Origin: Clostridia bacterium
GTDB lineage: Bacteria; Bacillota; Clostridia; Oscillospirales; CAG-272
DNA: 52,707 nucleotides
Direction of reading: 5' to 3'
NCBI GenBank assembly: GCA_017399145.1
Contig: JAFQEG010000022.1
Location: 1 to 52,707, forward strand
Shown here: positions 1 through 52,707 of the stretch, in pieces
Layout: the number at the start of each line of letters is the position of its first letter
Position numbering within the stretch: the first letter of the stretch is position 1
Program-made: the position numbers and the translations under genes
Notes under the pieces: model-generated
Told to the model about the DNA's origin: nothing
What the model saw: the letters and a program-made list of their open reading frames with translations, nothing else
Databases searched by the model: none

Positions 1-51
1 CTCCTTCAATTCCTTTGTATAATTCCTGAATTTTTGTCCTTTTTTAGCCAT
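1..51 (-). CDS. IS3-type transposase OrfA, N-terminal fragment
   Basis: Only the first 17 codons lie in the window; the gene continues past the left edge. The peptide begins MAKKGQKFRNYTKELKE, which resembles the start of small HTH OrfA proteins of IS3-family elements. A perfect AGGAGG ribosome site lies at 61-66, ten bases before the ATG. The terminal-repeat-like end of the element is about 80 bases upstream, near 133. The call is recognition from a short N-terminus, so a related HTH protein is possible. Confidence 0.6.
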   Translation of the reverse strand, partial: MAKKGQKFRNYTKELKE

Positions 52-109
52 AATTAAAAACCTCCTATGGCTTTATTATACCATAAGAGGTTTTATTCTG
101 CTTTTTATT

Positions 110-133
110 TTTTTGTGAACTATTTGGGGTTCA
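110..133 (-). repeat. Probable terminal inverted repeat of the left-edge IS
   Basis: Read on the minus strand the end starts TGAACCCCAAATAGTTCAC at 133. A TG start with a run of C near the tip is usual for IS3-family ends, and this one lies just upstream of the OrfA-like start. A similar string, TGCACCCCAAAAGTT, forms the palindrome at 51769-51813. The other end of the element is outside the window. Confidence 0.45.
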
Positions 134-154
134 CTTCATTTCGCTTCTCATTTT

Positions 155-1171
155 TCATTTCATTTTTGTTAGAATTTTAACAATTCCATCCTTGCTTATG
201 GCTTTTTCAACATCCTCGTAGGTGATTTCTAGGGTGCCATTCTTTATTTTATCGTATAGGTCTATAAAGATTTGCCATCTTGCGTAAGTGATTAAGGTGT
301 CCTCTATCCAATAGGAAAACTCTGTTCCTTCCATTTTAGATTCAAGCCCTTTCATTTTTGAATAAAGTGGTAGCCCATCCCCTGCATCGTGCCACAAATC
401 CACGAAGGCGTGTCGGTATTTTTTAGAATTTTGCTTATTTTCAACAAAGTCGAAGGCATCGCATTTTTCTATTGTTATTTTGTCCTTATTTGGGAATTGA
501 GGTAGTATATTTTCCTCGAAAAGCTGAATTACATTTTCGTCCCTTTCGACAATTGTTATGCTATTTACCTCTTGCTTTTGACTTACCATATAAGCAAAAT
601 AGCCCATACCAAGTCCAAAAACAGCCACATCCCCTTCCATTTTTTCGATATGGTGCTTCATTGTTTCAATTTCGTTTGGCTTGATTGCCATCCATTCTAC
701 ACCGTTTTCGAATACTGTTGGGAAGCTAAATTCCTCGTTAAAAAAGCCGATTTGAGGTATTTCTGTGTAGTTGTCTTCAACTAAAATATCCTTATAGATA
801 AAGCCCTCGTATTTTTGATAGGTTTGATAACCTAGACTCCAATTCTTTAGCTTTTTTGTGGGAATTTTTATGTTTTTGTAATATGGGTCGCTTTTGTATT
901 CTGTTGCATTTAGCTTTTTTACAGATTTTTTTAGATACTCTCTTTCTAAAATTCTAATGACACCCTCGTCGTCACTTAGTGCGTTTGATAGAAAGATTGC
1001 AAAAACTCTTTCCTCGTTTATGCCCATATCAGACCCGATTTCCTTCATAAGCCTCTCGTTTACTAGTGTTGGAAATTCGTTTAAATAATCGGCAATTAGG
1101 GAAAATGCCAAGAAATTCTTTTTTCTTGTTTTTTCAAGCTCCTCTATTTTTGATAGGTCCTCTTTTTTCAT
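155..1171 (-). CDS. SAM-dependent methyltransferase-like protein
   Basis: 338 residues. An N-terminal helical region of about 100 residues precedes a Rossmann-like core. Residues 182-190 (VAVFGLGMG) look like motif I of class I SAM methyltransferases or spermidine synthases, and the acidic ER-D at 209-211 fits the ribose-binding position. A later FVDLWHDAGDG could be the motif IV region. The substrate cannot be told from sequence. The start codon lies two bases after the stop of coaW, so the two genes are almost certainly cotranscribed; no functional link is proven by this. A non-catalytic SAM-binding role remains possible. Confidence 0.6.
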   Translation of the reverse strand: MKKEDLSKIEELEKTRKKNFLAFSLIADYLNEFPTLVNERLMKEIGSDMGINEERVFAIFLSNALSDDEGVIRILEREYLKKSVKKLNATEYKSDPYYKNIKIPTKKLKNWSLGYQTYQKYEGFIYKDILVEDNYTEIPQIGFFNEEFSFPTVFENGVEWMAIKPNEIETMKHHIEKMEGDVAVFGLGMGYFAYMVSQKQEVNSITIVERDENVIQLFEENILPQFPNKDKITIEKCDAFDFVENKQNSKKYRHAFVDLWHDAGDGLPLYSKMKGLESKMEGTEFSYWIEDTLITYARWQIFIDLYDKIKNGTLEITYEDVEKAISKDGIVKILTKMK

Positions 1172-1172
1172 C

Positions 1173-1997
1173 TTACTTTTCGAATGAGGAAAGCGCTGAT
1201 CCTATAACTGTACTGAATTGTGCGTTTTCTGGAATAATAAAGTTCATATTAAACATTTGGTTTAAAACATCAAAAATTTGTGGCGCTTGGGAAATTTGTG
1301 TTAGATTTCCTGTTAGTACAATATCCTTTATGCCAAATTGCTTTGATGCAAAATAAGCTACCATACCAACTGTTTCAAACACCATATTGATAAGGCCGAT
1401 TGCAAGGTCACCTTGAGTTGCTATATCGTCAAGCTTACCAAAGTTTGATGCAGTCATTTGGCTACTGAGCCCCATATCCTTACGTGAAATATCCTTAATT
1501 TTTAGGTCAACGTTGTTTATGTCACCTGTCTTTGCAAGGTCGTCAATATGCTCTATCTTGCTAAGCCCTAATAGCTTGCCTGAAAGTCCCATTAGGGTAC
1601 CTCCACCAACGCCTGTGCCTCCTAAATATTCAGGCTCACAGCCACGCTTTGCGTGTACTAGCGCTGTACCTGTGCCAAGGCTTACTATTATAGCCTCGTC
1701 AAGGCCTGATAGATAAAGTCCACCTAAGCCTATGCTTTTAAATTCAGGGGTAACCTGACATTTTAGGTTGTAAATTGGCTTATTAACGTAGGATGAGCCA
1801 ACTCCTGTTATCATTACCTTTTCTATATCGTTAAGTCCTAAGCCGTTAGTATCTGTAAATTTACCAAAGGCTCCATATATTGACGTAATTGGGTCGTCTG
1901 CTGTAACAAACATGGGCTTTATTAGTTTTTTGTTACTGTCAAAGCCTACTATTTTCGTGGTGCTACCACCAACATCTATTCCTATAACTACTCCCAT
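1173..1997 (-). CDS. coaW: Type II pantothenate kinase
   Basis: Phosphorylates pantothenate, the first step of coenzyme A synthesis. The 274-residue protein opens with the ATP-binding DVGGSTTK phosphate loop at about residues 7-14 and carries VSLGTGTA and a glycine-rich GGTGVGGGT segment, as in the ASKHA-fold type II kinases of Gram-positive bacteria. I chose the ATG at 1995-1997 because AAGGAGAG sits just upstream; a longer reading would add 13 residues without a ribosome site. A promoter with TTGATT and TAAAAT lies at 2027-2055. Type II enzymes are usually insensitive to CoA feedback, which is family knowledge. Confidence 0.85.
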   Translation of the reverse strand: MGVVIGIDVGGSTTKIVGFDSNKKLIKPMFVTADDPITSIYGAFGKFTDTNGLGLNDIEKVMITGVGSSYVNKPIYNLKCQVTPEFKSIGLGGLYLSGLDEAIIVSLGTGTALVHAKRGCEPEYLGGTGVGGGTLMGLSGKLLGLSKIEHIDDLAKTGDINNVDLKIKDISRKDMGLSSQMTASNFGKLDDIATQGDLAIGLINMVFETVGMVAYFASKQFGIKDIVLTGNLTQISQAPQIFDVLNQMFNMNFIIPENAQFSTVIGSALSSFEK

Positions 1998-2026
1998 ATT
2001 TATTCTCTCCTTGTTCAGTTTTTTAT

Positions 2027-2055
2027 ATTTTACCATAGTATATGGGAAAAATCAA
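2027..2055 (-). promoter_or_regulatory. Promoter for coaW and the methyltransferase-like gene
   Basis: Minus-strand TTGATT (2050-2055), 17-base spacer, TAAAAT (2027-2032), 30 bases before the chosen coaW start. Confidence 0.65.
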
Positions 2056-2073
2056 TATATTCTGCCCTGTTTA

Positions 2074-2103
2074 TTGACATAAAACGCTTAAACGTGTTAA
2101 AAT
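2074..2103 (+). promoter_or_regulatory. Orphan forward promoter
   Basis: TTGACA (2074-2079), 18-base spacer, TAAAAT (2098-2103). It points to a ribosome site and ATG at 2134 but to no full gene; see the small reading frame below. Confidence 0.55.
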
Positions 2104-2133
2104 AATTAAAAGATTACTGTTAAAGGAGTGCCA

Positions 2134-2238
2134 ATGAACGCTTACAATACCGATGCTTACATAAAAAAATCGAGGCAATGCCTCGATTTTTTTAATCTAA
2201 TGCTATTTCGTGACCTAATTCGGCAGATTTATAGATAG
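2134..2238 (+). CDS. Possible 34-codon peptide or truncated gene start
   Basis: An ATG at 2134 follows AAAGGAG with five-base spacing and a good promoter. It encodes MNAYNTDAYIKKSRQCLDFF and a further 14 residues to a TAG at 2236-2238. The reading frame runs straight through the terminator hairpin at 2164-2194 and into the 3' end of the opposite gene, so most transcripts should end before the stop codon. The simplest view is the leftover 5' end of a deleted gene; a regulatory leader peptide is an alternative. I do not recognise the peptide. Confidence 0.3.
   Translation: MNAYNTDAYIKKSRQCLDFFNLMLFRDLIRQIYR
2164..2194. terminator. Bidirectional terminator
   Basis: Stem AATCGAGGC / GCCTCGATT with a tiny AAT loop, flanked by A and T runs on both sides. 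It ends the ThuA/Gfo-Idh transcript on the minus strand and the orphan transcript on the plus strand. Confidence 0.85.
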
Positions 2239-3217
2239 CCTCAAGGATTTTTACCATATTTACGCCCTGTTGTGGTGTAAAGTCTGGGTCCGCCTTGCCT
2301 TCGATTACGTCTATAAAGTGTCTTATGTTTTGCTCGTGGTGTGGTGGGCAATTATAGTCATCAATTGCAGGCTTAATTGTAATATTTGTACCACATTCCT
2401 CGGTAAATACATCGAATTTTCTATCAATGCCTGACATTCTTGAGCCTGATTTTGTACCACGAAGCTCAACAAACATTTGGTCATATTCGATATTAGATGC
2501 CCAAGAAAATTCTATTTGCAAGCAAGCACCATTTTCAAAACGAATAAAGCCCATTGCAAGGTCCTCAACATCTGTTTTTGAGTATGAGGTGTGTGGGAAT
2601 TTTGAATAGGTGCATCCACTTACTGTAACAGGCTTTGGATTGCCCATTAGGTACATTGCAAGGTCTATAATATGTACACCAAGGTCGATAAGTGGTCCTC
2701 CACCAGATTGCTTTTTATCGGTAAACCAACCACCCCAGCCAGGGATACCACGACGGCGAATCCAACCACAGCGACCTGCATAGATTTCACCCATTTTGTC
2801 CTCGGCAATATATTGCTTTAGAAACTTTGTTGTAGGTCTATAACGATTATTTCTTATAACCATTAAAACCTTGCCATTTTTCTCTGAGGCTTCCTTCATC
2901 TTTTCTGCCTCAGCTACGTTTATTGCATCTGGCTTTTCACAGATTACGTGCAAGCCATTGTTTAGGGCATAAATTGCAATCTCGGAGTGAAGCACGTTTG
3001 GTGTACAAATGTCAACTGCATCAAGTGTTTCTCTTTGAATCATTTCACGATAGTCGGTGTAAAGCTTAGCATTTGGGTATCTTTTTTCGACACTCTCTAG
3101 CTTTTTTTCGTCAATATCGCAAATTGCAACTATTTCTGCATTGTCTATTTTATCGTAGGCACCCATGTGAGGTCCTTGGCAGATTTTACCTGCGCCTACT
3201 ATGCCGATTCTAACCAT
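2192..3217 (-). CDS. Gfo/Idh/MocA-family sugar oxidoreductase
   Basis: NAD(P)-dependent dehydrogenase of the glucose-fructose oxidoreductase / inositol dehydrogenase group, 341 residues. The N-terminal Rossmann domain has GIVGAGKICQGPHMGAY at 5-21; the family EKP motif is at 94-96; the C-terminal alpha/beta domain carries GGPLIDLGVHIIDLAMYLMG, whose Asp and His are the usual catalytic region. The chosen ATG at 3215-3217 overlaps the stop of the ThuA gene as TAATG, so translation is coupled. Pairing with ThuA is common in sugar or glycoside catabolism. The actual substrate cannot be read from sequence. Confidence 0.88.
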   Translation of the reverse strand: MVRIGIVGAGKICQGPHMGAYDKIDNAEIVAICDIDEKKLESVEKRYPNAKLYTDYREMIQRETLDAVDICTPNVLHSEIAIYALNNGLHVICEKPDAINVAEAEKMKEASEKNGKVLMVIRNNRYRPTTKFLKQYIAEDKMGEIYAGRCGWIRRRGIPGWGGWFTDKKQSGGGPLIDLGVHIIDLAMYLMGNPKPVTVSGCTYSKFPHTSYSKTDVEDLAMGFIRFENGACLQIEFSWASNIEYDQMFVELRGTKSGSRMSGIDRKFDVFTEECGTNITIKPAIDDYNCPPHHEQNIRHFIDVIEGKADPDFTPQQGVNMVKILEAIYKSAELGHEIALD

Positions 3218-3957
3218 TATTTTTCCTCTAGTCTTGCAATCCATGGGCATTCAAGCTTAATACGGCATTGTGGATTAACCCATCTTACTGCGTTTGTAAT
3301 AATCTTTTGAACGTCACTATTGTAGAAGGTTGGATATGACTCATGGCCTGGTTGGAAATAGAAAATCTTACCATTTTCTCTTCTCCAGCAACAAGCTGAG
3401 CGGAATACCTCGCCACCATTGTACCAGCCAATCATAAGTAGCTTATCTGGGTCAGGAATACCAAATGGCTCAGAATAGGTTTCCTCGCCCTCTAGCTCAA
3501 TAAATCTCTTGTCCTCAAAGCCAGCCATAATTGGATGGTTGTGGTCAAGAATCCATAGTCTTTCCTTATCGTCGCTTTCTCTCCAGCCTAGGTTACAGGT
3601 TGTGCCCATCAAAAGCTTAAATGGCTTAGAATGGTGTGCAGAGTGTAGGAAAATAATACCCATACCAGCAAGAACTGCTTCCTTAACCTTGATTGCTATT
3701 TCATCAGGTACTTGACCGTGTGCTACGTGTCCCCACCAAATCATAACGTCGGTGTCAGCCAAAAGCTCGTCGGTAATACCTGCATTTTCTGTTAATTGAT
3801 TGTTTTCGTCATAAAGTGTAGCTGTTGTTACTTGAATATCCTCGTTTGTACCAAGAAATTCTGCGATTGCGCCGTGAATACCCTTTGGATATACCTTTGC
3901 AATTCTTTCTTCCACTTGCTCGTGACGATACTCGTTCCAAACTGTTACCTTAATCAT
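3217..3957 (-). CDS. ThuA-domain protein
   Basis: 246 residues with the ThuA (trehalose utilization) glutamine-amidotransferase-like fold. Recognisable segments are MIWWGHVAHGQVPDE, the glycine-rich strand GMGIIFLHSAHHS and the C-terminal IFYFQPGHESYPTFY. ThuA-like proteins usually sit with Gfo/Idh/MocA dehydrogenases and are thought to act on 3-keto sugars, though the chemistry is not settled; the coupled downstream dehydrogenase matches that pattern. No classical amidotransferase nucleophile is evident. A strong promoter is at 3986-4014. Confident on family, not on reaction. Confidence 0.85.
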   Translation of the reverse strand: MIKVTVWNEYRHEQVEERIAKVYPKGIHGAIAEFLGTNEDIQVTTATLYDENNQLTENAGITDELLADTDVMIWWGHVAHGQVPDEIAIKVKEAVLAGMGIIFLHSAHHSKPFKLLMGTTCNLGWRESDDKERLWILDHNHPIMAGFEDKRFIELEGEETYSEPFGIPDPDKLLMIGWYNGGEVFRSACCWRRENGKIFYFQPGHESYPTFYNSDVQKIITNAVRWVNPQCRIKLECPWIARLEEK

Positions 3958-3985
3958 AGTTTTACCTCGCTATTGTTTTTTCTTT

Positions 3986-4014
3986 AGTATATCATACCTA
4001 AATCTTTAATTCAA
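3986..4014 (-). promoter_or_regulatory. Promoter for ThuA/Gfo-Idh operon
   Basis: Minus-strand TTGAAT (4009-4014), 17-base spacer, TATACT (3986-3991). The ung promoter lies back to back about 20 bases away. Confidence 0.7.
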
Positions 4015-4032
4015 GTAATTACCTTAATTTTA

Positions 4033-4061
4033 TTGACAAAAATTGATAAAAATGGTAACAT
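4033..4061 (+). promoter_or_regulatory. Promoter for ung
   Basis: TTGACA (4033-4038), 17-base spacer, TAACAT (4056-4061), about 30 bases before the chosen ATG. Confidence 0.65.
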
Positions 4062-4089
4062 AAAAATAGCACACAAAGAGGGGTATATT

Positions 4090-4764
4090 ATGGTTAATAT
4101 TGGTAACGACTGGGATGAAATTTTAAAGGACGAATTTAAGAAGGATTATTACCTTAAAATTAGAGAGTTTTTAAAGGTTGAGTATTCTACAAGACAGATT
4201 TTTCCTTCTATGTATGATATTTTTAACGCGCTCAAATATACCTCGTTTGGTGGGACACGTGTCGTAATTTTAGGGCAAGACCCCTATCACGAGCCAGGTC
4301 AAGCACACGGTCTTTCCTTCTCGGTTTTGAAGGGTGTTAAAATTCCACCATCACTTGTAAATATTTATAAGGAATTAAATTCTGACATAGGAATGAAAAT
4401 ACCTAATCATGGGGAATTGACCTCTTGGGCTAAGCAGGGTGTTTTATTACTAAACGCAACTCTTACAGTAAGACAAGGAATGGCAAATAGCCATCAAAAT
4501 ATAGGTTGGGCTGTTTTTACCGACGAAATTATTAAAAAGCTAAACCAATCAAGCAGTCCTATTGTATTTATTTTATGGGGTGGTAATGCAAGGTCTAAAA
4601 AGAAATATATTACCAATCCCTTGCATTTAATTATAGAGTCTGCCCATCCATCTCCCTTGTCCGCATACAACGGATTTTTCGGGTCTAAGCCCTTTTCTCG
4701 TGCTAATGATTTTCTTATTAAAAATGGTTTTAGTCCTATTAATTGGAATAGTATAAATGAATAA
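4090..4764 (+). CDS. ung: Uracil-DNA glycosylase (family 1)
   Basis: Removes uracil from DNA as the first step of base excision repair. The 224-residue protein has the family 1 motifs in order: GQDPYH with the catalytic Asp at about residue 64, LLLNATLTV (uracil-binding Asn), and [13 protein letters not shown] (catalytic His and minor-groove loop) near the C-terminus. Length is normal for the family. I chose the ATG at 4090, after an AGAGGGG ribosome site and downstream of the promoter; a start further upstream would lie inside the promoter. Monocistronic, ended by the hairpin at 4763-4788. Confidence 0.95.
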
Positions 4765-4788
4765 AAGGAAGGCTTTTGCCTTCCTTTT
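4763..4788. terminator. Bidirectional terminator between ung and bioY
   Basis: Stem AAAAGGAAGGC / GCCTTCCTTTT with a TTTT loop; serves the convergent genes ung and bioY. Confidence 0.85.
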
Positions 4789-4789
4789 A

Positions 4790-5296
4790 TTATATTCTTT
4801 TTTTGATTAGGCTTGCAAGATAATAGCCTATTATTACTAAGATGATGTCCTTTATTAAGTATGGTAGAGATACAACTACAAAGGAATTTATGATGCTTTG
4901 GCCTGATAAATAGCTATACCATAAAATGCCGATTGTGTGACATATTAGCAAGCCTACTATACCTAGTAGTATTCCTAGTCTTCTTTCGTTACAGATAGCA
5001 CAGAAAATTACAAAAGGTACAAAGCCTAAAATAAAGCCCCCTGTGTAGGATAATAGCGCTTGTATGCCACCTTGAAATGACGAAAAAACTGGTGCTCCTA
5101 CAAAGCCTAGAAGCAGGTATGTAACGATTACTGTCGTTGATTTTTTCATACCCAAATAGTAGCCTGTAAGACTTAGTGCAAGGACTTGAAGTGTGATTGG
5201 CACAGGTCCTGTTGGCAAGGCTATTTGCGATATTATGGCAAGAATTGCAACAAAGATTGCACACTCTGTAATATTACGAATTTTTTGCTTTTTCAT
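4790..5296 (-). CDS. bioY: Biotin transporter substrate-binding protein BioY
   Basis: 168-residue integral membrane protein, the S-component of an ECF-type biotin uptake system. About six hydrophobic helices are visible, and the family segment GPVPITLQ follows the first helix at about residue 30. The C-terminus ends in a short basic tail (LIKKRI). Its start overlaps the end of birA by four bases (ATGA type), so ligase and importer are made together. The ECF energizing module (EcfA/EcfT) is not in the window. No biotin synthesis genes are seen here, so salvage is the likely strategy, which is inference from one locus. Confidence 0.92.
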   Translation of the reverse strand: MKKQKIRNITECAIFVAILAIISQIALPTGPVPITLQVLALSLTGYYLGMKKSTTVIVTYLLLGFVGAPVFSSFQGGIQALLSYTGGFILGFVPFVIFCAICNERRLGILLGIVGLLICHTIGILWYSYLSGQSIINSFVVVSLPYLIKDIILVIIGYYLASLIKKRI

Positions 5297-6261
5297 TTGA
5301 CCCTTGCCCTTGCCTCGCCGGAGTTAAAGGTCCTTATTCCGTCCTTTGTTTTTACAACTAAATGTGCATTTTCGTCAACGTCAATAGCTGTGCCCTTAGT
5401 TATCTCATTTCCTACCTGCACCTCAATCTCTTTGCCAATTAGCATAGATTTTTGACGATATTTTTCGATAAATTTCTTTTTTTCTAGGTCTTTGTAGCCA
5501 TCAAAGAATTTATCAATAATTTTAGCGCATAGGATTGATTTATAATCCTTTGGGCATTCCTTGCTTGAATATATAGAGGTTGCGATATTTTCGATATCCT
5601 TATGAAAACCGTTTTCCGGTGGTGTTATGTTAATACCTATGCCTAAGATTGCGTATTGTAAACATGAGGTTTCAAAATCTATTGATGCCTCTGTTAGAAT
5701 GCCTGACACCTTTCTTTCATTTATATATATATCGTTTACCCATTTTATATGACAGCTCTTACCACTTGTTTCCTCTATTGCCTCAAGGACGGCAACTGCA
5801 CCTAATACAGTAATGTAAACACTTTTATCAAGGGAAATATGGGGCTTTAATATGATTGACATATAAAGTCCGTTTTCGCTATTTGATATAAAGCTTCTAC
5901 CCATCCTGCCCTTGCCTGCACTTTGGGATTTTGCAATTACAACGTCCCCCTCACATGCGCCATTTTGGGCAAGTGTCTTTGCCTCTATGTTGGTAGATGG
6001 GATTTCTTCATATATTATAATTTTTCTTTTTGTTTTTAGGTGCTTATTAATTGTATTTTCACTAAACAATTCGACGTTAGAATTTAAAACGTAGCCCGAG
6101 TTGGCAACTGATTCTATATCATAGCCGTCTTTTTTTAATGAATTTATTCCCTTCCATACTGCATTTCGTGTAATAGAAAGCTTCCTTGCAATTTCCTCAC
6201 CCGAAATACAATTTCCACAATTATCATTTAATATTTCAAGTATTTTTTCTTTTGTTTTCAT
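5293..6261 (-). CDS. birA: Bifunctional biotin-protein ligase / biotin repressor
   Basis: 322 residues. Residues 1-60 form a winged helix-turn-helix (ISGEEIARKLSITRNAVWKG), so this is the DNA-binding type. The ligase domain has the biotinyl-AMP loop SQSAGKGRMGR at about 112-122 in place of the more usual GRGRRGR, then KWVNDIY and a C-terminal SH3-like domain. It activates biotin, loads it on carboxylase carrier domains and, as biotinyl-AMP complex, represses transcription. A BirA-box-like palindrome overlaps its own promoter (6270-6297), giving autoregulation of birA-bioY. Confidence 0.93.
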   Translation of the reverse strand: MKTKEKILEILNDNCGNCISGEEIARKLSITRNAVWKGINSLKKDGYDIESVANSGYVLNSNVELFSENTINKHLKTKRKIIIYEEIPSTNIEAKTLAQNGACEGDVVIAKSQSAGKGRMGRSFISNSENGLYMSIILKPHISLDKSVYITVLGAVAVLEAIEETSGKSCHIKWVNDIYINERKVSGILTEASIDFETSCLQYAILGIGINITPPENGFHKDIENIATSIYSSKECPKDYKSILCAKIIDKFFDGYKDLEKKKFIEKYRQKSMLIGKEIEVQVGNEITKGTAIDVDENAHLVVKTKDGIRTFNSGEARARVK

Positions 6262-6269
6262 AGTTTCCT

Positions 6270-6297
6270 TGTCACCCTTTATATTTTGTGGTTGACA
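6270..6297 (-). promoter_or_regulatory. BirA operator overlapping the birA promoter
   Basis: Half-sites TGTCACCC (6270-6277) and GGTTGACA (6290-6297) form an imperfect palindrome with a 12-base centre, similar to Gram-positive BirA boxes. On the minus strand a -10 TATAAA (6278-6283) lies in the centre and a -35 TTGCTA lies at 6302-6307, so binding would block transcription. The centre is slightly shorter than in the examples I know. Confidence 0.6.
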
Positions 6298-6309
6298 TTT
6301 ATAGCAAAC

Positions 6310-6335
6310 GAAAACGGACTAAAAAGTCCGTTTTC
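6310..6335 (-). terminator. Terminator after the LCP-like gene
   Basis: Stem GAAAACGGACT / AGTCCGTTTTC with a four-base loop, just before the birA promoter. Confidence 0.75.
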
Positions 6336-6347
6336 TTATATTTTTAA

Positions 6348-7496
6348 TTATTCAATTCCGTAGAATAGCTTTAGAAGCTCAGCTCTTTCGGTTGCATAGT
6401 CTGTGTAACCGAAAACATTTGGATAGAGATACTCGATATTATCATCACCAACTGCAACACCTGTGCCAACCTCACCAGCTGCGTTCAAGGACATTTGGAT
6501 TAGTGCACTAAAGTCTTCTCTTGCAACTGAAGCCTTAACGCTTTCGCCAGCTACGTCGATAAGTCCCTTAAATCCACCTATGCCATTAGAAATAACTGCT
6601 GGAAGGAATGCTTCAACAACATTCTTCATAGCTACTTCCTTATCTGCACCAAAGGACTTGAGATAAGCGATTGTTTGAATACCTGTTAGCTTAATGCTGT
6701 CACCCTCAAGTGCAACATTTGCAGTATCCTTATACTTTTCTACCTTTTTAAGTTCAGCAATAATTGCGTTTGTTGCATCAACTACGGTTGCATCTCCCTT
6801 AACAGCAAGAGCACCATTGTTGTCAATAGCCTTTGCAATTACATCGTAGCTAAGTGCTGCGTAACCATTTAGGTCAACACCATAGTTTTCTTGAATTGTT
6901 CTTGCAAGTAGTGGAAGTGAGCCCCACTTGTATGCATCATAAAGTGGACCTACCTTTTCAGCAGAAGGAATGTATACAAGCGCTGAATTTGTCAATGTTG
7001 CATAAGTAACCTTCTTTGTTGTTGAGTCGAATGACATCAAAATGATTGTACCAAGTGTTTCATCCTCTGTAAGATTGTTAATGCCAAATATTGCGTATGT
7101 ATAAACACCTTCCTTTGAAGCTATGCTACTTGAAGCTGAAGCATAGTTTTCTAGCGCCTTAACATATTGTGCCTTCAAGTAATTCTTCCAGAATTCATCT
7201 GTTTCACTCTTTGTGTAGAATTCATTAGCCTCTGGATATTTCGTAGCAAAATCCTCAGGCGTAACTGTTGCAACTGCGTTGTCAATGTCAACCTCTGGGA
7301 ATTTACCAGCTGCGTTATCTATCATCGCGTTCAAAATAAGAACAGCAAACACAAGTACGATTACTGCAATTAGAATTCCCATTAAAACCTTTCTGTATGG
7401 GAAAGCCTTTTGCTCTGCTGTAACAGGCTTAAGCTGTGCTTTATTTTCAATCTCGCTATTTGCGGATCTTTCTCTTCTTTCATCAATGTTACCCAT
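6348..7496 (-). CDS. Membrane-anchored, degenerate LytR-CpsA-Psr-like protein
   Basis: 382 residues: cytoplasmic N-terminus, one membrane helix at about 37-57, extracellular rest. The middle part follows the LCP fold in order: TLGTIILMSFDSTTKKVTYA, then VGPLYDAYKWGS, then the helix ENYGVDLNGYAALSYDVIAK, then GIQTIAYLKS. LCP enzymes join wall polymers to peptidoglycan using conserved Arg and Asp residues (RSD and PRDT motifs). Here TLG and LTNSA stand at those sites, so catalysis is doubtful. A strong ribosome site (AAGGAGGT) and a consensus promoter suggest good expression. An envelope role is inferred. Confidence 0.6.
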   Translation of the reverse strand: MGNIDERRERSANSEIENKAQLKPVTAEQKAFPYRKVLMGILIAVIVLVFAVLILNAMIDNAAGKFPEVDIDNAVATVTPEDFATKYPEANEFYTKSETDEFWKNYLKAQYVKALENYASASSSIASKEGVYTYAIFGINNLTEDETLGTIILMSFDSTTKKVTYATLTNSALVYIPSAEKVGPLYDAYKWGSLPLLARTIQENYGVDLNGYAALSYDVIAKAIDNNGALAVKGDATVVDATNAIIAELKKVEKYKDTANVALEGDSIKLTGIQTIAYLKSFGADKEVAMKNVVEAFLPAVISNGIGGFKGLIDVAGESVKASVAREDFSALIQMSLNAAGEVGTGVAVGDDNIEYLYPNVFGYTDYATERAELLKLFYGIE

Positions 7497-7539
7497 TATG
7501 AAAAACCTCCTTGATTGAATACCATAGTTTTATATACTA

Positions 7540-7568
7540 ATTTTATATCAAAATAAGAATAATGTCAA
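7540..7568 (-). promoter_or_regulatory. Promoter for the LCP-like gene
   Basis: Minus-strand TTGACA (7563-7568), 17-base spacer, TAAAAT (7540-7545). Confidence 0.75.
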
Positions 7569-7610
7569 CACTTTTTTCATTTTTTGTTGTAAAATATTTT
7601 ATTTTCTTAT

Positions 7611-8627
7611 TTATTCATCAAATAAATGGCTATATGAATCCTCTCTAAACTCCTTCAAAAAATAAACCGTGTCCCTATCGACCACTAAGGTTTTGTTATT
7701 TAAATAGGATAATTGGTCGTTGGTTGACTCAAAGCGAAGCTTATAGGCACACAATGCTTGATATTTATAGCCTAGCTTTTTATCCTTTTCAATTTGCCCA
7801 TACTTACCATCGCCTAAAAGTGGGCATCCGATAAACGATAGGTGTGCCCTTATTTGATGGGTACGACCTGTCACAAGCTCAATTTCCAAAAGTGAAGCAT
7901 TTATTTTTTTGTTGTAGTCAATTACCTTATATTTTGTAACGATTTCCTTTGCGCCCCTAACCTCTCTATCGTAGATTCTTACTAGATTGGTCCTTGAATC
8001 CTTAATGTGAAATGCCACAAGGGTATCGTTTGCCCTTGGTGGCTTATCGTGGACTGCACAAAGATATTTTTTCGTTATGTAATTTTCTCTTATTCTTTCA
8101 TTGATTTCACGAAGTGCCTCTGCGTCCTTAGCTGAAATAACCATACCACAGGTATTTCTGTCAATTCTATTGCATAAGGCTGGTGCAAAGGAATTTTCCT
8201 CATCTGGCTTATACTCACCCTTTTGTGCAAGATACGCTTGAATATGGTAAATTAGTGTATTTCTATCGTTTGCGTTACCATCTCCACTTACCTTGCCGTC
8301 CCCATCGCCACTATGGACTAAAACACCGGTAGGCTTGTTTGCAATAAGGATTTTTTCATCCTCGTAAACAATGTTTACCTCAGGTCTTATTGTAAATAAT
8401 TCATTTGAGGAAATTTTGTCTGAAAACAAATCCTCCGAAAGAAACATTTGTACAACGTCGCCCTCTAAAAGCATTTGCTTTTGGTCAGCCCTTTTTCTAT
8501 TTACCTTTATTTTTTTAAGCCTTATAGCCTTGTACATAAGGGAAAGTGGAATGCCCTTGACCGTCTTTTGAACAAATTTATCAAGACGTTGCCCTGCATC
8601 ATTTTTATTTATCTTAAACTCTCTCAT
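7611..8627 (-). CDS. RluA-family pseudouridine synthase
   Basis: 338 residues. An N-terminal S4 RNA-binding domain (GQRLDKFVQKTVKGIPLSLMY, first 60 residues) precedes the synthase domain. The active-site motif is LCNRIDRNTCG with catalytic Asp at about 156, where most members have HRLDxxTSG; RTHQIRAHLSFIGCPLLGD matches the second conserved block. It converts uridines in 23S rRNA or tRNA to pseudouridine. The RluC/RluD-like S4 architecture favours rRNA but the position cannot be assigned. A low-complexity insert (SGDGDGKVSGDGNANDRN) lies at about 106-123. Own promoter at 8650-8678. Confidence 0.88.
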   Translation of the reverse strand: MREFKINKNDAGQRLDKFVQKTVKGIPLSLMYKAIRLKKIKVNRKRADQKQMLLEGDVVQMFLSEDLFSDKISSNELFTIRPEVNIVYEDEKILIANKPTGVLVHSGDGDGKVSGDGNANDRNTLIYHIQAYLAQKGEYKPDEENSFAPALCNRIDRNTCGMVISAKDAEALREINERIRENYITKKYLCAVHDKPPRANDTLVAFHIKDSRTNLVRIYDREVRGAKEIVTKYKVIDYNKKINASLLEIELVTGRTHQIRAHLSFIGCPLLGDGKYGQIEKDKKLGYKYQALCAYKLRFESTNDQLSYLNNKTLVVDRDTVYFLKEFREDSYSHLFDE

Positions 8628-8649
8628 TTTATACCTTTCCTTTTATTAT

Positions 8650-8678
8650 ATTCTATCATTGTGCATATCATTTTTCAA
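8650..8678 (-). promoter_or_regulatory. Promoter for the pseudouridine synthase
   Basis: Minus-strand TTGAAA (8673-8678), 17-base spacer, TAGAAT (8650-8655). Confidence 0.7.
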
Positions 8679-8718
8679 GTATATTTAGTTTTTTTCGAAT
8701 ATTAATTTTTCAAATGTA

Positions 8719-8746
8719 TTGACTAGTCTCAAAAAAAGTGTATAAT
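8719..8746 (+). promoter_or_regulatory. Promoter for mtaB
   Basis: TTGACT (8719-8724), 16-base spacer, TATAAT (8741-8746). Confidence 0.7.
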
Positions 8747-8760
8747 TAAATTGCAATTCT

Positions 8761-8796
8761 GCACCAAGGCTTTCTTCGTTTTGGTGCTTTGTTTTT
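8761..8796 (+). terminator. Leader hairpin before mtaB, possible attenuator
   Basis: GCACCAA and TTGGTGC form a 7-bp stem around a 13-base loop, followed by TTTGTTTTTG. It lies between the promoter and the mtaB ribosome site (AAAGGGGG), so it may end part of the transcripts. No ligand-binding fold was recognised. Confidence 0.35.
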
Positions 8797-8819
8797 GAAA
8801 TTGTGAAAGGGGGATTTAT

Positions 8820-10133
8820 ATGAGTAAAAAAATAACTGCTTCCGTTTTAACTCTTGGCTGTCGTGTTAATCAATATGAAAGCGATTACATAATGGAAGAG
8901 TTAGAAAAGCAAGGTGTTGAGATAGTTAAGCATGGCCGTGGCTGTGATATATACGTAATTAATACCTGCACGGTTACTGCCGAAAGTGACAGAAAATCTC
9001 GTCAGCTTATTAGAAAATGTATAAAAGCCTCCCCAAATGCAATAATTATTGTAACCGGTTGCTTTTCACAAATTAATCCAGACATTGCAAGTAAAATCGA
9101 AGGTGTACACTACGTTTGTGGTAACAATATTAAATCTCAAATTCCTAAAATTATTTTTCAGCTTTTAGAGAAAAAGCCGGAGGAATGCGTTGTAAATATG
9201 GGCTCTATTCACAATGGTTGCTTTGACGTAATGGGTGTTGGTGCCCCCATTACTAGGACTAGGGCTTTTATTAAAATTGAGGACGGCTGTGACTCAAAAT
9301 GTGCCTACTGTATTATTCCTAAGGCTAGAGGTGGGGTAAGGTCAAATTCCTGTGAAAACGTAATTAAAGAGGTTGAAAATATCGCAAATCAGGGCTGTGT
9401 TGAGGTTGTGCTAACTGGAATTGAAACTGCATCCTACGGTAAGTATTTGAAAAACGGCTTTGGTCTTGCTGACCTTATCGAAAGAGTTTCACAAATTGAC
9501 GGTATAAAGAGAATTCGTCTTGGGTCCCTAGACCCTAGTGCAATTACTAAGGATTTTGTTGATAAGGTTAGGGGTATCAAAAAGCTAATGCCTCATTTTC
9601 ATATATCTATGCAAAGTGGCTGTACAAAAACCTTAAATGCAATGCGTAGAAAATATAACATTGATATGGCAAAGAAAAACATTGCTTACTTAAAGGAATG
9701 TATTCCTAGTGTTATGCTTTCTGCTGACGTTATTACTGGTTTCCCCGGTGAGAGTCGGTTGGACTTTGACGAAACCTTACAATTCTTTAATGAAGAGGAG
9801 TTTTGGCATCTTCATATTTTTCCTTACTCGCAAAGACAAGGGACGGAAGCCTCGACAATGGCAAATCAAATTCCAGATGGCGTAAAAAAGGGTCGCTTAT
9901 ATGCGCTGGATAATCAGCAAAAGGAAATCAAAAAGAGGATTGCCGAAAAATACGTCTGTGGTTACGTAACCGACGTATTATTCGAAACCTTTGATACCGA
10001 ATATGCCCATGGACATACACCTGAGTTTTTTGAAATAAGGGTGCCTAGCGATAAAAATTATAGTGGTCAAATTCTACCTGTTAGGATTACCGGCTTTGAT
10101 GGCGAAGGATTTATTGGTGAATTTATAAAATAA
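8820..10133 (+). CDS. mtaB: tRNA t6A37 methylthiotransferase MtaB
   Basis: Radical-SAM enzyme that adds a methylthio group to threonylcarbamoyl-A37 of ANN-decoding tRNAs. The 437-residue protein has the N-terminal MTTase domain with three cluster-binding cysteines (Cys14 in TLGCRVNQYES, Cys50 in INTCTVT, Cys81 in TGCFSQ), the radical-SAM CxxxCxxC at Cys157, 161 and 164 (GCDSKCAYCIIPKARGG), and a C-terminal TRAM-like domain. The TLGCRVNQYES start is typical of MtaB rather than MiaB or RimO. Translation starts after an AAAGGGGG site. It ends in a strong hairpin. Confidence 0.93.
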   Translation: MSKKITASVLTLGCRVNQYESDYIMEELEKQGVEIVKHGRGCDIYVINTCTVTAESDRKSRQLIRKCIKASPNAIIIVTGCFSQINPDIASKIEGVHYVCGNNIKSQIPKIIFQLLEKKPEECVVNMGSIHNGCFDVMGVGAPITRTRAFIKIEDGCDSKCAYCIIPKARGGVRSNSCENVIKEVENIANQGCVEVVLTGIETASYGKYLKNGFGLADLIERVSQIDGIKRIRLGSLDPSAITKDFVDKVRGIKKLMPHFHISMQSGCTKTLNAMRRKYNIDMAKKNIAYLKECIPSVMLSADVITGFPGESRLDFDETLQFFNEEEFWHLHIFPYSQRQGTEASTMANQIPDGVKKGRLYALDNQQKEIKKRIAEKYVCGYVTDVLFETFDTEYAHGHTPEFFEIRVPSDKNYSGQILPVRITGFDGEGFIGEFIK

Positions 10134-10137
10134 AGAA

Positions 10138-10168
10138 AGGCAAGCACTTTTCGTGCTTGCCTCTTTTA
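10138..10168. terminator. Terminator after mtaB
   Basis: Stem AGGCAAGCAC / GTGCTTGCCT followed by CTTTTATT; flanked by A-rich sequence so it may also serve the convergent SPFH gene. Confidence 0.85.
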
Positions 10169-11140
10169 TTATTTCTTGTCTGTTTTAGCACTCTCAGAGA
10201 TTGCATTTACTAGTCCTACAACACCTTGAAGGTCGCTTGGAATAATCACCTTTGTAGAATTTCCGTTAGCTACCTTTTCAAAGGATTCTAGCTTTTTAAG
10301 TGTTATATATGCATTATCCGGATTTGCTTCGTTAATAAGCCTAATGGACTCAGCCTGTGCTTGATTGATTTTGAGAATAGCCTCAGCCTCACCCTCTGCT
10401 TGTCTAATTTTTGCTTCCTTTTCTGCCTCGGCGCGAAGAATTGCTGATTGCTTTTCTGCCTCTGCCTCAAGAATTTGGCTTTCCTTTTTACCCTGTGCTA
10501 CAAGAATGCTACTAGACTTTTCACCCTCGGCACGAAGGATTGCCTCACGCCTTTGACGCTCTGCCTTCATTTGCTTTTCCATCGCATCCTGAATTTCTGC
10601 AGGTGGCTTAATATTTTTCAACTCTACTCTGTTGATTTTAATTCCCCATGGGTCGGTTGCTTCGTCAAGAATCGAACGAATTTTTGCATTGATTGTATCT
10701 CTTGAGGTAAGTGTGTGGTCAAGCTCAAGGTCACCTATGATATTACGAAGAGTTGTTGCTGTAAGGTTTTCAATTGCGGCAATTGGATTTTCAACGCCGT
10801 ATGCATAAAGCTTTGGGTCTGTGATTTGGAAGAATACAACCGTATCAATTTGCATTGTTACGTTATCCTTTGTAATAACAGGCTGTGGTGGAAAGTCGGC
10901 AACCTGCTCCTTAAGTGAAACCTGCTTTGAAATTCTATCAATTAGTGGAACTAGCCAGTGAATACCTGTATCCCAAGTGCGGTAATACGCACCTAGTCTT
11001 TCAACTACGTACGCCTTTGATTGAGGTACGATTTTGATGTTGATTATTGCTACAATTGCTAAAGTTAAAAGCACGATTGCTGCAATAACACCAAAGATCA
11101 TTCCACCGTTGTTTTGCATTGCTAGTAAAATGTTGTTCAT
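10169..11140 (-). CDS. SPFH / band 7 family membrane protein
   Basis: 323 residues, stomatin/QmcA-like. One N-terminal membrane helix (about 15-33) is followed by an SPFH domain (SKAYVVERLGAYYRTWDTGI, KEQVADFPPQPVITKDNVT) and a long alanine/glutamate-rich coiled coil from about 200 to 270 with repeated AEGEK and EAEKQSAILRAEAEKE segments. Such proteins assemble into ring-like scaffolds at membrane microdomains. It follows an NfeD-like gene with 14 bases between them, the classical NfeD-SPFH pair. The ribosome site AAAGGAGA supports the chosen start. Confidence 0.92.
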   Translation of the reverse strand: MNNILLAMQNNGGMIFGVIAAIVLLTLAIVAIINIKIVPQSKAYVVERLGAYYRTWDTGIHWLVPLIDRISKQVSLKEQVADFPPQPVITKDNVTMQIDTVVFFQITDPKLYAYGVENPIAAIENLTATTLRNIIGDLELDHTLTSRDTINAKIRSILDEATDPWGIKINRVELKNIKPPAEIQDAMEKQMKAERQRREAILRAEGEKSSSILVAQGKKESQILEAEAEKQSAILRAEAEKEAKIRQAEGEAEAILKINQAQAESIRLINEANPDNAYITLKKLESFEKVANGNSTKVIIPSDLQGVVGLVNAISESAKTDKK

Positions 11141-11154
11141 TCGTTTTATCTCCT

Positions 11155-11604
11155 TTACAAATTATTCTGATTTTTGGGTGCTACTATCGCCTTGTTTCCT
11201 TCAACTCTTTTGAAGATAACAATCTCACCCTCTTTAATAACTTGATTATCCTCTGATTTCGCACTCCAAACCGTGCCTCTTAGCTTTACTGCGCCCTTGC
11301 CACTTATGTTTTCGATTTCCTCAACCACTATTGCTTCATTGTCAATTAGTAAGTCAAGATTTGTTTTTTGTGCGTCAGTGCGTCTTCTTAGTAATTTCTT
11401 TACAAGAGGTCTAGTTGCAAATAGCAGTGCTACTGACAATACTACAAATACTATTATTTGCCAATAAATTGGGAAATTATTTGCAATTGCAGTAATTATT
11501 GCAACAACACCTGCACTCGCTGCAAACCATACTGTTACAAATTGTGTGGTTACTATTTCTACCACTAAAAGTCCTATTGCTAATGCTAGCCAAAACCATT
11601 CCAT
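11155..11604 (-). CDS. NfeD-like membrane protein
   Basis: 149 residues: two to three membrane helices in the first 75 residues (MEWFWLALAIGLLVVEIV onwards), then a basic linker (KKLLRRR) and a C-terminal OB-fold domain with GKGAVKLRGTVWSAKS, the NfeD signature. It partners with SPFH proteins in the membrane, and the partner gene is directly downstream. I chose the ATG at 11602-11604 because GGGAGGT precedes it; an upstream extension of the frame would run through the promoter. It lacks the long N-terminal protease domain of full-length NfeD. Confidence 0.88.
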   Translation of the reverse strand: MEWFWLALAIGLLVVEIVTTQFVTVWFAASAGVVAIITAIANNFPIYWQIIVFVVLSVALLFATRPLVKKLLRRRTDAQKTNLDLLIDNEAIVVEEIENISGKGAVKLRGTVWSAKSEDNQVIKEGEIVIFKRVEGNKAIVAPKNQNNL

Positions 11605-11625
11605 AAAGTTTACCTCCCTGAATAA

Positions 11626-11654
11626 ATTATACCATCTTTTGGAATAAAAGTAAA
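11626..11654 (-). promoter_or_regulatory. Promoter for the NfeD-SPFH operon
   Basis: Minus-strand TTTACT (11649-11654), 17-base spacer, TATAAT (11626-11631), just 22 bases before the NfeD start. Confidence 0.7.
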
Positions 11655-11671
11655 TACCTTTCGCTTCGATT

Positions 11672-12709
11672 TTATACTGTGACAAAATCTTTTTTTCTAG
11701 TTTTATCAAGCTGTGAAAGATAAATCGACATATTGCGGTCAAGTACCATATTAAGACTGTATTTCTCGCAATCATATTTTCTTTCGGTTATGCTTGAATT
11801 TGATATTTTCTCAACAAATTCGCTTGTATTATCAGCTGTAAATAAAAGACTGCTGTCAAGCAAATCACTATGTCCTTTTATATTAGATGCGACGATTGGC
11901 TTATCAAGATACATTGCCTCAAGAATATTAAAGGGTAAGCCCTCGATTTTTGAAGCTGATACATAAACGCTTGCCTTATTTATATAGTAAGAAACATTCC
12001 TTTCGTAGCCTGTTATTGTGACTCTGTTTTCAAGGTTATTCTTCTTTGCTAATCCTTCAAGTTTTTTTCTTTCCTTTCCGTCGCCTACTAAGATAAGCTT
12101 GTGGTTAGGAAGGAATTTCATAGCATTTATAAGAAATACTTGATTCTTTCTTTTGCTTAACTCACCAACAAATACAAGTGTGTTTTCTTCTTCCTTATTT
12201 TCTCTTGATAGCCTTGAAAAATCTATACCTATACCGTCAATTTTAGACACTCCATCAAGGGAAAGGTTATTTTTTGTTGCAATCTCATAATCCTCGTTAT
12301 TCATTACAAGGATATGGTCTGTTTGTTTTTTTGTGATTTTTTCGCAAAGCAAGTACAGGGTATTGTGAAGCTTAGAAAAGCCACTTCCAAATAAATATCC
12401 ATGGACTGTATTTACTATTCTTGGTCTATTTTTCAAGCCCTTTAGTGATAATCTCACTAAAAATGCAGAAAGCGAGGTATGTAGGTAAATAATGTCGAAT
12501 TTTTCTTTTTTTATTATCTTTCTAATTTTAGGTAGAAGAAACAGATTTTTAGGTGACGTTACGCTTTTTTCAAAGGGTATATCAAAATCTGCGCCTTCTC
12601 CCCTTGCCATAACATATACCGAGTGTCCTTGTGCCTTAAAGTAGTCTATGTATGGCTTGTGGAAATTATTAATGTGCACCATATTCGATGCAGAAATAAG
12701 TATTTTCAT
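11672..12709 (-). CDS. GT4-family glycosyltransferase
   Basis: 345 residues with the GT-B fold. The N-terminal half has IIYLHTSLSAFLVRL and the acceptor-side VNTVHGYLFGSG; the C-terminal nucleotide-sugar domain has LVFVGELSKRKNQVFLINAM and the retaining-enzyme EX7E segment ASKIEGLPFNILEAMYLDKP. It resembles EpsD/PglA-type transferases that add the second sugar to a lipid-linked repeat unit. Its start overlaps the end of the sugar-phosphate transferase by four bases, so it probably acts right after that enzyme. Donor and acceptor cannot be assigned. Confidence 0.85.
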   Translation of the reverse strand: MKILISASNMVHINNFHKPYIDYFKAQGHSVYVMARGEGADFDIPFEKSVTSPKNLFLLPKIRKIIKKEKFDIIYLHTSLSAFLVRLSLKGLKNRPRIVNTVHGYLFGSGFSKLHNTLYLLCEKITKKQTDHILVMNNEDYEIATKNNLSLDGVSKIDGIGIDFSRLSRENKEEENTLVFVGELSKRKNQVFLINAMKFLPNHKLILVGDGKERKKLEGLAKKNNLENRVTITGYERNVSYYINKASVYVSASKIEGLPFNILEAMYLDKPIVASNIKGHSDLLDSSLLFTADNTSEFVEKISNSSITERKYDCEKYSLNMVLDRNMSIYLSQLDKTRKKDFVTV

Positions 12710-14070
12710 TTTACGTACTTTTCGTTTCTATTAAACATTTTAAATGGTGTTATCAAAATAATTTTGATGTCACTAAAAATTGTCCAGCTTTCTATGTACT
12801 GTATATCAAGCTCAATTCTTCTTTCAATAGAGGTGTCTCCTCTATAGCCATAGATTTGTGCAAGGCCAGTTATACCCGGCTTAACCTGATGCTTTACCTT
12901 GTAAAGAGGTATTGTTTTCGAATACTCCTCCACGAATTTTGGTATTTCCGGTCTTGGTCCTACTATGGACATTGTGCCAAACAAAACGTTGAATAGCTGT
13001 GGCAATTCGTCAATTCCTGTTTTTCTCAAAAACGTGCCAAATTTGGTTTTACGTGGGTCGTAATCTGTTGTCCATGCCATATCTGACATTTCGTTAACCT
13101 TCATTGACCTAAATTTGTACATTGTAAATTCCTCGTTATTTTTGCCTACTCTTCTTTGCTTGAAAATAACCGGTCCCTTTGATGAAAGCTTGACTCCGGT
13201 TATTGCAAACAACATAAGAGGTAAGGTTAAAATAATCAGAACGAGAGATACAAATATATCAATTACTCTTTTTGCAAAGGCATTTACCATATTGTCAAGA
13301 GGTATTGCCCTAGTATTGATAATGGGAAGAGTGCCTAGCATATCAACCTGACACGTAGATTTAAAATACTCAAAGGTTGATGGAATGATAACAGTGCGCA
13401 CACCGTTATGGTCGCATATATTAACAAAGTCTGTTATTAAATCGTTTTCATTTCCGTTTAAGGCGATTACCACCTCGTGTGGCTTTACCTCCTTAATTAC
13501 TCTTTCAAGCTCTTCATATTCGCCCAGCTTTGCTATTTCATTTTCCTCTATATTTGAAACACAGCCAACTATATCATAGCCTAGGTGTGGGTGGTCTGTC
13601 ACCTGATGCTTATATTCAAGTGCCGATGCACCGCCTCCTACTAAGAGTATTCTCTTTTTTAGTCTAGTCCTTTTTCTTGCGGAATGTAATACCTTTATGC
13701 TGATAGTTCTTTTTATTGAAACTAATACGAAGGAAATTCCTGTCGCAACAAGCGAGGTGTAGAAAAACTCATTCATTTTTGAGAACAAGCTAATCAAAAT
13801 GATGCCTATTCCTAAAATTAGCAAGTCGGCTACAAAAAGCTTTAAAAGCACCTTGTGTAGTCTTAAAAGTAGCTTCGAGGTATACATATCAAAAATGAAG
13901 TACACTATTACACTAACTAGGGAAATAGCAACTGCTACCACAATCGCTGTACCACCAACAGGCACAGTGTTATTCATAATAAGCATAGCAAGACAAATTG
14001 AAGCAAAATTTATTCCTGCCTCAAGTACACAGCTAAAGCCCTTGGATAGGGTTTGATTATTCTGTCCCAT
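12706..14070 (-). CDS. Polyprenyl-phosphate glycosyl-1-phosphate transferase
   Basis: 454 residues, WbaP/EpsL-like. About four N-terminal membrane helices (to about residue 110), a nucleotide-binding CoA-binding-like domain (ILLVGGGASALEY), another helix, then the catalytic PglC domain with KQRRVGKNNEEFTMYKFRSM and RKTGIDELPQLFNVLFGTMS, including the Asp-Glu pair of the family. It primes polysaccharide synthesis by loading a sugar-phosphate on undecaprenyl phosphate at the inner membrane. It is third in a four-gene export and assembly operon; a hairpin lies between it and the upstream ABC gene. Confidence 0.9.
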   Translation of the reverse strand: MGQNNQTLSKGFSCVLEAGINFASICLAMLIMNNTVPVGGTAIVVAVAISLVSVIVYFIFDMYTSKLLLRLHKVLLKLFVADLLILGIGIILISLFSKMNEFFYTSLVATGISFVLVSIKRTISIKVLHSARKRTRLKKRILLVGGGASALEYKHQVTDHPHLGYDIVGCVSNIEENEIAKLGEYEELERVIKEVKPHEVVIALNGNENDLITDFVNICDHNGVRTVIIPSTFEYFKSTCQVDMLGTLPIINTRAIPLDNMVNAFAKRVIDIFVSLVLIILTLPLMLFAITGVKLSSKGPVIFKQRRVGKNNEEFTMYKFRSMKVNEMSDMAWTTDYDPRKTKFGTFLRKTGIDELPQLFNVLFGTMSIVGPRPEIPKFVEEYSKTIPLYKVKHQVKPGITGLAQIYGYRGDTSIERRIELDIQYIESWTIFSDIKIILITPFKMFNRNEKYVK

Positions 14071-14092
14071 TGTGTTACCTCCTATAAAAATT

Positions 14093-14122
14093 AAAGCACT
14101 AATCCTGAGATTAATGCTTTTT
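14093..14122 (-). terminator. Intra-operon hairpin
   Basis: AAAGCATTAAT and ATTAGTGCTTT pair on the minus strand, followed by AATTTTTAT. It lies in the 40-base gap between the ABC ATPase and the sugar-phosphate transferase, so it may partly end transcription and lower expression of the last two genes. Confidence 0.5.
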
Positions 14123-14998
14123 TTGTTTTTTTAGCCAATCGCAGTATCTTAAATATTCTGCACAAACCTTTGCCGAATCACCATAAGCCCTAACCTTAGC
14201 ATTTTCTATCCAAATTGTTTTTTGGCATAGTCTTTTTATTTCGGCAAGGTTGTGGGAAACAATAACGAAGGAAACTCCGTCGCGTCTCATTTCCTCAATT
14301 TTGTTTGCACACTTTGAACGGAAGCTTTCGTCGCCTACTGACAAAATTTCATCTACAAGCAAAATGTCTGGGTTTACGTCTATGGCAATTGCAAAGCCAA
14401 GTCTTGCAACCATACCTGACGAAAAATTCTTTAGTGGTATGTGCATATGGTCATGTAGCTCAGCAAAATCTACGATTTCTTGATATTTCTTTTCTATGTC
14501 TTTTCTTGAGTAGCCAAGAATAGCACCGTTTAGGTAAACGTTTTCCTTAGCAGTCGCTTCATAGTCGAAGCCTGCGCCTAGATTGATTAGTGGTGCTACC
14601 TTACCTACAACCTTTACCGTACCCTCAGCGGCAGGTAAAATATCTGTTAATAATTTTAAAAGTGTACTCTTTCCTGCACCATTGTGACCTATAACGCCGA
14701 TTGACTCACCCTTTTTAATTGTGAATGAAACGTTATCTAGCCTTCTATCCTTTTTCTTTTCAAGCTTGCCTCTGAAAAACCTTACTACCCATTCCTTAAG
14801 GTTATCAACCTTTTCATCACGTACAAGATAGTCAGCTGAAACATTTTTAACTTGTATAGCTATTTCTTCCTCTGGTATTTCCTCATCAACCAAAATATCA
14901 TAGCTAAAGGGAAATTCTTCCTTTTCCGGGGTCTCTACCTTAGGATTTTCTTCAGGTATACCCTTTGTATTTTTAATATCTTCCACTTTTTTCTCCAT
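14111..14998 (-). CDS. Polysaccharide ABC exporter, ATP-binding subunit
   Basis: 295 residues, TagH/Wzt-like. An acidic, low-complexity N-terminal stretch of about 45 residues precedes the ATPase: Walker A GHNGAGKST at about 104-112, signature KNFSSGMVARLGFAIA, Walker B DILLVDE with LSVGDESF following, and the switch His in IVSHN. These features and the LEK-rich insert before Walker A are typical of exporters for teichoic acid or O-antigen-like glycans. No C-terminal carbohydrate-binding domain is present. It follows the permease gene by five bases. Confidence 0.92.
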   Translation of the reverse strand: MEKKVEDIKNTKGIPEENPKVETPEKEEFPFSYDILVDEEIPEEEIAIQVKNVSADYLVRDEKVDNLKEWVVRFFRGKLEKKKDRRLDNVSFTIKKGESIGVIGHNGAGKSTLLKLLTDILPAAEGTVKVVGKVAPLINLGAGFDYEATAKENVYLNGAILGYSRKDIEKKYQEIVDFAELHDHMHIPLKNFSSGMVARLGFAIAIDVNPDILLVDEILSVGDESFRSKCANKIEEMRRDGVSFVIVSHNLAEIKRLCQKTIWIENAKVRAYGDSAKVCAEYLRYCDWLKKQKKH

Positions 14999-15003
14999 TT
15001 AAA

Positions 15004-15927
15004 TTACAGATTGTAGATAAATCTACGTCTTGTGCAAGCAAACACAATTGTTCCTATTGCAAAAGTGCCTATCCCGATTGCATATATTGTTAGCAAGCTC
15101 CAAGGGTCGAAGGATTCAATTCCTAAAGAGCATCTAAATGCAATATCTCTAAAAAATTCCACAAAGTGATACATTGGATTTGCCTTAATTATGAACAGAA
15201 TGAAATCTGAGCCTGCTGGTGCGTTAGGTCCCTCAAATCTATCAAGCTTGTAGAACATAGGGGTTAGGTATGTCCAAAGTGTCAAGAATACGTTGTAGAA
15301 ATGTTGAACGTCTCTGAAGAACACAAACAAGGTCGAAAGTATCAAGGACAAGCCATAGCTAAACAAGAATAATGCAGGTAGCATTACAAGCACTAGCAAG
15401 AGATATGGGCTAAACATTGACCACGAGGAAACCATATTTGGTACAGCAACCGTTCCTATGTTTATCTCTGGATTCAAGAATGCTACGATGAACATTACAC
15501 CGAAAAATGCAATTAATGAAAAGCCAAAGTTAATGCAAGCAGTTAAATTGCAAGAAATTGGGAAAACATACTGTGAAATTTTGTTCTTTGTTAAAAGTCC
15601 ACGATTGTTAACAATTGAAGTCATAGACTGAGTTGTACCGGCTCTCATTACAGCGAATGAAATTGTACCACAGAAAAGATACAGGGAATAGGTTGGGTCG
15701 TTTCCATAGCCCAAAACTGTACCGAAGACAACTAGCATTACAAGCATATTAAGTAATGGTTGAAGAACAGTCCACATTACTCCAATTACAGAGTTACGAT
15801 ATTGAATTTTAATGTTTCTGTATACTAGCTCACGAACAATGTTTGCATTTTTCTTAAAGCTAGTAGTTTTCTTTAGCATCCATTCCTTAAAGGTTGATGG
15901 CGCATTAGTTTCTTTTACTTGTTCCAT
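15004..15927 (-). CDS. Polysaccharide ABC exporter, permease subunit
   Basis: 307 residues, TagG/Wzm-like ABC-2 permease. The amphipathic N-terminus (ELVYRNIKIQYRNSVIGVMW) is followed by six predicted membrane helices, with the conserved FRDVQHFYNVFLTLWTYLTPMFY segment between helices 4 and 5. It works with the ATPase encoded immediately downstream to move a lipid-linked polymer across the membrane. It is the first gene of the operon and has a near-perfect promoter at 16009-16037. Confidence 0.92.
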   Translation of the reverse strand: MEQVKETNAPSTFKEWMLKKTTSFKKNANIVRELVYRNIKIQYRNSVIGVMWTVLQPLLNMLVMLVVFGTVLGYGNDPTYSLYLFCGTISFAVMRAGTTQSMTSIVNNRGLLTKNKISQYVFPISCNLTACINFGFSLIAFFGVMFIVAFLNPEINIGTVAVPNMVSSWSMFSPYLLLVLVMLPALFLFSYGLSLILSTLFVFFRDVQHFYNVFLTLWTYLTPMFYKLDRFEGPNAPAGSDFILFIIKANPMYHFVEFFRDIAFRCSLGIESFDPWSLLTIYAIGIGTFAIGTIVFACTRRRFIYNL

Positions 15928-16008
15928 TTTTAATTCCTATTTTTTATTTTGCAAATTTTGTCTATTTTTCGCTAAAAATAGTGGCAAATTAATAAACCAC
16001 ATATTTAT

Positions 16009-16037
16009 ATAATAACATACAGTTAAGTATTTGTCAA
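16009..16037 (-). promoter_or_regulatory. Promoter for the polysaccharide operon
   Basis: Minus-strand TTGACA (16032-16037), 17-base spacer, TATTAT (16009-16014). Confidence 0.78.
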
Positions 16038-16076
16038 GTAAAGTAGTTTAATTGAGAAAAATACCAAATTTGTAAT

Positions 16077-17354
16077 TTAGCAACTAATTTTGTTGAGACA
16101 GTCAACAAGCTCCTTGTACATGTAGAGTGAGCCCAGGCAAATTATTGATTTGTTGTTTTGACTAGCCTCGCTTACGCAGGTCTTAACTGCACTCATAATA
16201 TCATCAAAGGGCTGTGAGTCAATTCCTAGGCTTGAATATACCTGTGCATAGTCCTTAGCATTCAAGGCACGAGGATTGTCAGGTGTAACGGTATAAACCT
16301 TGTCTGCTACTTGACTTACTCTTTTTGCAATGATATTGTAGTCCTTATCCTTCATTACGCCAGTTATAATATACACTCTTTCATTTGGGAAATATTTTTC
16401 TATACTTTCAACGGCAGAAAAAACGCCCTCTGCGTTGTGTCCGCCGTCAAAAATCATTGTAGGAGTGTCTAAAATTCGCTCAAATCGAGCACTCCACCTT
16501 GCCTTTTCTAATCCTTTTGCAACGTGGCAATCGTCCACACTTATTCCCATTGACCTAAGAATTTCTATCGCCTTTAAAACGTTTGATGCGTTTATTGGCT
16601 GATAGGTGCCTAGAAGCTTTATTTTTATATTTTTGTAGTTTTCAAAATCAAAGATGGTACCATTTAAGGTTGCTTCCTTGATTTTGATATTATTATGGTT
16701 TACATCAAATAGCTTTGAATTCTGTTGGTTTGCCCTTTGCTTGATTACTTCTCTTGCATCAGCATCCTTACCACACCACAAGCAAGGAATACCCTCCTTA
16801 ATTATGCCTGCCTTTTCGTAAGCGATTTTTTCTATTGTATCGCCTAAAATAGACACGTGGTCTAGCGAAATGCCTGTTATTACGGATAAAATGGTAGTAT
16901 CTACTATGTTAGTTGAATCAAGTCTACCACCTAATCCACATTCTAAAATAACATAGTCACAGTTGTTTTGCTTAAAATATTCAAGGGCAATTGCAGTTAC
17001 TAATTCAAACTCAGTTGGCTTTTCTTCCATTTTATCAGCTACTATCTTGACCTTTTCGGTTATTGCTACAAGCTCACTGTTAGAAATGCTTTCACCGTTT
17101 ATTGCCATTCTTTCGTTGAAGAATTTAATGTAGGGTGAGGTGTATAAACCTGTTTTGTAGCCTGCCTCGGTAAGCACTGAGGATAGCATTGCGCAAAAGG
17201 AGCCTTTTCCATTTGTCCCAGCCACGTGTATGAATTTCAGGCTCTTTTGTGGGTTGCCAAGTCCTTGGCAAAGCTTTTCTATTCTTTCAAGCCCTGGCTT
17301 ACAAAATTCCCAATTTATAGAGTGAATGTATTCTAGTGCTTCCTCGTAATTCAT
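16077..17354 (-). CDS. folC: Folylpolyglutamate synthase / dihydrofolate synthase
   Basis: Adds glutamates to folates using ATP, trapping them in the cell. The 425-residue Mur-ligase-family protein carries the P-loop VAGTNGKGSFCAML at about 44-57, the GLGGRLDSTN segment, SLDHVSILGDTIEKIAYEKAGI and the C-terminal domain start TMIFDGGHNAEG. Its start overlaps the stop of folT by four bases, so folate import and retention are coupled, and both lie under the riboswitch at 18000-18096. Confidence 0.95.
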   Translation of the reverse strand: MNYEEALEYIHSINWEFCKPGLERIEKLCQGLGNPQKSLKFIHVAGTNGKGSFCAMLSSVLTEAGYKTGLYTSPYIKFFNERMAINGESISNSELVAITEKVKIVADKMEEKPTEFELVTAIALEYFKQNNCDYVILECGLGGRLDSTNIVDTTILSVITGISLDHVSILGDTIEKIAYEKAGIIKEGIPCLWCGKDADAREVIKQRANQQNSKLFDVNHNNIKIKEATLNGTIFDFENYKNIKIKLLGTYQPINASNVLKAIEILRSMGISVDDCHVAKGLEKARWSARFERILDTPTMIFDGGHNAEGVFSAVESIEKYFPNERVYIITGVMKDKDYNIIAKRVSQVADKVYTVTPDNPRALNAKDYAQVYSSLGIDSQPFDDIMSAVKTCVSEASQNNKSIICLGSLYMYKELVDCLNKISC

Positions 17355-17947
17355 TTGTTTTCCTCTTTTCCCTTTAGCTTTGCAATTTGCTTGCCTATTC
17401 CTCTGCTTCTCATAAGCATATAAATAACAAAAAGCTCAACTATGCCAACAATTAAATAGTTTATTCCTCGATAGCCCATTAGTGTGAAAAAGCCCATACC
17501 CTGCGAGGTTAAATAAAACTCTGCAAGTCCGTAGGTTTTAACTATAACTGAGCCTATAAAGTGGGCAACGAAAAGTGGCACACTTAGGTTTAAAAGTAGG
17601 CTTTTGCTATTCATACCCTTATAGCACAAGCCTGATAGTAAGCCTATAAGCCCACTTGCCACTAAAACAAAGGGGTTGATTTCGTAGCCTACCATAAAGC
17701 AACCTATAAGGTCGGCAACTAAGCCTACCACAAGGCCACTAATTGGACCTAAGGCTACGCCTGTAAAAATTATAGGTAAATTTTCAAGGCTAAAACGCAA
17801 AACTCCTCCTATGTTGAAGGCAAGGAATTTGCCTAGCACGATACTTAATGACACCATTATTCCCATAAACACTAGTCTATGGATTGAAAAAAGAGCTTTT
17901 TTCTTACCTGCTCTTTTTTGTTGTGTGTCTGTTGCCCTTGTTTGCAT
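17351..17947 (-). CDS. folT: Folate ECF transporter S-component
   Basis: 198-residue membrane protein with about five to six helices; LVFMGIMVSLSIVLGKFLAF, ENLPIIFTGVALGPISG and the repeated glycine-rich GLVVGLVADLIG are typical of ECF S-components of the folate group. The folate assignment rests on coupling to folC and the THF-type riboswitch upstream. I chose the ATG at 17945-17947 because GGAGGTG precedes it; a start 210 bases further up would run through the riboswitch. A basic N-terminal tail (QQKRAGKKKALF) precedes helix 1. Confidence 0.9.
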   Translation of the reverse strand: MQTRATDTQQKRAGKKKALFSIHRLVFMGIMVSLSIVLGKFLAFNIGGVLRFSLENLPIIFTGVALGPISGLVVGLVADLIGCFMVGYEINPFVLVASGLIGLLSGLCYKGMNSKSLLLNLSVPLFVAHFIGSVIVKTYGLAEFYLTSQGMGFFTLMGYRGINYLIVGIVELFVIYMLMRSRGIGKQIAKLKGKEENK

Positions 17948-17957
17948 AAAAAAACAC

Positions 17958-17993
17958 CTCCAAAAAAGAATACAGATTACGCACCTTTTTGGA
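17958..17993 (-). promoter_or_regulatory. Ribosome-site sequestering hairpin before folT
   Basis: CTCCAAAAAGG (17983-17993) can pair with CTTTTTTGGAG (17959-17969), burying the GGAG of the folT ribosome site. It follows directly after the riboswitch, so ligand binding most likely controls translation. Confidence 0.6.
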
Positions 17994-17999
17994 GATGAG

Positions 18000-18096
18000 T
18001 CCAGCGGGATGCAACACACGCACCGCAACCAAAACGGTTTTCGTTTCTTGGGCAACTCCCCGTCCCAAAAACACTTGACGCACGTATGTTTACTCT
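18000..18096 (-). ncRNA. Tetrahydrofolate riboswitch
   Basis: On the minus strand, blocks occur in the order I know for the class I THF riboswitch: GAGTAAACAT, GCGTCAAGTG, a TTGGG / CCCAA hairpin, ACGAA, GCGGTG, and TTGCATCCCGCTGG. It sits in the leader of folT-folC, the classic target. The arm that follows can mask the folT ribosome site. The final test would be the THF covariance model. Confidence 0.82.
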
Positions 18097-18118
18097 GTAA
18101 TATCTTAATTATACATAA

Positions 18119-18147
18119 ATAATAGCACAAGCGATTTGCTTTTTCAA
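18119..18147 (-). promoter_or_regulatory. Promoter for the folT-folC leader
   Basis: Minus-strand TTGAAA (18142-18147), 17-base spacer, TATTAT (18119-18124), about 20 bases before the riboswitch. Confidence 0.7.
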
Positions 18148-18226
18148 GAGTTTTCACACAATTATCAAAGGATTTTTAGGATATCATTAGTTTAAAAGAA
18201 ATTTTTGACTTATTTCTTTAATAATA

Positions 18227-18255
18227 TTGACATTTGTAGCAATTTGTGATAATAT
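18227..18255 (+). promoter_or_regulatory. Promoter for the metal exporter gene
   Basis: TTGACA (18227-18232), 17-base spacer, TAATAT (18250-18255). Confidence 0.75.
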
Positions 18256-18267
18256 TCTTGTGGAATT

Positions 18268-18282
18268 TGAGAATGATTTTCA
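18268..18282 (+). promoter_or_regulatory. Fur-family operator
   Basis: TGAGAATGATTTTCA matches the 7-1-7 Fur-type palindrome (TGATAAT-N-ATTATCA). A weaker half-related copy, TGAGAACGAATATGA, follows at 18286-18300. The site lies just downstream of the -10 box, a repressor position. Fur, Zur, PerR or a Mn-sensing relative cannot be told apart. Confidence 0.55.
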
Positions 18283-18316
18283 AATTGAGAACGAATATGA
18301 AAAGAAAGGAGAGATT

Positions 18317-19216
18317 ATGAATACGTTTTCCACACTATTGACCCATACTCACCAGCATAGTGGCGGTGTTTGGGACTCGTTTTTACATTCACTTGAGCAT
18401 TCCCTCAAGGATACTCTTATTAGTATTCCTCTTCTCTTTCTTGCTTATTTGCTTATGGAATTTCTTGAAAGAAAAGCATCCTCAAAAATGGAAAAAACTC
18501 TTAGAAAAATAGGTCCTTATGGTCCTTTGGTTGGCTCGTTTCTTGGGTCTGTGCCTCAATGTGGCTTCTCCGCCTCTGCATCCAATCTATACACAGCAGG
18601 ACTTGTTACTGAGGGTACATTGATTGCCGTATTTCTTTCAACCTCTGATGAGGCCTTGATTATGCTTTTGAGTGCACCTAACTCTGCCTTTGAGATTGTT
18701 AAGCTTTTGGCTACTAAAATTCTTTTTGGTATTCTCTTTGGCTTTGCTATTGACATTATTTTAAAGTCTATGAAAATTAAAAAGGTACAAGTTGAAATGT
18801 GTCAGGATTGTGGCTGTGAGGAATCCGGTGGAATTTTCTTGCCTGCCCTTAAGCACACCTTAAAGATGACTTTGTTTATTTTCGTTATCAACCTTTTGCT
18901 TGGCTTTGGAATTGAGCTTTTAGGTGATGAGCGAATTGGACAATTGCTTTTAAGCAACTCCTTTTTCCAACCCTTCGTTGCCGGATTTATAGGTCTTGTG
19001 CCTAACTGCGCCGTATCTGCTTTGATTACTAAGCTATACATAGCTGGGCATTTATCCTTTGGGTCGGCTATTGCAGGTCTTTCAGCTGGTGCAGGAATTG
19101 GTCTTGCAGTTTTGTTTAAGTCTAATCCTGTTAAGAGGGAAAATTTAAGAATCGTTGTTATTCTCTATATTTGTGCAGTATTAAGTGGTATTGTTTTAAA
19201 TTTAATAGGCATATAA
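18317..19216 (+). CDS. 10-TM heavy-metal (manganese-type) exporter
   Basis: 299 residues with about ten hydrophobic helices in two related halves: each half has a proline/cysteine motif, GSFLGSVPQCGFSASAS in the first and GFIGLVPNCAVSALITK in the second. This inverted or tandem repeat is typical of the putative 10-TM metal exporter family often annotated as a manganese transporter. A histidine-rich start (LLTHTHQHSGG) and a cysteine linker (MCQDCGCEES) between halves may bind metal. I chose the ATG at 18317 after AAAGGAGA. Control by a Fur-like operator fits a metal role. Confidence 0.78.
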   Translation: MNTFSTLLTHTHQHSGGVWDSFLHSLEHSLKDTLISIPLLFLAYLLMEFLERKASSKMEKTLRKIGPYGPLVGSFLGSVPQCGFSASASNLYTAGLVTEGTLIAVFLSTSDEALIMLLSAPNSAFEIVKLLATKILFGILFGFAIDIILKSMKIKKVQVEMCQDCGCEESGGIFLPALKHTLKMTLFIFVINLLLGFGIELLGDERIGQLLLSNSFFQPFVAGFIGLVPNCAVSALITKLYIAGHLSFGSAIAGLSAGAGIGLAVLFKSNPVKRENLRIVVILYICAVLSGIVLNLIGI

Positions 19217-19243
19217 AAAAGCTCTTTTCGAAAAGAGCTTTTT
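19217..19243. terminator. Bidirectional terminator
   Basis: Stem AAAAAGCTCTTTT / AAAAGAGCTTTTT between the exporter and the convergent thioredoxin-like gene. Confidence 0.85.
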
Positions 19244-19730
19244 ATTTTTCTATTAGGTGCTTAAATGAGCTTTCAAAATATTCATAATCCTTTGCACCAA
19301 AAAAGCTTTTTATCATATTGCCATTTTGGTCTAGGACTACGGTGTAGGGATAAGAGGTTGTGCCACCTAGCTTTGTATAAAGCTCATCTCCACCATTGTC
19401 GCTTGCAAAGATTATTTTTGAATCCTTAAAGTTTTCCTCGATAAATTCGGGTGCCTTGTCGCTATAAGTATAGGTGTGCACTGCGATTACGTCAACTGTG
19501 CCCTCGTAATTTGTTGCAAGCTTATCAAGCTCGGGCATTTCATATAGACAATAGGGACACCAAACACCCCAAAAGTTTATAACTGTAATTTTGCCTGTAC
19601 TAGTTGGAATTATAGTTTCTCCTGTTTCACCATTTTCGTCTATTACCTTTAGCTCAATGCTCTTTTCGTTACAGGAAAACAAGGAAAGGCATACTAGTAA
19701 AATTAGGCTTATTGATATTAGTTTTTTCAT
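19242..19730 (-). CDS. TlpA-like thiol-disulfide lipoprotein
   Basis: 162 residues. Signal peptide with lipobox LFSC, acylated Cys20; thioredoxin fold from about 45 with active site WGVWCPYC (Cys58 and Cys61) and the cis-proline in GTTSYPYTVV. It probably reduces or isomerises disulfides of exported proteins on the outer membrane-leaflet side. It is directly preceded, with no gap, by a small four-helix membrane protein that could be its electron or folding partner, though that protein lacks the paired cysteines of CcdA. Confidence 0.86.
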   Translation of the reverse strand: MKKLISISLILLVCLSLFSCNEKSIELKVIDENGETGETIIPTSTGKITVINFWGVWCPYCLYEMPELDKLATNYEGTVDVIAVHTYTYSDKAPEFIEENFKDSKIIFASDNGGDELYTKLGGTTSYPYTVVLDQNGNMIKSFFGAKDYEYFESSFKHLIEK

Positions 19731-20153
19731 TTAGTACCTCTCTAGCTTCATTAGTCGAATTGTAAAAATAGCGGACACGAAAAAGCATACCGCACATATT
19801 AAAAATAAAATGTAGGATTTTGAGTACATTTGTAATGCACCCATTGCGGCAGGAGAAAAACAACAAGCAAAGGAAATTTTTACTATTTTTGTTGACAATT
19901 CTGCTTTTGTCATACCGATTATAGCAAGGACTGCGCCTGTAATTGATATAAGAGCAAGAATTATCATAAATACGGCAGTGACTGTGTAAATATCATTATA
20001 TACGTATTGAAAAATATTTACGTAGTTAGTGTCAATTAGGGTAATACCTGTATTATTAAGTCTATTTTCGCTAACTCTTATTAGTGGTGCGAAAAGCGAC
20101 CCTACCATTACAAGGTGGGAAAGCAAAATGAAAATAAAATGCTTCTTATGCAT
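19731..20153 (-). CDS. Four-helix membrane protein of unknown function
   Basis: 140 residues with four predicted membrane helices at about 5-24, 55-80, 90-110 and 115-135. I do not recognise a family. The outer loop after helix 1 carries RVSENRLNNTG. The stop directly abuts the start of the TlpA-like gene, so the two are translated together and may form one envelope unit. The gene has its own promoter, divergent from thrS. Confidence 0.65.
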   Translation of the reverse strand: MHKKHFIFILLSHLVMVGSLFAPLIRVSENRLNNTGITLIDTNYVNIFQYVYNDIYTVTAVFMIILALISITGAVLAIIGMTKAELSTKIVKISFACCFSPAAMGALQMYSKSYILFLICAVCFFVSAIFTIRLMKLERY

Positions 20154-20177
20154 ATTCTTCTCCTTTCTTTTTTTCTT

Positions 20178-20206
20178 ATTTTAGCATTATTTTTATTTTG
20201 TGTCAA
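20178..20206 (-). promoter_or_regulatory. Promoter for the membrane protein / TlpA operon
   Basis: Minus-strand TTGACA (20201-20206), 17-base spacer, TAAAAT (20178-20183). Its -35 box is five bases from that of the divergent thrS promoter, giving TGTCAA-N5-TTGACA. Confidence 0.7.
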
Positions 20207-20211
20207 TAGTC

Positions 20212-20240
20212 TTGACATTTTAAAAGCAGAGTGATATAAT
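20212..20240 (+). promoter_or_regulatory. Promoter for the thrS leader
   Basis: TTGACA (20212-20217), 17-base spacer, TATAAT (20235-20240). Confidence 0.8.
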
Positions 20241-20249
20241 GATTACGAA

Positions 20250-20476
20250 AAGCGATGACGGAAAGAGTAGCATTATTCTTGATTACAGAGAGAGTGACGT
20301 TTGGTGCAAGTCACTTATGAGAGATTTTGTGAAGACCACTCCAACAGCTACGGGCGGTAAAAAGCCTTGTCGTATCTCCCTGCGTTAAAGGGTAATTGAG
20401 TTAAAGCTCGGGTGGAACCGTGTGAATTTGTTATTTGCACCCCGACAGGTATTTTCCTGTCGGGGTGTTTTTTATT
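20250..20476 (+). ncRNA. T-box leader with threonine specifier
   Basis: The leader begins AAGCGATGACGGAAAGAGTAG, as T-box stem I does, and carries GAAG-ACC-ACTCC with a threonine ACC specifier at 20335-20337. The T-box core GGGTGGAACCGTG at 20410-20422 lies just before a GC-rich terminator (ACCCCGACAGG / CCTGTCGGGGT, 20439-20467, then TTTTTTA). Uncharged tRNA-Thr should favour the antiterminator and allow thrS transcription. Confidence 0.9.
20439..20476 (+). terminator. T-box regulated terminator
   Basis: Stem CACCCCGACAGG / CCTGTCGGGGTG with loop TATTTT and a T run. It competes with the T-box antiterminator. Confidence 0.88.
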
Positions 20477-20502
20477 TGTAAATTTTTATAAGGAGAAAAC
20501 AT

Positions 20503-22434
20503 ATGAAAGCTTTTATTAATGAAAAGGAAGTCCTTTTTGAAGAGGGACAAAGCGTTTTTGACGCATCAAGAAATGCAGAGCTTATTGACCGTAGTGTTAT
20601 TGCCTGCAGAGTTAACGGAAATTTATGTGAGCTTACTAAGGCTCTTTGCGATGGTGACAAGGTTGAGCTATTGACCTTTGCACAGGCAGATGGTAAGCAC
20701 GTATTTTGGCATACTGCATCTCATATTTTGGCTCAGGCTGTAAAAAGACTTTACCCAGAAACAAAGCTAACAATAGGTCCTGCTATTGAAAATGGCTTCT
20801 ACTATGATTTTGATTCTGCGATTTCCTTTACTCCAGAGGTGCTAAAAAGCATTGAGGATATGATGAAGAAAATCGTTAAGGAAAACCTAAAGGTTGAACG
20901 ATTTGAATTGCCAAGGGCTGAGGCTATTAAATTTATGGAGGAAAGAAATGAGCCTTACAAGGTACAGCTTATAAATGAGCTACCAGAGGATGCTACAATT
21001 AGCTTCTATCAACAGGGTGATTTTGTTGACCTTTGTGCAGGTCCTCACCTTTTTGCAACTGGTTCTGTTAAGGCAATCAAGCTACTTCAATGTACAGGTG
21101 CTTATTGGAAGGGTGACCAAAGCAACAAGCAATTACAAAGAGTTTATGGTGTTGCCTTCCCAACTAAGGACGAGTTAAATGCTCATATTACTGCTATGGA
21201 GGAGGCAAGAAAGCGTGACCATAACAAGATTGGCCGTGAGCTTGAATTCTTTACAACCGTTGACTCTATCGGTCAAGGCTTGCCAATTCTTATGCCTAAG
21301 GGTGCAAGAGTAATTCAGTTGCTTCAACGTTGGATTGAGGATACCGAGCAAAGACGTGGTTATCTTTTGACAAAGACTCCTTTGATGGCTAAGCGTGAGC
21401 TTTACAAGATTTCAGGTCACTGGGACCATTATCTTGATGGCATGTTTGTACTTGGCGACCCTGATGATTATACAAAGGAATGCTTTGCACTTCGTCCTAT
21501 GACTTGTCCATTCCAATATCAAGTATTTTTGAACAAAAAGCGCTCATACAGAGACCTTCCTATGCGTCTTGGTGAAACCTCTACTCTATTTAGAAATGAG
21601 GATAGTGGTGAGATGCATGGTCTTATCCGTGTAAGACAGTTTACTATTTCCGAAGGACACTTAATCTTGCGTCCTGACCAATTGGCTGAGGAATTCAAGG
21701 GCTGTCTTGAGCTTGCTAAGTATTGTCTTGAGACTATCGGTCTTTGGGAGGACTGTACCTTCCGTTTCTCACAGTGGGACCCTAAGCGCACAGACAAGTA
21801 CGAGGGTACACCCGAGCAATGGAATGAGGCACAGGAAATTATGGGTAAGCTTCTTGACGAAATCGGTCTTGAGTACGAGATTGGTATTGACGAGGCTGCA
21901 TTCTATGGTCCTAAGCTTGACATTCAATGTAAGAATGTTTTCGGTAAAGAGGACACTATTGTAACAATTCAAATTGATATGCTTCTTGCTAAGAAGTTTG
22001 GTATGGAATACGTTGATTCTAACAATCAGCTTGCAACTCCATATATTATTCACCGTACATCTATGGGCTGTTATGAAAGAACACTTGCGCTCATTCTTGA
22101 AAAGTATGCAGGTGCACTTCCACTTTGGCTATCACCTACACAGGCAGTTATTATTCCTGTTAACTCTGAGTTTGATGATTATGCTAAAGAAATTGAGTCT
22201 AAGATGCTTGCTTGTGGAATGAGAGTTGAGGCTGACCTACGTAATGAAACTATGGGTAAGCGTATTCGTGAGGCACAGCTACAAAAGGTTAACTATGTAA
22301 TCGTTGTTGGTGCTAACGAAAAGGAAGCTGGTACTGTTTCACTTCGTGCACGTGGCGGTATTGACCTAGGTGTTATGCCTATTGATGAAATGATTAGCAA
22401 GCTAAGTCAAGAAATTGATGAAAAGAAAAGATAA
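20503..22434 (+). CDS. thrS: Threonyl-tRNA synthetase
   Basis: Charges tRNA-Thr. The 643-residue class II enzyme is full length: N-terminal TGS domain (first 60 residues), editing domain with HTASHILAQAVKRLYP (zinc-type HxxxH) and CAGPHL, catalytic core with RPMTCPFQYQVF, motif 2 FRNEDSGEMHGLIRVRQF and motif 3 near IIHRTSMGCYERTLALILE, and a C-terminal anticodon-binding domain (GMRVEADLRNETMGKRIRE). Ribosome site AAGGAGA. Regulated by the T-box leader. Confidence 0.97.
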   Translation: MKAFINEKEVLFEEGQSVFDASRNAELIDRSVIACRVNGNLCELTKALCDGDKVELLTFAQADGKHVFWHTASHILAQAVKRLYPETKLTIGPAIENGFYYDFDSAISFTPEVLKSIEDMMKKIVKENLKVERFELPRAEAIKFMEERNEPYKVQLINELPEDATISFYQQGDFVDLCAGPHLFATGSVKAIKLLQCTGAYWKGDQSNKQLQRVYGVAFPTKDELNAHITAMEEARKRDHNKIGRELEFFTTVDSIGQGLPILMPKGARVIQLLQRWIEDTEQRRGYLLTKTPLMAKRELYKISGHWDHYLDGMFVLGDPDDYTKECFALRPMTCPFQYQVFLNKKRSYRDLPMRLGETSTLFRNEDSGEMHGLIRVRQFTISEGHLILRPDQLAEEFKGCLELAKYCLETIGLWEDCTFRFSQWDPKRTDKYEGTPEQWNEAQEIMGKLLDEIGLEYEIGIDEAAFYGPKLDIQCKNVFGKEDTIVTIQIDMLLAKKFGMEYVDSNNQLATPYIIHRTSMGCYERTLALILEKYAGALPLWLSPTQAVIIPVNSEFDDYAKEIESKMLACGMRVEADLRNETMGKRIREAQLQKVNYVIVVGANEKEAGTVSLRARGGIDLGVMPIDEMISKLSQEIDEKKR

Positions 22435-22475
22435 TTTTAGGAAATAATATATAAAACAATTCAAAGGAGATTTAT

Positions 22476-23090
22476 ATGTCAGAAAGAATTGAGGCAAGCT
22501 CCCTTTTCAATATTGGCTATGGTCTTTATGCCATTTCCTACAATGACGGGCAAAGGGATAATGCGTTTATATGCAATAGTGTTGTTCAATTGACAAGCAC
22601 TCCCTTGCAAATAGCAGTTACTATCAATAAGGCAAATTATTCTCACGATGTAATCAAAAATACTAAAAAAATGAACATAAATTGCTTGACTATCGACACT
22701 CCCTTTGAGATTTTTGAAAAATTGGGCTTTAAGAGTGGCAAGGACCATTCAAAGCTTGATGGCATTTTATATTGGAATTCTTCAAATGGTCTTGCAGTTT
22801 TAACTGCCGATTACGTAAACTCATTTATTTCATTAAAGGTAAATGATTGCATTGACTTAGGCACGCACTCAATGTTTATTTGTACTGTTACAGAGGCTGT
22901 TAACATTACAAGTGTTGAGACTATGTCCTATTCCTACTATCACAAAAATGTAAAGCCAAAGCCCCAAGCACAAAAAAAGACGGGGTACGTGTGCAAAATT
23001 TGTGGTTATGTTTACGAGGGCGATACACTTCCCGAGGACTTTGTTTGTCCTTGGTGCAAGCATAGTGCTGAGGATTTTGAAAAGCTATAA
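22476..23090 (+). CDS. Flavin reductase-rubredoxin fusion (high-molecular-weight rubredoxin)
   Basis: 204 residues. The first 155 or so form an FMN-binding flavin reductase-like domain (FNIGYGLYAISYNDG, FICNSVVQLTSTP); the last 40 form a rubredoxin with paired cysteines in YVCKICGYVYEG and FVCPWCKHS. Such fusions pass electrons from NAD(P)H through FMN to rubredoxin and on to flavodiiron proteins or peroxidases that remove oxygen or peroxide in anaerobes. It lies 41 bases after thrS with its own AAAGGAGA site; no promoter is obvious, so read-through from thrS is possible. Confidence 0.9.
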   Translation: MSERIEASSLFNIGYGLYAISYNDGQRDNAFICNSVVQLTSTPLQIAVTINKANYSHDVIKNTKKMNINCLTIDTPFEIFEKLGFKSGKDHSKLDGILYWNSSNGLAVLTADYVNSFISLKVNDCIDLGTHSMFICTVTEAVNITSVETMSYSYYHKNVKPKPQAQKKTGYVCKICGYVYEGDTLPEDFVCPWCKHSAEDFEKL

Positions 23091-23094
23091 ATTT

Positions 23095-23128
23095 AAAAGC
23101 ACTTGACGAAAAGTCAAGTGCTTTTTTC
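23095..23128. terminator. Terminator after the rubredoxin fusion
   Basis: Stem AAAAGCACTTGAC / GTCAAGTGCTTTT with loop GAAAA and a T run; also near the end of the convergent coiled-coil gene. Confidence 0.85.
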
Positions 23129-23152
23129 GATTATTTTAAATCCTGATTCTCT

Positions 23153-24076
23153 CTATTTTGCTCTATAACCATAGCATTTCTTTTTGCTACAAAAATATTC
23201 GTACTTACAATTATGACATTTAGAGTAATCGATGTCTTTCTGTCCTTCGAGTGAAGAAATTATCGCCGATGACACCGCTTGATTTATCTTAATTCTTTGT
23301 TCCTCTTCTTGCTGTTTTGCCCTGTTCTTTTTTTGTACAATTTCAATTTGTTCTTCTACTTCTTTTAAGGATTGTTCTAATTCTTGTTTATAGACTTCCT
23401 TATCTAATGATAAAACTTTCAAAGCCTCTTCTAAACTCTCCGCCCTGTTATCAGCAAGAATTAGTATGATTCTTGTAACATCATTATAATATTCGGGAGC
23501 AACTATTCTTTCTTTTTCCAAAAGCTCTTTTTTTAACGATTTTAGTTCCTCTTTAGCAGTAGCAGAATGCTCGTTATAAAAAACTCTTAGCATTTGATTT
23601 TCTGCCATATAAGCATTTAGATGCTCATTGTATTCCTTTTCATTATATATTTTATTCTGCTCATCTACTTCTTTAGATTTTTCGCACTCTTGCTGAGATT
23701 TTTCAAAATTCTGCATTAATTGTGTTCTCTTTTTATATCCATCCCACACAAGATATATCGCTACACATATGCCGATAACCATAGGCACAAAAATTCCTAA
23801 AATAGCAAAAACACCTGATAGTACACCAAGAGCAATTCCACCATAGAATTTTATGTCTTCCTTCTTTTTGTTTTGCTCAAGCTCGGTTTTGCATTTATCG
23901 TTTTTCTCTTTTGCTATATCATAATTATTGACGCTTTTTAATTCTGGCTTTTCAAGTGTTGCAAAAGCATCAACAAACTCGTCCTCACTATTTTTTATTA
24001 TATTTTCAAGGTATTCCTTGGTCCTTATCTGTTCTTCTAATATCTGTAATTCAAATAATATTTCACTTTTTTCCAT
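23153..24076 (-). CDS. Coiled-coil membrane protein with cysteine-rich tail
   Basis: 307 residues, family not recognised. An N-terminal coiled coil (to about 85) is followed by a glycine-rich double membrane helix (about 92-135), a long charged coiled coil, and a C-terminal cluster KCHNCKYEYFCSKKKCYGY with four cysteines that could hold zinc or a cluster. I chose the ATG at 24074-24076 because GGAGG precedes it. Two tandem promoters lie upstream. A trafficking, division or envelope-scaffold role is only a guess. Confidence 0.6.
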   Translation of the reverse strand: MEKSEILFELQILEEQIRTKEYLENIIKNSEDEFVDAFATLEKPELKSVNNYDIAKEKNDKCKTELEQNKKKEDIKFYGGIALGVLSGVFAILGIFVPMVIGICVAIYLVWDGYKKRTQLMQNFEKSQQECEKSKEVDEQNKIYNEKEYNEHLNAYMAENQMLRVFYNEHSATAKEELKSLKKELLEKERIVAPEYYNDVTRIILILADNRAESLEEALKVLSLDKEVYKQELEQSLKEVEEQIEIVQKKNRAKQQEEEQRIKINQAVSSAIISSLEGQKDIDYSKCHNCKYEYFCSKKKCYGYRAK

Positions 24077-24150
24077 AAATTCCTCCGCTATTTTTACCCC
24101 CACTCCCCGATTTACAGCGAATGTATCTTATCTTATTAATAAGAGAAAAG

Positions 24151-24190
24151 CCAATTTTCACAGGACGAAAAATCGTCCTGTGAAAATTGG
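24151..24190. repeat. Perfect 18-bp inverted repeat
   Basis: CCAATTTTCACAGGACGA (24151-24168) and its exact complement (24173-24190) flank a four-base loop. It lies between the promoter pair and the start of the coiled-coil gene, so it would form in that mRNA leader. There is a T-rich run after it on the minus strand (CTTTTCTCTTATT), so it may act as an attenuator. Confidence 0.7.
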
Positions 24191-24249
24191 ATTAAACTAA
24201 CTATTTTATTGTACACAAAAATTACAGAGTTAGCCTCTGTCTGTCAAGG

Positions 24250-24278
24250 ATTATCTCATTTTTCATTTCTTATGTCAA
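24250..24278 (-). promoter_or_regulatory. Proximal promoter for the coiled-coil gene
   Basis: Minus-strand TTGACA (24273-24278), 17-base spacer, GATAAT (24250-24255). Confidence 0.7.
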
Positions 24279-24307
24279 CCCTTTTTTCCAAATTAAATTG
24301 TAAATTT

Positions 24308-24336
24308 ATTGTAGCATAATTCTTTATCATTGTCAA
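24308..24336 (-). promoter_or_regulatory. Distal promoter for the coiled-coil gene
   Basis: Minus-strand TTGACA (24331-24336), 17-base spacer, TACAAT (24308-24313), 58 bases upstream of the proximal promoter. Confidence 0.7.
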
Positions 24337-24416
24337 CAATAAATGCCTAAATCTACCCGTTATAGAGGAAATTTACGGCAACATCAACACTCTGAAAAAA
24401 CTTAATTGCCACTTTT

Positions 24417-25211
24417 TTAGTTGCCGTAAATTTCTTCTGCGTATTCGTTGTAGTAGTCTATTAGGTCCTCGTCTATGTAATCAAAGACCTCCTCGGCTAA
24501 GTGCTCGGGAACACCGTAGTATGCCTCGGCAATGGCACCTGCCATAGCGCCTATGGTGTCGCCGTCGCCACCTAGGGAGATTGCGTTTCTTACTGCGTCC
24601 TCAAAGTCCGTTGATTCAAGGAAGCACATAATTCCCTGTGGGACACTGCCCTGACAGGTTACGTTAAATTTGTAGCTTGGTCTTATTTCGTCAAGGGTGA
24701 AATTAAGGGTATAGTAGTTATCCTCAATATATTTTCTTATTTCTTCCTTGTTTTTGCCCTCTCTTGCTAAAAAGATACAGGCTGAAATAGCTTGTGCACC
24801 CTTTATGCCCTCCTCGTGGTTGTGGGTTACCTCGGCACTCCATTTTGCTAGAGTTTCTGCCTCCTCGAGGGTTTTTGCTATCCATGCAACAGGGGAAACA
24901 CGCATAGCGGAGCCGTTACCGAAGCTATTGTATGGTCCTCTTTTTTTATCCATTAGCCAATGGTAAAATTTGTAGCCATACCCTGCGTTTGGGTGTGCTA
25001 TTCCTATTTCTCTCATATATCTACAAAGCTTTTCTTGAAAGTCATCCTTGTTATGATAATCTGAGCTTACAAGGGCACAGCCTACTGCCATAGTCATCAT
25101 GCTATCGTCTGTTGCACGACACCCTTCTTGAAAAAATGGGAAGGTCTTTATTTTATTCGATTCAAATTCGTAAATTGAGCCACAAACGTCACCTATAATT
25201 GCACCTAGCAT
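24417..25211 (-). CDS. ADP-ribosylglycohydrolase family protein
   Basis: 264 residues, DraG/ARH-like. The first metal-binding block is ATDDSMMTMA (usual TDDT with Ser in place of Thr), preceded by IIGDVCGSIYEFE; the second is GGDGDTIGAMAGAIAEAYYG, where most members have GGDTDT, so one Thr is Gly. The other metal-binding Asp residues are present, so it is probably active in removing ADP-ribose from proteins, nucleic acids or small molecules. It follows the ClC gene by 11 bases. The target is unknown. Confidence 0.88.
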   Translation of the reverse strand: MLGAIIGDVCGSIYEFESNKIKTFPFFQEGCRATDDSMMTMAVGCALVSSDYHNKDDFQEKLCRYMREIGIAHPNAGYGYKFYHWLMDKKRGPYNSFGNGSAMRVSPVAWIAKTLEEAETLAKWSAEVTHNHEEGIKGAQAISACIFLAREGKNKEEIRKYIEDNYYTLNFTLDEIRPSYKFNVTCQGSVPQGIMCFLESTDFEDAVRNAISLGGDGDTIGAMAGAIAEAYYGVPEHLAEEVFDYIDEDLIDYYNEYAEEIYGN

Positions 25212-25222
25212 TTTAGTCTCCT

Positions 25223-26806
25223 TTAATCTTGCTTCCCTACGATTGCCTCTACCATTTTTCTAGTTTCCTTTTCGTCATAGGTGGAATATTGAATTTGTAG
25301 TATATCACCGACACCTAAAAGCTTGCCACCATGTCCGTCAACCTCTTGGTTTTTAGCTTGGGACTTTTGGATTGACAAAACGAACAGGTTAGCCGGCCAG
25401 AATATATCTCTTATTTGCTTTCCTACTGCAAAGGCACCTTCCTTGACAGTTACCTGTGCTTTTACTATTTTTGATACCTTACCGTGGTTTAATTCCTCAA
25501 TTCTTAACTCCATTGCGCTATCGTTTATTGATACAGCTTCAAAAAGCTCTGTTACAAAATATGAAAGTAATGCTACTATGACAATTGCCAAAACGTTTTC
25601 GTAGCAGGACAAGGCTTCAATTGCAAATACTATTGCAGTTAGTGGCGTTTTCATAATTCCTGACAATGTTGCAGTAATGCCTAGAATTATAATTACTCCG
25701 TAAAGCTCCTCACTACCACCTAGGGAAAGGACTATTTTTCCAACAATTGAGGCAACTATTGCGCCTAGGGCAATAGTTGGTATAAACACACCACCTGTAA
25801 TACCATTTTTGTTGGCTGACAATGTCAAGGTTGAGCGTACGATTAGCACTACAATTAGAAGTGTAATTGGTAGGCTACCTAGGAATATATCGTGAATTAG
25901 GTCGTGACCTGTTGAGATATTAGAAAAGGACACAAGACCCATTAAAACTGTCAAAAGAAGAATTGCGAATATTTTATACTGTGGCTTTACCTTTGCTAAT
26001 GTTTTACTGAAAAAGCCTGATAAAAGCTTATAGTAATTCAAGAGCAAAACACCGAATAAGCCTATTGCCAAGCCTACCACAAGTGGCACCCACAATTGAT
26101 TTAGCCTTAGTGCTTGTAAGGGGGCTATTTCAAAAAGCTGAGTTGATACACCAAGCCATGGTGCGAAAATTTGGTTTGCAACTCCTGCAAAGGCTACCGA
26201 GCTTGAGGCAACTATCATTATTGTAGGAGAAATTCTTTGATGCGCCTCCTCGATTGCGAAAAGTATGCCCGAAATTGGCGCACCTGTTGCCACGTAAAAG
26301 CCTGCGCAAGCGCCACCTGTCATTGAATATCTGTCCCATGCGGTATGTCGTCTTGCTAAAATATAGACACTGCCTCTGCCTATTGCAGTACCCATTTGTA
26401 CGGCAGGGCCCTCGTTTCCTAGAGGTACACCTAGCAAAAAGCTAACCAAGGACATAAGAAATACGCCTATTAGATTTCTTAGCCATTTAAAGGTAACAAG
26501 GTCACGTAGCACAGCTATGCTAGTTGGTATTCCACCACCCTTAACATTTGGTATTTTCTTATAGATTAGGGCGAAAAGCAAGCTTATTCCAAAAAGACAA
26601 ATCATAACCACGGGCAAAAGATATAGGTGGTCTCTTAGATAGTCATAACAGAATTCTGAAAACGATATTGTGTGCTTTGCAATTAGCTTGTATAAGTTTA
26701 TAATTAAGGCAGTCAGTGTACCTGTGATAAAGCCAAAGGCAACTGCAGGTACTATTAAGTTGATAATATAGCTTTTTAGTCTTATTGACCTCGGCTTGTT
26801 TTTCAT
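25223..26806 (-). CDS. ClC-family chloride channel/antiporter with TrkA-C domain
   Basis: 527 residues with the ClC selectivity-filter segments in order: VKGGGIPTS, PLGNEGPAVQMG (the gating Glu is present, consistent with proton-coupled exchange) and TGGVFIPTIALG, within about a dozen membrane helices. A cytoplasmic TrkA-C (RCK-C)-type domain from about 445 to 525 probably senses a ligand. It likely exchanges chloride or another halide for protons. Second in a three-gene operon with the acyltransferase and ADP-ribosylglycohydrolase genes. Confidence 0.9.
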   Translation of the reverse strand: MKNKPRSIRLKSYIINLIVPAVAFGFITGTLTALIINLYKLIAKHTISFSEFCYDYLRDHLYLLPVVMICLFGISLLFALIYKKIPNVKGGGIPTSIAVLRDLVTFKWLRNLIGVFLMSLVSFLLGVPLGNEGPAVQMGTAIGRGSVYILARRHTAWDRYSMTGGACAGFYVATGAPISGILFAIEEAHQRISPTIMIVASSSVAFAGVANQIFAPWLGVSTQLFEIAPLQALRLNQLWVPLVVGLAIGLFGVLLLNYYKLLSGFFSKTLAKVKPQYKIFAILLLTVLMGLVSFSNISTGHDLIHDIFLGSLPITLLIVVLIVRSTLTLSANKNGITGGVFIPTIALGAIVASIVGKIVLSLGGSEELYGVIIILGITATLSGIMKTPLTAIVFAIEALSCYENVLAIVIVALLSYFVTELFEAVSINDSAMELRIEELNHGKVSKIVKAQVTVKEGAFAVGKQIRDIFWPANLFVLSIQKSQAKNQEVDGHGGKLLGVGDILQIQYSTYDEKETRKMVEAIVGKQD

Positions 26807-26815
26807 AATTACTCC

Positions 26816-28060
26816 TTACAGAATCTTGCTTTTTACGTAAATTGAGTTGTCTGGGATTGTGCCGTTTACAGTAGAATTTTGTACTACCACGCATTCGTTT
26901 CCAACTATTGAGTTTTCTTTAATTAGAATTGGTCCCGAAATTGAGTATTCATACATTAGGTGGTCAAGAGAAAAGCCTACTCGTCTTTCCTTTGCAACTA
27001 GGCTATGACCCGTTGCGTAAAGCAAGGTGTTGTTTCCTACTGTTACGTTATCCTCTATAGTTACAGGGCCTGAAAAATAGACACTGTCCCCTATTTTTAC
27101 ATTATTTCCTACTTTAGTAAGACCTAGCATATCAACAAATAAATCCTTGCCTACTTGTAGGTTTTGACCATGATTTGGGAAAAGAATATTTAAAATTTCC
27201 TCTTGTCTTTCCTTAGTGGTGCTTGGCGAATTGATTTCTGCGCAAAGACGGTGAGTGTAGATATACATAAGCCCTAGTCTTATGCCTGTTGAGTTAAAGG
27301 GCTTGCCCTCGTAAAGTCTTATATAGCTACTTGGCAGATTGCCATAGCCTAAATCCTTTAGGGTTTTACGAAGGTCCTCGTGCTTTCCTATCTTGTCCTG
27401 CTTTGTGCTTATTATTGATTGACTTTTATCAATTTTCTTAATTACCTTAGCTGGTTTTCCTACTGCTAGTGCGTTGTCCTCTATGCTTTCACAAGCATGG
27501 GCGCCTGCGCCTAAAACTGTATTATTGCCGATTGATACGTCGCCCTCAATTTTCACACCTGCGCAAATCCAAGTGTCGCTACCGATATGGACACGAGTTA
27601 ACCTTATCTTGCCGTCCTTTTCAATAGGCTTATCGGACCCTACTTGTATTTTGGTTGCAAAAATGGTGTAATTCTCACACTCTACCAAGGAAAATTTGGA
27701 AAACTCCACCCGTCTGTTAGTAAAGCCACAGCCGTTAAAATCTGCTAATCCGATTACTACACTTAGGTTTTCACCAACACTTGAGAGTGTACCGTGAATT
27801 GGAAAAAGCAAATCTAATATGTGTAGCTTTTTAAAGTATGTGCTAAGAATTTTAAAGATTGATGGGTCCTTGCCCATTTTTCCGTTACTTTGGTTAAATT
27901 CATCACACAAGCTCTTTGATATTTCAAGAAGTCTTTGATATGCTTTGTCGTTGGGGTCAAAAAACTCACAACGATACATTTTTTCTATTTCGCCTAACTC
28001 TTCCTTTTTAAATTTGAAATGCTTTATTAGGTGGTTAAGCTTTCTTTTTATCTTATCCAT
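26816..28060 (-). CDS. Tandem left-handed beta-helix acyltransferase
   Basis: 414 residues that contain two maltose/galactoside O-acetyltransferase-like units in one chain. Unit 1 (about 25-215) starts MYRCEFFDPND and has hexapeptide repeats (VHIGSDTWICAGVKIEGDVS) ending AVGKPAKVIKK. Unit 2 (about 225-414) has a similar helical start (ILNILFPNHGQNLQVG beside LDLLFPIHGTLSSVG of unit 1) and repeats (VKIGDSVYFSGPVTIEDNVT). Family members are single-domain trimers, so this looks like a fused duplication. Substrate unknown, probably a sugar or small hydroxyl compound. First gene of the operon. Confidence 0.8.
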   Translation of the reverse strand: MDKIKRKLNHLIKHFKFKKEELGEIEKMYRCEFFDPNDKAYQRLLEISKSLCDEFNQSNGKMGKDPSIFKILSTYFKKLHILDLLFPIHGTLSSVGENLSVVIGLADFNGCGFTNRRVEFSKFSLVECENYTIFATKIQVGSDKPIEKDGKIRLTRVHIGSDTWICAGVKIEGDVSIGNNTVLGAGAHACESIEDNALAVGKPAKVIKKIDKSQSIISTKQDKIGKHEDLRKTLKDLGYGNLPSSYIRLYEGKPFNSTGIRLGLMYIYTHRLCAEINSPSTTKERQEEILNILFPNHGQNLQVGKDLFVDMLGLTKVGNNVKIGDSVYFSGPVTIEDNVTVGNNTLLYATGHSLVAKERRVGFSLDHLMYEYSISGPILIKENSIVGNECVVVQNSTVNGTIPDNSIYVKSKIL

Positions 28061-28093
28061 AGGTATCCCTTTTTCCTTAGTTACTATATAACA

Positions 28094-28122
28094 ATTTTAT
28101 CATATATATATATTTTTGTCAA
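28094..28122 (-). promoter_or_regulatory. Promoter for the acyltransferase-ClC-ADP-ribosylhydrolase operon
   Basis: Minus-strand TTGACA (28117-28122), 17-base spacer rich in TA repeats, TAAAAT (28094-28099). Confidence 0.75.
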
Positions 28123-28140
28123 CGCAAAGAAATATACCTA

Positions 28141-28169
28141 TTGATTTTTCTTTTCTCTTAGTATAGAAT
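28141..28169 (+). promoter_or_regulatory. Promoter for the small lipoprotein
   Basis: TTGATT (28141-28146), 17-base spacer, TAGAAT (28164-28169). Confidence 0.65.
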
Positions 28170-28193
28170 AGTTAGCAAGGGGGGGAAACGAGA

Positions 28194-28469
28194 ATGAAAA
28201 GATTAGTACCTATTATTTTATGCTTACTTTTTCTATTTTGCGCCTGTTCTAAGTTCGATATGGAAATTACTCCAACCGAGGGCAAGGGTGAGTTAGGTGA
28301 TTACAGTGAGGGTGAGATTGAGTACGTGGTTAACGAAGGGTCTAAGAAGTATCATTTGCCCTCTTGCTATCACGTTAAGGATTATGAAAACCCCATTAAG
28401 ACAAAAAGCCTTGAAATGCTAAGAGAAAAGGGCTACTCGCCTTGTGCTAATTGCCTTAGAAACAAATAA
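28194..28469 (+). CDS. Small lipoprotein with a Cys/His-rich domain
   Basis: 91 residues. Signal peptide with lipobox FCAC (acylated Cys at about 18), an acidic linker, then a compact domain KKYHLPSCYHVKDYENP and GYSPCANCLRNK. The H-x3-C and C-x2-C spacing is seen in small metal-binding domains at the ends of some secreted nucleases and in Ada-like zinc modules. A surface metal-binding role is likely but unproven. Monocistronic, with its own promoter and terminator. Confidence 0.7.
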   Translation: MKRLVPIILCLLFLFCACSKFDMEITPTEGKGELGDYSEGEIEYVVNEGSKKYHLPSCYHVKDYENPIKTKSLEMLREKGYSPCANCLRNK

Positions 28470-28500
28470 AACACCGACACAGTGTCGGTGTTTTATTGTT
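28470..28500. terminator. Bidirectional terminator
   Basis: Stem AACACCGACAC / GTGTCGGTGTT followed by TTATT, shared by the lipoprotein and the convergent glycosidase operon. Confidence 0.85.
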
Positions 28501-28501
28501 T

Positions 28502-30088
28502 TTACATAGGCATTGAGTCTGCGTTACCCTCTTTTTTGTACCAATTAAATTCTACTCTTTCGCCATTGATTAGGTAGCTTTGTGGAGTGGTTGTTTCCAT
28601 CCAATCAAGAGGTACAAGCTCGTCCCTTTGGACTGATGCAATTTTAAAGGCTTCTCTTAATTCCTCAAGCTCGTCTTCGTTTAAGACTCCCGGCTTACAG
28701 GAAACGAAAAGTGTGGAGCCACTTCTTGATAGTGCCCTTAGCCATTCTCTATTTAACTCCCAAGAGATTGCCCCTGTTATACCCACACAGTCAGCATCGG
28801 CACCGAAGAATGCATTATTTTGACCTACTCTAAAGGCAAGGGTATTTACACCCATTTTAGCTGTCCTTGCCCATTCAAAGCCACTTGTGTCGTCGCCTGT
28901 ACGGTTTAGCTGGTGAAGTCCTGCACAAAGGTGACCTATTGCGTTACAGCCGATTATAACTGCACCATTTGAATTGTCCTTTACTGTTTTGTAAAATTCC
29001 TTTATAATTTGTGCAGTTGTTTTTGTCTTATCGTAAAAGCCCCAGTCGCCTTTAGCCATTGCGCCATCTATTTCAAAGCCCCATCTGCCGAAGATATCGA
29101 AGGTTGAAAAGTCGTGCTTTATTAGCTGATAGCCCCAATCAACAAGTATTTTTGTTGTTTCGGCTACGTATTCAAGCACCCCTGGGTGAGATGGGTCAAG
29201 GACCTTGTTGCATCTTTCAAGATAGTATTCCTCGGGGAAGGTGTCGACCTTGCGAGGCTCGTTATCCTTGCCGTTTACTAGGTATCTTACCCAAATACCA
29301 GGACGCACACCGATTTTCTTCATTTCGTCGGCTAATCCCTTCATATCAGGAAATCTTTCGTTGCCGATATTCCAAGGTGCATCTGTTGGGTTTGGTTGCC
29401 ATCCGTCATCAATTACCATGTATGGAATATTTTCGTTTTCCTTGCACAGTGCCTTGACGATTTTGGTATCCTCTATAATTTCCTCGTGTGAGCTTTTTCC
29501 GTAAGCATAGTACCAGTTATTTGAGCCATATACTACGTGGTCTGCAAGGTATGGATTTGGACACATTACCTTACAAAATTCCTTAAGTGCAGAAAAAGCA
29601 GATACGTCCTTATATTCCTCAAAATAGATTGTTGCGCACTCAATTTCCCCTGTAATTTGAGTTGGTCTTGTGCCATTTCTCAAATCAAGCCACAACGTGA
29701 TTCCTGCACCATCGCATTGCCAAAATGCAAGGGAGTTACAGCCTGTTTCTACACCGAAGCATTCTGTAAATCTGCCCTTATAATCGGTAACCGAGTCGCT
29801 TCCGTTTGATGCAAGGAAGTACCAGGGCATATTTCTTTCGGGGCAAATTCCTCTCCATTCAAGATTGCCATATCCTCTTTCCCAGGCATCGCCTAGGATT
29901 TTTACGTCCTTTCTTAAGGGTGTATTCCAACGTAGCTTTAAGTAGCTTACGCCTTGGTTTTCAGCCCTTAAAATTACCTTTAAGCCCTTCTCCTCTTCAA
30001 ATCTAACTATTGCCTTATTGGTACTTTCTGCAACGCATGCTTCTTTTCCAAAATATATTTGTGTTATGTCGGGTCTTCTTAATTTCAT
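28502..30088 (-). CDS. GH36-like glycosidase (alpha-galactosidase type)
   Basis: 528 residues, no signal peptide. An N-terminal beta domain (to about 180) is followed by a TIM barrel: VIDDGWQPNPTDAPWN at about 225-240, GIWVRYL, LIKHDFSTFD with the KxD nucleophile Asp326, and NRTGDDTSGF with a candidate acid/base Asp at 399-400. This pattern is GH clan D (GH36/GH27). It probably cleaves alpha-galactosides in the cytoplasm; the exact linkage is not certain. Last gene of an operon with an esterase and a sugar isomerase-like gene. Confidence 0.82.
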   Translation of the reverse strand: MKLRRPDITQIYFGKEACVAESTNKAIVRFEEEKGLKVILRAENQGVSYLKLRWNTPLRKDVKILGDAWERGYGNLEWRGICPERNMPWYFLASNGSDSVTDYKGRFTECFGVETGCNSLAFWQCDGAGITLWLDLRNGTRPTQITGEIECATIYFEEYKDVSAFSALKEFCKVMCPNPYLADHVVYGSNNWYYAYGKSSHEEIIEDTKIVKALCKENENIPYMVIDDGWQPNPTDAPWNIGNERFPDMKGLADEMKKIGVRPGIWVRYLVNGKDNEPRKVDTFPEEYYLERCNKVLDPSHPGVLEYVAETTKILVDWGYQLIKHDFSTFDIFGRWGFEIDGAMAKGDWGFYDKTKTTAQIIKEFYKTVKDNSNGAVIIGCNAIGHLCAGLHQLNRTGDDTSGFEWARTAKMGVNTLAFRVGQNNAFFGADADCVGITGAISWELNREWLRALSRSGSTLFVSCKPGVLNEDELEELREAFKIASVQRDELVPLDWMETTTPQSYLINGERVEFNWYKKEGNADSMPM

Positions 30089-30090
30089 AC

Positions 30091-30816
30091 TTACCTCAAA
30101 ATTTCGTTTATTATGTAGCTTTTGTACTCTTCCCTTGCCTTGTGAGTAAGGCTACAATGGTCTCTGTCCGCAACCACAGTAAAGGTGTAATCGTAACCGT
30201 TTTCTTCAAGTGCTTTTACAAATTCTCTTGAGTGCTTGTCGATATTTACGGCTGTATCCTTATCACAATGGAAAAGGTGATACCTTACTCTTGGTAGCTT
30301 ATTTCCCACCAAATGTATTGGTGAAATTGATTTTAGTGCCTCGTCAAGGGTACCCTCAAAATTATAGAGTGCACTATAAAGAGTCCTTGGTAAGTCCTCT
30401 CTTTCTGTAAAGTGATACACAACGTCGCACACAGGACAATTTGTTATGCAAGCTACGGGTGTACGCTTTGCGTAGGCGGTATATATTAAGGCGCTTTGTC
30501 CTCCCATACTACCACCACTTGAAACAATTGGTGTATTTTCGTCAAGCTTGTATTTGTCAAATATTACGTCAAGAATCTCGTCGGTGTATTTAACTGCCTG
30601 CTTATTCATCCAAGCCCAAGGATTGTTATATGGAACTACATAGATTATTCCATACTCAGCCATAATTTCGCCAATTTCTATGTCGTAGTCGTTATACATT
30701 GCCATTCCACCCAAGCCAAAAAACTCAAGAGCGATTCCATTTATTTCACCCTTTATTATTTTGTCGTTTGAGTACGCAAAGCTTCTTAAATTTTCATAGG
30801 TTATTATCTTTTCCAT
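30091..30816 (-). CDS. Alpha/beta-hydrolase (esterase-like)
   Basis: 241 residues with the nucleophile elbow SSGGSMGGQS (Ser at about 103) and a C-terminal ADRDHCSLTH that offers the catalytic His. The fold order resembles prolyl-oligopeptidase-type or carbohydrate esterases. No signal peptide, so it acts in the cytoplasm. Its place between the glycosidase and isomerase-like genes, with gaps of 2 and 3 bases, points to removing acyl groups from imported sugars, which is inference. Confidence 0.75.
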   Translation of the reverse strand: MEKIITYENLRSFAYSNDKIIKGEINGIALEFFGLGGMAMYNDYDIEIGEIMAEYGIIYVVPYNNPWAWMNKQAVKYTDEILDVIFDKYKLDENTPIVSSGGSMGGQSALIYTAYAKRTPVACITNCPVCDVVYHFTEREDLPRTLYSALYNFEGTLDEALKSISPIHLVGNKLPRVRYHLFHCDKDTAVNIDKHSREFVKALEENGYDYTFTVVADRDHCSLTHKAREEYKSYIINEILR

Positions 30817-30819
30817 AGC

Positions 30820-31665
30820 TTAATCCCAAAATCCTAAATTCTTTTTCGGTGTAGAAATCACCGTTAGCTCTTTACCCTCAAAAAGCTCGTTTGCGTTTCT
30901 TGAAACATCGTCAAGGGTTAACTCTCTTGAACGATTGATTGTATTCAAAAATCCCAAATTCAATTCGTAAAGCCACATTTCGTTGTAGTTTACCTCTTGA
31001 AGCTTATTGATTAGTCCTTGCCAGTCGATTTTACCCTCGCCCGGTAGCCAGTGTCTTTCGTTTACAAAGTCGTAGTCGCTGATATGCGTTGATACAATTT
31101 TGTCACCTACCTTATCGATAAACTCGCTCATGTCCTCGGATAGCAAATGATTTGTATCAAAGCACACACGCAAATCAGGGTGGGCAGATATTAAATCTAA
31201 AATATCGCTTGAATCACGACCTAGACAGGTGCGTGGCAAATCCTCAACTAAAATGATTGCGTTTTTCTCCTTTGCGTACTCTGCAAGGATATAAAGACTA
31301 TTTTTTGCGCAAGCCATTCGCTTTGGTCTGTCCTCTTCCTTAATTGGCTCGCCACTTGCGTGAATAACAAATTTATCGATACCAATATCGGTCGCCTTAT
31401 CAATAAAGCTCTTATGGTATTTTATTGATGCCTCCGCTAAATCGTCTCGTGAGATATCTAACTTATCAAAGGGAAAGAATGGTAGGTGAAAGGACCAAAT
31501 ATTAATACCATATTGCTCCGACCATTTTTTGATATTTTCAAAATCAAGTCTGTCGTACTCTTTGGTTGGTACAGAAATTTCCATATATTCAATTCCTGCA
31601 TCCTTGTACATTTTAAATAGCTTCTCATCAATTGAGTATGGTGTAGATAATCCTACCTTGTTCAT
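30820..31665 (-). CDS. Sugar phosphate isomerase/epimerase (TIM barrel)
   Basis: 281 residues of the AP-endonuclease-2-like sugar isomerase fold. Strand-end motifs fit metal binding: WSFHLPFFP, KFVIHASGEP, ILVEDLPRT, LRVCFDTNHLL (Asp and His) and KIVSTHISDYDF, with an Asp/Glu/His set typical of the family. It probably interconverts a sugar or sugar derivative made by the glycosidase downstream. First gene of the operon; start ATG follows AAAGGAG. Confidence 0.85.
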   Translation of the reverse strand: MNKVGLSTPYSIDEKLFKMYKDAGIEYMEISVPTKEYDRLDFENIKKWSEQYGINIWSFHLPFFPFDKLDISRDDLAEASIKYHKSFIDKATDIGIDKFVIHASGEPIKEEDRPKRMACAKNSLYILAEYAKEKNAIILVEDLPRTCLGRDSSDILDLISAHPDLRVCFDTNHLLSEDMSEFIDKVGDKIVSTHISDYDFVNERHWLPGEGKIDWQGLINKLQEVNYNEMWLYELNLGFLNTINRSRELTLDDVSRNANELFEGKELTVISTPKKNLGFWD

Positions 31666-31697
31666 TTTAGTGCTCCTTTGCTTATTTTGTTAAGTAT

Positions 31698-31726
31698 ATT
31701 TTATCACGGCAGTCCTATAAAATCAA
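31698..31726 (-). promoter_or_regulatory. Promoter for the glycosidase operon
   Basis: Minus-strand TTGATT (31721-31726), 17-base spacer, TAAAAT (31698-31703). No obvious operator palindrome next to it. Confidence 0.7.
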
Positions 31727-31737
31727 TATAAAAAGAA

Positions 31738-31762
31738 AAAAGGTCATTAAAATGACCTTTAA
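31738..31762 (-). terminator. Terminator of the plsC-lipoprotein-small protein operon
   Basis: TAAAGGTCATT and AATGACCTTTTTT flank a short loop on the minus strand; it overlaps the stop of the 56-residue gene. Confidence 0.75.
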
Positions 31763-31929
31763 ATTATTGAATATTCAAAAAGCTCGTATTTTAATCTAGT
31801 GCCGATATCAACCTCAGGTGGCAAAAGTGCCATAGCGATAAAAAGCTCCTCGTCGCACTCTTGGTTGTCTTGACGCAAATAAGCATACTCGCCTTCAATT
31901 CTAGTTACTGTATAAAGCTTTGTTTCCAT
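31759..31929 (-). CDS. Small DUF3006-like protein
   Basis: 56 residues: METKLYTVTRIEGEYAYLRQ to a C-terminal LKYELFEYSII. The VxRIEGxYAxL start, central LLPPEVDIGT and length resemble the DUF3006 family of tiny beta-barrel proteins of unknown function. The start lies two bases after the stop of the lipoprotein gene, so it is translated by coupling; there is only a distant GGAG. It was too short to be noticed by length alone. Role unknown. Confidence 0.65.
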   Translation of the reverse strand: METKLYTVTRIEGEYAYLRQDNQECDEELFIAMALLPPEVDIGTRLKYELFEYSII

Positions 31930-31931
31930 TT

Positions 31932-32384
31932 TTAATAATCAAGCTCCAAAACAATTTCAAATTCTGCACTTTCACCAGCAACTCTTATATCGTATTTGCC
32001 ACCAAGGTTGTCAATTGTAGTTACTTGATTTTTTCCAAGTGGAATGTCGCAAACAATTTCACCATCACAGGAAACGACTACTCTTAAGTTGCCTTGATTA
32101 AGAGTAATGCTAGAATTGATAACAAAAGCATCACCCTGTGGCTGAATTGATTTTTTCATTACGTTTACGCCTGACATTTTTTTAGCCTTGTAGGTAATTG
32201 CATTTCCTCTTGTGCTCGTTGAAGAGATAGTTTGAACGTATGTGCTATTCCCTAAAATCTCTTCCTCGGTTAATGTACATAGAGACGTGTCGTCACCGTT
32301 TGTGTCCTCGATGTGACTAAGGGTACAGGATGAAAAAGCAAGGAGAAGTGTCGCAATTAATAGTATGGAAAGTAATTTTTTCAT
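31932..32384 (-). CDS. Secreted lipoprotein of unknown function
   Basis: 150 residues. Signal peptide with lipobox FSSC (acylated Cys20), an acidic segment rich in Thr and Asp, then an all-beta C-terminal half (RVVVSCDGEIVCDIPLG, YDIRVAGESAEFEIVLELDY) that looks like an immunoglobulin-like or carbohydrate-binding fold. No family recognised. Cotranscribed with plsC upstream (eight-base gap) and the small protein downstream. Confidence 0.65.
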   Translation of the reverse strand: MKKLLSILLIATLLLAFSSCTLSHIEDTNGDDTSLCTLTEEEILGNSTYVQTISSTSTRGNAITYKAKKMSGVNVMKKSIQPQGDAFVINSSITLNQGNLRVVVSCDGEIVCDIPLGKNQVTTIDNLGGKYDIRVAGESAEFEIVLELDY

Positions 32385-32392
32385 ATTTTACC

Positions 32393-33217
32393 TCACATTG
32401 TTTTCTTGTACGTATCAATATTTTGGTCTGTGTTGTAGGTTGGGTCCCCTGGATTGATTCCGTTCATAACCTGCATTACGTGATATGCTTCCTTATGAAT
32501 TTTGTCAAGTGCTTCCCATTTTGGAAGGGTTGTGTCTGGGAATAGTGGCTCGCCAATATGTACCTCTGCCATTGGTGCCTTGCTAAACCATTTTTCGATA
32601 CCACGACGGGGTCTGAAGGATATGGTAAGTGGGATAATTGGCTTATTGTGCTTTACTGCTAGCTTGAAGATTGCAGGCTTAAGTGGTCTTATGTCCGGAT
32701 AGTAAAACCACATTGACCCTTCCGGATAAAAGTGTAGCCACTTACCATCTTCCAGTATTTGATTCATTGCCCTGTGGAATTTTGCCATAGCCTTTACGTT
32801 ATCCGTTGGTACAGGAATGCCACCTGCCCAGTCGATAAGAGGTCCGTTTGGTCCTTCGAAATTTGTTTTCCAGCCTGGGAAAAGAGGCATGTATGGTCTT
32901 AGTGCCTTTAGTACACAAAGAAAGTCCCACATTAAAACGTGGTTACATATTGTAATTGCACCGTTTTTAAATTCCTTTTTGTACTTTTTTAGTTTTTTTC
33001 TTCCGTATACCTTAGCACCGTGTCTTATGCTAACGGCAGGAATAGCCAAAAGATGCAACGCTATAAAAAAGCTTACCTTTTTTAGCATATTTACAAAGCC
33101 GTTTTTACGGTAATTATAATTTTCATCAAAGTGTGTGTCACGAAGATGCTTGACGGTAATCATATGCTCGTCGCTTCTGTCGGGATATGTATAATCAAGA
33201 TTGTGTCTGTAATACAT
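32393..33217 (-). CDS. plsC: 1-acyl-glycerol-3-phosphate acyltransferase-like protein
   Basis: 274 residues of the PlsC family. Block I is ICNHVLMWDFL (NHx4D catalytic His and Asp), block III is HFYPEGSMWFY, and LKPAIFKLAVKHNKPIIPLT fits block IV. A membrane-associated segment (VSFFIALHLLAIPAVSI) lies before block I. It is somewhat longer at the N-terminus (about 85 residues before block I) than the shortest family members. It transfers an acyl chain in phospholipid synthesis, or to a related lipid acceptor. Confidence 0.87.
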   Translation of the reverse strand: MYYRHNLDYTYPDRSDEHMITVKHLRDTHFDENYNYRKNGFVNMLKKVSFFIALHLLAIPAVSIRHGAKVYGRKKLKKYKKEFKNGAITICNHVLMWDFLCVLKALRPYMPLFPGWKTNFEGPNGPLIDWAGGIPVPTDNVKAMAKFHRAMNQILEDGKWLHFYPEGSMWFYYPDIRPLKPAIFKLAVKHNKPIIPLTISFRPRRGIEKWFSKAPMAEVHIGEPLFPDTTLPKWEALDKIHKEAYHVMQVMNGINPGDPTYNTDQNIDTYKKTM

Positions 33218-33246
33218 AGCTTACTCCTTAATTAGTTTATGTATAC

Positions 33247-33275
33247 ATTATATCATATAACATCTTAAATTTCAA
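33247..33275 (-). promoter_or_regulatory. Promoter for the plsC operon
   Basis: Minus-strand TTGAAA (33270-33275), 17-base spacer, TATAAT (33247-33252). Confidence 0.75.
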
Positions 33276-33284
33276 CAAAAATTT

Positions 33285-33316
33285 AAAAAGTGCGACACTG
33301 TGTCGCACTTTTTTAT
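33285..33316. terminator. Terminator after the LysM-CAP gene
   Basis: Stem AAAAGTGCGACAC / GTGTCGCACTTTT with no more than a two-base loop and flanking T runs. Confidence 0.85.
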
Positions 33317-33924
33317 TTGCTTACAAACATTTGAGTCCAATAGTTGCCATCCTTGACGTAACCAACGCCTATTCTTGTGTAGGTAGAATTTAATATATTT
33401 GCTCTGTGGCCTGAGGAATTCATCCAGCCATTCACAACAGATTCAGGAGTGTTGTAGCCTCTTGCTATGTTTTCACCTGCAGTTTTATATGTAATTCCAA
33501 AGCTTTTCATCATTTGAAAAGGTGTGCCATAGGTTGGACTTGTGTGGGAAAAATAATTTTTGTCCTTCATATCCTGTGATTTATATCTTGCTACTCTTGA
33601 AAGCTCCCAATCATAGGTTAACGGATTTAGTCCTCTTTTTGTCCTTTCCTTGTTTACTAGGTCAGTTACCTGCTTTTCATAGGTTAGTACATTTTGGTCG
33701 CTAGTTGGTATATTGATTTTTTGATTTGGATATATTAAGTCGTAATTTGTAATTTGTGGGTTTGCACTTTTTATTTCACTAAGACCAATCTCATATTTTA
33801 CAGCTATTTTCCAAAGGCTCTCGCCCTTTAGGACTGTATGGGTTATTGTAGTGGCTGATACACTTACCGAGAGTATTACGATAAGCATAATCGCACTTAA
33901 AATAGATATCAAAGTCCTTTTCAT
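33313..33924 (-). CDS. LysM-CAP domain cell-wall protein
   Basis: 203 residues. Signal peptide (to about 25), one LysM peptidoglycan-binding repeat (HTVLKGESLWKIAVKYEIGL at about 28-75), then a CAP/SCP domain with the family residues FSHTSPTYGTPFQMM, AGENIARGY and NSSGHRANILN. This domain order is common in YkwD-like secreted proteins of spore-forming Firmicutes. It is expected to sit in the wall; the enzymatic role of such CAP domains is not known. Own strong promoter and terminator. Confidence 0.9.
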   Translation of the reverse strand: MKRTLISILSAIMLIVILSVSVSATTITHTVLKGESLWKIAVKYEIGLSEIKSANPQITNYDLIYPNQKINIPTSDQNVLTYEKQVTDLVNKERTKRGLNPLTYDWELSRVARYKSQDMKDKNYFSHTSPTYGTPFQMMKSFGITYKTAGENIARGYNTPESVVNGWMNSSGHRANILNSTYTRIGVGYVKDGNYWTQMFVSK

Positions 33925-33975
33925 TCTTTTCGAATACCTCCTTGGTTTATTTGTCGTTTTTCAACAACAGTACCT

Positions 33976-34005
33976 ATTATACCATAGCTGGTGTGTAGGT
34001 TGCAA
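33976..34005 (-). promoter_or_regulatory. Promoter for the LysM-CAP gene
   Basis: Minus-strand TTGCAA (34000-34005), 18-base spacer, TATAAT (33976-33981). Confidence 0.65.
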
Positions 34006-34073
34006 ATGTAATATTTGGTAAGCATTTACGATGCAGTATTCTTTTGTGCAAATATCCTTTTTTTATAACATAA

Positions 34074-34102
34074 AAAATCCGTACGGCACCCGTACGGATT
34101 TT
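34074..34102. terminator. Terminator after LRR protein 1
   Basis: Stem AAAATCCGTACGG / CCGTACGGATTTT with a three-base loop; 13 bp, ends LRR1 transcription. Confidence 0.88.
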
Positions 34103-34109
34103 AGTTTAA

Positions 34110-35882
34110 TTATTGATTTGACGAGGTGCTTGCAAGCTTGTTGTATGAAACAAATTCATACACAGCACCATTTTCTGGTGTGCCTGCTTGCATATATGAA
34201 TACTCTGTGCTAGTTGCATCGGCTACCTTAACATAGCCACCCATTGCAATTTCGGCAGATTTGTGGGAATCCTCTGTAAAGCCAGTGATTTTTAATTCAA
34301 ACAAGTCAACGCCACGGCTTGTTAGGTCTGTTGCGATTGCACCAGCAAGTAGTTCACCATTTTCACCGAATACCTTGTTTGTACCCGCTTTAGCCTTTGA
34401 TACAGCGAATAGTCCATAATTTACTGTCTTGCCTGTTAATTCTTCATAAAGTTTAACATCGTCGTGGTTTATTTTAAATCCGATTGCCATACCACCGTTT
34501 CCAAACTCTGGTGCTGAATAGCCAAGGCAAGTAAAGAGGGCACCTAGCTCCTCGGTTGTAGATGTTGTATTAAGGATACAACCCTCGTTTGTACATTTTG
34601 TTACCTTTGACCCTACCTTTGAAAAATCTGCATATACAATGGAAACTGATAGTTCTGCACTTAGTGAATGCTCAACTGTTGTAGTGCCACATTTTTCACA
34701 TACAACCACACAAGCATTTGACTTTTCATCATCGGCTGTATGTACTCCCTTATAAAAGGCCTCACATTCATTGTATTCAAATACAACCTTACCTCTTGAT
34801 TTTGCAGTTACAATATTTTCACCAGAATCAGTGCCTACTGCACCATTTTTGCCCTCGGAAATTTTTGCAATAAGCGCATCCCATTGCGCCTCAGTGCCAC
34901 AATAATAGAAGGTTGCGTTTCCACAGTTTGTAAAATACTGGTGTGCTGTACTTACATCAACGTTTTCAGCAGTAAATGTAGCAGGCAAATAAATTGCTGC
35001 GTTATTAGCACCTCTTACGTAGAAGTTGTCGCCTGTTTCACCTGCAAAGCTCTTAAAGCTAGCACCTAGCACAATCTTTTCAAGCTTAGCATTTGAGTCA
35101 AACAATGTAAACTGTAATGCTCTTTCGTGAATTTCCTCAACTGTGTTTGGCAAAATAAGCTCCTTTAGCTTACTACACATATAGAAGCATCTGTAAGGGA
35201 TAACCGTTATTTGTGATCCTTCCTCAAAGACTATTTTCTCAAGTTGAGTATCTTGGAAAACTCCATACCCGTCGGCCTCTATAAAGCTAGTCACCCCTTT
35301 AGGTACCAAAAATTCCTTTAGATTTGACTGTAATACTGCATGAATACCTATTCTAGTAATAGGAGTATTTGGCTCTATATCTACAATCATTGCTTGAGTT
35401 TCCTGGAACATTCTGTCAATAATTTCAGTTGCCGTTTTTGGAAAATAAAAATATTGAATAGGTGCAGTTTTTTTGCCACCATATCTACCGAATTGGAAGT
35501 TTGAATCAAAGGTTTCAATCTCGTCAAGACCATCTTCAACTAGGTCATCTCTTAGGTTTACTACAACTATACCAGATTGCTGAGACTTGCCGTAAACCTT
35601 TGACAAATCACTAAATTTAGCTTTTTGGTCTGTAACAGTAATAAAATCAACTGCTCTTTCGCTTACTAGCTTGTTATCTGCATTAAGATACCAAACAAGC
35701 GCATAGCCATTCTCGTCATATAGATTTACAACAGGATTAGCAACACTTTCCTCGCCTACTGTAAAGGTACCATTGAGTGTTACGGTCGTGTCCTTTTCAA
35801 TTGGTGTAGCACTAATTGAAACAGCAAGAAGACACATTGTTGCAATAACTATAAGTATAGATAAAATAATCTTTCTTTTCAT
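34110..35882 (-). CDS. Secreted leucine-rich-repeat protein, paralog 1
   Basis: 590 residues. Signal peptide (to about 25, ending AVSISA), a BspA-like LRR region in the middle (IPYRCFYMCSKLKELILPNT, VEEIHERALQF), a cysteine-bearing linker with VVCEKCGTTT and a conserved C-terminal domain from about 454 (GYSAPEFGNGGMAIGF to the end). No LPXTG motif or membrane anchor, so it is released or held by another surface part. Paralogs are at 36925-38643 and 42544-44433. Divergent AraC gene at 36054. Binding to glycan or other ligand is only a guess. Confidence 0.8.
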   Translation of the reverse strand: MKRKIILSILIVIATMCLLAVSISATPIEKDTTVTLNGTFTVGEESVANPVVNLYDENGYALVWYLNADNKLVSERAVDFITVTDQKAKFSDLSKVYGKSQQSGIVVVNLRDDLVEDGLDEIETFDSNFQFGRYGGKKTAPIQYFYFPKTATEIIDRMFQETQAMIVDIEPNTPITRIGIHAVLQSNLKEFLVPKGVTSFIEADGYGVFQDTQLEKIVFEEGSQITVIPYRCFYMCSKLKELILPNTVEEIHERALQFTLFDSNAKLEKIVLGASFKSFAGETGDNFYVRGANNAAIYLPATFTAENVDVSTAHQYFTNCGNATFYYCGTEAQWDALIAKISEGKNGAVGTDSGENIVTAKSRGKVVFEYNECEAFYKGVHTADDEKSNACVVVCEKCGTTTVEHSLSAELSVSIVYADFSKVGSKVTKCTNEGCILNTTSTTEELGALFTCLGYSAPEFGNGGMAIGFKINHDDVKLYEELTGKTVNYGLFAVSKAKAGTNKVFGENGELLAGAIATDLTSRGVDLFELKITGFTEDSHKSAEIAMGGYVKVADATSTEYSYMQAGTPENGAVYEFVSYNKLASTSSNQ

Positions 35883-35941
35883 TTTGTTCTTCTCCTTTTA
35901 AATTGTGTTTTTTAACTTTTTTCCAAAAAGCATATACGATA

Positions 35942-35970
35942 TTGACATTCTCACATTTTTATTTTATACT
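35942..35970 (+). promoter_or_regulatory. Promoter for AraC regulator 1
   Basis: TTGACA (35942-35947), 17-base spacer, TATACT (35965-35970). It overlaps the opposing LRR1 promoter. Confidence 0.75.
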
Positions 35971-35989
35971 GTTTATGGGAGTTTGTAAA
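35961..35989 (-). promoter_or_regulatory. Promoter for LRR protein 1
   Basis: Minus-strand TTTACA (35984-35989), 17-base spacer, TAAAAT (35961-35966). Both -10 boxes of this face-to-face pair overlap, so one polymerase should exclude the other. Confidence 0.6.
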
Positions 35990-36053
35990 TAGATTATTTT
36001 ATTGAATAATTGTATTATTTTACTATCAGCCTTTTGGAAAGGAGTTGAAGACA

Positions 36054-36887
36054 ATGAAGATATATTACAGAAATTCCGATGTTTTAAATCACAAAAGCAT
36101 ACAATCAACTGACTCTCCATTGATTGTAAATCTTGTAAACGATTGCTTTACCAATATGCCACCCTTTGAATATAACACTTATAATTCTAAGGGACGTGAC
36201 GATTATTTTTTGATTTACGTAACTGATGGTATTTTTAGCACGAAAATAAACGATGAGGTTTACAATCTTAAAAAGGGATCTGTTGTTATATTTCCACCAA
36301 AATTCAAATATCACTATTGGGGTGAGCCACCCTCGAAGTATCTTTGCGCCCATTTTACCGGTTCTCACGTAGAGAAAATTTTAACTGACCTTGGCTTCTC
36401 TCTTGACCCCCTTGTGCTAGAGGGTGAATTTTCTCCGAAAATAAAAGCTCTCTTTGACAAAATGATTGAGGCTGATATAACTAAGGCTCCATTTTTACAA
36501 TACTCTCTTGCTTGTCTTTTAGAGGAAATCTTACTTACTATTGCCACAAACAGAGAGAAAAACAAGGGCTACCGTACCTTTAAAAGCTCAATTAAATATA
36601 TTCATACAAATTATACTGAAAAAATTCACATTCCTAGCCTTGCAAAAATGGAAGGCTTAAGCAACTCACGATTTATCACTCTATTTACCAAGGAAATGGG
36701 AAAAACCCCAAGCGATTACATACTTAGCCTAAGGCTTTCTAGGGCTTGTGAGCTTCTTACCTCAACGAATATGGAAATTAGTGAGATAGGCCCTGCCTCT
36801 GGCTATAAGGACCCATATTTCTTTAGCAAAATATTTAAAAAGTATATGGGTGTCCCACCTGGGGAATATAGAAAAAGAAACAAATAA
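36054..36887 (+). CDS. AraC-family regulator 1
   Basis: 277 residues: N-terminal cupin-type effector domain (YFLIYVTDGIFSTKINDEVY, KGSVVIFPPKFKYHYWGE) and a C-terminal pair of helix-turn-helices (IHIPSLAKMEGLSNSRFITL, EIGPASGYKDPYFFSKIFKK). The second HTH region carries the usual YFSKxFKK block. I chose the ATG at 36054, nine bases after AAAGGAG. It is divergent from LRR1, with overlapping promoters, so LRR1 is its likely target. The effector is unknown, probably a sugar. Confidence 0.88.
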   Translation: MKIYYRNSDVLNHKSIQSTDSPLIVNLVNDCFTNMPPFEYNTYNSKGRDDYFLIYVTDGIFSTKINDEVYNLKKGSVVIFPPKFKYHYWGEPPSKYLCAHFTGSHVEKILTDLGFSLDPLVLEGEFSPKIKALFDKMIEADITKAPFLQYSLACLLEEILLTIATNREKNKGYRTFKSSIKYIHTNYTEKIHIPSLAKMEGLSNSRFITLFTKEMGKTPSDYILSLRLSRACELLTSTNMEISEIGPASGYKDPYFFSKIFKKYMGVPPGEYRKRNK

Positions 36888-36892
36888 AATAG

Positions 36893-36921
36893 AAAAAGGT
36901 CGACATGTGGTCGACCTTTTT
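36893..36921. terminator. Terminator between AraC 1 and LRR protein 2
   Basis: Stem AAAAAGGTCGAC / GTCGACCTTTTT with loop ATGTG; bidirectional. Confidence 0.87.
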
Positions 36922-36924
36922 TAA

Positions 36925-38643
36925 TTATTCCTCTTTATTTAGGAATTTATTGTAAGAAACAAATTCATACATAGCACCCTCGTCTGGTGTGCCTGCTTGC
37001 ATATATGAATACTCTGTGCCGTCTGCATCGGTTACCTTAACAAATCCGCCCATTGCAATTTCTGCTGATTTGTGCTCTTCCGTTGAAAAGCCTGTGATTC
37101 TTAATTCAAATAAGTCAATGCCACGGCTAGTTAGGTCTGTTGCAATTGCACCAGCAAGTAGTTCACCATTTTCACCGAATACCTTGTTTGTACCCGCTTT
37201 AGCCTTTGATACAGCGAATAGACCATAATTTACAGTCTTGCCTGTTGTTTCTTCATAAGTCTTGATGCTATCGCGATTAACTACAAAACCAATTGCGATT
37301 CCCGCATTTCCATATTCAGGTACTGTGTAGCCAAGACAGACAAAAAGACTTGGAGTCGCAATTTCACAATTTTCTTTACAATTTGCACAAGCAACGATTT
37401 TCGTGCCCTTTTCTAAATAACTTGTATATGTAAATGAGATAAGTGTAGCATCGCCGTTCAAATAATCGTAATTGTGCGATAGTGCTGTTCCAGCTATTTC
37501 TTGTCTTGTTTCATAACCACAGAAGCAAGATATTACCTTTGCGGCATTAACTTCGCAACCCGCAGCCATATCAACTGATGTTTCTGTTAAATGATTTGTA
37601 TTACCCTCTGCATTGCAGTAATAAATCGTTGCCGAACCGCTAACGCCCGCTGTTGTTGCATCAATATCATTTGCATTTGCAAAATATACTGCCGCAACAT
37701 TCCAACCAGCTACATTAATGTTCGTTGTATCGCCTAAAAATACAACTGATGGTTTTGTTCCATTACCCACTTCAACACCTTCAAATTCCCAACCGCGTGT
37801 AATAGATGTTGTGCCTTGACCAAAAACTAATACACTATTAAGATTTTTGCAGTTTTTGAATGGAGTTCCTGTCATTATTGCAAGTCCGCTGGGAAAATAA
37901 TATACATCAGGTTTGCTTGGAATATTATCGTATGTAAATGCTTCGTTCACAAAATATACGTTTGTTAAATCACCGAAAACGGACATAGCATCAGTGCCGC
38001 CGTACATATTTTGCAAATTCTTAGGCAGATGGATTGCTCTTAAGCTTGTGCAATTTTTAAAATAACCGCCGTCATAGTTTACCTTCCAGCCAAGTGCTGT
38101 CATACAATCCGGCAAGCTTATGGCTTTCAGGTTCGTACAGTCAGCGAAAAACTCGGGGCCAATGTTTGTTAGTTCGTCGTTTTCATCATGTTCAAAAATA
38201 CATTCCTCAAGAGAGGTACATCCCTTAAGCAAGTAGCCTCCAAAGCCTGTGATTGTGTCAGGGAATGATATTCTTTTGATGTTAGTAGCATACGTAAGAC
38301 CGTATCCGCCGATATAGGTTACGCCCTGTGGAATATCCAAGCTTACGATATCGCCAAAGCCGTAATTTTTGCCTGTTTTTTCACGAATATACGAAAAATC
38401 AAACAACTCTCTTACAACCAAACTTCCAGCACTGCCGTTATTGGTTGATGTTACGTCGCTTGATATATATCCTGTAGGGCAGGAAAACCCGTCACTAAAC
38501 ACCACGATATCGTCCATTGTAACCGTAACATTTAATTTTTCTGGTGCATCATCGTATATTGTAACCTCTGCGTTTACACTAAAAGCAAATAAACAAATAA
38601 GTGATATGCCGATGAATAGTGTTAAAAACAACTTCTTTTTCAT
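36925..38643 (-). CDS. Secreted leucine-rich-repeat protein, paralog 2
   Basis: 572 residues. Signal peptide to about 27 (FAFSVNA), a BspA-like LRR region (about 85-230, for example YIGGYGLTYATNIKRISFPD), a cysteine-bearing linker (VISCFCGYETRQ, IVACANCKENC) and the same C-terminal domain as paralog 1. A 104-base stretch within that domain (37130-37233) differs from paralog 1 by only two bases. I chose the ATG at 38641-38643 after AAAGGAGA. Promoter at 38689-38717 with a motif upstream shared with the MATE operon. Confidence 0.8.
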   Translation of the reverse strand: MKKKLFLTLFIGISLICLFAFSVNAEVTIYDDAPEKLNVTVTMDDIVVFSDGFSCPTGYISSDVTSTNNGSAGSLVVRELFDFSYIREKTGKNYGFGDIVSLDIPQGVTYIGGYGLTYATNIKRISFPDTITGFGGYLLKGCTSLEECIFEHDENDELTNIGPEFFADCTNLKAISLPDCMTALGWKVNYDGGYFKNCTSLRAIHLPKNLQNMYGGTDAMSVFGDLTNVYFVNEAFTYDNIPSKPDVYYFPSGLAIMTGTPFKNCKNLNSVLVFGQGTTSITRGWEFEGVEVGNGTKPSVVFLGDTTNINVAGWNVAAVYFANANDIDATTAGVSGSATIYYCNAEGNTNHLTETSVDMAAGCEVNAAKVISCFCGYETRQEIAGTALSHNYDYLNGDATLISFTYTSYLEKGTKIVACANCKENCEIATPSLFVCLGYTVPEYGNAGIAIGFVVNRDSIKTYEETTGKTVNYGLFAVSKAKAGTNKVFGENGELLAGAIATDLTSRGIDLFELRITGFSTEEHKSAEIAMGGFVKVTDADGTEYSYMQAGTPDEGAMYEFVSYNKFLNKEE

Positions 38644-38688
38644 AATTAATCTCCTTTTGCTCATTTTATTGAAAAATTTCCCAATTTT

Positions 38689-38717
38689 ATTTTATCAAAT
38701 GCAAATATTCTTGTAAA
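38689..38717 (-). promoter_or_regulatory. Promoter for LRR protein 2
   Basis: Minus-strand TTTACA (38712-38717), 17-base spacer, TAAAAT (38689-38694). Confidence 0.7.
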
Positions 38718-38755
38718 TGTAAATTTTCGTGTTTTATATGGACAATATCCTTAAA
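38713..38755 (-). promoter_or_regulatory. 43-base motif upstream of LRR2, putative AraC activator site
   Basis: 37 of 43 bases match 41309-41351. It starts inside the -35 box and runs upstream, as in class II AraC activator sites. The core is TAAATGTAAATTTTCGTGTT. Confidence 0.55.
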
Positions 38756-38774
38756 TATTTTGCATTTCATAGTT

Positions 38775-39860
38775 TCAACAATGAAATTTTGGAATTTCAA
38801 GCAGTTCTCCGCCACGTTTTGCTGACTCGTTTGCGATTATGCCAGGAAGTGAAATTCTAATGCCCATATCAACGTCAATTGGTGGGTCTGTGTCCTCTAT
38901 TATACATTTAATAAAATCACGTATCATTTTAGCATCTACGCCGCCATGTCCATAGACGTCACCTGTATTCGATAGCTTAACAGGGATTTCAAAACACTTC
39001 TCAAAGGTATTTGGCACCTCATACATTTTGGCAAATGAGGTTGCCTCCTCAAGTGGCTTTGTTTTATCTGTAAGGATTGAGCCCTTTGTGCCGTAAAGTG
39101 CAAAGTTATGGTCGTATCCAACGTACATACCGAAGCCTATAAAAATACGAATTACTGCACCCTTAGCGGTTTTAAAAATCGCTATTCCGTTTTCGTCTCC
39201 CTTACTATATGGGTTATATTTTGCCGATTCTGGCACCATGCAGGAAACACTAACCACATCGTCGTCCATTATGTAAAGAAGTGGTCCTAAATTGTGTGTT
39301 AGATAGGTTATTGCTGGGTTATAGCTTCGCCAGTGATTTTCAGGGTTATATGGCTTTATTTCGTCAGGATGGGTTGAGTGCAAATACTCGGACTCTGCGT
39401 AAAGAATTTCGCCAAATTTTCCGTCCTCACGCATTCTTTTCCATGCTTCAATAAATGCCCAATAAAAGCAATTTTCACCTGCCATATATTTAAGCTCGGG
39501 GTGAGATTTTACTGCATCTCGAAGAATTTTTGCTTCTTCTATGGTTTCTATTACAGGAATTTCACTTAAAACGTGCTTACCTGCCTCTAGCGCCATTAAG
39601 GTGTGTTTTGTGTGTAAAGGCTTGTCGGTTGCTATATAAACTGCGTCTATATCGCTTTTTAAAAGCTCCTCTATACTATCAAAGCAAAGCAAATCCTTTA
39701 CTCCGTTTTTCTCGTAGTCCTTTTTGCATGCCTCAAGGGTTTCCTTATCGCTATCCGCTATTGCACGAATAACTACGTTATCATCACCTATTATTGTCCA
39801 AGCTACGTAAGCCCCTCTTTTAAGACCTACAACACCTAATTTTATTATCTTGTTTTTCAT
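38775..39860 (-). CDS. Gfo/Idh/MocA-family oxidoreductase
   Basis: 361 residues. Rossmann domain near the N-terminus (KLGVVGLKRGAYVAWTIIGD, with the GxGxxG motif degenerate) and the family Glu-x-Pro region replaced by SEIPVIET at about 103. The C-terminal domain has WRSYNPAITYLTHNLGPLLY with a catalytic-type His. Loss of the Lys of EKP (here EIP) suggests altered chemistry. Cotranscribed with the MATE exporter 21 bases upstream; probably acts on a sugar-like compound handled by this cluster. Confidence 0.82.
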   Translation of the reverse strand: MKNKIIKLGVVGLKRGAYVAWTIIGDDNVVIRAIADSDKETLEACKKDYEKNGVKDLLCFDSIEELLKSDIDAVYIATDKPLHTKHTLMALEAGKHVLSEIPVIETIEEAKILRDAVKSHPELKYMAGENCFYWAFIEAWKRMREDGKFGEILYAESEYLHSTHPDEIKPYNPENHWRSYNPAITYLTHNLGPLLYIMDDDVVSVSCMVPESAKYNPYSKGDENGIAIFKTAKGAVIRIFIGFGMYVGYDHNFALYGTKGSILTDKTKPLEEATSFAKMYEVPNTFEKCFEIPVKLSNTGDVYGHGGVDAKMIRDFIKCIIEDTDPPIDVDMGIRISLPGIIANESAKRGGELLEIPKFHC

Positions 39861-39881
39861 ATCATTTTCCTTTTTATGTTG

Positions 39882-41246
39882 TCATTTCGCAATTTTTCGC
39901 ACCGATGTAAAATAAAATATTACACCGATTATTATAGGTACAAGCTCGGCAAGGGTTACACCAAACCAATATCCCATATATCCCCATTTTAGCAAAACAC
40001 CAAAAATAATTGCCAGTCCAATTCTTGCAACAATGGCATCTAATAATGCAACTATTAGGTTAATTCGCCTGTTACCGCTTCCATCAATCAACGCTCTTGT
40101 TACAGGTCTAATTCCTGCATTTACTAGTGAAAAAATTAAAATTGGCAAATAAGGATATACTAGCTCAAGTACACTTGTCTCTTTTGTAAATATTCCAAAA
40201 ATCGAAACAGGAAACGCAAGAAACAATATAATTAGTACCACAGAAACGGATAAGGAAATAATGCCCACACGTATCAACGTGCCATTAACTCGTTTTAGCC
40301 TTCTAGCTGCAATATTCTGTCCTATTATCATTGCACCAGCAGTTGCTACTGAGCCAAGAATTAGGTCCACAGTAGTTGCTATATTGGCTCTTATACCTGC
40401 AAATGCAGACACTGTCACTCCAAAATCGTTTGTCATTGAGTTTATTACCATACCCGCAATTTGTATGGCAGAATTGTTGATTGCCATAGGGATTGCCAGT
40501 TTTACAAACCTTAAAAGTGCTTGCTTATCCCAGTTAAAAAAATCCTTGAATTTGATTGTAAGGTCGAAGGCTTCTCTTTTTCTTGCAAGGACAATAAATG
40601 ATAATACAACGCTTACAAATTGAGCAATAACCGTTGCTATTGCTGCACCACCAACGCCCATATTAAGTCCCAAAATAAATATAATGTCAAGGACTATATT
40701 TAGTCCACAAGCAACCGAAATGAATATTAGGGGATGCTTTGAGTCGCCTAGCCCTCTAAATATGGCACTTATGATATGATAAAAATAGATGGGTATTATA
40801 CCAAAAATACAAATTAGTGCGTATTCATATGCACCCTTATATGCTTCACTCGGTGTATTAAGCAAATCTAACATTAGGTTAGTACAGGGTAGCATTATAA
40901 TCATAGAGGCGATGGCAATTACAAAAATAAATCCACAAACGGTGCTTATGAATTTTGATATTTGCTTTTGCTTTCCTCCACCTATCATTATTGCTATAAT
41001 AACCTGCGCAGCTGATGAAAATCCACCTATAAATGCATTTAAAAACATAGCAACAGAGCCACCTATTGAGACAGCCGAGGTGCCTATTTCTCCAAGCTTT
41101 TGACCTACTACTATCATATCCACTGTGTTAAGCAGAATCATCATAAAATGAGAAAGTAGCACAGGGATAGCAAATTTAACTAGGTGCGAGGTTAAATTTC
41201 CCTCTGTAAACCTTTTAATTTCAGTACCTTTCTTTACACTATCCAA
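39882..41246 (-). CDS. MATE-family efflux transporter
   Basis: 454 residues with about 12 membrane helices in two repeats: PVLLSHFMMILLNTVDMIVV in the first half and PMAINNSAIQIAGMVINSMT in the second. Family exporters use Na+ or H+ gradients to expel drugs or small metabolites. Translation appears to start at TTG (41244-41246), as AGAGGTG lies seven bases upstream and no in-frame ATG is near. Its promoter and upstream motif match those of LRR2, so both may answer to AraC 2. Confidence 0.88.
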   Translation of the reverse strand: MDSVKKGTEIKRFTEGNLTSHLVKFAIPVLLSHFMMILLNTVDMIVVGQKLGEIGTSAVSIGGSVAMFLNAFIGGFSSAAQVIIAIMIGGGKQKQISKFISTVCGFIFVIAIASMIIMLPCTNLMLDLLNTPSEAYKGAYEYALICIFGIIPIYFYHIISAIFRGLGDSKHPLIFISVACGLNIVLDIIFILGLNMGVGGAAIATVIAQFVSVVLSFIVLARKREAFDLTIKFKDFFNWDKQALLRFVKLAIPMAINNSAIQIAGMVINSMTNDFGVTVSAFAGIRANIATTVDLILGSVATAGAMIIGQNIAARRLKRVNGTLIRVGIISLSVSVVLIILFLAFPVSIFGIFTKETSVLELVYPYLPILIFSLVNAGIRPVTRALIDGSGNRRINLIVALLDAIVARIGLAIIFGVLLKWGYMGYWFGVTLAELVPIIIGVIFYFTSVRKIAK

Positions 41247-41284
41247 TTAAAAACACCTCTGTCGCTAAACCACTCTATGTTAAT

Positions 41285-41313
41285 ATTTTAACAAAAAAAT
41301 GCTAGCAAGTAAA
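41285..41313 (-). promoter_or_regulatory. Promoter for the MATE/Gfo-Idh operon
   Basis: Minus-strand TTTACT (41308-41313), 17-base spacer, TAAAAT (41285-41290). Confidence 0.65.
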
Positions 41314-41351
41314 TGCAAATTTTCGTGTTTCTTATGAAGAATATCCCTAAA
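41309..41351 (-). promoter_or_regulatory. 43-base motif upstream of MATE, putative AraC activator site
   Basis: Shares 37 of 43 bases with 38713-38755, in the same register relative to the -35 box. It lies 15 bases from the -35 box of AraC 2, so one site could activate MATE and control AraC 2. Confidence 0.55.
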
Positions 41352-41365
41352 ATATATATTTTCTA

Positions 41366-41394
41366 TTGACTTTTTTCGCAAAAAATTACATAAT
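41366..41394 (+). promoter_or_regulatory. Promoter for AraC regulator 2
   Basis: TTGACT (41366-41371), 17-base spacer, CATAAT (41389-41394). Confidence 0.6.
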
Positions 41395-41428
41395 AAAATA
41401 AAGTCAAAATTTAAATGGGAGGTATGCT

Positions 41429-42247
41429 ATGAGCGAAAGTATATGTCGATTTATGACGGCAAAAAACGAAGATTCTACTATACAAGCAGTTCGTTTTGTT
41501 TATGAAACCGAATGTCTTTCTTTAACACAACCGTTTTTGCATCCAATATATGTTTTTCACATAGTTGCCAAGGGTACCGCAACCTTTCGTATAGGAAATA
41601 ACAGCTACTCTTTAAAAAGAGGAGATGTCTTTTTTGCTTTTCCCGCCCTTCCATACTACCTAGATGCAGATGACGAATTTGAATATATTTATATTAGCTT
41701 TATGGGAAATGGCGCTATTTCTCGACTGCCTAAATGCAACATAACACCTGAAAAGCCATACTATCCTGATTTTGGTTTCCTTTGTGCAATGTTTGAAAAT
41801 GCCATTCGCCGCATAACTCCATTTAACTCAAGCTTGCTGACTGAAGCCGTTTTATGCTATGCACTTTCTTTTTTTGATAATGGTGAAAATGGACAAGAAA
41901 CAGATGAACAAAAAAATACAAGTAGTGTTTTCCAAAACATAGTGGATTATGTAGATTATCACTATAGAGAAAGCGATATTTCCCTTGGAAGGCTAGCAAA
42001 CGTATTTTCATATACAGAGAAATATCTTTCTTCTCTTTTCAAAAAGAATATGCAAATTGGTTTTATAAGCTATCTAAATAATTTAAGAATACAATATGCC
42101 TGCGACCTTATTCAAAAGGGCAACATGAATATGGCAGAGATTTCAGTTGCTTGTGGGTATAGCGACTACTCGTATTTTTCAAAGGTGTTCAAGAAAATCA
42201 CAGGACACTCGCCAACAGATGGCTTAAAATATTTAAAAAATCAATAA
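41429..42247 (+). CDS. AraC-family regulator 2
   Basis: 272 residues. N-terminal cupin domain (VFHIVAKGTATFRIGNNSYS, KRGDVFFAFPALPYYLD) and C-terminal double HTH (ISLGRLANVFSYTEKYLSSL; MAEISVACGYSDYSYFSKVF). Start after GGGAGGT. It is divergent from the MATE/Gfo-Idh operon and shares the 43-base motif region with it; the same motif precedes LRR2. It is therefore the best candidate regulator of both. Confidence 0.88.
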   Translation: MSESICRFMTAKNEDSTIQAVRFVYETECLSLTQPFLHPIYVFHIVAKGTATFRIGNNSYSLKRGDVFFAFPALPYYLDADDEFEYIYISFMGNGAISRLPKCNITPEKPYYPDFGFLCAMFENAIRRITPFNSSLLTEAVLCYALSFFDNGENGQETDEQKNTSSVFQNIVDYVDYHYRESDISLGRLANVFSYTEKYLSSLFKKNMQIGFISYLNNLRIQYACDLIQKGNMNMAEISVACGYSDYSYFSKVFKKITGHSPTDGLKYLKNQ

Positions 42248-42470
42248 ATGTATAATAACCAACCTTCTATTAAGTTTTCCATTTGCACATTTTATGCTCT
42301 TCTAAATGAAAAATATAAAATAAAATCAGACTTGGTGTCCTTTTTCTTATGGCTCCGAGTAGAGTGATATAGACGAACCAATTTCGGTGGTATAGGCAGA
42401 GTCAACCTCGTATATATACAAGCACACGCCTAACTGTCAAAGGGTCATTTATAAAGTTTTTTGACAAGGA
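42248..42470. other. Gene-free stretch with repeat debris
   Basis: About 220 bases. It holds TTGGTGTCCTTTTTCTTATG at 42332-42351, identical in its last part to the terminators at 47793 and 48449, but with a decayed left arm, followed by GGCTCCGAG. On the minus strand a stop-free tail of 28 codons ends at 42347 (VDSAYTTEIGSSISLYSEP), possibly the end of a lost gene. No complete gene or recognised RNA seen. Confidence 0.4.
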
Positions 42471-42507
42471 AAAAAGCCATATAGATTTTGCTCTATATGG
42501 CTTTTTG
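42471..42507. terminator. Terminator after LRR protein 3
   Basis: AAAAGCCATATAG / CTATATGGCTTTT around a seven- to ten-base loop; suitable for either strand. Confidence 0.8.
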
Positions 42508-42543
42508 TTATTATAAATACTGTTGCTTTCGGCATTAACTATT

Positions 42544-44433
42544 TTATTGTGCTGTATCTTTATTTGTTGAAGGTATTCCTACAATATCGTTATATGAAAC
42601 AAAGCAATATTTTTCATTTTCGTTAGGTGTGCCTGCTTGCATATATGAATACTTTGTACCATTTGCATCAGTTACTGTAACATAGCCACCCATTGCAATT
42701 TTTATTTCCTTTTGCTCCTCTGTAAAGCCTATTATTCTAAGCTCAAATATATCAAAGTCGTAGCTTGAAATATTTGCAGAGATAGCACCCTTTGTTATAT
42801 TGCCATCCTCGTCGAATATGTCGTTTTCTCCAAGACGATCCTTGACTATTGCAAAAACACCATATTCCACAGTACTATTTGTTACTTTCTCATACTGATC
42901 TATGCTATCATGGTTAACTACAAAGCCAATTGCAATTCCGCCCTCTCCAAATTCTGGTGCCGAATAACCTCTACAAATGAAGAGAGGAGACGCTTCTTCT
43001 GTAATATTCTCTACACCACATCTTTCGCATTTAAGAGTTTTGCAGCCTGTCTTGCTAAAGTCGGTATAGGCAATATTTATTATTGATGCGTTTTCTAAAT
43101 CGTGTTTCTCTATATTATTTGAATTTTCTATTTCAATTTCGCCTATATATACTCCGCAAAAGCAGTATGTATCCTTCCATGCATTATCTGCACAGTTAGG
43201 CTCCTTTGTCATAACGGATTTGCCAGGATTCTCAATGTGAACGGTTTCATCCATCCAAGAATTTTGGTCAAGCTCGTATCTTTTGTTTAGCTTACACAGA
43301 TACACTGCCGAGCCATTGGTATTTCCTGTAGCTGATACCTCAGGCTCAGCTGTCGTGTTAGGCATAAGCACCCTCAAGGTGGTGCTTTGCTCCTTTGTTA
43401 AGGCGAAGGATGTCATATTACCAAGATAAACTACGGTCTCAACACCAGATTCATTAAACATTTTCGTCGAGTGCGACGTTACTTTTTCGCTAATTACCAC
43501 TATCTTGTTTGCATTAGGAGAAAGAGCCACTGCTCCAAAGCTTGTAAGTCCCTGTGGAAAGCAGTATGTTTCCGGCTTGCTTGGTATATCATCAACCGAA
43601 TTTATTATAAACGAATCATTTACAAAGTATATATTGTCGCTATTTGCAAATGGATTTCCCGCACCACTAAACGTTGTAAGTGAGCTTGGGAGATACACCG
43701 CTGTTAACGACGTGCAACCTGCCAATGCAGCATTTCCAAATATTTTTATGCTATTAGGTAAAGAAATTGCCCTTAATGAGCTACAATTTACAAAAGCTCC
43801 TCTGTTTAGTGTATTATCATTAAATACAGTGTTTGGATGAAACTCAACGTATTCAAGAGCAGTACAATTATTGAATGAATAAAAGGCTGCCATTGTATTT
43901 GTAATTCCTTGAGACCAACCAATATGTACTAACGTATCGGGCAAGAATATCGCCTTGAGCACAGTGTTTTCATTTAGTATAGCTTCTGTTACGCTAGGGA
44001 TCGTTTCATTTGTATGGAAGGCTTTAGCATGTACGTATTTCAACGGGTACAGTTCACCATTATGAGTTAACTTTACTCCGTTTAGGTTTACTATAACGAA
44101 AGATAAATCACTCCTATATGATATTCCACTGCTTTCATACGCCGTCATTTTCGAAAGCTGATCTTCCCAGCATCCTAAGCTTACATATGCTCCAGATTCG
44201 TTAGTTTGACCATCAGCCCAAACGCTACACATTTCATTTTCACTATTAAGATACCAAATCAATGGGTGATAATTCCCCTCTCTGTCCTGTTCCCAAAGTG
44301 GATAGCTTACTCCATCAAGTGCATATGTTCTTTCGTAATCCATAGCAACCGTTTCCTCTGCGCTTACAGATAATGAAAAACAGCAAGAAAATATTGTTAG
44401 AATTAAAAAAATCAAGAATAATTTCTGTTTCAT
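42544..44433 (-). CDS. Secreted leucine-rich-repeat protein, paralog 3
   Basis: 629 residues. Signal peptide to about 25 (SLSVSA), LRR region (about 150-260, with FVNCSSLRAISLPNSIKIFG and AALAGCTSLTAVYLPSSLTT), a cysteine-bearing linker (TYCFCGVYIGE, LKCERCGVENI) and the C-terminal domain shared with paralogs 1 and 2 but more diverged (GYSAPEFGEGGIAIGF, MGGYVTVTDANGTKYSYMQA). It sits divergent to AraC 3 and a xylanase gene, which suggests expression on plant cell-wall sugars, though that is inference. Confidence 0.8.
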   Translation of the reverse strand: MKQKLFLIFLILTIFSCCFSLSVSAEETVAMDYERTYALDGVSYPLWEQDREGNYHPLIWYLNSENEMCSVWADGQTNESGAYVSLGCWEDQLSKMTAYESSGISYRSDLSFVIVNLNGVKLTHNGELYPLKYVHAKAFHTNETIPSVTEAILNENTVLKAIFLPDTLVHIGWSQGITNTMAAFYSFNNCTALEYVEFHPNTVFNDNTLNRGAFVNCSSLRAISLPNSIKIFGNAALAGCTSLTAVYLPSSLTTFSGAGNPFANSDNIYFVNDSFIINSVDDIPSKPETYCFPQGLTSFGAVALSPNANKIVVISEKVTSHSTKMFNESGVETVVYLGNMTSFALTKEQSTTLRVLMPNTTAEPEVSATGNTNGSAVYLCKLNKRYELDQNSWMDETVHIENPGKSVMTKEPNCADNAWKDTYCFCGVYIGEIEIENSNNIEKHDLENASIINIAYTDFSKTGCKTLKCERCGVENITEEASPLFICRGYSAPEFGEGGIAIGFVVNHDSIDQYEKVTNSTVEYGVFAIVKDRLGENDIFDEDGNITKGAISANISSYDFDIFELRIIGFTEEQKEIKIAMGGYVTVTDANGTKYSYMQAGTPNENEKYCFVSYNDIVGIPSTNKDTAQ

Positions 44434-44470
44434 TAATAACCTCCCTAAATTTTTACAACTTGTTTTTTTC

Positions 44471-44499
44471 AGTATAGCATATTGTAAATATTGATTGAA
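44471..44499 (-). promoter_or_regulatory. Possible promoter for LRR protein 3
   Basis: Minus-strand TTCAAT (44494-44499), 17-base spacer, TATACT (44471-44476). The weak -35 fits an activator-dependent promoter. Confidence 0.45.
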
Positions 44500-44560
44500 T
44501 TGACTTTCTAATCTATTTGTACTTTTTCAACACTAATTTATATTATATAATTCAGTTGTA

Positions 44561-44589
44561 TTGCAATTATAAAAAAAGTGACTTATAAT
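44561..44589 (+). promoter_or_regulatory. Promoter for AraC 3-xylanase-EamA operon
   Basis: TTGCAA (44561-44566), 17-base spacer, TATAAT (44584-44589), close to the AGGGGTG ribosome site. Confidence 0.55.
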
Positions 44590-44605
44590 TTTTAGGGGTG
44601 ATTAT

Positions 44606-45373
44606 ATGGAAAAGAATTTTCTTATTACTAAAATTGAAATGGTTGTATTATTTAGAAAGCAAAAAAGTACCGAGTGTTATCCAAGTACACTGCTAACTAA
44701 CGAGTTGGTTTTTGATTTTTCAGGTGAATACACCGTTTATTTTGGCGATACAGTATTAAGGGTGCTTCCTAATACAATACGTTTTTTTCCTCGTGGAACT
44801 GTTTCTAAATATGAAATTGAACGTACAAAATTAGGCGAATGTATAGATGTATTTTTTCAAACTGACAGGCCTATATCGAATGCTGCTCTAGCTATAGATG
44901 CTAAGGATAAGGAATATATCGGTGCTCTATTCAAAAAACTATTTTCTATTTGGACAAATAAGGATAACGGCTACTACTTTGAATGTATGTCCTTGCTTTA
45001 TAAAATTTTTGCTAACATCCAAAAGAACAACTATTTGCCCACCAAACAGTATTTGAAAATCGAACCCGCAATTGTTGAAATTGAGCGAAGTTTTTTAGAT
45101 AGAAAATTAACCGGTAGCTATTTAGCATCTATTTGTAATATAAGCGAGCCTTGCTTATATCGGCTATTTAAGAAAAAATTTGGAATTCCAATCAAAAAAT
45201 ACATAATACAAAAGAAAATGAACTATGCCTGCGAGCTTTTAAGATTGAATAGACATTCTATAAATCATGTCGCTGAAAAATGTGGTTTTTCTGACGTATA
45301 TTTTTTTAGCAAGCAGTTCAAATCACAAATAGGAATATCACCAACAGAATATATTAAAAAATGCAATACTTGA
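44606..45373 (+). CDS. AraC-family regulator 3
   Basis: 255 residues. A diverged cupin-like N-terminal domain (NELVFDFSGEYTVYFGDTVL, RFFPRGTVSKYE) and a clear C-terminal double HTH (YLASICNISEPCLYRLFKKK; SINHVAEKCGFSDVYFFSKQ). It is the first gene of an operon with the GH10 xylanase (20-base gap) and an EamA transporter, so it probably controls them and the divergent LRR3. Confidence 0.87.
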   Translation: MEKNFLITKIEMVVLFRKQKSTECYPSTLLTNELVFDFSGEYTVYFGDTVLRVLPNTIRFFPRGTVSKYEIERTKLGECIDVFFQTDRPISNAALAIDAKDKEYIGALFKKLFSIWTNKDNGYYFECMSLLYKIFANIQKNNYLPTKQYLKIEPAIVEIERSFLDRKLTGSYLASICNISEPCLYRLFKKKFGIPIKKYIIQKKMNYACELLRLNRHSINHVAEKCGFSDVYFFSKQFKSQIGISPTEYIKKCNT

Positions 45374-45393
45374 CATATTTATGAGGAAATACT

Positions 45394-46746
45394 ATGGATA
45401 GAAAAAAAGTGCTTGAATATTTCGAAGGCAACAAAGATTTTTTTGAAAGCACTGTTAATGCAAATATAGAAAAATACCGCAAGGGCAATATGAGCATTTG
45501 TATTATAGATGAAAATGGAAATAAGGTTTCAAATGCTAAAATTAAGATTAAACAGAAAAAGCATGAGTTTAAGTTTGGTGCCAATTTATTTATGCTTGAT
45601 GAACTTGAAACCGAAAAAAAGAACAAGCTTTATAGAGAGCATTTTAAAAGTATATTTAATATGGCGACCTTGCCATTTTATTGGTGTTCCGTTGAGCCTG
45701 AAAGAGGTGCAACCCGATACGCTAAGAATTCACCAAAATATTATCGTAGACCTGCTATTGATTTGTGCATAGAGTACTGCGAGAAAAACGGAATCGAGCC
45801 AAGAGAGCATGCTTTAGCCTACGAGCATCTATTTCCCAAATGGTTATCCGACGCAAGCGTAGATGAGGTTAAAGAAGCACTTGAGGAACGATACAAGGAA
45901 ACTGCTCAAAGATATGCAGATAAGATACCCACGATAGAGGTTACTAATGAAATGCTTTGGGATTATAATGCAGGTGTTACTAAATTTTACAATGAAAATG
46001 ATTATGTTGAATGGTGCTTTAAGTTAGCCGAAAGGTATTTCCCTAATAATCAGTTGGTTATAAACGAATTTACCGATGCTTGCTGGTGGGCTAACTGTCG
46101 AGCTACAGACAGCTACTATGCTTACATAGAAGCAAATTTGCTCAAGGGAGCTAAAATTGATGCTATCGGCATGCAATATCATATGTTTTGCAATAGAAAT
46201 GCAGAAATTGAAAAAGCAAAGATTTTTTATAACCCTATTTCCCTTTATAAGCATATGGATTTATATTCAAGCCTTATAAATCATTTACAAGTAACCGAAA
46301 TTACTATACCTGCTTATTCTAACGAAAAGGAAGACGAGGAAATTCAAGCCAAAATTCTTGAATATTTATATACTGTTTGGTTTTCGCATCCGTCTATGGA
46401 GCAAATTATTTATTGGAATTTAGTTGACGGATATGCTTACGTTGAAAATCCAACCCCCGAGGCTATAAGATGGTCACAAGGAAATATGACAGTGGGTGAA
46501 AATGTGTACTATGGTGGCTTATTAAGATTCGATATGACACCAAAGCCAGCTTACATCATACTTGACAATTTAATCAATAAAAAATGGCATACCGAATTTT
46601 GCTCAACTTTGAATGATGAAGGTTGTATAAATTTTAGAGGCTTTCATGGTGATTATGAGATTGAAGTCACAAAAGATAAAAAAACAGTGCGCAAGACATT
46701 TACATTATCAAGCAAAAAGAAAAACAACTTAACTATTGTTATTTGA
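45394..46746 (+). CDS. GH10 endo-beta-1,4-xylanase
   Basis: 450 residues, no signal peptide, so cytoplasmic. A short N-terminal beta module (GNMSICIIDENGNKVSNAKI) precedes the TIM barrel. Acid/base Glu186 lies in IEVTNEMLW (usual WDVVNE) and nucleophile Glu302 in VTEITIPAY (usual TELD); QYHMFCN matches the GH10 HxxH-like loop. Intracellular GH10 enzymes cut imported xylo-oligosaccharides. A C-terminal beta-sandwich tail (about 385-450) adds to the barrel. Context: AraC 3 upstream, EamA transporter downstream. Confidence 0.88.
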   Translation: MDRKKVLEYFEGNKDFFESTVNANIEKYRKGNMSICIIDENGNKVSNAKIKIKQKKHEFKFGANLFMLDELETEKKNKLYREHFKSIFNMATLPFYWCSVEPERGATRYAKNSPKYYRRPAIDLCIEYCEKNGIEPREHALAYEHLFPKWLSDASVDEVKEALEERYKETAQRYADKIPTIEVTNEMLWDYNAGVTKFYNENDYVEWCFKLAERYFPNNQLVINEFTDACWWANCRATDSYYAYIEANLLKGAKIDAIGMQYHMFCNRNAEIEKAKIFYNPISLYKHMDLYSSLINHLQVTEITIPAYSNEKEDEEIQAKILEYLYTVWFSHPSMEQIIYWNLVDGYAYVENPTPEAIRWSQGNMTVGENVYYGGLLRFDMTPKPAYIILDNLINKKWHTEFCSTLNDEGCINFRGFHGDYEIEVTKDKKTVRKTFTLSSKKKNNLTIVI

Positions 46747-46748
46747 TT

Positions 46749-47606
46749 ATGACGGAAATATTTATAATTTTGGCTTGTGTGCCTCTCTATGCAATAAATG
46801 CATTTTGCGACAAGTATGCGTCCATGAAAAGTGGCATACGAATGAATGTGTTTTATAACGCATTAAAATTTTTTATTGGTAGTTTTTTCTTCATCCCACT
46901 AATTATTTTAGACGATGCTCCCAAGTTTGGTTGGGGTTCAATTTTATGTGGTATTGTGTGCGGTATTATGTATGCAATTAGCAAAACGCTCATAATGACA
47001 GGATATGAAAAAACTTCTGTAGCCTTTATGTCTTTATGTCATGCAGCTGGCATGATTATTCCTTGCGTTTTGGGACATTTCTTGTGGGAGGAAAGATTGA
47101 GCCTCATTTCCATAATTGGTATACTTTTGGCTATATGTTCAATTGTACTTTTAAGAGATTCTAAGAGTGTGGCAAAGAAATATGAGCTGTTAGGAATTAT
47201 ACTTGGTTTCATAATTTTTTTAACAAGTGGAACTGTTATGGTTATGCAAAAAATTATGTCCCTTTACTTTGCGGAACAAAGTGTAAGTGCGTATAATTAT
47301 TACTCCTTTGTGATAGCATTTTTGATCTTAATAGTCGTTTCAAAGCCACGTGCCGATATAAAATCCAGGACAAAATTAGTATATCCATTTGCTATTGGAA
47401 GTGCGTTATCATTGTGCATTATTAGCATTATAATGACTCTTCTTGCCGGTGTAGTGCCCTCAATAGTTTTGTTTCCACTATTTAATGGTATCGGAATTAT
47501 TTTAGTTTGCTTTGGTTCAATTTTTTTGTTTAAGGAAAAGCTTACTCTTAAAAAGCTTATAGGCGTAATAATAGGCATATTAGGTCTGTGTTTAGTAAAT
47601 TTTTAA
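46749..47606 (+). CDS. EamA/DMT-family transporter
   Basis: 285 residues with ten predicted membrane helices in two EamA halves (AFMSLCHAAGMIIPCVLGHF in the first; GIGIILVCFGSIFLFKEKLT in the second). I chose the ATG at 46749, two bases after the xylanase stop; a TTG at 46743 overlapping that stop is possible and neither has a good ribosome site, so it is made by coupling. It may carry a sugar or metabolite tied to xylan use, but the substrate is not known. Confidence 0.85.
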   Translation: MTEIFIILACVPLYAINAFCDKYASMKSGIRMNVFYNALKFFIGSFFFIPLIILDDAPKFGWGSILCGIVCGIMYAISKTLIMTGYEKTSVAFMSLCHAAGMIIPCVLGHFLWEERLSLISIIGILLAICSIVLLRDSKSVAKKYELLGIILGFIIFLTSGTVMVMQKIMSLYFAEQSVSAYNYYSFVIAFLILIVVSKPRADIKSRTKLVYPFAIGSALSLCIISIIMTLLAGVVPSIVLFPLFNGIGIILVCFGSIFLFKEKLTLKKLIGVIIGILGLCLVNF

Positions 47607-47610
47607 TTAT

Positions 47611-47790
47611 CTCTCCCCTGTTGGGAAACGAAGTTGAAAACAATTGAGTATTGTTTTCAACAAAGTTTTCTCTACCAAGCAAGGAGTTCTCGAAGCAATC
47701 TATGATTGCGACACAGAACGACTATGCGACTTGAGCGGCTGCGAAGCAGGAACCTATGCTTTAGCATTGATTCGAGCACGCAGAGGGAGG
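47611..47790 (+). repeat. Structured repeat family R2, copy 1
   Basis: 180-base element related to 52104-52278. It holds a hairpin with 12-bp stem GTTGAAAACAAT / ATTGTTTTCAAC (47633-47661), a CTGC-GAA-GCAG hairpin (47739-47749) and ATGCTTTAGCAT (47756-47767). Stem changes against copy 2 are compensatory. It starts with CTCTCCCCTG, like other repeats near here. Confidence 0.7.
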
Positions 47791-47792
47791 CT

Positions 47793-47825
47793 AAAAAAAA
47801 GGACACCGATTTGGTGTCCTTTTTC
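47793..47825. terminator. Bidirectional terminator
   Basis: AAAAGGACACC / GGTGTCCTTTT with loop GATTT and long A and T runs, between the EamA and XRE genes. Confidence 0.8.
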
Positions 47826-47849
47826 TTATGTGTTACCACAATTTTAACC

Positions 47850-48296
47850 CTATTTTTTCTTTCTCATTCCTTTATACATATCTCTGTAAGCGTCTAATAA
47901 TCTTTCAATATTTTCGTCGGTCAATTCAAAATTACCGGATAAGTTTTCTGCCATTATTTCCAAAAACTTACTTGTAGACCCGTCACAATCTAACTGATAT
48001 TTAATTTGGTCTCCAACATATTTCTTCATGCTATCAGGAATTGAATCACCGGGCAAAACACCGAGGTCTTCCCTTTTGATTTTGGGTAAATACGAAAACA
48101 AATCATCTATCGAGCATTCAAAAACATCTGCCATTATTGGCAAAAAAGCAATATCAGGTGTGGCTTTTGCGTTTTCCCATTTAGAAACCGCTTGAAAAGT
48201 AACTCCTAATTTTTGTGCAAGTTTATCTTGGCTTAAACCACTTTTCTTTCTATACTTTAAAATGTTTGCTGCTAAAACAATATTTACGTTTTTCAT
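47850..48296 (-). CDS. XRE-family transcriptional regulator
   Basis: 148 residues. HTH domain at about 8-60 (LSQDKLAQKLGVTFQAVSKW and ENAKATPDIAFLPIMADVFE), typical of phage- and plasmid-derived regulators, then a helical tail of unknown role (LLDAYRDMYKGMRKKK). I chose the ATG at 48294-48296, with GGAG eight bases upstream. No neighbour target is evident in this repeat-rich stretch. Confidence 0.87.
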   Translation of the reverse strand: MKNVNIVLAANILKYRKKSGLSQDKLAQKLGVTFQAVSKWENAKATPDIAFLPIMADVFECSIDDLFSYLPKIKREDLGVLPGDSIPDSMKKYVGDQIKYQLDCDGSTSKFLEIMAENLSGNFELTDENIERLLDAYRDMYKGMRKKK

Positions 48297-48402
48297 ATCA
48301 TCTGCTCCTTTCATTGAATTAATTATATCACATATAATTCACTTATACAATAAGTCAATGGTTTATATTTTTCAACCTATGGTTGAAGTCAAAAAATAAG
48401 TT

Positions 48403-48480
48403 TTCCCTATCGGGACACTGTTTTCGCCATAACAAAGGGAAGCATAAGAAAAAGGACACCAATGTGGTGTCCTTTTTCTT
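48403..48480. repeat. R2-related fragment with terminator hairpin
   Basis: TTCCCT and AGGGAA (48403-48442) close a divergent, shorter form of the R2 outer stem; AAAAAGGACACC / GGTGTCCTTTTT at 48449-48476 repeats the terminator at 47793. Confidence 0.5.
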
Positions 48481-48516
48481 ATGTATGTATGGGTCTAAAT
48501 CTCGTATTTAGGTATA

Positions 48517-48898
48517 GTGTGTGGGACAAAAAGTATTTTTAGTAAATAAAAAACAGTTAGCGTTATACTAACTGCTTATTGTTAAAATGAGGAAGTTCCT
48601 TCTGCGCGCATTAACTTTTAAGATACCGTCACGCAATAGCTAATTCACGCAACAGCTGCCGTTCCATGGCACTTTCGTAACCATCTACCCTAATTCATGA
48701 CGACCAAAGGTTCAGTAATTTTATAAGCGTATCAAACTTCCAAACGACGCTAACTGTGTTAAACTTTAAGGGTAAACCCAACAATTTCCGATATAAACAG
48801 GTCGTTATCCCGAAACCGATATTAGCATCTCGGCTATCCTTTTTAAGAAACCGTTATAATTTTTAGTAAAGGTCTATAAGCAAAATACTTATAGACCC
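48517..48898. repeat. Cassette-like unit 1, with the candidate RNA inside
   Basis: Starts GTGTGTGGGACAAAA (48517-48531) and ends with the hairpin GGTCTATAAG-N7-CTTATAGACC (48871-48897) plus C. The same head and tail bound units 2 and 3, which have different contents. Here the content is the candidate RNA at 48548-48855. Confidence 0.6.
48548..48855 (-). ncRNA. Candidate structured RNA, possibly raiA type
   Basis: About 310 bases without a coding frame. The minus strand ends in a terminator, CAGTTAG-N7-CTAACTG then TTTTTT (48548-48574). It holds many G- and U-rich, purine-loop-like blocks: AAAAAGGATAGCCGAGATGC, GGGTTTACCC, CATGAATTAGGGTAGA, GGAACGGCAGC, GCGTGAATTAGC, CGGTATCTTAAAAG. ACAGTTAGCGT (minus strand, 48747-48757) can pair with ACGCTAACTGT of the terminator arm (48553-48563), 11 perfect base pairs. 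GATAC and GTATC bracket a central domain. From memory these resemble the raiA RNA motif, but the name needs a covariance search. Confidence 0.65.
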
Positions 48899-48908
48899 AT
48901 ACTAGTGC

Positions 48909-49072
48909 GTGTGTGGGACAAAATCTATCGTGACGTTTTGCTAAAAAATTGCAATAAAAAAGACCTATAAAAGCGTTAAAATGCTCTTATAGGTCTTAAT
49001 TTTTGCTATAAAACGCTTATTTCAGCGTAAAAATAAAAAATATAGGTCTATAAGCAAAATACTTATAGACCC
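48909..49072. repeat. Cassette-like unit 2
   Basis: 164 bases. Same head (48909-48923) and tail hairpin (49045-49071) as unit 1; the content is a terminator-like hairpin, GACCTATAA / TTATAGGTC (48962-48994), and an AAACGCT / AGCGT hairpin (49011-49028). About 96-97% identical to unit 3. Confidence 0.8.
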
Positions 49073-49079
49073 ATACGAG

Positions 49080-49117
49080 TGGCTCCCCCTGTCAGAGCTT
49101 GTGGCAAAGCCACAAAG
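49080..49117. repeat. Short GGCTCCCC repeat with a stem
   Basis: GGCTCCCCCTGTCAGAG followed by CTTGTGGC-AAA-GCCACAAAG. Similar GGCTCC(C)(C)CTG-starts lie at 47611 (as CTCTCCCCTG), 52104 and, as the tRNA 3' end, at 52422. It marks the join to the AraC fragment. Confidence 0.5.
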
Positions 49118-49599
49118 AAAATGGGATTTTCCGAACTATAGCACTTCTCGCCCAAATTGACAAGAACAGCAAAAAAGCAGGTACGCTAGTCGAATGCTTT
49201 CATAAAATTAAGGATATGATTAAAGAAGAAGAGGGGGTTTTAACCCCACAAATCATCAAAACCAATAAAGTATCGAGTTTATGTATTGCATACATAAATC
49301 AACATTTAAACGAACCACTTTCTTTGAAATATTTAGAAAAAAAACTCCATATTAGCGCATCGCATATTAGACAAACTTTCAAAAAAGAAATCGGGCTTAC
49401 TGTACATAAATATGTTTTGGTACAAAAAATGCAACTTGCACGACAACTGCTTATCGAAGGGAACACTCCCGTTTCCGTTGCGCAACAATTAGGATACGAA
49501 TACTATTCCACCTTTTACGAAAATTACGTCAATTATTTTCATCTGTCGCCAAAAGCCTATTCAAATCTCTCTTCTCAACGTCTTTCTGGCAACGATTAA
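49099..49599 (+). pseudogene. AraC-family regulator, N-terminally truncated
   Basis: Open for 166 codons. The C-terminal double HTH is intact (SLKYLEKKLHISASHIRQTF; VSVAQQLGYEYYSTFYENYV). The effector domain is lost: the frame begins in the repeat at 49099 (TTG start, no ribosome site) and true homology starts near ENGIFRTIALLAQ. The repeat/gene junction shows that a rearrangement cut the gene. It is convergent with the GH127 gene, so it may once have controlled arabinoside use. Confidence 0.75.
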
Positions 49600-49667
49600 A
49601 AAGTGTTTTTTACCATATACATCCAGTTTTTCTAAGAGATTTCACTTAATTAGATATTTCACTTTAA

Positions 49668-49712
49668 TAAAAAACTTGGCTTACTTTATCGCAAGATAAG
49701 CCAAGTTTTTTA
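49668..49712. terminator. Bidirectional terminator
   Basis: AAAACTTGGCTTA / TAAGCCAAGTTTT around a 13-base loop, between the AraC fragment and GH127. Confidence 0.8.
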
Positions 49713-49767
49713 TTTTTCAATTTTCTCAAAATCAAACCTTATTTTTATCAAAATTTTTTATATAAAA

Positions 49768-51534
49768 CTATTTAAGATTAAACCAAACGCTCATTTTATC
49801 ATCAGAAGTCGCCCAATTTTTACCACTGGAAGCGTAATCGGTGAATATCAAATCTTCCCTACCTACTCTTCTTACACGATAGCGAATCATTTCATTCTTA
49901 TCGGGTTTATCAAATTGCCCGTCGGCGTTCACTAAATAGATATTTTTTTTGATATCTTTGTTTCCCTTGCCTTCGTCAAGCGCCAAAACGATCGGGCCAT
50001 AAATAAAAGCTGTTTTTTCGTTTAATTGTTCTTTTTGTAAGCGCATAGGAAAATTTAATATGATTTCGTCGTTTTTCCACGCTCTTTCTACAACGTAATA
50101 TCCGTTCTCTTCAACGCAAACCGCCCCCGATATATCGGCTTTTTCAGCCCAAGACGGTTTTCTAAATCTTAAAACAAATTTTTCTTCCGTTGCACAAGAC
50201 ACCGCCACCTTAATTTTTCCGTCAACAGGATAATTGCCCGTTATTTCTATTTTTACGGCATTTCTAAGTGGCGTCGTCGATTGAACGTTTCCGCTAAAAT
50301 AATAATTTAAGGTAAAACCGTTATTATCCTTTACCGTCGCAAGCAAAGGCATTAACGCTACACCCGCAGCCGCAATGCACGCACAGCAACCGTAATTGCT
50401 ACCGTCTTCCATAATCTTAAAACCGCCAACTTCTTGCCCGCGTTTATCGTAAACCAACGGACTATAACTATCAAACGGTAAAGGTGCAACCTGTTTCTTT
50501 ACAATACTGCTATAATGCGTATTCCATTCCGTATTCAAACTTCCCCAAAGCGCGTTTAAACCCGAGTGCTCTATTCTTTCTATATATTTGACGTCGCCCG
50601 TATTCATGTACAAACGAGCAAGCAACCGTATCCAAGTTACGGTTACGCACGTTTCTTGAACGACCTTAGGTTGTTTTTCCGTTTGATTTACATAAAAGCC
50701 ATCAAAAAGTTCATCCCTGCCGCTCAAACCACCAATAACCGAACCTTCCGTTGAAAAAGCGTCTTCAACGAATTTTTGTACCAACTTAATATCTTTTTCG
50801 TCTTGCGTTACTTCATAATACGCTAAAAGCCCTTCGAATAAAGACATAGTTTCGTACGCCTTTGTCGTTGGATACTGCGAGGGATAAACGCCTTCCTTTT
50901 CCGCACTTTCGAATATATCCCCACGACTGCAACCACCACTGCGTATAATATATTCTGCAAAATCTAAATATGCCTTTTTACCCGTTAACTTATAAAGCTC
51001 GACAAACGGCTCTAATATGGTACAAGAATTTAATCCACCCCAACAATTACTCGTATCGCGAATATCCTTTTTCCCATCGCCGATATGCTCGCAAATATAA
51101 TCCGCCGTTTTTTCCATAGCCGTCATGATTTGCGTTTTCAAGCTTTCGTCTTTACATATCGAGTAAAAATGTTGCAATCCGCTTAAAACGTACTTTCTAC
51201 TCCATAAATCCCAACCCGAAAACTCCGTTTCCACCGTATACGATGCAATACGCCCTAAGTCGTCCATTGTTTTTAACAATTCTTGCACCGCAAAAGTGAG
51301 CGTTTCATACAATTCTTCATTCGCGGAATATCTATACGTCAGACATCCACCGCGCATCATTTTTCCCCAATACTCGCCCCTCCAACCAAGGTCGTTGCTA
51401 TCTAATCGAAGGCGAAATTGATTTGCAAACTTTTTCCACAACGCCTTATCGTTTAATTGTTTTGTTATTGTAAAATCAACCGTTTCCGCTACTTTTCCCA
51501 CATACAACGCTTCCGATGGATTTAAATAATGCAT
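49768..51534 (-). CDS. GH127-type beta-L-arabinofuranosidase
   Basis: 588 residues of the DUF1680 family, no signal peptide. An (alpha/alpha)6 barrel precedes two beta domains. VVQETCVTVTW has Glu294 and Cys296; SNYGCCACIAAAG has Cys383, 384 and 386. In GH127 a zinc site formed by Glu and three Cys holds the nucleophilic cysteine, so the set fits an active enzyme that releases L-arabinofuranose. GH146 is an alternative. The gene looks richer in CG-ending codons than its neighbours and sits between direct repeats, which suggests transfer. Start after AAAGGAGAG; promoter at 51650-51678. Confidence 0.88.
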   Translation of the reverse strand: MHYLNPSEALYVGKVAETVDFTITKQLNDKALWKKFANQFRLRLDSNDLGWRGEYWGKMMRGGCLTYRYSANEELYETLTFAVQELLKTMDDLGRIASYTVETEFSGWDLWSRKYVLSGLQHFYSICKDESLKTQIMTAMEKTADYICEHIGDGKKDIRDTSNCWGGLNSCTILEPFVELYKLTGKKAYLDFAEYIIRSGGCSRGDIFESAEKEGVYPSQYPTTKAYETMSLFEGLLAYYEVTQDEKDIKLVQKFVEDAFSTEGSVIGGLSGRDELFDGFYVNQTEKQPKVVQETCVTVTWIRLLARLYMNTGDVKYIERIEHSGLNALWGSLNTEWNTHYSSIVKKQVAPLPFDSYSPLVYDKRGQEVGGFKIMEDGSNYGCCACIAAAGVALMPLLATVKDNNGFTLNYYFSGNVQSTTPLRNAVKIEITGNYPVDGKIKVAVSCATEEKFVLRFRKPSWAEKADISGAVCVEENGYYVVERAWKNDEIILNFPMRLQKEQLNEKTAFIYGPIVLALDEGKGNKDIKKNIYLVNADGQFDKPDKNEMIRYRVRRVGREDLIFTDYASSGKNWATSDDKMSVWFNLK

Positions 51535-51649
51535 AATTCTCTCCTTTAATTTTTGATACTTTCATTCGTTTTGAAATTAAATTATCTAAACTAAAATGTT
51601 CAAAAATCTTATATTATAATTATATCAAATAAAATTCCTTTTTTTCTAT

Positions 51650-51678
51650 ATTCTATCACTGCGGAATTTTTTTGTCAA
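51650..51678 (-). promoter_or_regulatory. Promoter for the GH127 gene
   Basis: Minus-strand TTGACA (51673-51678), 17-base spacer, TAGAAT (51650-51655); 5' leader of about 110 bases. Confidence 0.72.
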
Positions 51679-51768
51679 TTATTTTTATCTATTCTTCATT
51701 GAATATTTTTACCCACCTTTCAGTCAACATTTTTATATACTTTTTACTGAGTAAATATCCACCCGCTA

Positions 51769-51813
51769 TGATATGCACCCCAAAAGTTTGTCTAACTTTT
51801 GGGGTGCATATCA
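51769..51813. repeat. Perfect 20-bp inverted repeat, IS-end-like
   Basis: TGATATGCACCCCAAAAGTT (51769-51788), a five-base centre and its exact complement (51794-51813). The TGCACCCCAAAAGTT arm resembles the IS end at the left edge (TGAACCCCAAATAGTT). A head-to-head pair of IS3-type ends, or a terminator, are both possible. Confidence 0.6.
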
Positions 51814-51833
51814 CTATCGCGTGGTTTTCTTGC

Positions 51834-51897
51834 GCAATTCCGAAAACAGAATTGCGCTATACAAAAAGACGAGATTGAATAAATCTCGTCCTTTTTA
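51834..51897. repeat. Two further hairpins before cassette unit 3
   Basis: GCGCAATTC / GAATTGCGC (51834-51859) and AAAGACGAGATT / AATCTCGTCCTTTT (51863-51896). The second is a good intrinsic terminator on the plus strand. Confidence 0.6.
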
Positions 51898-51929
51898 TGC
51901 ACGTCAGCTTTTTTATGAGTGCAAGATGC

Positions 51930-52095
51930 GTGTGTGGGACAAAATCTATCGTGACGTTTTGCTAAAAAATTGCAATAAAAAAGACCTATAAAAGCGTTAA
52001 AATGCTCTTGTAGGTCTTAATTTTTGCTGTAAAACGCTTATTTTAGCGTGAAAATACAAAAAATATAGGTCTATAAGCAAAATACTTATAGACCC
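51930..52095. repeat. Cassette-like unit 3
   Basis: 166 bases, same head (51930-51944), internal terminator-like hairpin and tail hairpin (52068-52094) as unit 2, with four substitutions and a two-base insertion. It lies in direct orientation to unit 2; the AraC fragment and GH127 gene lie between them. Confidence 0.8.
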
Positions 52096-52103
52096 TGACT
52101 TTT

Positions 52104-52278
52104 GGCTCCCTCTGCTGGGAAACGAAGTCGAAAACAATTGAGTATTGTTTTCGGCAAAGTTTTCTCAACAAAGTAGGGAGAGTGATGAGTTTTGACTAAA
52201 ACGAAATCAATCGACCATACGACTTGAGCGGACGCGAAGCGTGAACCATATGCTTTAGCATTGGTTCGAGCACGCAGG
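52104..52278 (+). repeat. Structured repeat family R2, copy 2
   Basis: Related to 47611-47790. Outer arms CTCCCT and AGGGAG (52106-52111 and 52175-52180), inner stem GTCGAAAACAAT / ATTGTTTTCGGC (52127-52155), ACGC-GAA-GCGT hairpin (52232-52242), ATGCTTTAGCAT (52250-52261). Confidence 0.7.
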
Positions 52279-52279
52279 G

Positions 52280-52377
52280 TTCTTGTTGTGGCTGGGCTCT
52301 CACACCCTACGGGATGGCTACTTCGTAGCTCACAGCTCTCTCACTACGTTCGACGTTGTCTTGAGCCACAACAAGAA
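52280..52377. repeat. 98-bp inverted-repeat element, MITE-like
   Basis: TTCTTGTTGTGGCT (52280-52293) and its exact complement AGCCACAACAAGAA (52364-52377) bound an insert with a GCTAC-TTC-GTAGC hairpin. No coding frame. Confidence 0.55.
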
Positions 52378-52380
52378 GGC

Positions 52381-52496
<116 letters not shown>

Positions 52497-52593
52497 ATAT
52501 TGTGGTAATCGCACTTAGGCGATACCGTATAAAAACAGAAAAACAAACACGTGGTCAGCTTTTCTGAATTTTTCCAATCAAATAAATGAAAAA

Positions 52594-52707
52594 ATGTTGG
52601 CATTGACCTATTTTTCCGGTCCGTCGCCAGACAAGTATCTTCGGCTCCGTGCGTCTTGACTTCTGTGTTCGGAATGGAGATAACAGGTATACCCCGCACG
52701 ATAAAAA
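52594..52707 (-). rRNA. rrf: 5S ribosomal RNA, 5' end cut by the window
   Basis: Minus strand holds the 5S landmarks CATTCCGAACACAGAAGTCA (loop C region) and GCCGAAGATACTTG. The 3' end AATGCCAACA at 52595-52604 should pair with the missing 5' end, a few bases outside the right edge. About 114 of roughly 117 bases are visible. Confidence 0.92.

Follow-up and report, generated by a model that had tools for sequence, protein, structure and literature searches.

The three repeat units found towards the end of the window (the whole analysed stretch, 52,707 nucleotides of a Clostridia bacterium contig) are, with a probability that we put at roughly 80%, members of a gene-cassette family of gut Clostridia whose units are small, non-autonomous and inserted site-specifically over a TG core, mostly at tRNA-type ends. 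The first-pass annotation had described common ends with different contents and had read the units as gene cassettes or miniature mobile units carrying RNA-like content instead of proteins. Related genomes strongly support its cassette reading, given the same ends with swapped contents, the tandem junctions and the exact empty sites, whereas the RNA cargo is unproven. The sequence features on which that reading was built were reproduced. Exact copies of the 15-base head GTGTGTGGGACAAAA start at 48517, 48909 and 51930; when up to 3 mismatches were allowed, the window gave 5 matches (1.65 expected), and the three exact ones among them are the heads of the units. Exact matches to the 27-base hairpin tail GGTCTATAAG-N7-CTTATAGACC lie at 48871, 49045 and 52068; 100 shuffles gave none. 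Over 166 aligned columns, units 2 and 3, reported as about 97% identical, show 4 substitutions and one 2-base gap, and ten bases separate units 1 and 2. Elsewhere in the organism's own assembly (1.83 Mb, 76% complete), neither the tail nor the first 11 bases of the head recurs exactly.

The window contains a tandem pair, made of unit 1, whose interior is non-coding or decayed, and the gene-less unit 2, plus a third, gene-less cassette near a tRNA-Asn. The left edge of unit 1 is not at 48517 but further left: a degenerate second head, TATGTATGGGTCTAAATCTCG, starts at 48484, a tandem arrangement of heads also present in other genomes. Cassette 1 spans 48484-48905 (minus strand) and comprises an A end at 48487-48540 (plus strand; two head copies, 48487-48512 and 48517-48540, arranged as in relatives), a non-coding interior at 48541-48870 and the tail. 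Its left end abuts a terminator-like hairpin detected by terminator scan (48443-48483, minus strand), whose T-side ends in the core TG at 48482-48483, within the spacer 48479-48486; a near-identical hairpin lies directly before tRNA-Asn at the empty site L216. The same scan placed another terminator-like hairpin on the A side of the interior (48551-48577, minus strand). The tail palindrome (48871-48897) is not followed by a T-run on the gene strand and consequently does not score as a terminator. Cassettes 1 and 2 meet at the junction GACCCATAC-TAGTGCGT-GTGTGGGAC (48894-48919), with 9-bp inverted arms, an 8-bp spacer and the core TG at 48906-48907. Cassette 2 (48908-49079, minus strand) is a gene-less mini-cassette whose left arm is the B2 head (48909-48932); it has an internal hairpin with a T-run, a second terminator-like site (48960-48997, minus strand), and a terminator-like tail palindrome (49040-49076, minus strand) in which an extended stem is followed by TTTTTATTTT. 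Its right core TG (49080-49081) is followed by GCTCCCCC, which resembles a reversed tRNA 3' end. Cassette 3, the second mini-cassette (51929-52102, minus strand), lies between core TGs at 51927-51928 and 52103-52104 and has its tail at 52068-52094. Its right flank (52106-52420), of the same type as that of cassette L146, is a repeat that starts with a copy of the tRNA-Asn 3' end, followed by a terminator hairpin before the tRNA-Asn (gtt) itself (52421-52496, minus strand).

The family extends well beyond this contig. A scan of 84,980 species genomes returned 35 stretches, of which 19, in 16 Clostridia MAGs, have the same ends enclosing different genes; the other 16 look like chance. The cassettes measure about 0.4-2.8 kb and hold one or two main genes each. 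In all 18 cassettes with readable cargo the main ORFs run from tail to head, small opposite-strand ORFs being ignored and L137 being excluded as a repeat of the cassette in L136, a locus that has lost its right end; as no tail was found at L135, its glycosidase is not included among the cargo. Cargo includes restriction-modification, a peroxidase with MarR, an MFS pump, lipoproteins and others, and 7 of the 20 cassette proteins scanned have no Pfam family. Tandem arrays are at most two cassettes long, and since many copies lie near contig ends, arrays may be cut short. Narrower searches returned less: the 14-base head is present in 5 of 295 genomes of the order, including the organism's own, and lacks its context in the other 4; unit 1 DNA has one match beyond its own genome among 146 family genomes, 24 bases of the head; unit 2 DNA gave nothing but weak fragments, lacking the ends, in 3 other family genomes. 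Searches of phage, plasmid and E. coli collections, one of them with unit 1 only, found nothing, and three viral-contig scans gave 24 head and 8 A1 matches lacking the surrounding ends, and no tail.

The protein-coding cargo of these 18 relatives' cassettes lends no support to the idea that the cassettes carry RNA instead of proteins, and the 310-base RNA proposed for unit 1 was not demonstrated: 29 of 100 shuffles fold at least as well as its interior (z -0.62). The whole unit gave z -1.82 on the minus strand (3 of 100 shuffles as good), to which the tail hairpin itself contributes, and z -1.20 on the plus strand (9 of 100). No match in the units reached the Rfam gathering threshold; those listed by E-value all fell under the gathering scores and were taken as chance. 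An ORF of 60 aa starting with ATG, GTG or TTG is absent from unit 1, whose longest stop-free runs are 61 codons on the plus and 52 on the minus strand; a 52-aa open stretch has no Pfam match. Compared with the collected loci from L064 on, the interior gave nothing better than a 15-base match (E 0.67). Unit 1 is a cassette that is either non-coding or decayed; no cargo is present in units 2 and 3, which consist of conserved non-coding DNA.

Throughout the family, cassette ends consist of inverted 9-bp arms, GTGTGGGAC and GACCCATAC, around an 8-bp spacer, each arm 3 bp from a TG. On the left, this dinucleotide occupies spacer positions 4-5 at 20 of 21 sites and at 3 of 5 additional ends (23 of 26 in total); on the right, it does so at 17 of 20 sites. 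The four tandem junctions count towards both the 21 and the 20. On the left, the cores of L154 (eroded), L141 and L153 do not fit; on the right, those of L140 and L153 are off by one and that of L134 is lost. Tandem junctions occur in L140, L144, L150 and the window; L144 and L150 are of the window type and L140 is one base longer. Behind the tail, a T-run follows on the gene strand in 17 of 20 cases, the exceptions being cassette 1 of the window, L149 (944) and L156.

Empty sites, which the first-pass annotation had recommended looking for, were found for 3 of 9 cassettes tested, each showing exact insertion with one TG on each side; the other 6 gave no clean empty site. These are other members of repeated site families rather than the same locus lacking its cassette. 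L146 was matched by L216 in its own genome (54 nt, 96%), L138 by another site of the same contig (61 nt, 95%) and by two in genome G430 (65 nt, 91%; 61 nt, 89%), and L156 by its own contig (55 nt, 96%, with just 10 nt left of the junction). Insertion falls at TG; in most cases a terminator hairpin lies on one side of it and a tRNA 3' end, original or copied, on the other. A strong hairpin (lowest 3% of random windows) stands at the left end in 13 of 16 cases, L136 and L137 sharing one flank and L148, L152 and L154 lacking it; of 15 right ends that are not tandem, 11 are flanked by TGG (tRNA CCA reversed), the others being L141, L143, L151 and L153. An intact tRNA-Arg directly adjoins L148.

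Circles and excision are not visible in assemblies, but the ends would fit a cassette that exists as a circle with the junction GACCCATAC-NNNTGYRT-GTGTGGGAC and a recombinase, supplied in trans, that exchanges strands over a 2-bp TG overlap, the further arm-motif copies inside the ends (A2, B1, B2) possibly binding it. An overlap of this length suggests a serine-type enzyme, and a serine recombinase is the most likely candidate. Large serine recombinases likewise insert precisely between attP and attB over a 2-bp overlap whose central dinucleotide must match (PMC3936721); the cassettes differ in having no recognised recombinase gene and in the extra arm copies inside their ends. As TG is asymmetric, cassettes would enter in one orientation and their genes would run with the tRNA. 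Judging from this anatomy, the tail palindrome and its T-run may serve as a replacement terminator for the tRNA, the second hairpin may act as an insulator, the cassette gene would have its own promoter, and the displaced tRNA terminator would end that gene. Promoter-like sites in L146 are no commoner than in shuffles (7 versus 6.9).

The enzyme itself, which the first-pass annotation had suggested seeking elsewhere in the genome, was recognised neither inside the cassettes (no recombinase match, IS110 included, among the 20 proteins scanned) nor consistently beside them, as the flanks contain a full recombinase only in L139, 7 kb off. Large serine recombinases are present in 11 of the 17 cassette genomes; no close group was apparent among the ORFs recovered, whose best between-genome identity is 57% and which include a wrong ORF at several loci. 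PF00589 matches occur in 15 of the 17, and one tyrosine recombinase group, linked at at least 35% identity, in 14; the one member scanned scored best as XerC (228 bits, under the cut-off of 335) and reached 95 for integron integrase (cut-off 265).

Among the alternatives, short DDE-type transposons or MITEs, duplicating a 2-bp TG target and mobilised by a targeted transposase in trans, are unlikely. Ends inverted and equidistant from TG, an end motif repeated subterminally and cargo devoid of a recognised recombinase would suit them, but adjoining cassettes have a single TG in common, and such elements usually have a less specific target than the one seen here and rarely duplicate TG.

We consider it less likely that these are integron-like cassettes, moved by a tyrosine integron-integrase that acts on folded single strands and needs few matching bases. 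The integron attC core box is GTTRRRY; this box was not found here, no GTT being seen by eye in the cassette junctions. Furthermore, no integron integrase was recognised in the one member scanned of the tyrosine recombinase group, which lies further below the integron integrase cut-off than below that of XerC, and insertions occupy many tRNA-type sites rather than one attI. Integron cassettes and CALINs are described in PMC8618304 as small mobile units, usually of one gene, in tandem, some devoid of an ORF, with the recombinase in trans or absent and a hairpin near the site, and we likewise find tandem units of one or two genes, some having no ORF, a conserved hairpin beside the site and no integrase in the array. 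Varied genes in tandem are thus common to both, here in arrays of only two, whereas the TG core with GTGTGGGAC arms, the tRNA-type target and the cassettes' own terminator-like hairpins set them apart.

RNA-guided recombination of the IS110 type, with the conserved non-coding B-tail or the unit 1 interior as a possible guide RNA, earns still less credence. Donor and target share just the core dinucleotide, as with the CT core of IS621 (PMC11208160), and the DNA of units 2 and 3 is conserved without coding for protein. Unlike those bridge-RNA elements, however, the cassettes have neither a recombinase gene recognised among the 20 proteins scanned, IS110 or other, nor a shown guide RNA; the B region is absent from several of them (window unit 1, L141, L148 and L151), and the repeated arm motifs resemble protein sites.

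Ordinary tyrosine-integrase tRNA islands shrunk to a single gene are the least probable of these readings. The target, tRNA 3' ends, is that of the Islander islands, and nearby tandem repeats of tRNA-Asn ends resemble traces of such islands; yet donor and target share only TG, with no tRNA 3' fragment duplicated across the two ends, and, unlike the islands of PMC4383910, the cassettes have no recognised integrase, restore no tRNA fragment and hold only one or two genes. The TGT start and the repeated motif had brought Tn7- or Mu-like ends to mind; these were rejected because no 5-bp duplication was read at the ends by eye. Like the staphylococcal cassette chromosome, the cassettes bring variable cargo to one site in tandem units, although that element is far larger, carries its own serine recombinase and has a different target; IS200/IS605 elements have a fixed target tetranucleotide on their left and no inverted ends, in contrast to the inverted arms at both ends and varying left flanks found here.

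Whether the preferred reading, site-specific gene cassettes with a TG core, amounts to a second, integron-independent cassette system (an insulated one-gene pool with its own sites and an undescribed trans recombinase acting over TG, docking at tRNA 3' ends, where each cassette gives the tRNA a new terminator and uses the old one itself) is to us an even bet; the open-access literature yielded no description of such a system. If cassette capture does occur outside integrons, it would be another route for sharing single genes, restriction-modification included, in gut Clostridia. The missing enzyme becomes a concrete target, and a compact system with a 2-bp core at tRNA ends could serve as an integration tool. 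Sequence alone suffices to catalogue the pool, given how short and clearly delimited the ends are. The preferred reading is also supported by the cargo HTH proteins of G421 and G429, which are 89% identical, against 32% for the XerC/D-like proteins of these genomes, which are possibly not orthologous.

The same cassette ends, carrying different contents, occur in 16 metagenome-assembled genomes (MAGs), in line with the first-pass annotation, which had likened the three units of the window to gene cassettes with common ends and swapped contents. A pattern that fits either head type was searched in one genome per species (84,980 species) and returned 35 stretches, 19 of which had extended ends on reading their surroundings (L064-L067, L070-L073, L076, L079, L081, L082, L085, L087, L091, L093, L094, L096 and L097; L numbers denote sequence loci collected from genomes). 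These 19 stretches represent the 16 genomes, L070 and L072 going with L065; all are MAGs titled Clostridia, Clostridiales or Oscillospiraceae, and the hosts in the titles are goat, sheep, water buffalo, roe deer and water deer. The remaining 16 stretches, without extended ends and scattered in taxonomy, look like chance matches. Against 146 genomes of the family, unit 1 gave one non-self match, of 24 bases, with the same tandem head adjoining. The two-head A end matched 7 of 395 family genomes: its own, G027 and G442 of the window's genus, and four others whose positions coincide with genomes found earlier, one of them, the L146 genome (G424 = G687), belonging to the window's genus. Longer arrays may be hidden in these short-read assemblies, since the cassette ends of six loci (L136, L137, L144, L147, L263 and L264) lie no more than about 0.5 kb from a contig end.

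Oriented as in the window, a full cassette runs from the A end, made of two heads about 34 bases apart, through the cargo and an optional B region to the tail palindrome. The B region comprises, in this order, the arm-motif copies B1 and B2 (the latter heading units 2 and 3) and an internal hairpin. The core-to-core length of the nine two-ended cassettes is 376-2771 bp, the core being the central TG of the spacer (the right core of L134 is lost and the next TG was taken instead). Main cargo ORFs are directed from the tail towards the A end in 18/18 cassettes with readable cargo (L134, L136, L138, L140-L143, L145-L154 and L156), a count that leaves aside shorter opposite-strand ORFs, some overlapping the main ones. 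Twenty proteins were scanned with Pfam and PADLOC, one of which, from L135, is insecure as cargo. One or the other recognized the following cargoes: in L134, a methyltransferase and a restriction enzyme of the Tsp45I type; in L150, a type IIG enzyme and a specificity subunit; in L138, a DUF4379 zinc protein (L145 similar by sequence); in L143, a glutathione peroxidase and MarR; in L156, an MFS transporter; in L154, an LRR protein of the BspA type; in L142, a partial M6 peptidase; in L141, an HTH protein (L147, L151 and L152 similar by sequence); and in L149, a SHOCT protein whose partner is weakly PDC-S31-like. No Pfam family matches 7 of the 20: the lipoproteins of L140 and L146, the proteins of L148 and L153, and a single protein in each of L138, L145 and L149. 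Immediately upstream of the L153 cassette lie Fic-domain and RelA/SpoT-domain genes (795-3032).

Alignment of the ends defines a right arm GACCCATAC, a spacer of 8 bp and a left arm GTGTGGGAC. Where one cassette directly adjoins another, the spacer reads TAGTGCGT in the window, TTGTGCGT in L150 and TAGTGCAT in L144, and that of L140 has one additional base. TG is clearly fixed at the cassette cores: it is central in 20 of 21 left sites (the exception, L154, is eroded) and in 17 of 20 right sites (L140 and L153 are off by one, L134 is lost), the four tandem junctions being counted on both sides. Binomial values for TG at 1/16 and independent sites are about 2e-23 (left) and 3e-18 (right), which is too small because the sites are related. 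Five more left ends, missed by the pattern, have TG in L142, L263 and L264 and lack it in L141 and L153.

Empty sites, whose search the first-pass annotation had proposed, were sought in the collected loci by joining the flanks of the nine two-ended cassettes with one TG, and were seen for L146, L138 and L156, as other members of repeated site families and not as the same locus without its cassette. The L146 flanks match a tRNA-Asn/terminator site that holds no cassette and lies on a different contig of the genome from which the window comes (L216; 54 nt, 96%); those of L138 match a second site on the contig they lie on (61 nt, 95%) as well as sites of genome G430 (65 nt, 91%; 61 nt, 89%); and those of L156 match elsewhere in their own contig (55 nt, 96%, with only 10 nt left of the junction). 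For L145 the matches were weaker or shorter, and the flanks of L134, L143, L148, L149 and L151 gave no junction-spanning match in the collected loci. Where seen, the filled site equals the empty site plus the cassette and one additional TG.

Judging by the flanks, the cassettes seem naturally to target the point where a tRNA, or a copy of its end, meets the terminator of that tRNA. A strong hairpin (a 50-nt window whose energy ranks among the lowest 3% of 4000 windows drawn at random from these loci, coding sequence included) directly precedes the left end in 13/16 non-tandem cases, L136 and L137 contributing one common flank and L148, L152 and L154 being the exceptions. The first bases on the right side are TGG, CCA reversed, in 11/15 non-tandem right ends (exceptions L141, L143, L151 and L153; the lost L134 end excluded). 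An intact tRNA-Arg adjoins the L148 cassette, and in the window as in L146 the right flank is a repeat that includes a copied tRNA-Asn 3' end, with the tRNA itself a few hundred bases away. Such repeats, with the end copy CCCAGCAGGGGGAGCCA, adjoin tRNA-Asn in several copies per genome (window 47613-47790 and 52106-52370; L216 1520-2070; L146 840-1170 and 2755-3070); they provide a platform on which cassettes dock, and tRNA islands may have left them behind.

Both the tail of cassette 2, with its stem lengthened to 17 pairs and TTTTTATTTT behind it, and the internal hairpin of that cassette, with TTTTATTGCA behind it, score as terminators on the gene strand; the terminator scan gave five terminator-like sites versus 0.6 in shuffles. 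The tails of cassette 3, on the other strand as well, and of L146 also score as terminators, and a T-run (at least 5 in 8) follows the tail in 17/20 cases, being absent in cassette 1 of the window, L149 (944) and L156. From this anatomy, and not from experiment, we infer that the tail acts as a replacement tRNA terminator: it would give termination back to the tRNA, whose own terminator, displaced to the far end, would then serve the cassette gene. Promoter-like sites in L146 number 7 versus 6.9 by chance, one of them (TTGAAA-17-TATAAT) immediately preceding the cassette gene.

Regarding the enzyme that moves the cassettes, we tentatively favor a serine-type one, at slightly below even odds. 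Classical tyrosine integrases require a longer match, and the one tyrosine recombinase group present in 14/17 cassette genomes looks like the host XerC/D, although the single member scanned falls below the XerC cut-off. An overlap of 2 bp, as at the cassette sites, is used by serine integrases (PMC3936721), and the IS621 core is likewise 2 bp (PMC11208160). The 20 scanned proteins (7 without any Pfam family) include no recombinase match, and large serine recombinases occur in 11/17 cassette genomes, with no close group in common among the ORFs recovered. Regex and profile searches of ORFs in the fetched surroundings yielded one full large serine recombinase, in L139 at 7 kb from the tail, and, in L153, a partial gene with a weak zinc-ribbon match under the cut-off. 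Genome G427 has twelve matches to PF07508, a large serine recombinase domain, in a 1.5 Mb assembly.

Mobile gene cassettes are a concept already known from integrons; the present family is set apart from integron cassettes by its sites, its target, its terminator-like hairpins and the missing enzyme, and we found no description of such a family in the open-access literature searched.

Within the window, the head and tail positions described previously were reproduced, far above chance expectation, and units 2 and 3 are indeed near-identical (4 substitutions and one 2-base gap apart). Beyond the window units, no copy of the exact tail or the exact GTGTGTGGGAC occurs in the window's own assembly (1,834,650 bases, 44 contigs, 76.5% complete). 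A degenerate extra head stands left of unit 1, at 48484. In cassette 1 (48484-48905), a complete A end and a tail enclose 330 bases. This interior, called RNA in the first-pass annotation, may be RNA cargo or decayed cargo: it holds no ORF of 60 aa, its 52-aa open stretch has no Pfam match, Rfam gives no match at gathering score, its folding is nothing unusual, and the loci compared contain no match to it. Cassettes 2 (48908-49079) and 3 (51929-52102) are mini-cassettes: the B2 head itself serves as their left arm, and their TG core is proper. Gene-less B-tail pieces also occur in L155 and in L139, which sits at a contig start; their left side is the usual B sequence, without a TG core. Between cassettes 2 and 3 (49082-51926) lie a GH127 beta-L-arabinofuranosidase gene and an AraC-type regulator fragment, and the L146 cassette flanks enclose nothing resembling this segment. 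Elsewhere in the window, a tetrahydrofolate riboswitch at 18000-18099 on the minus strand is a strong Rfam match.
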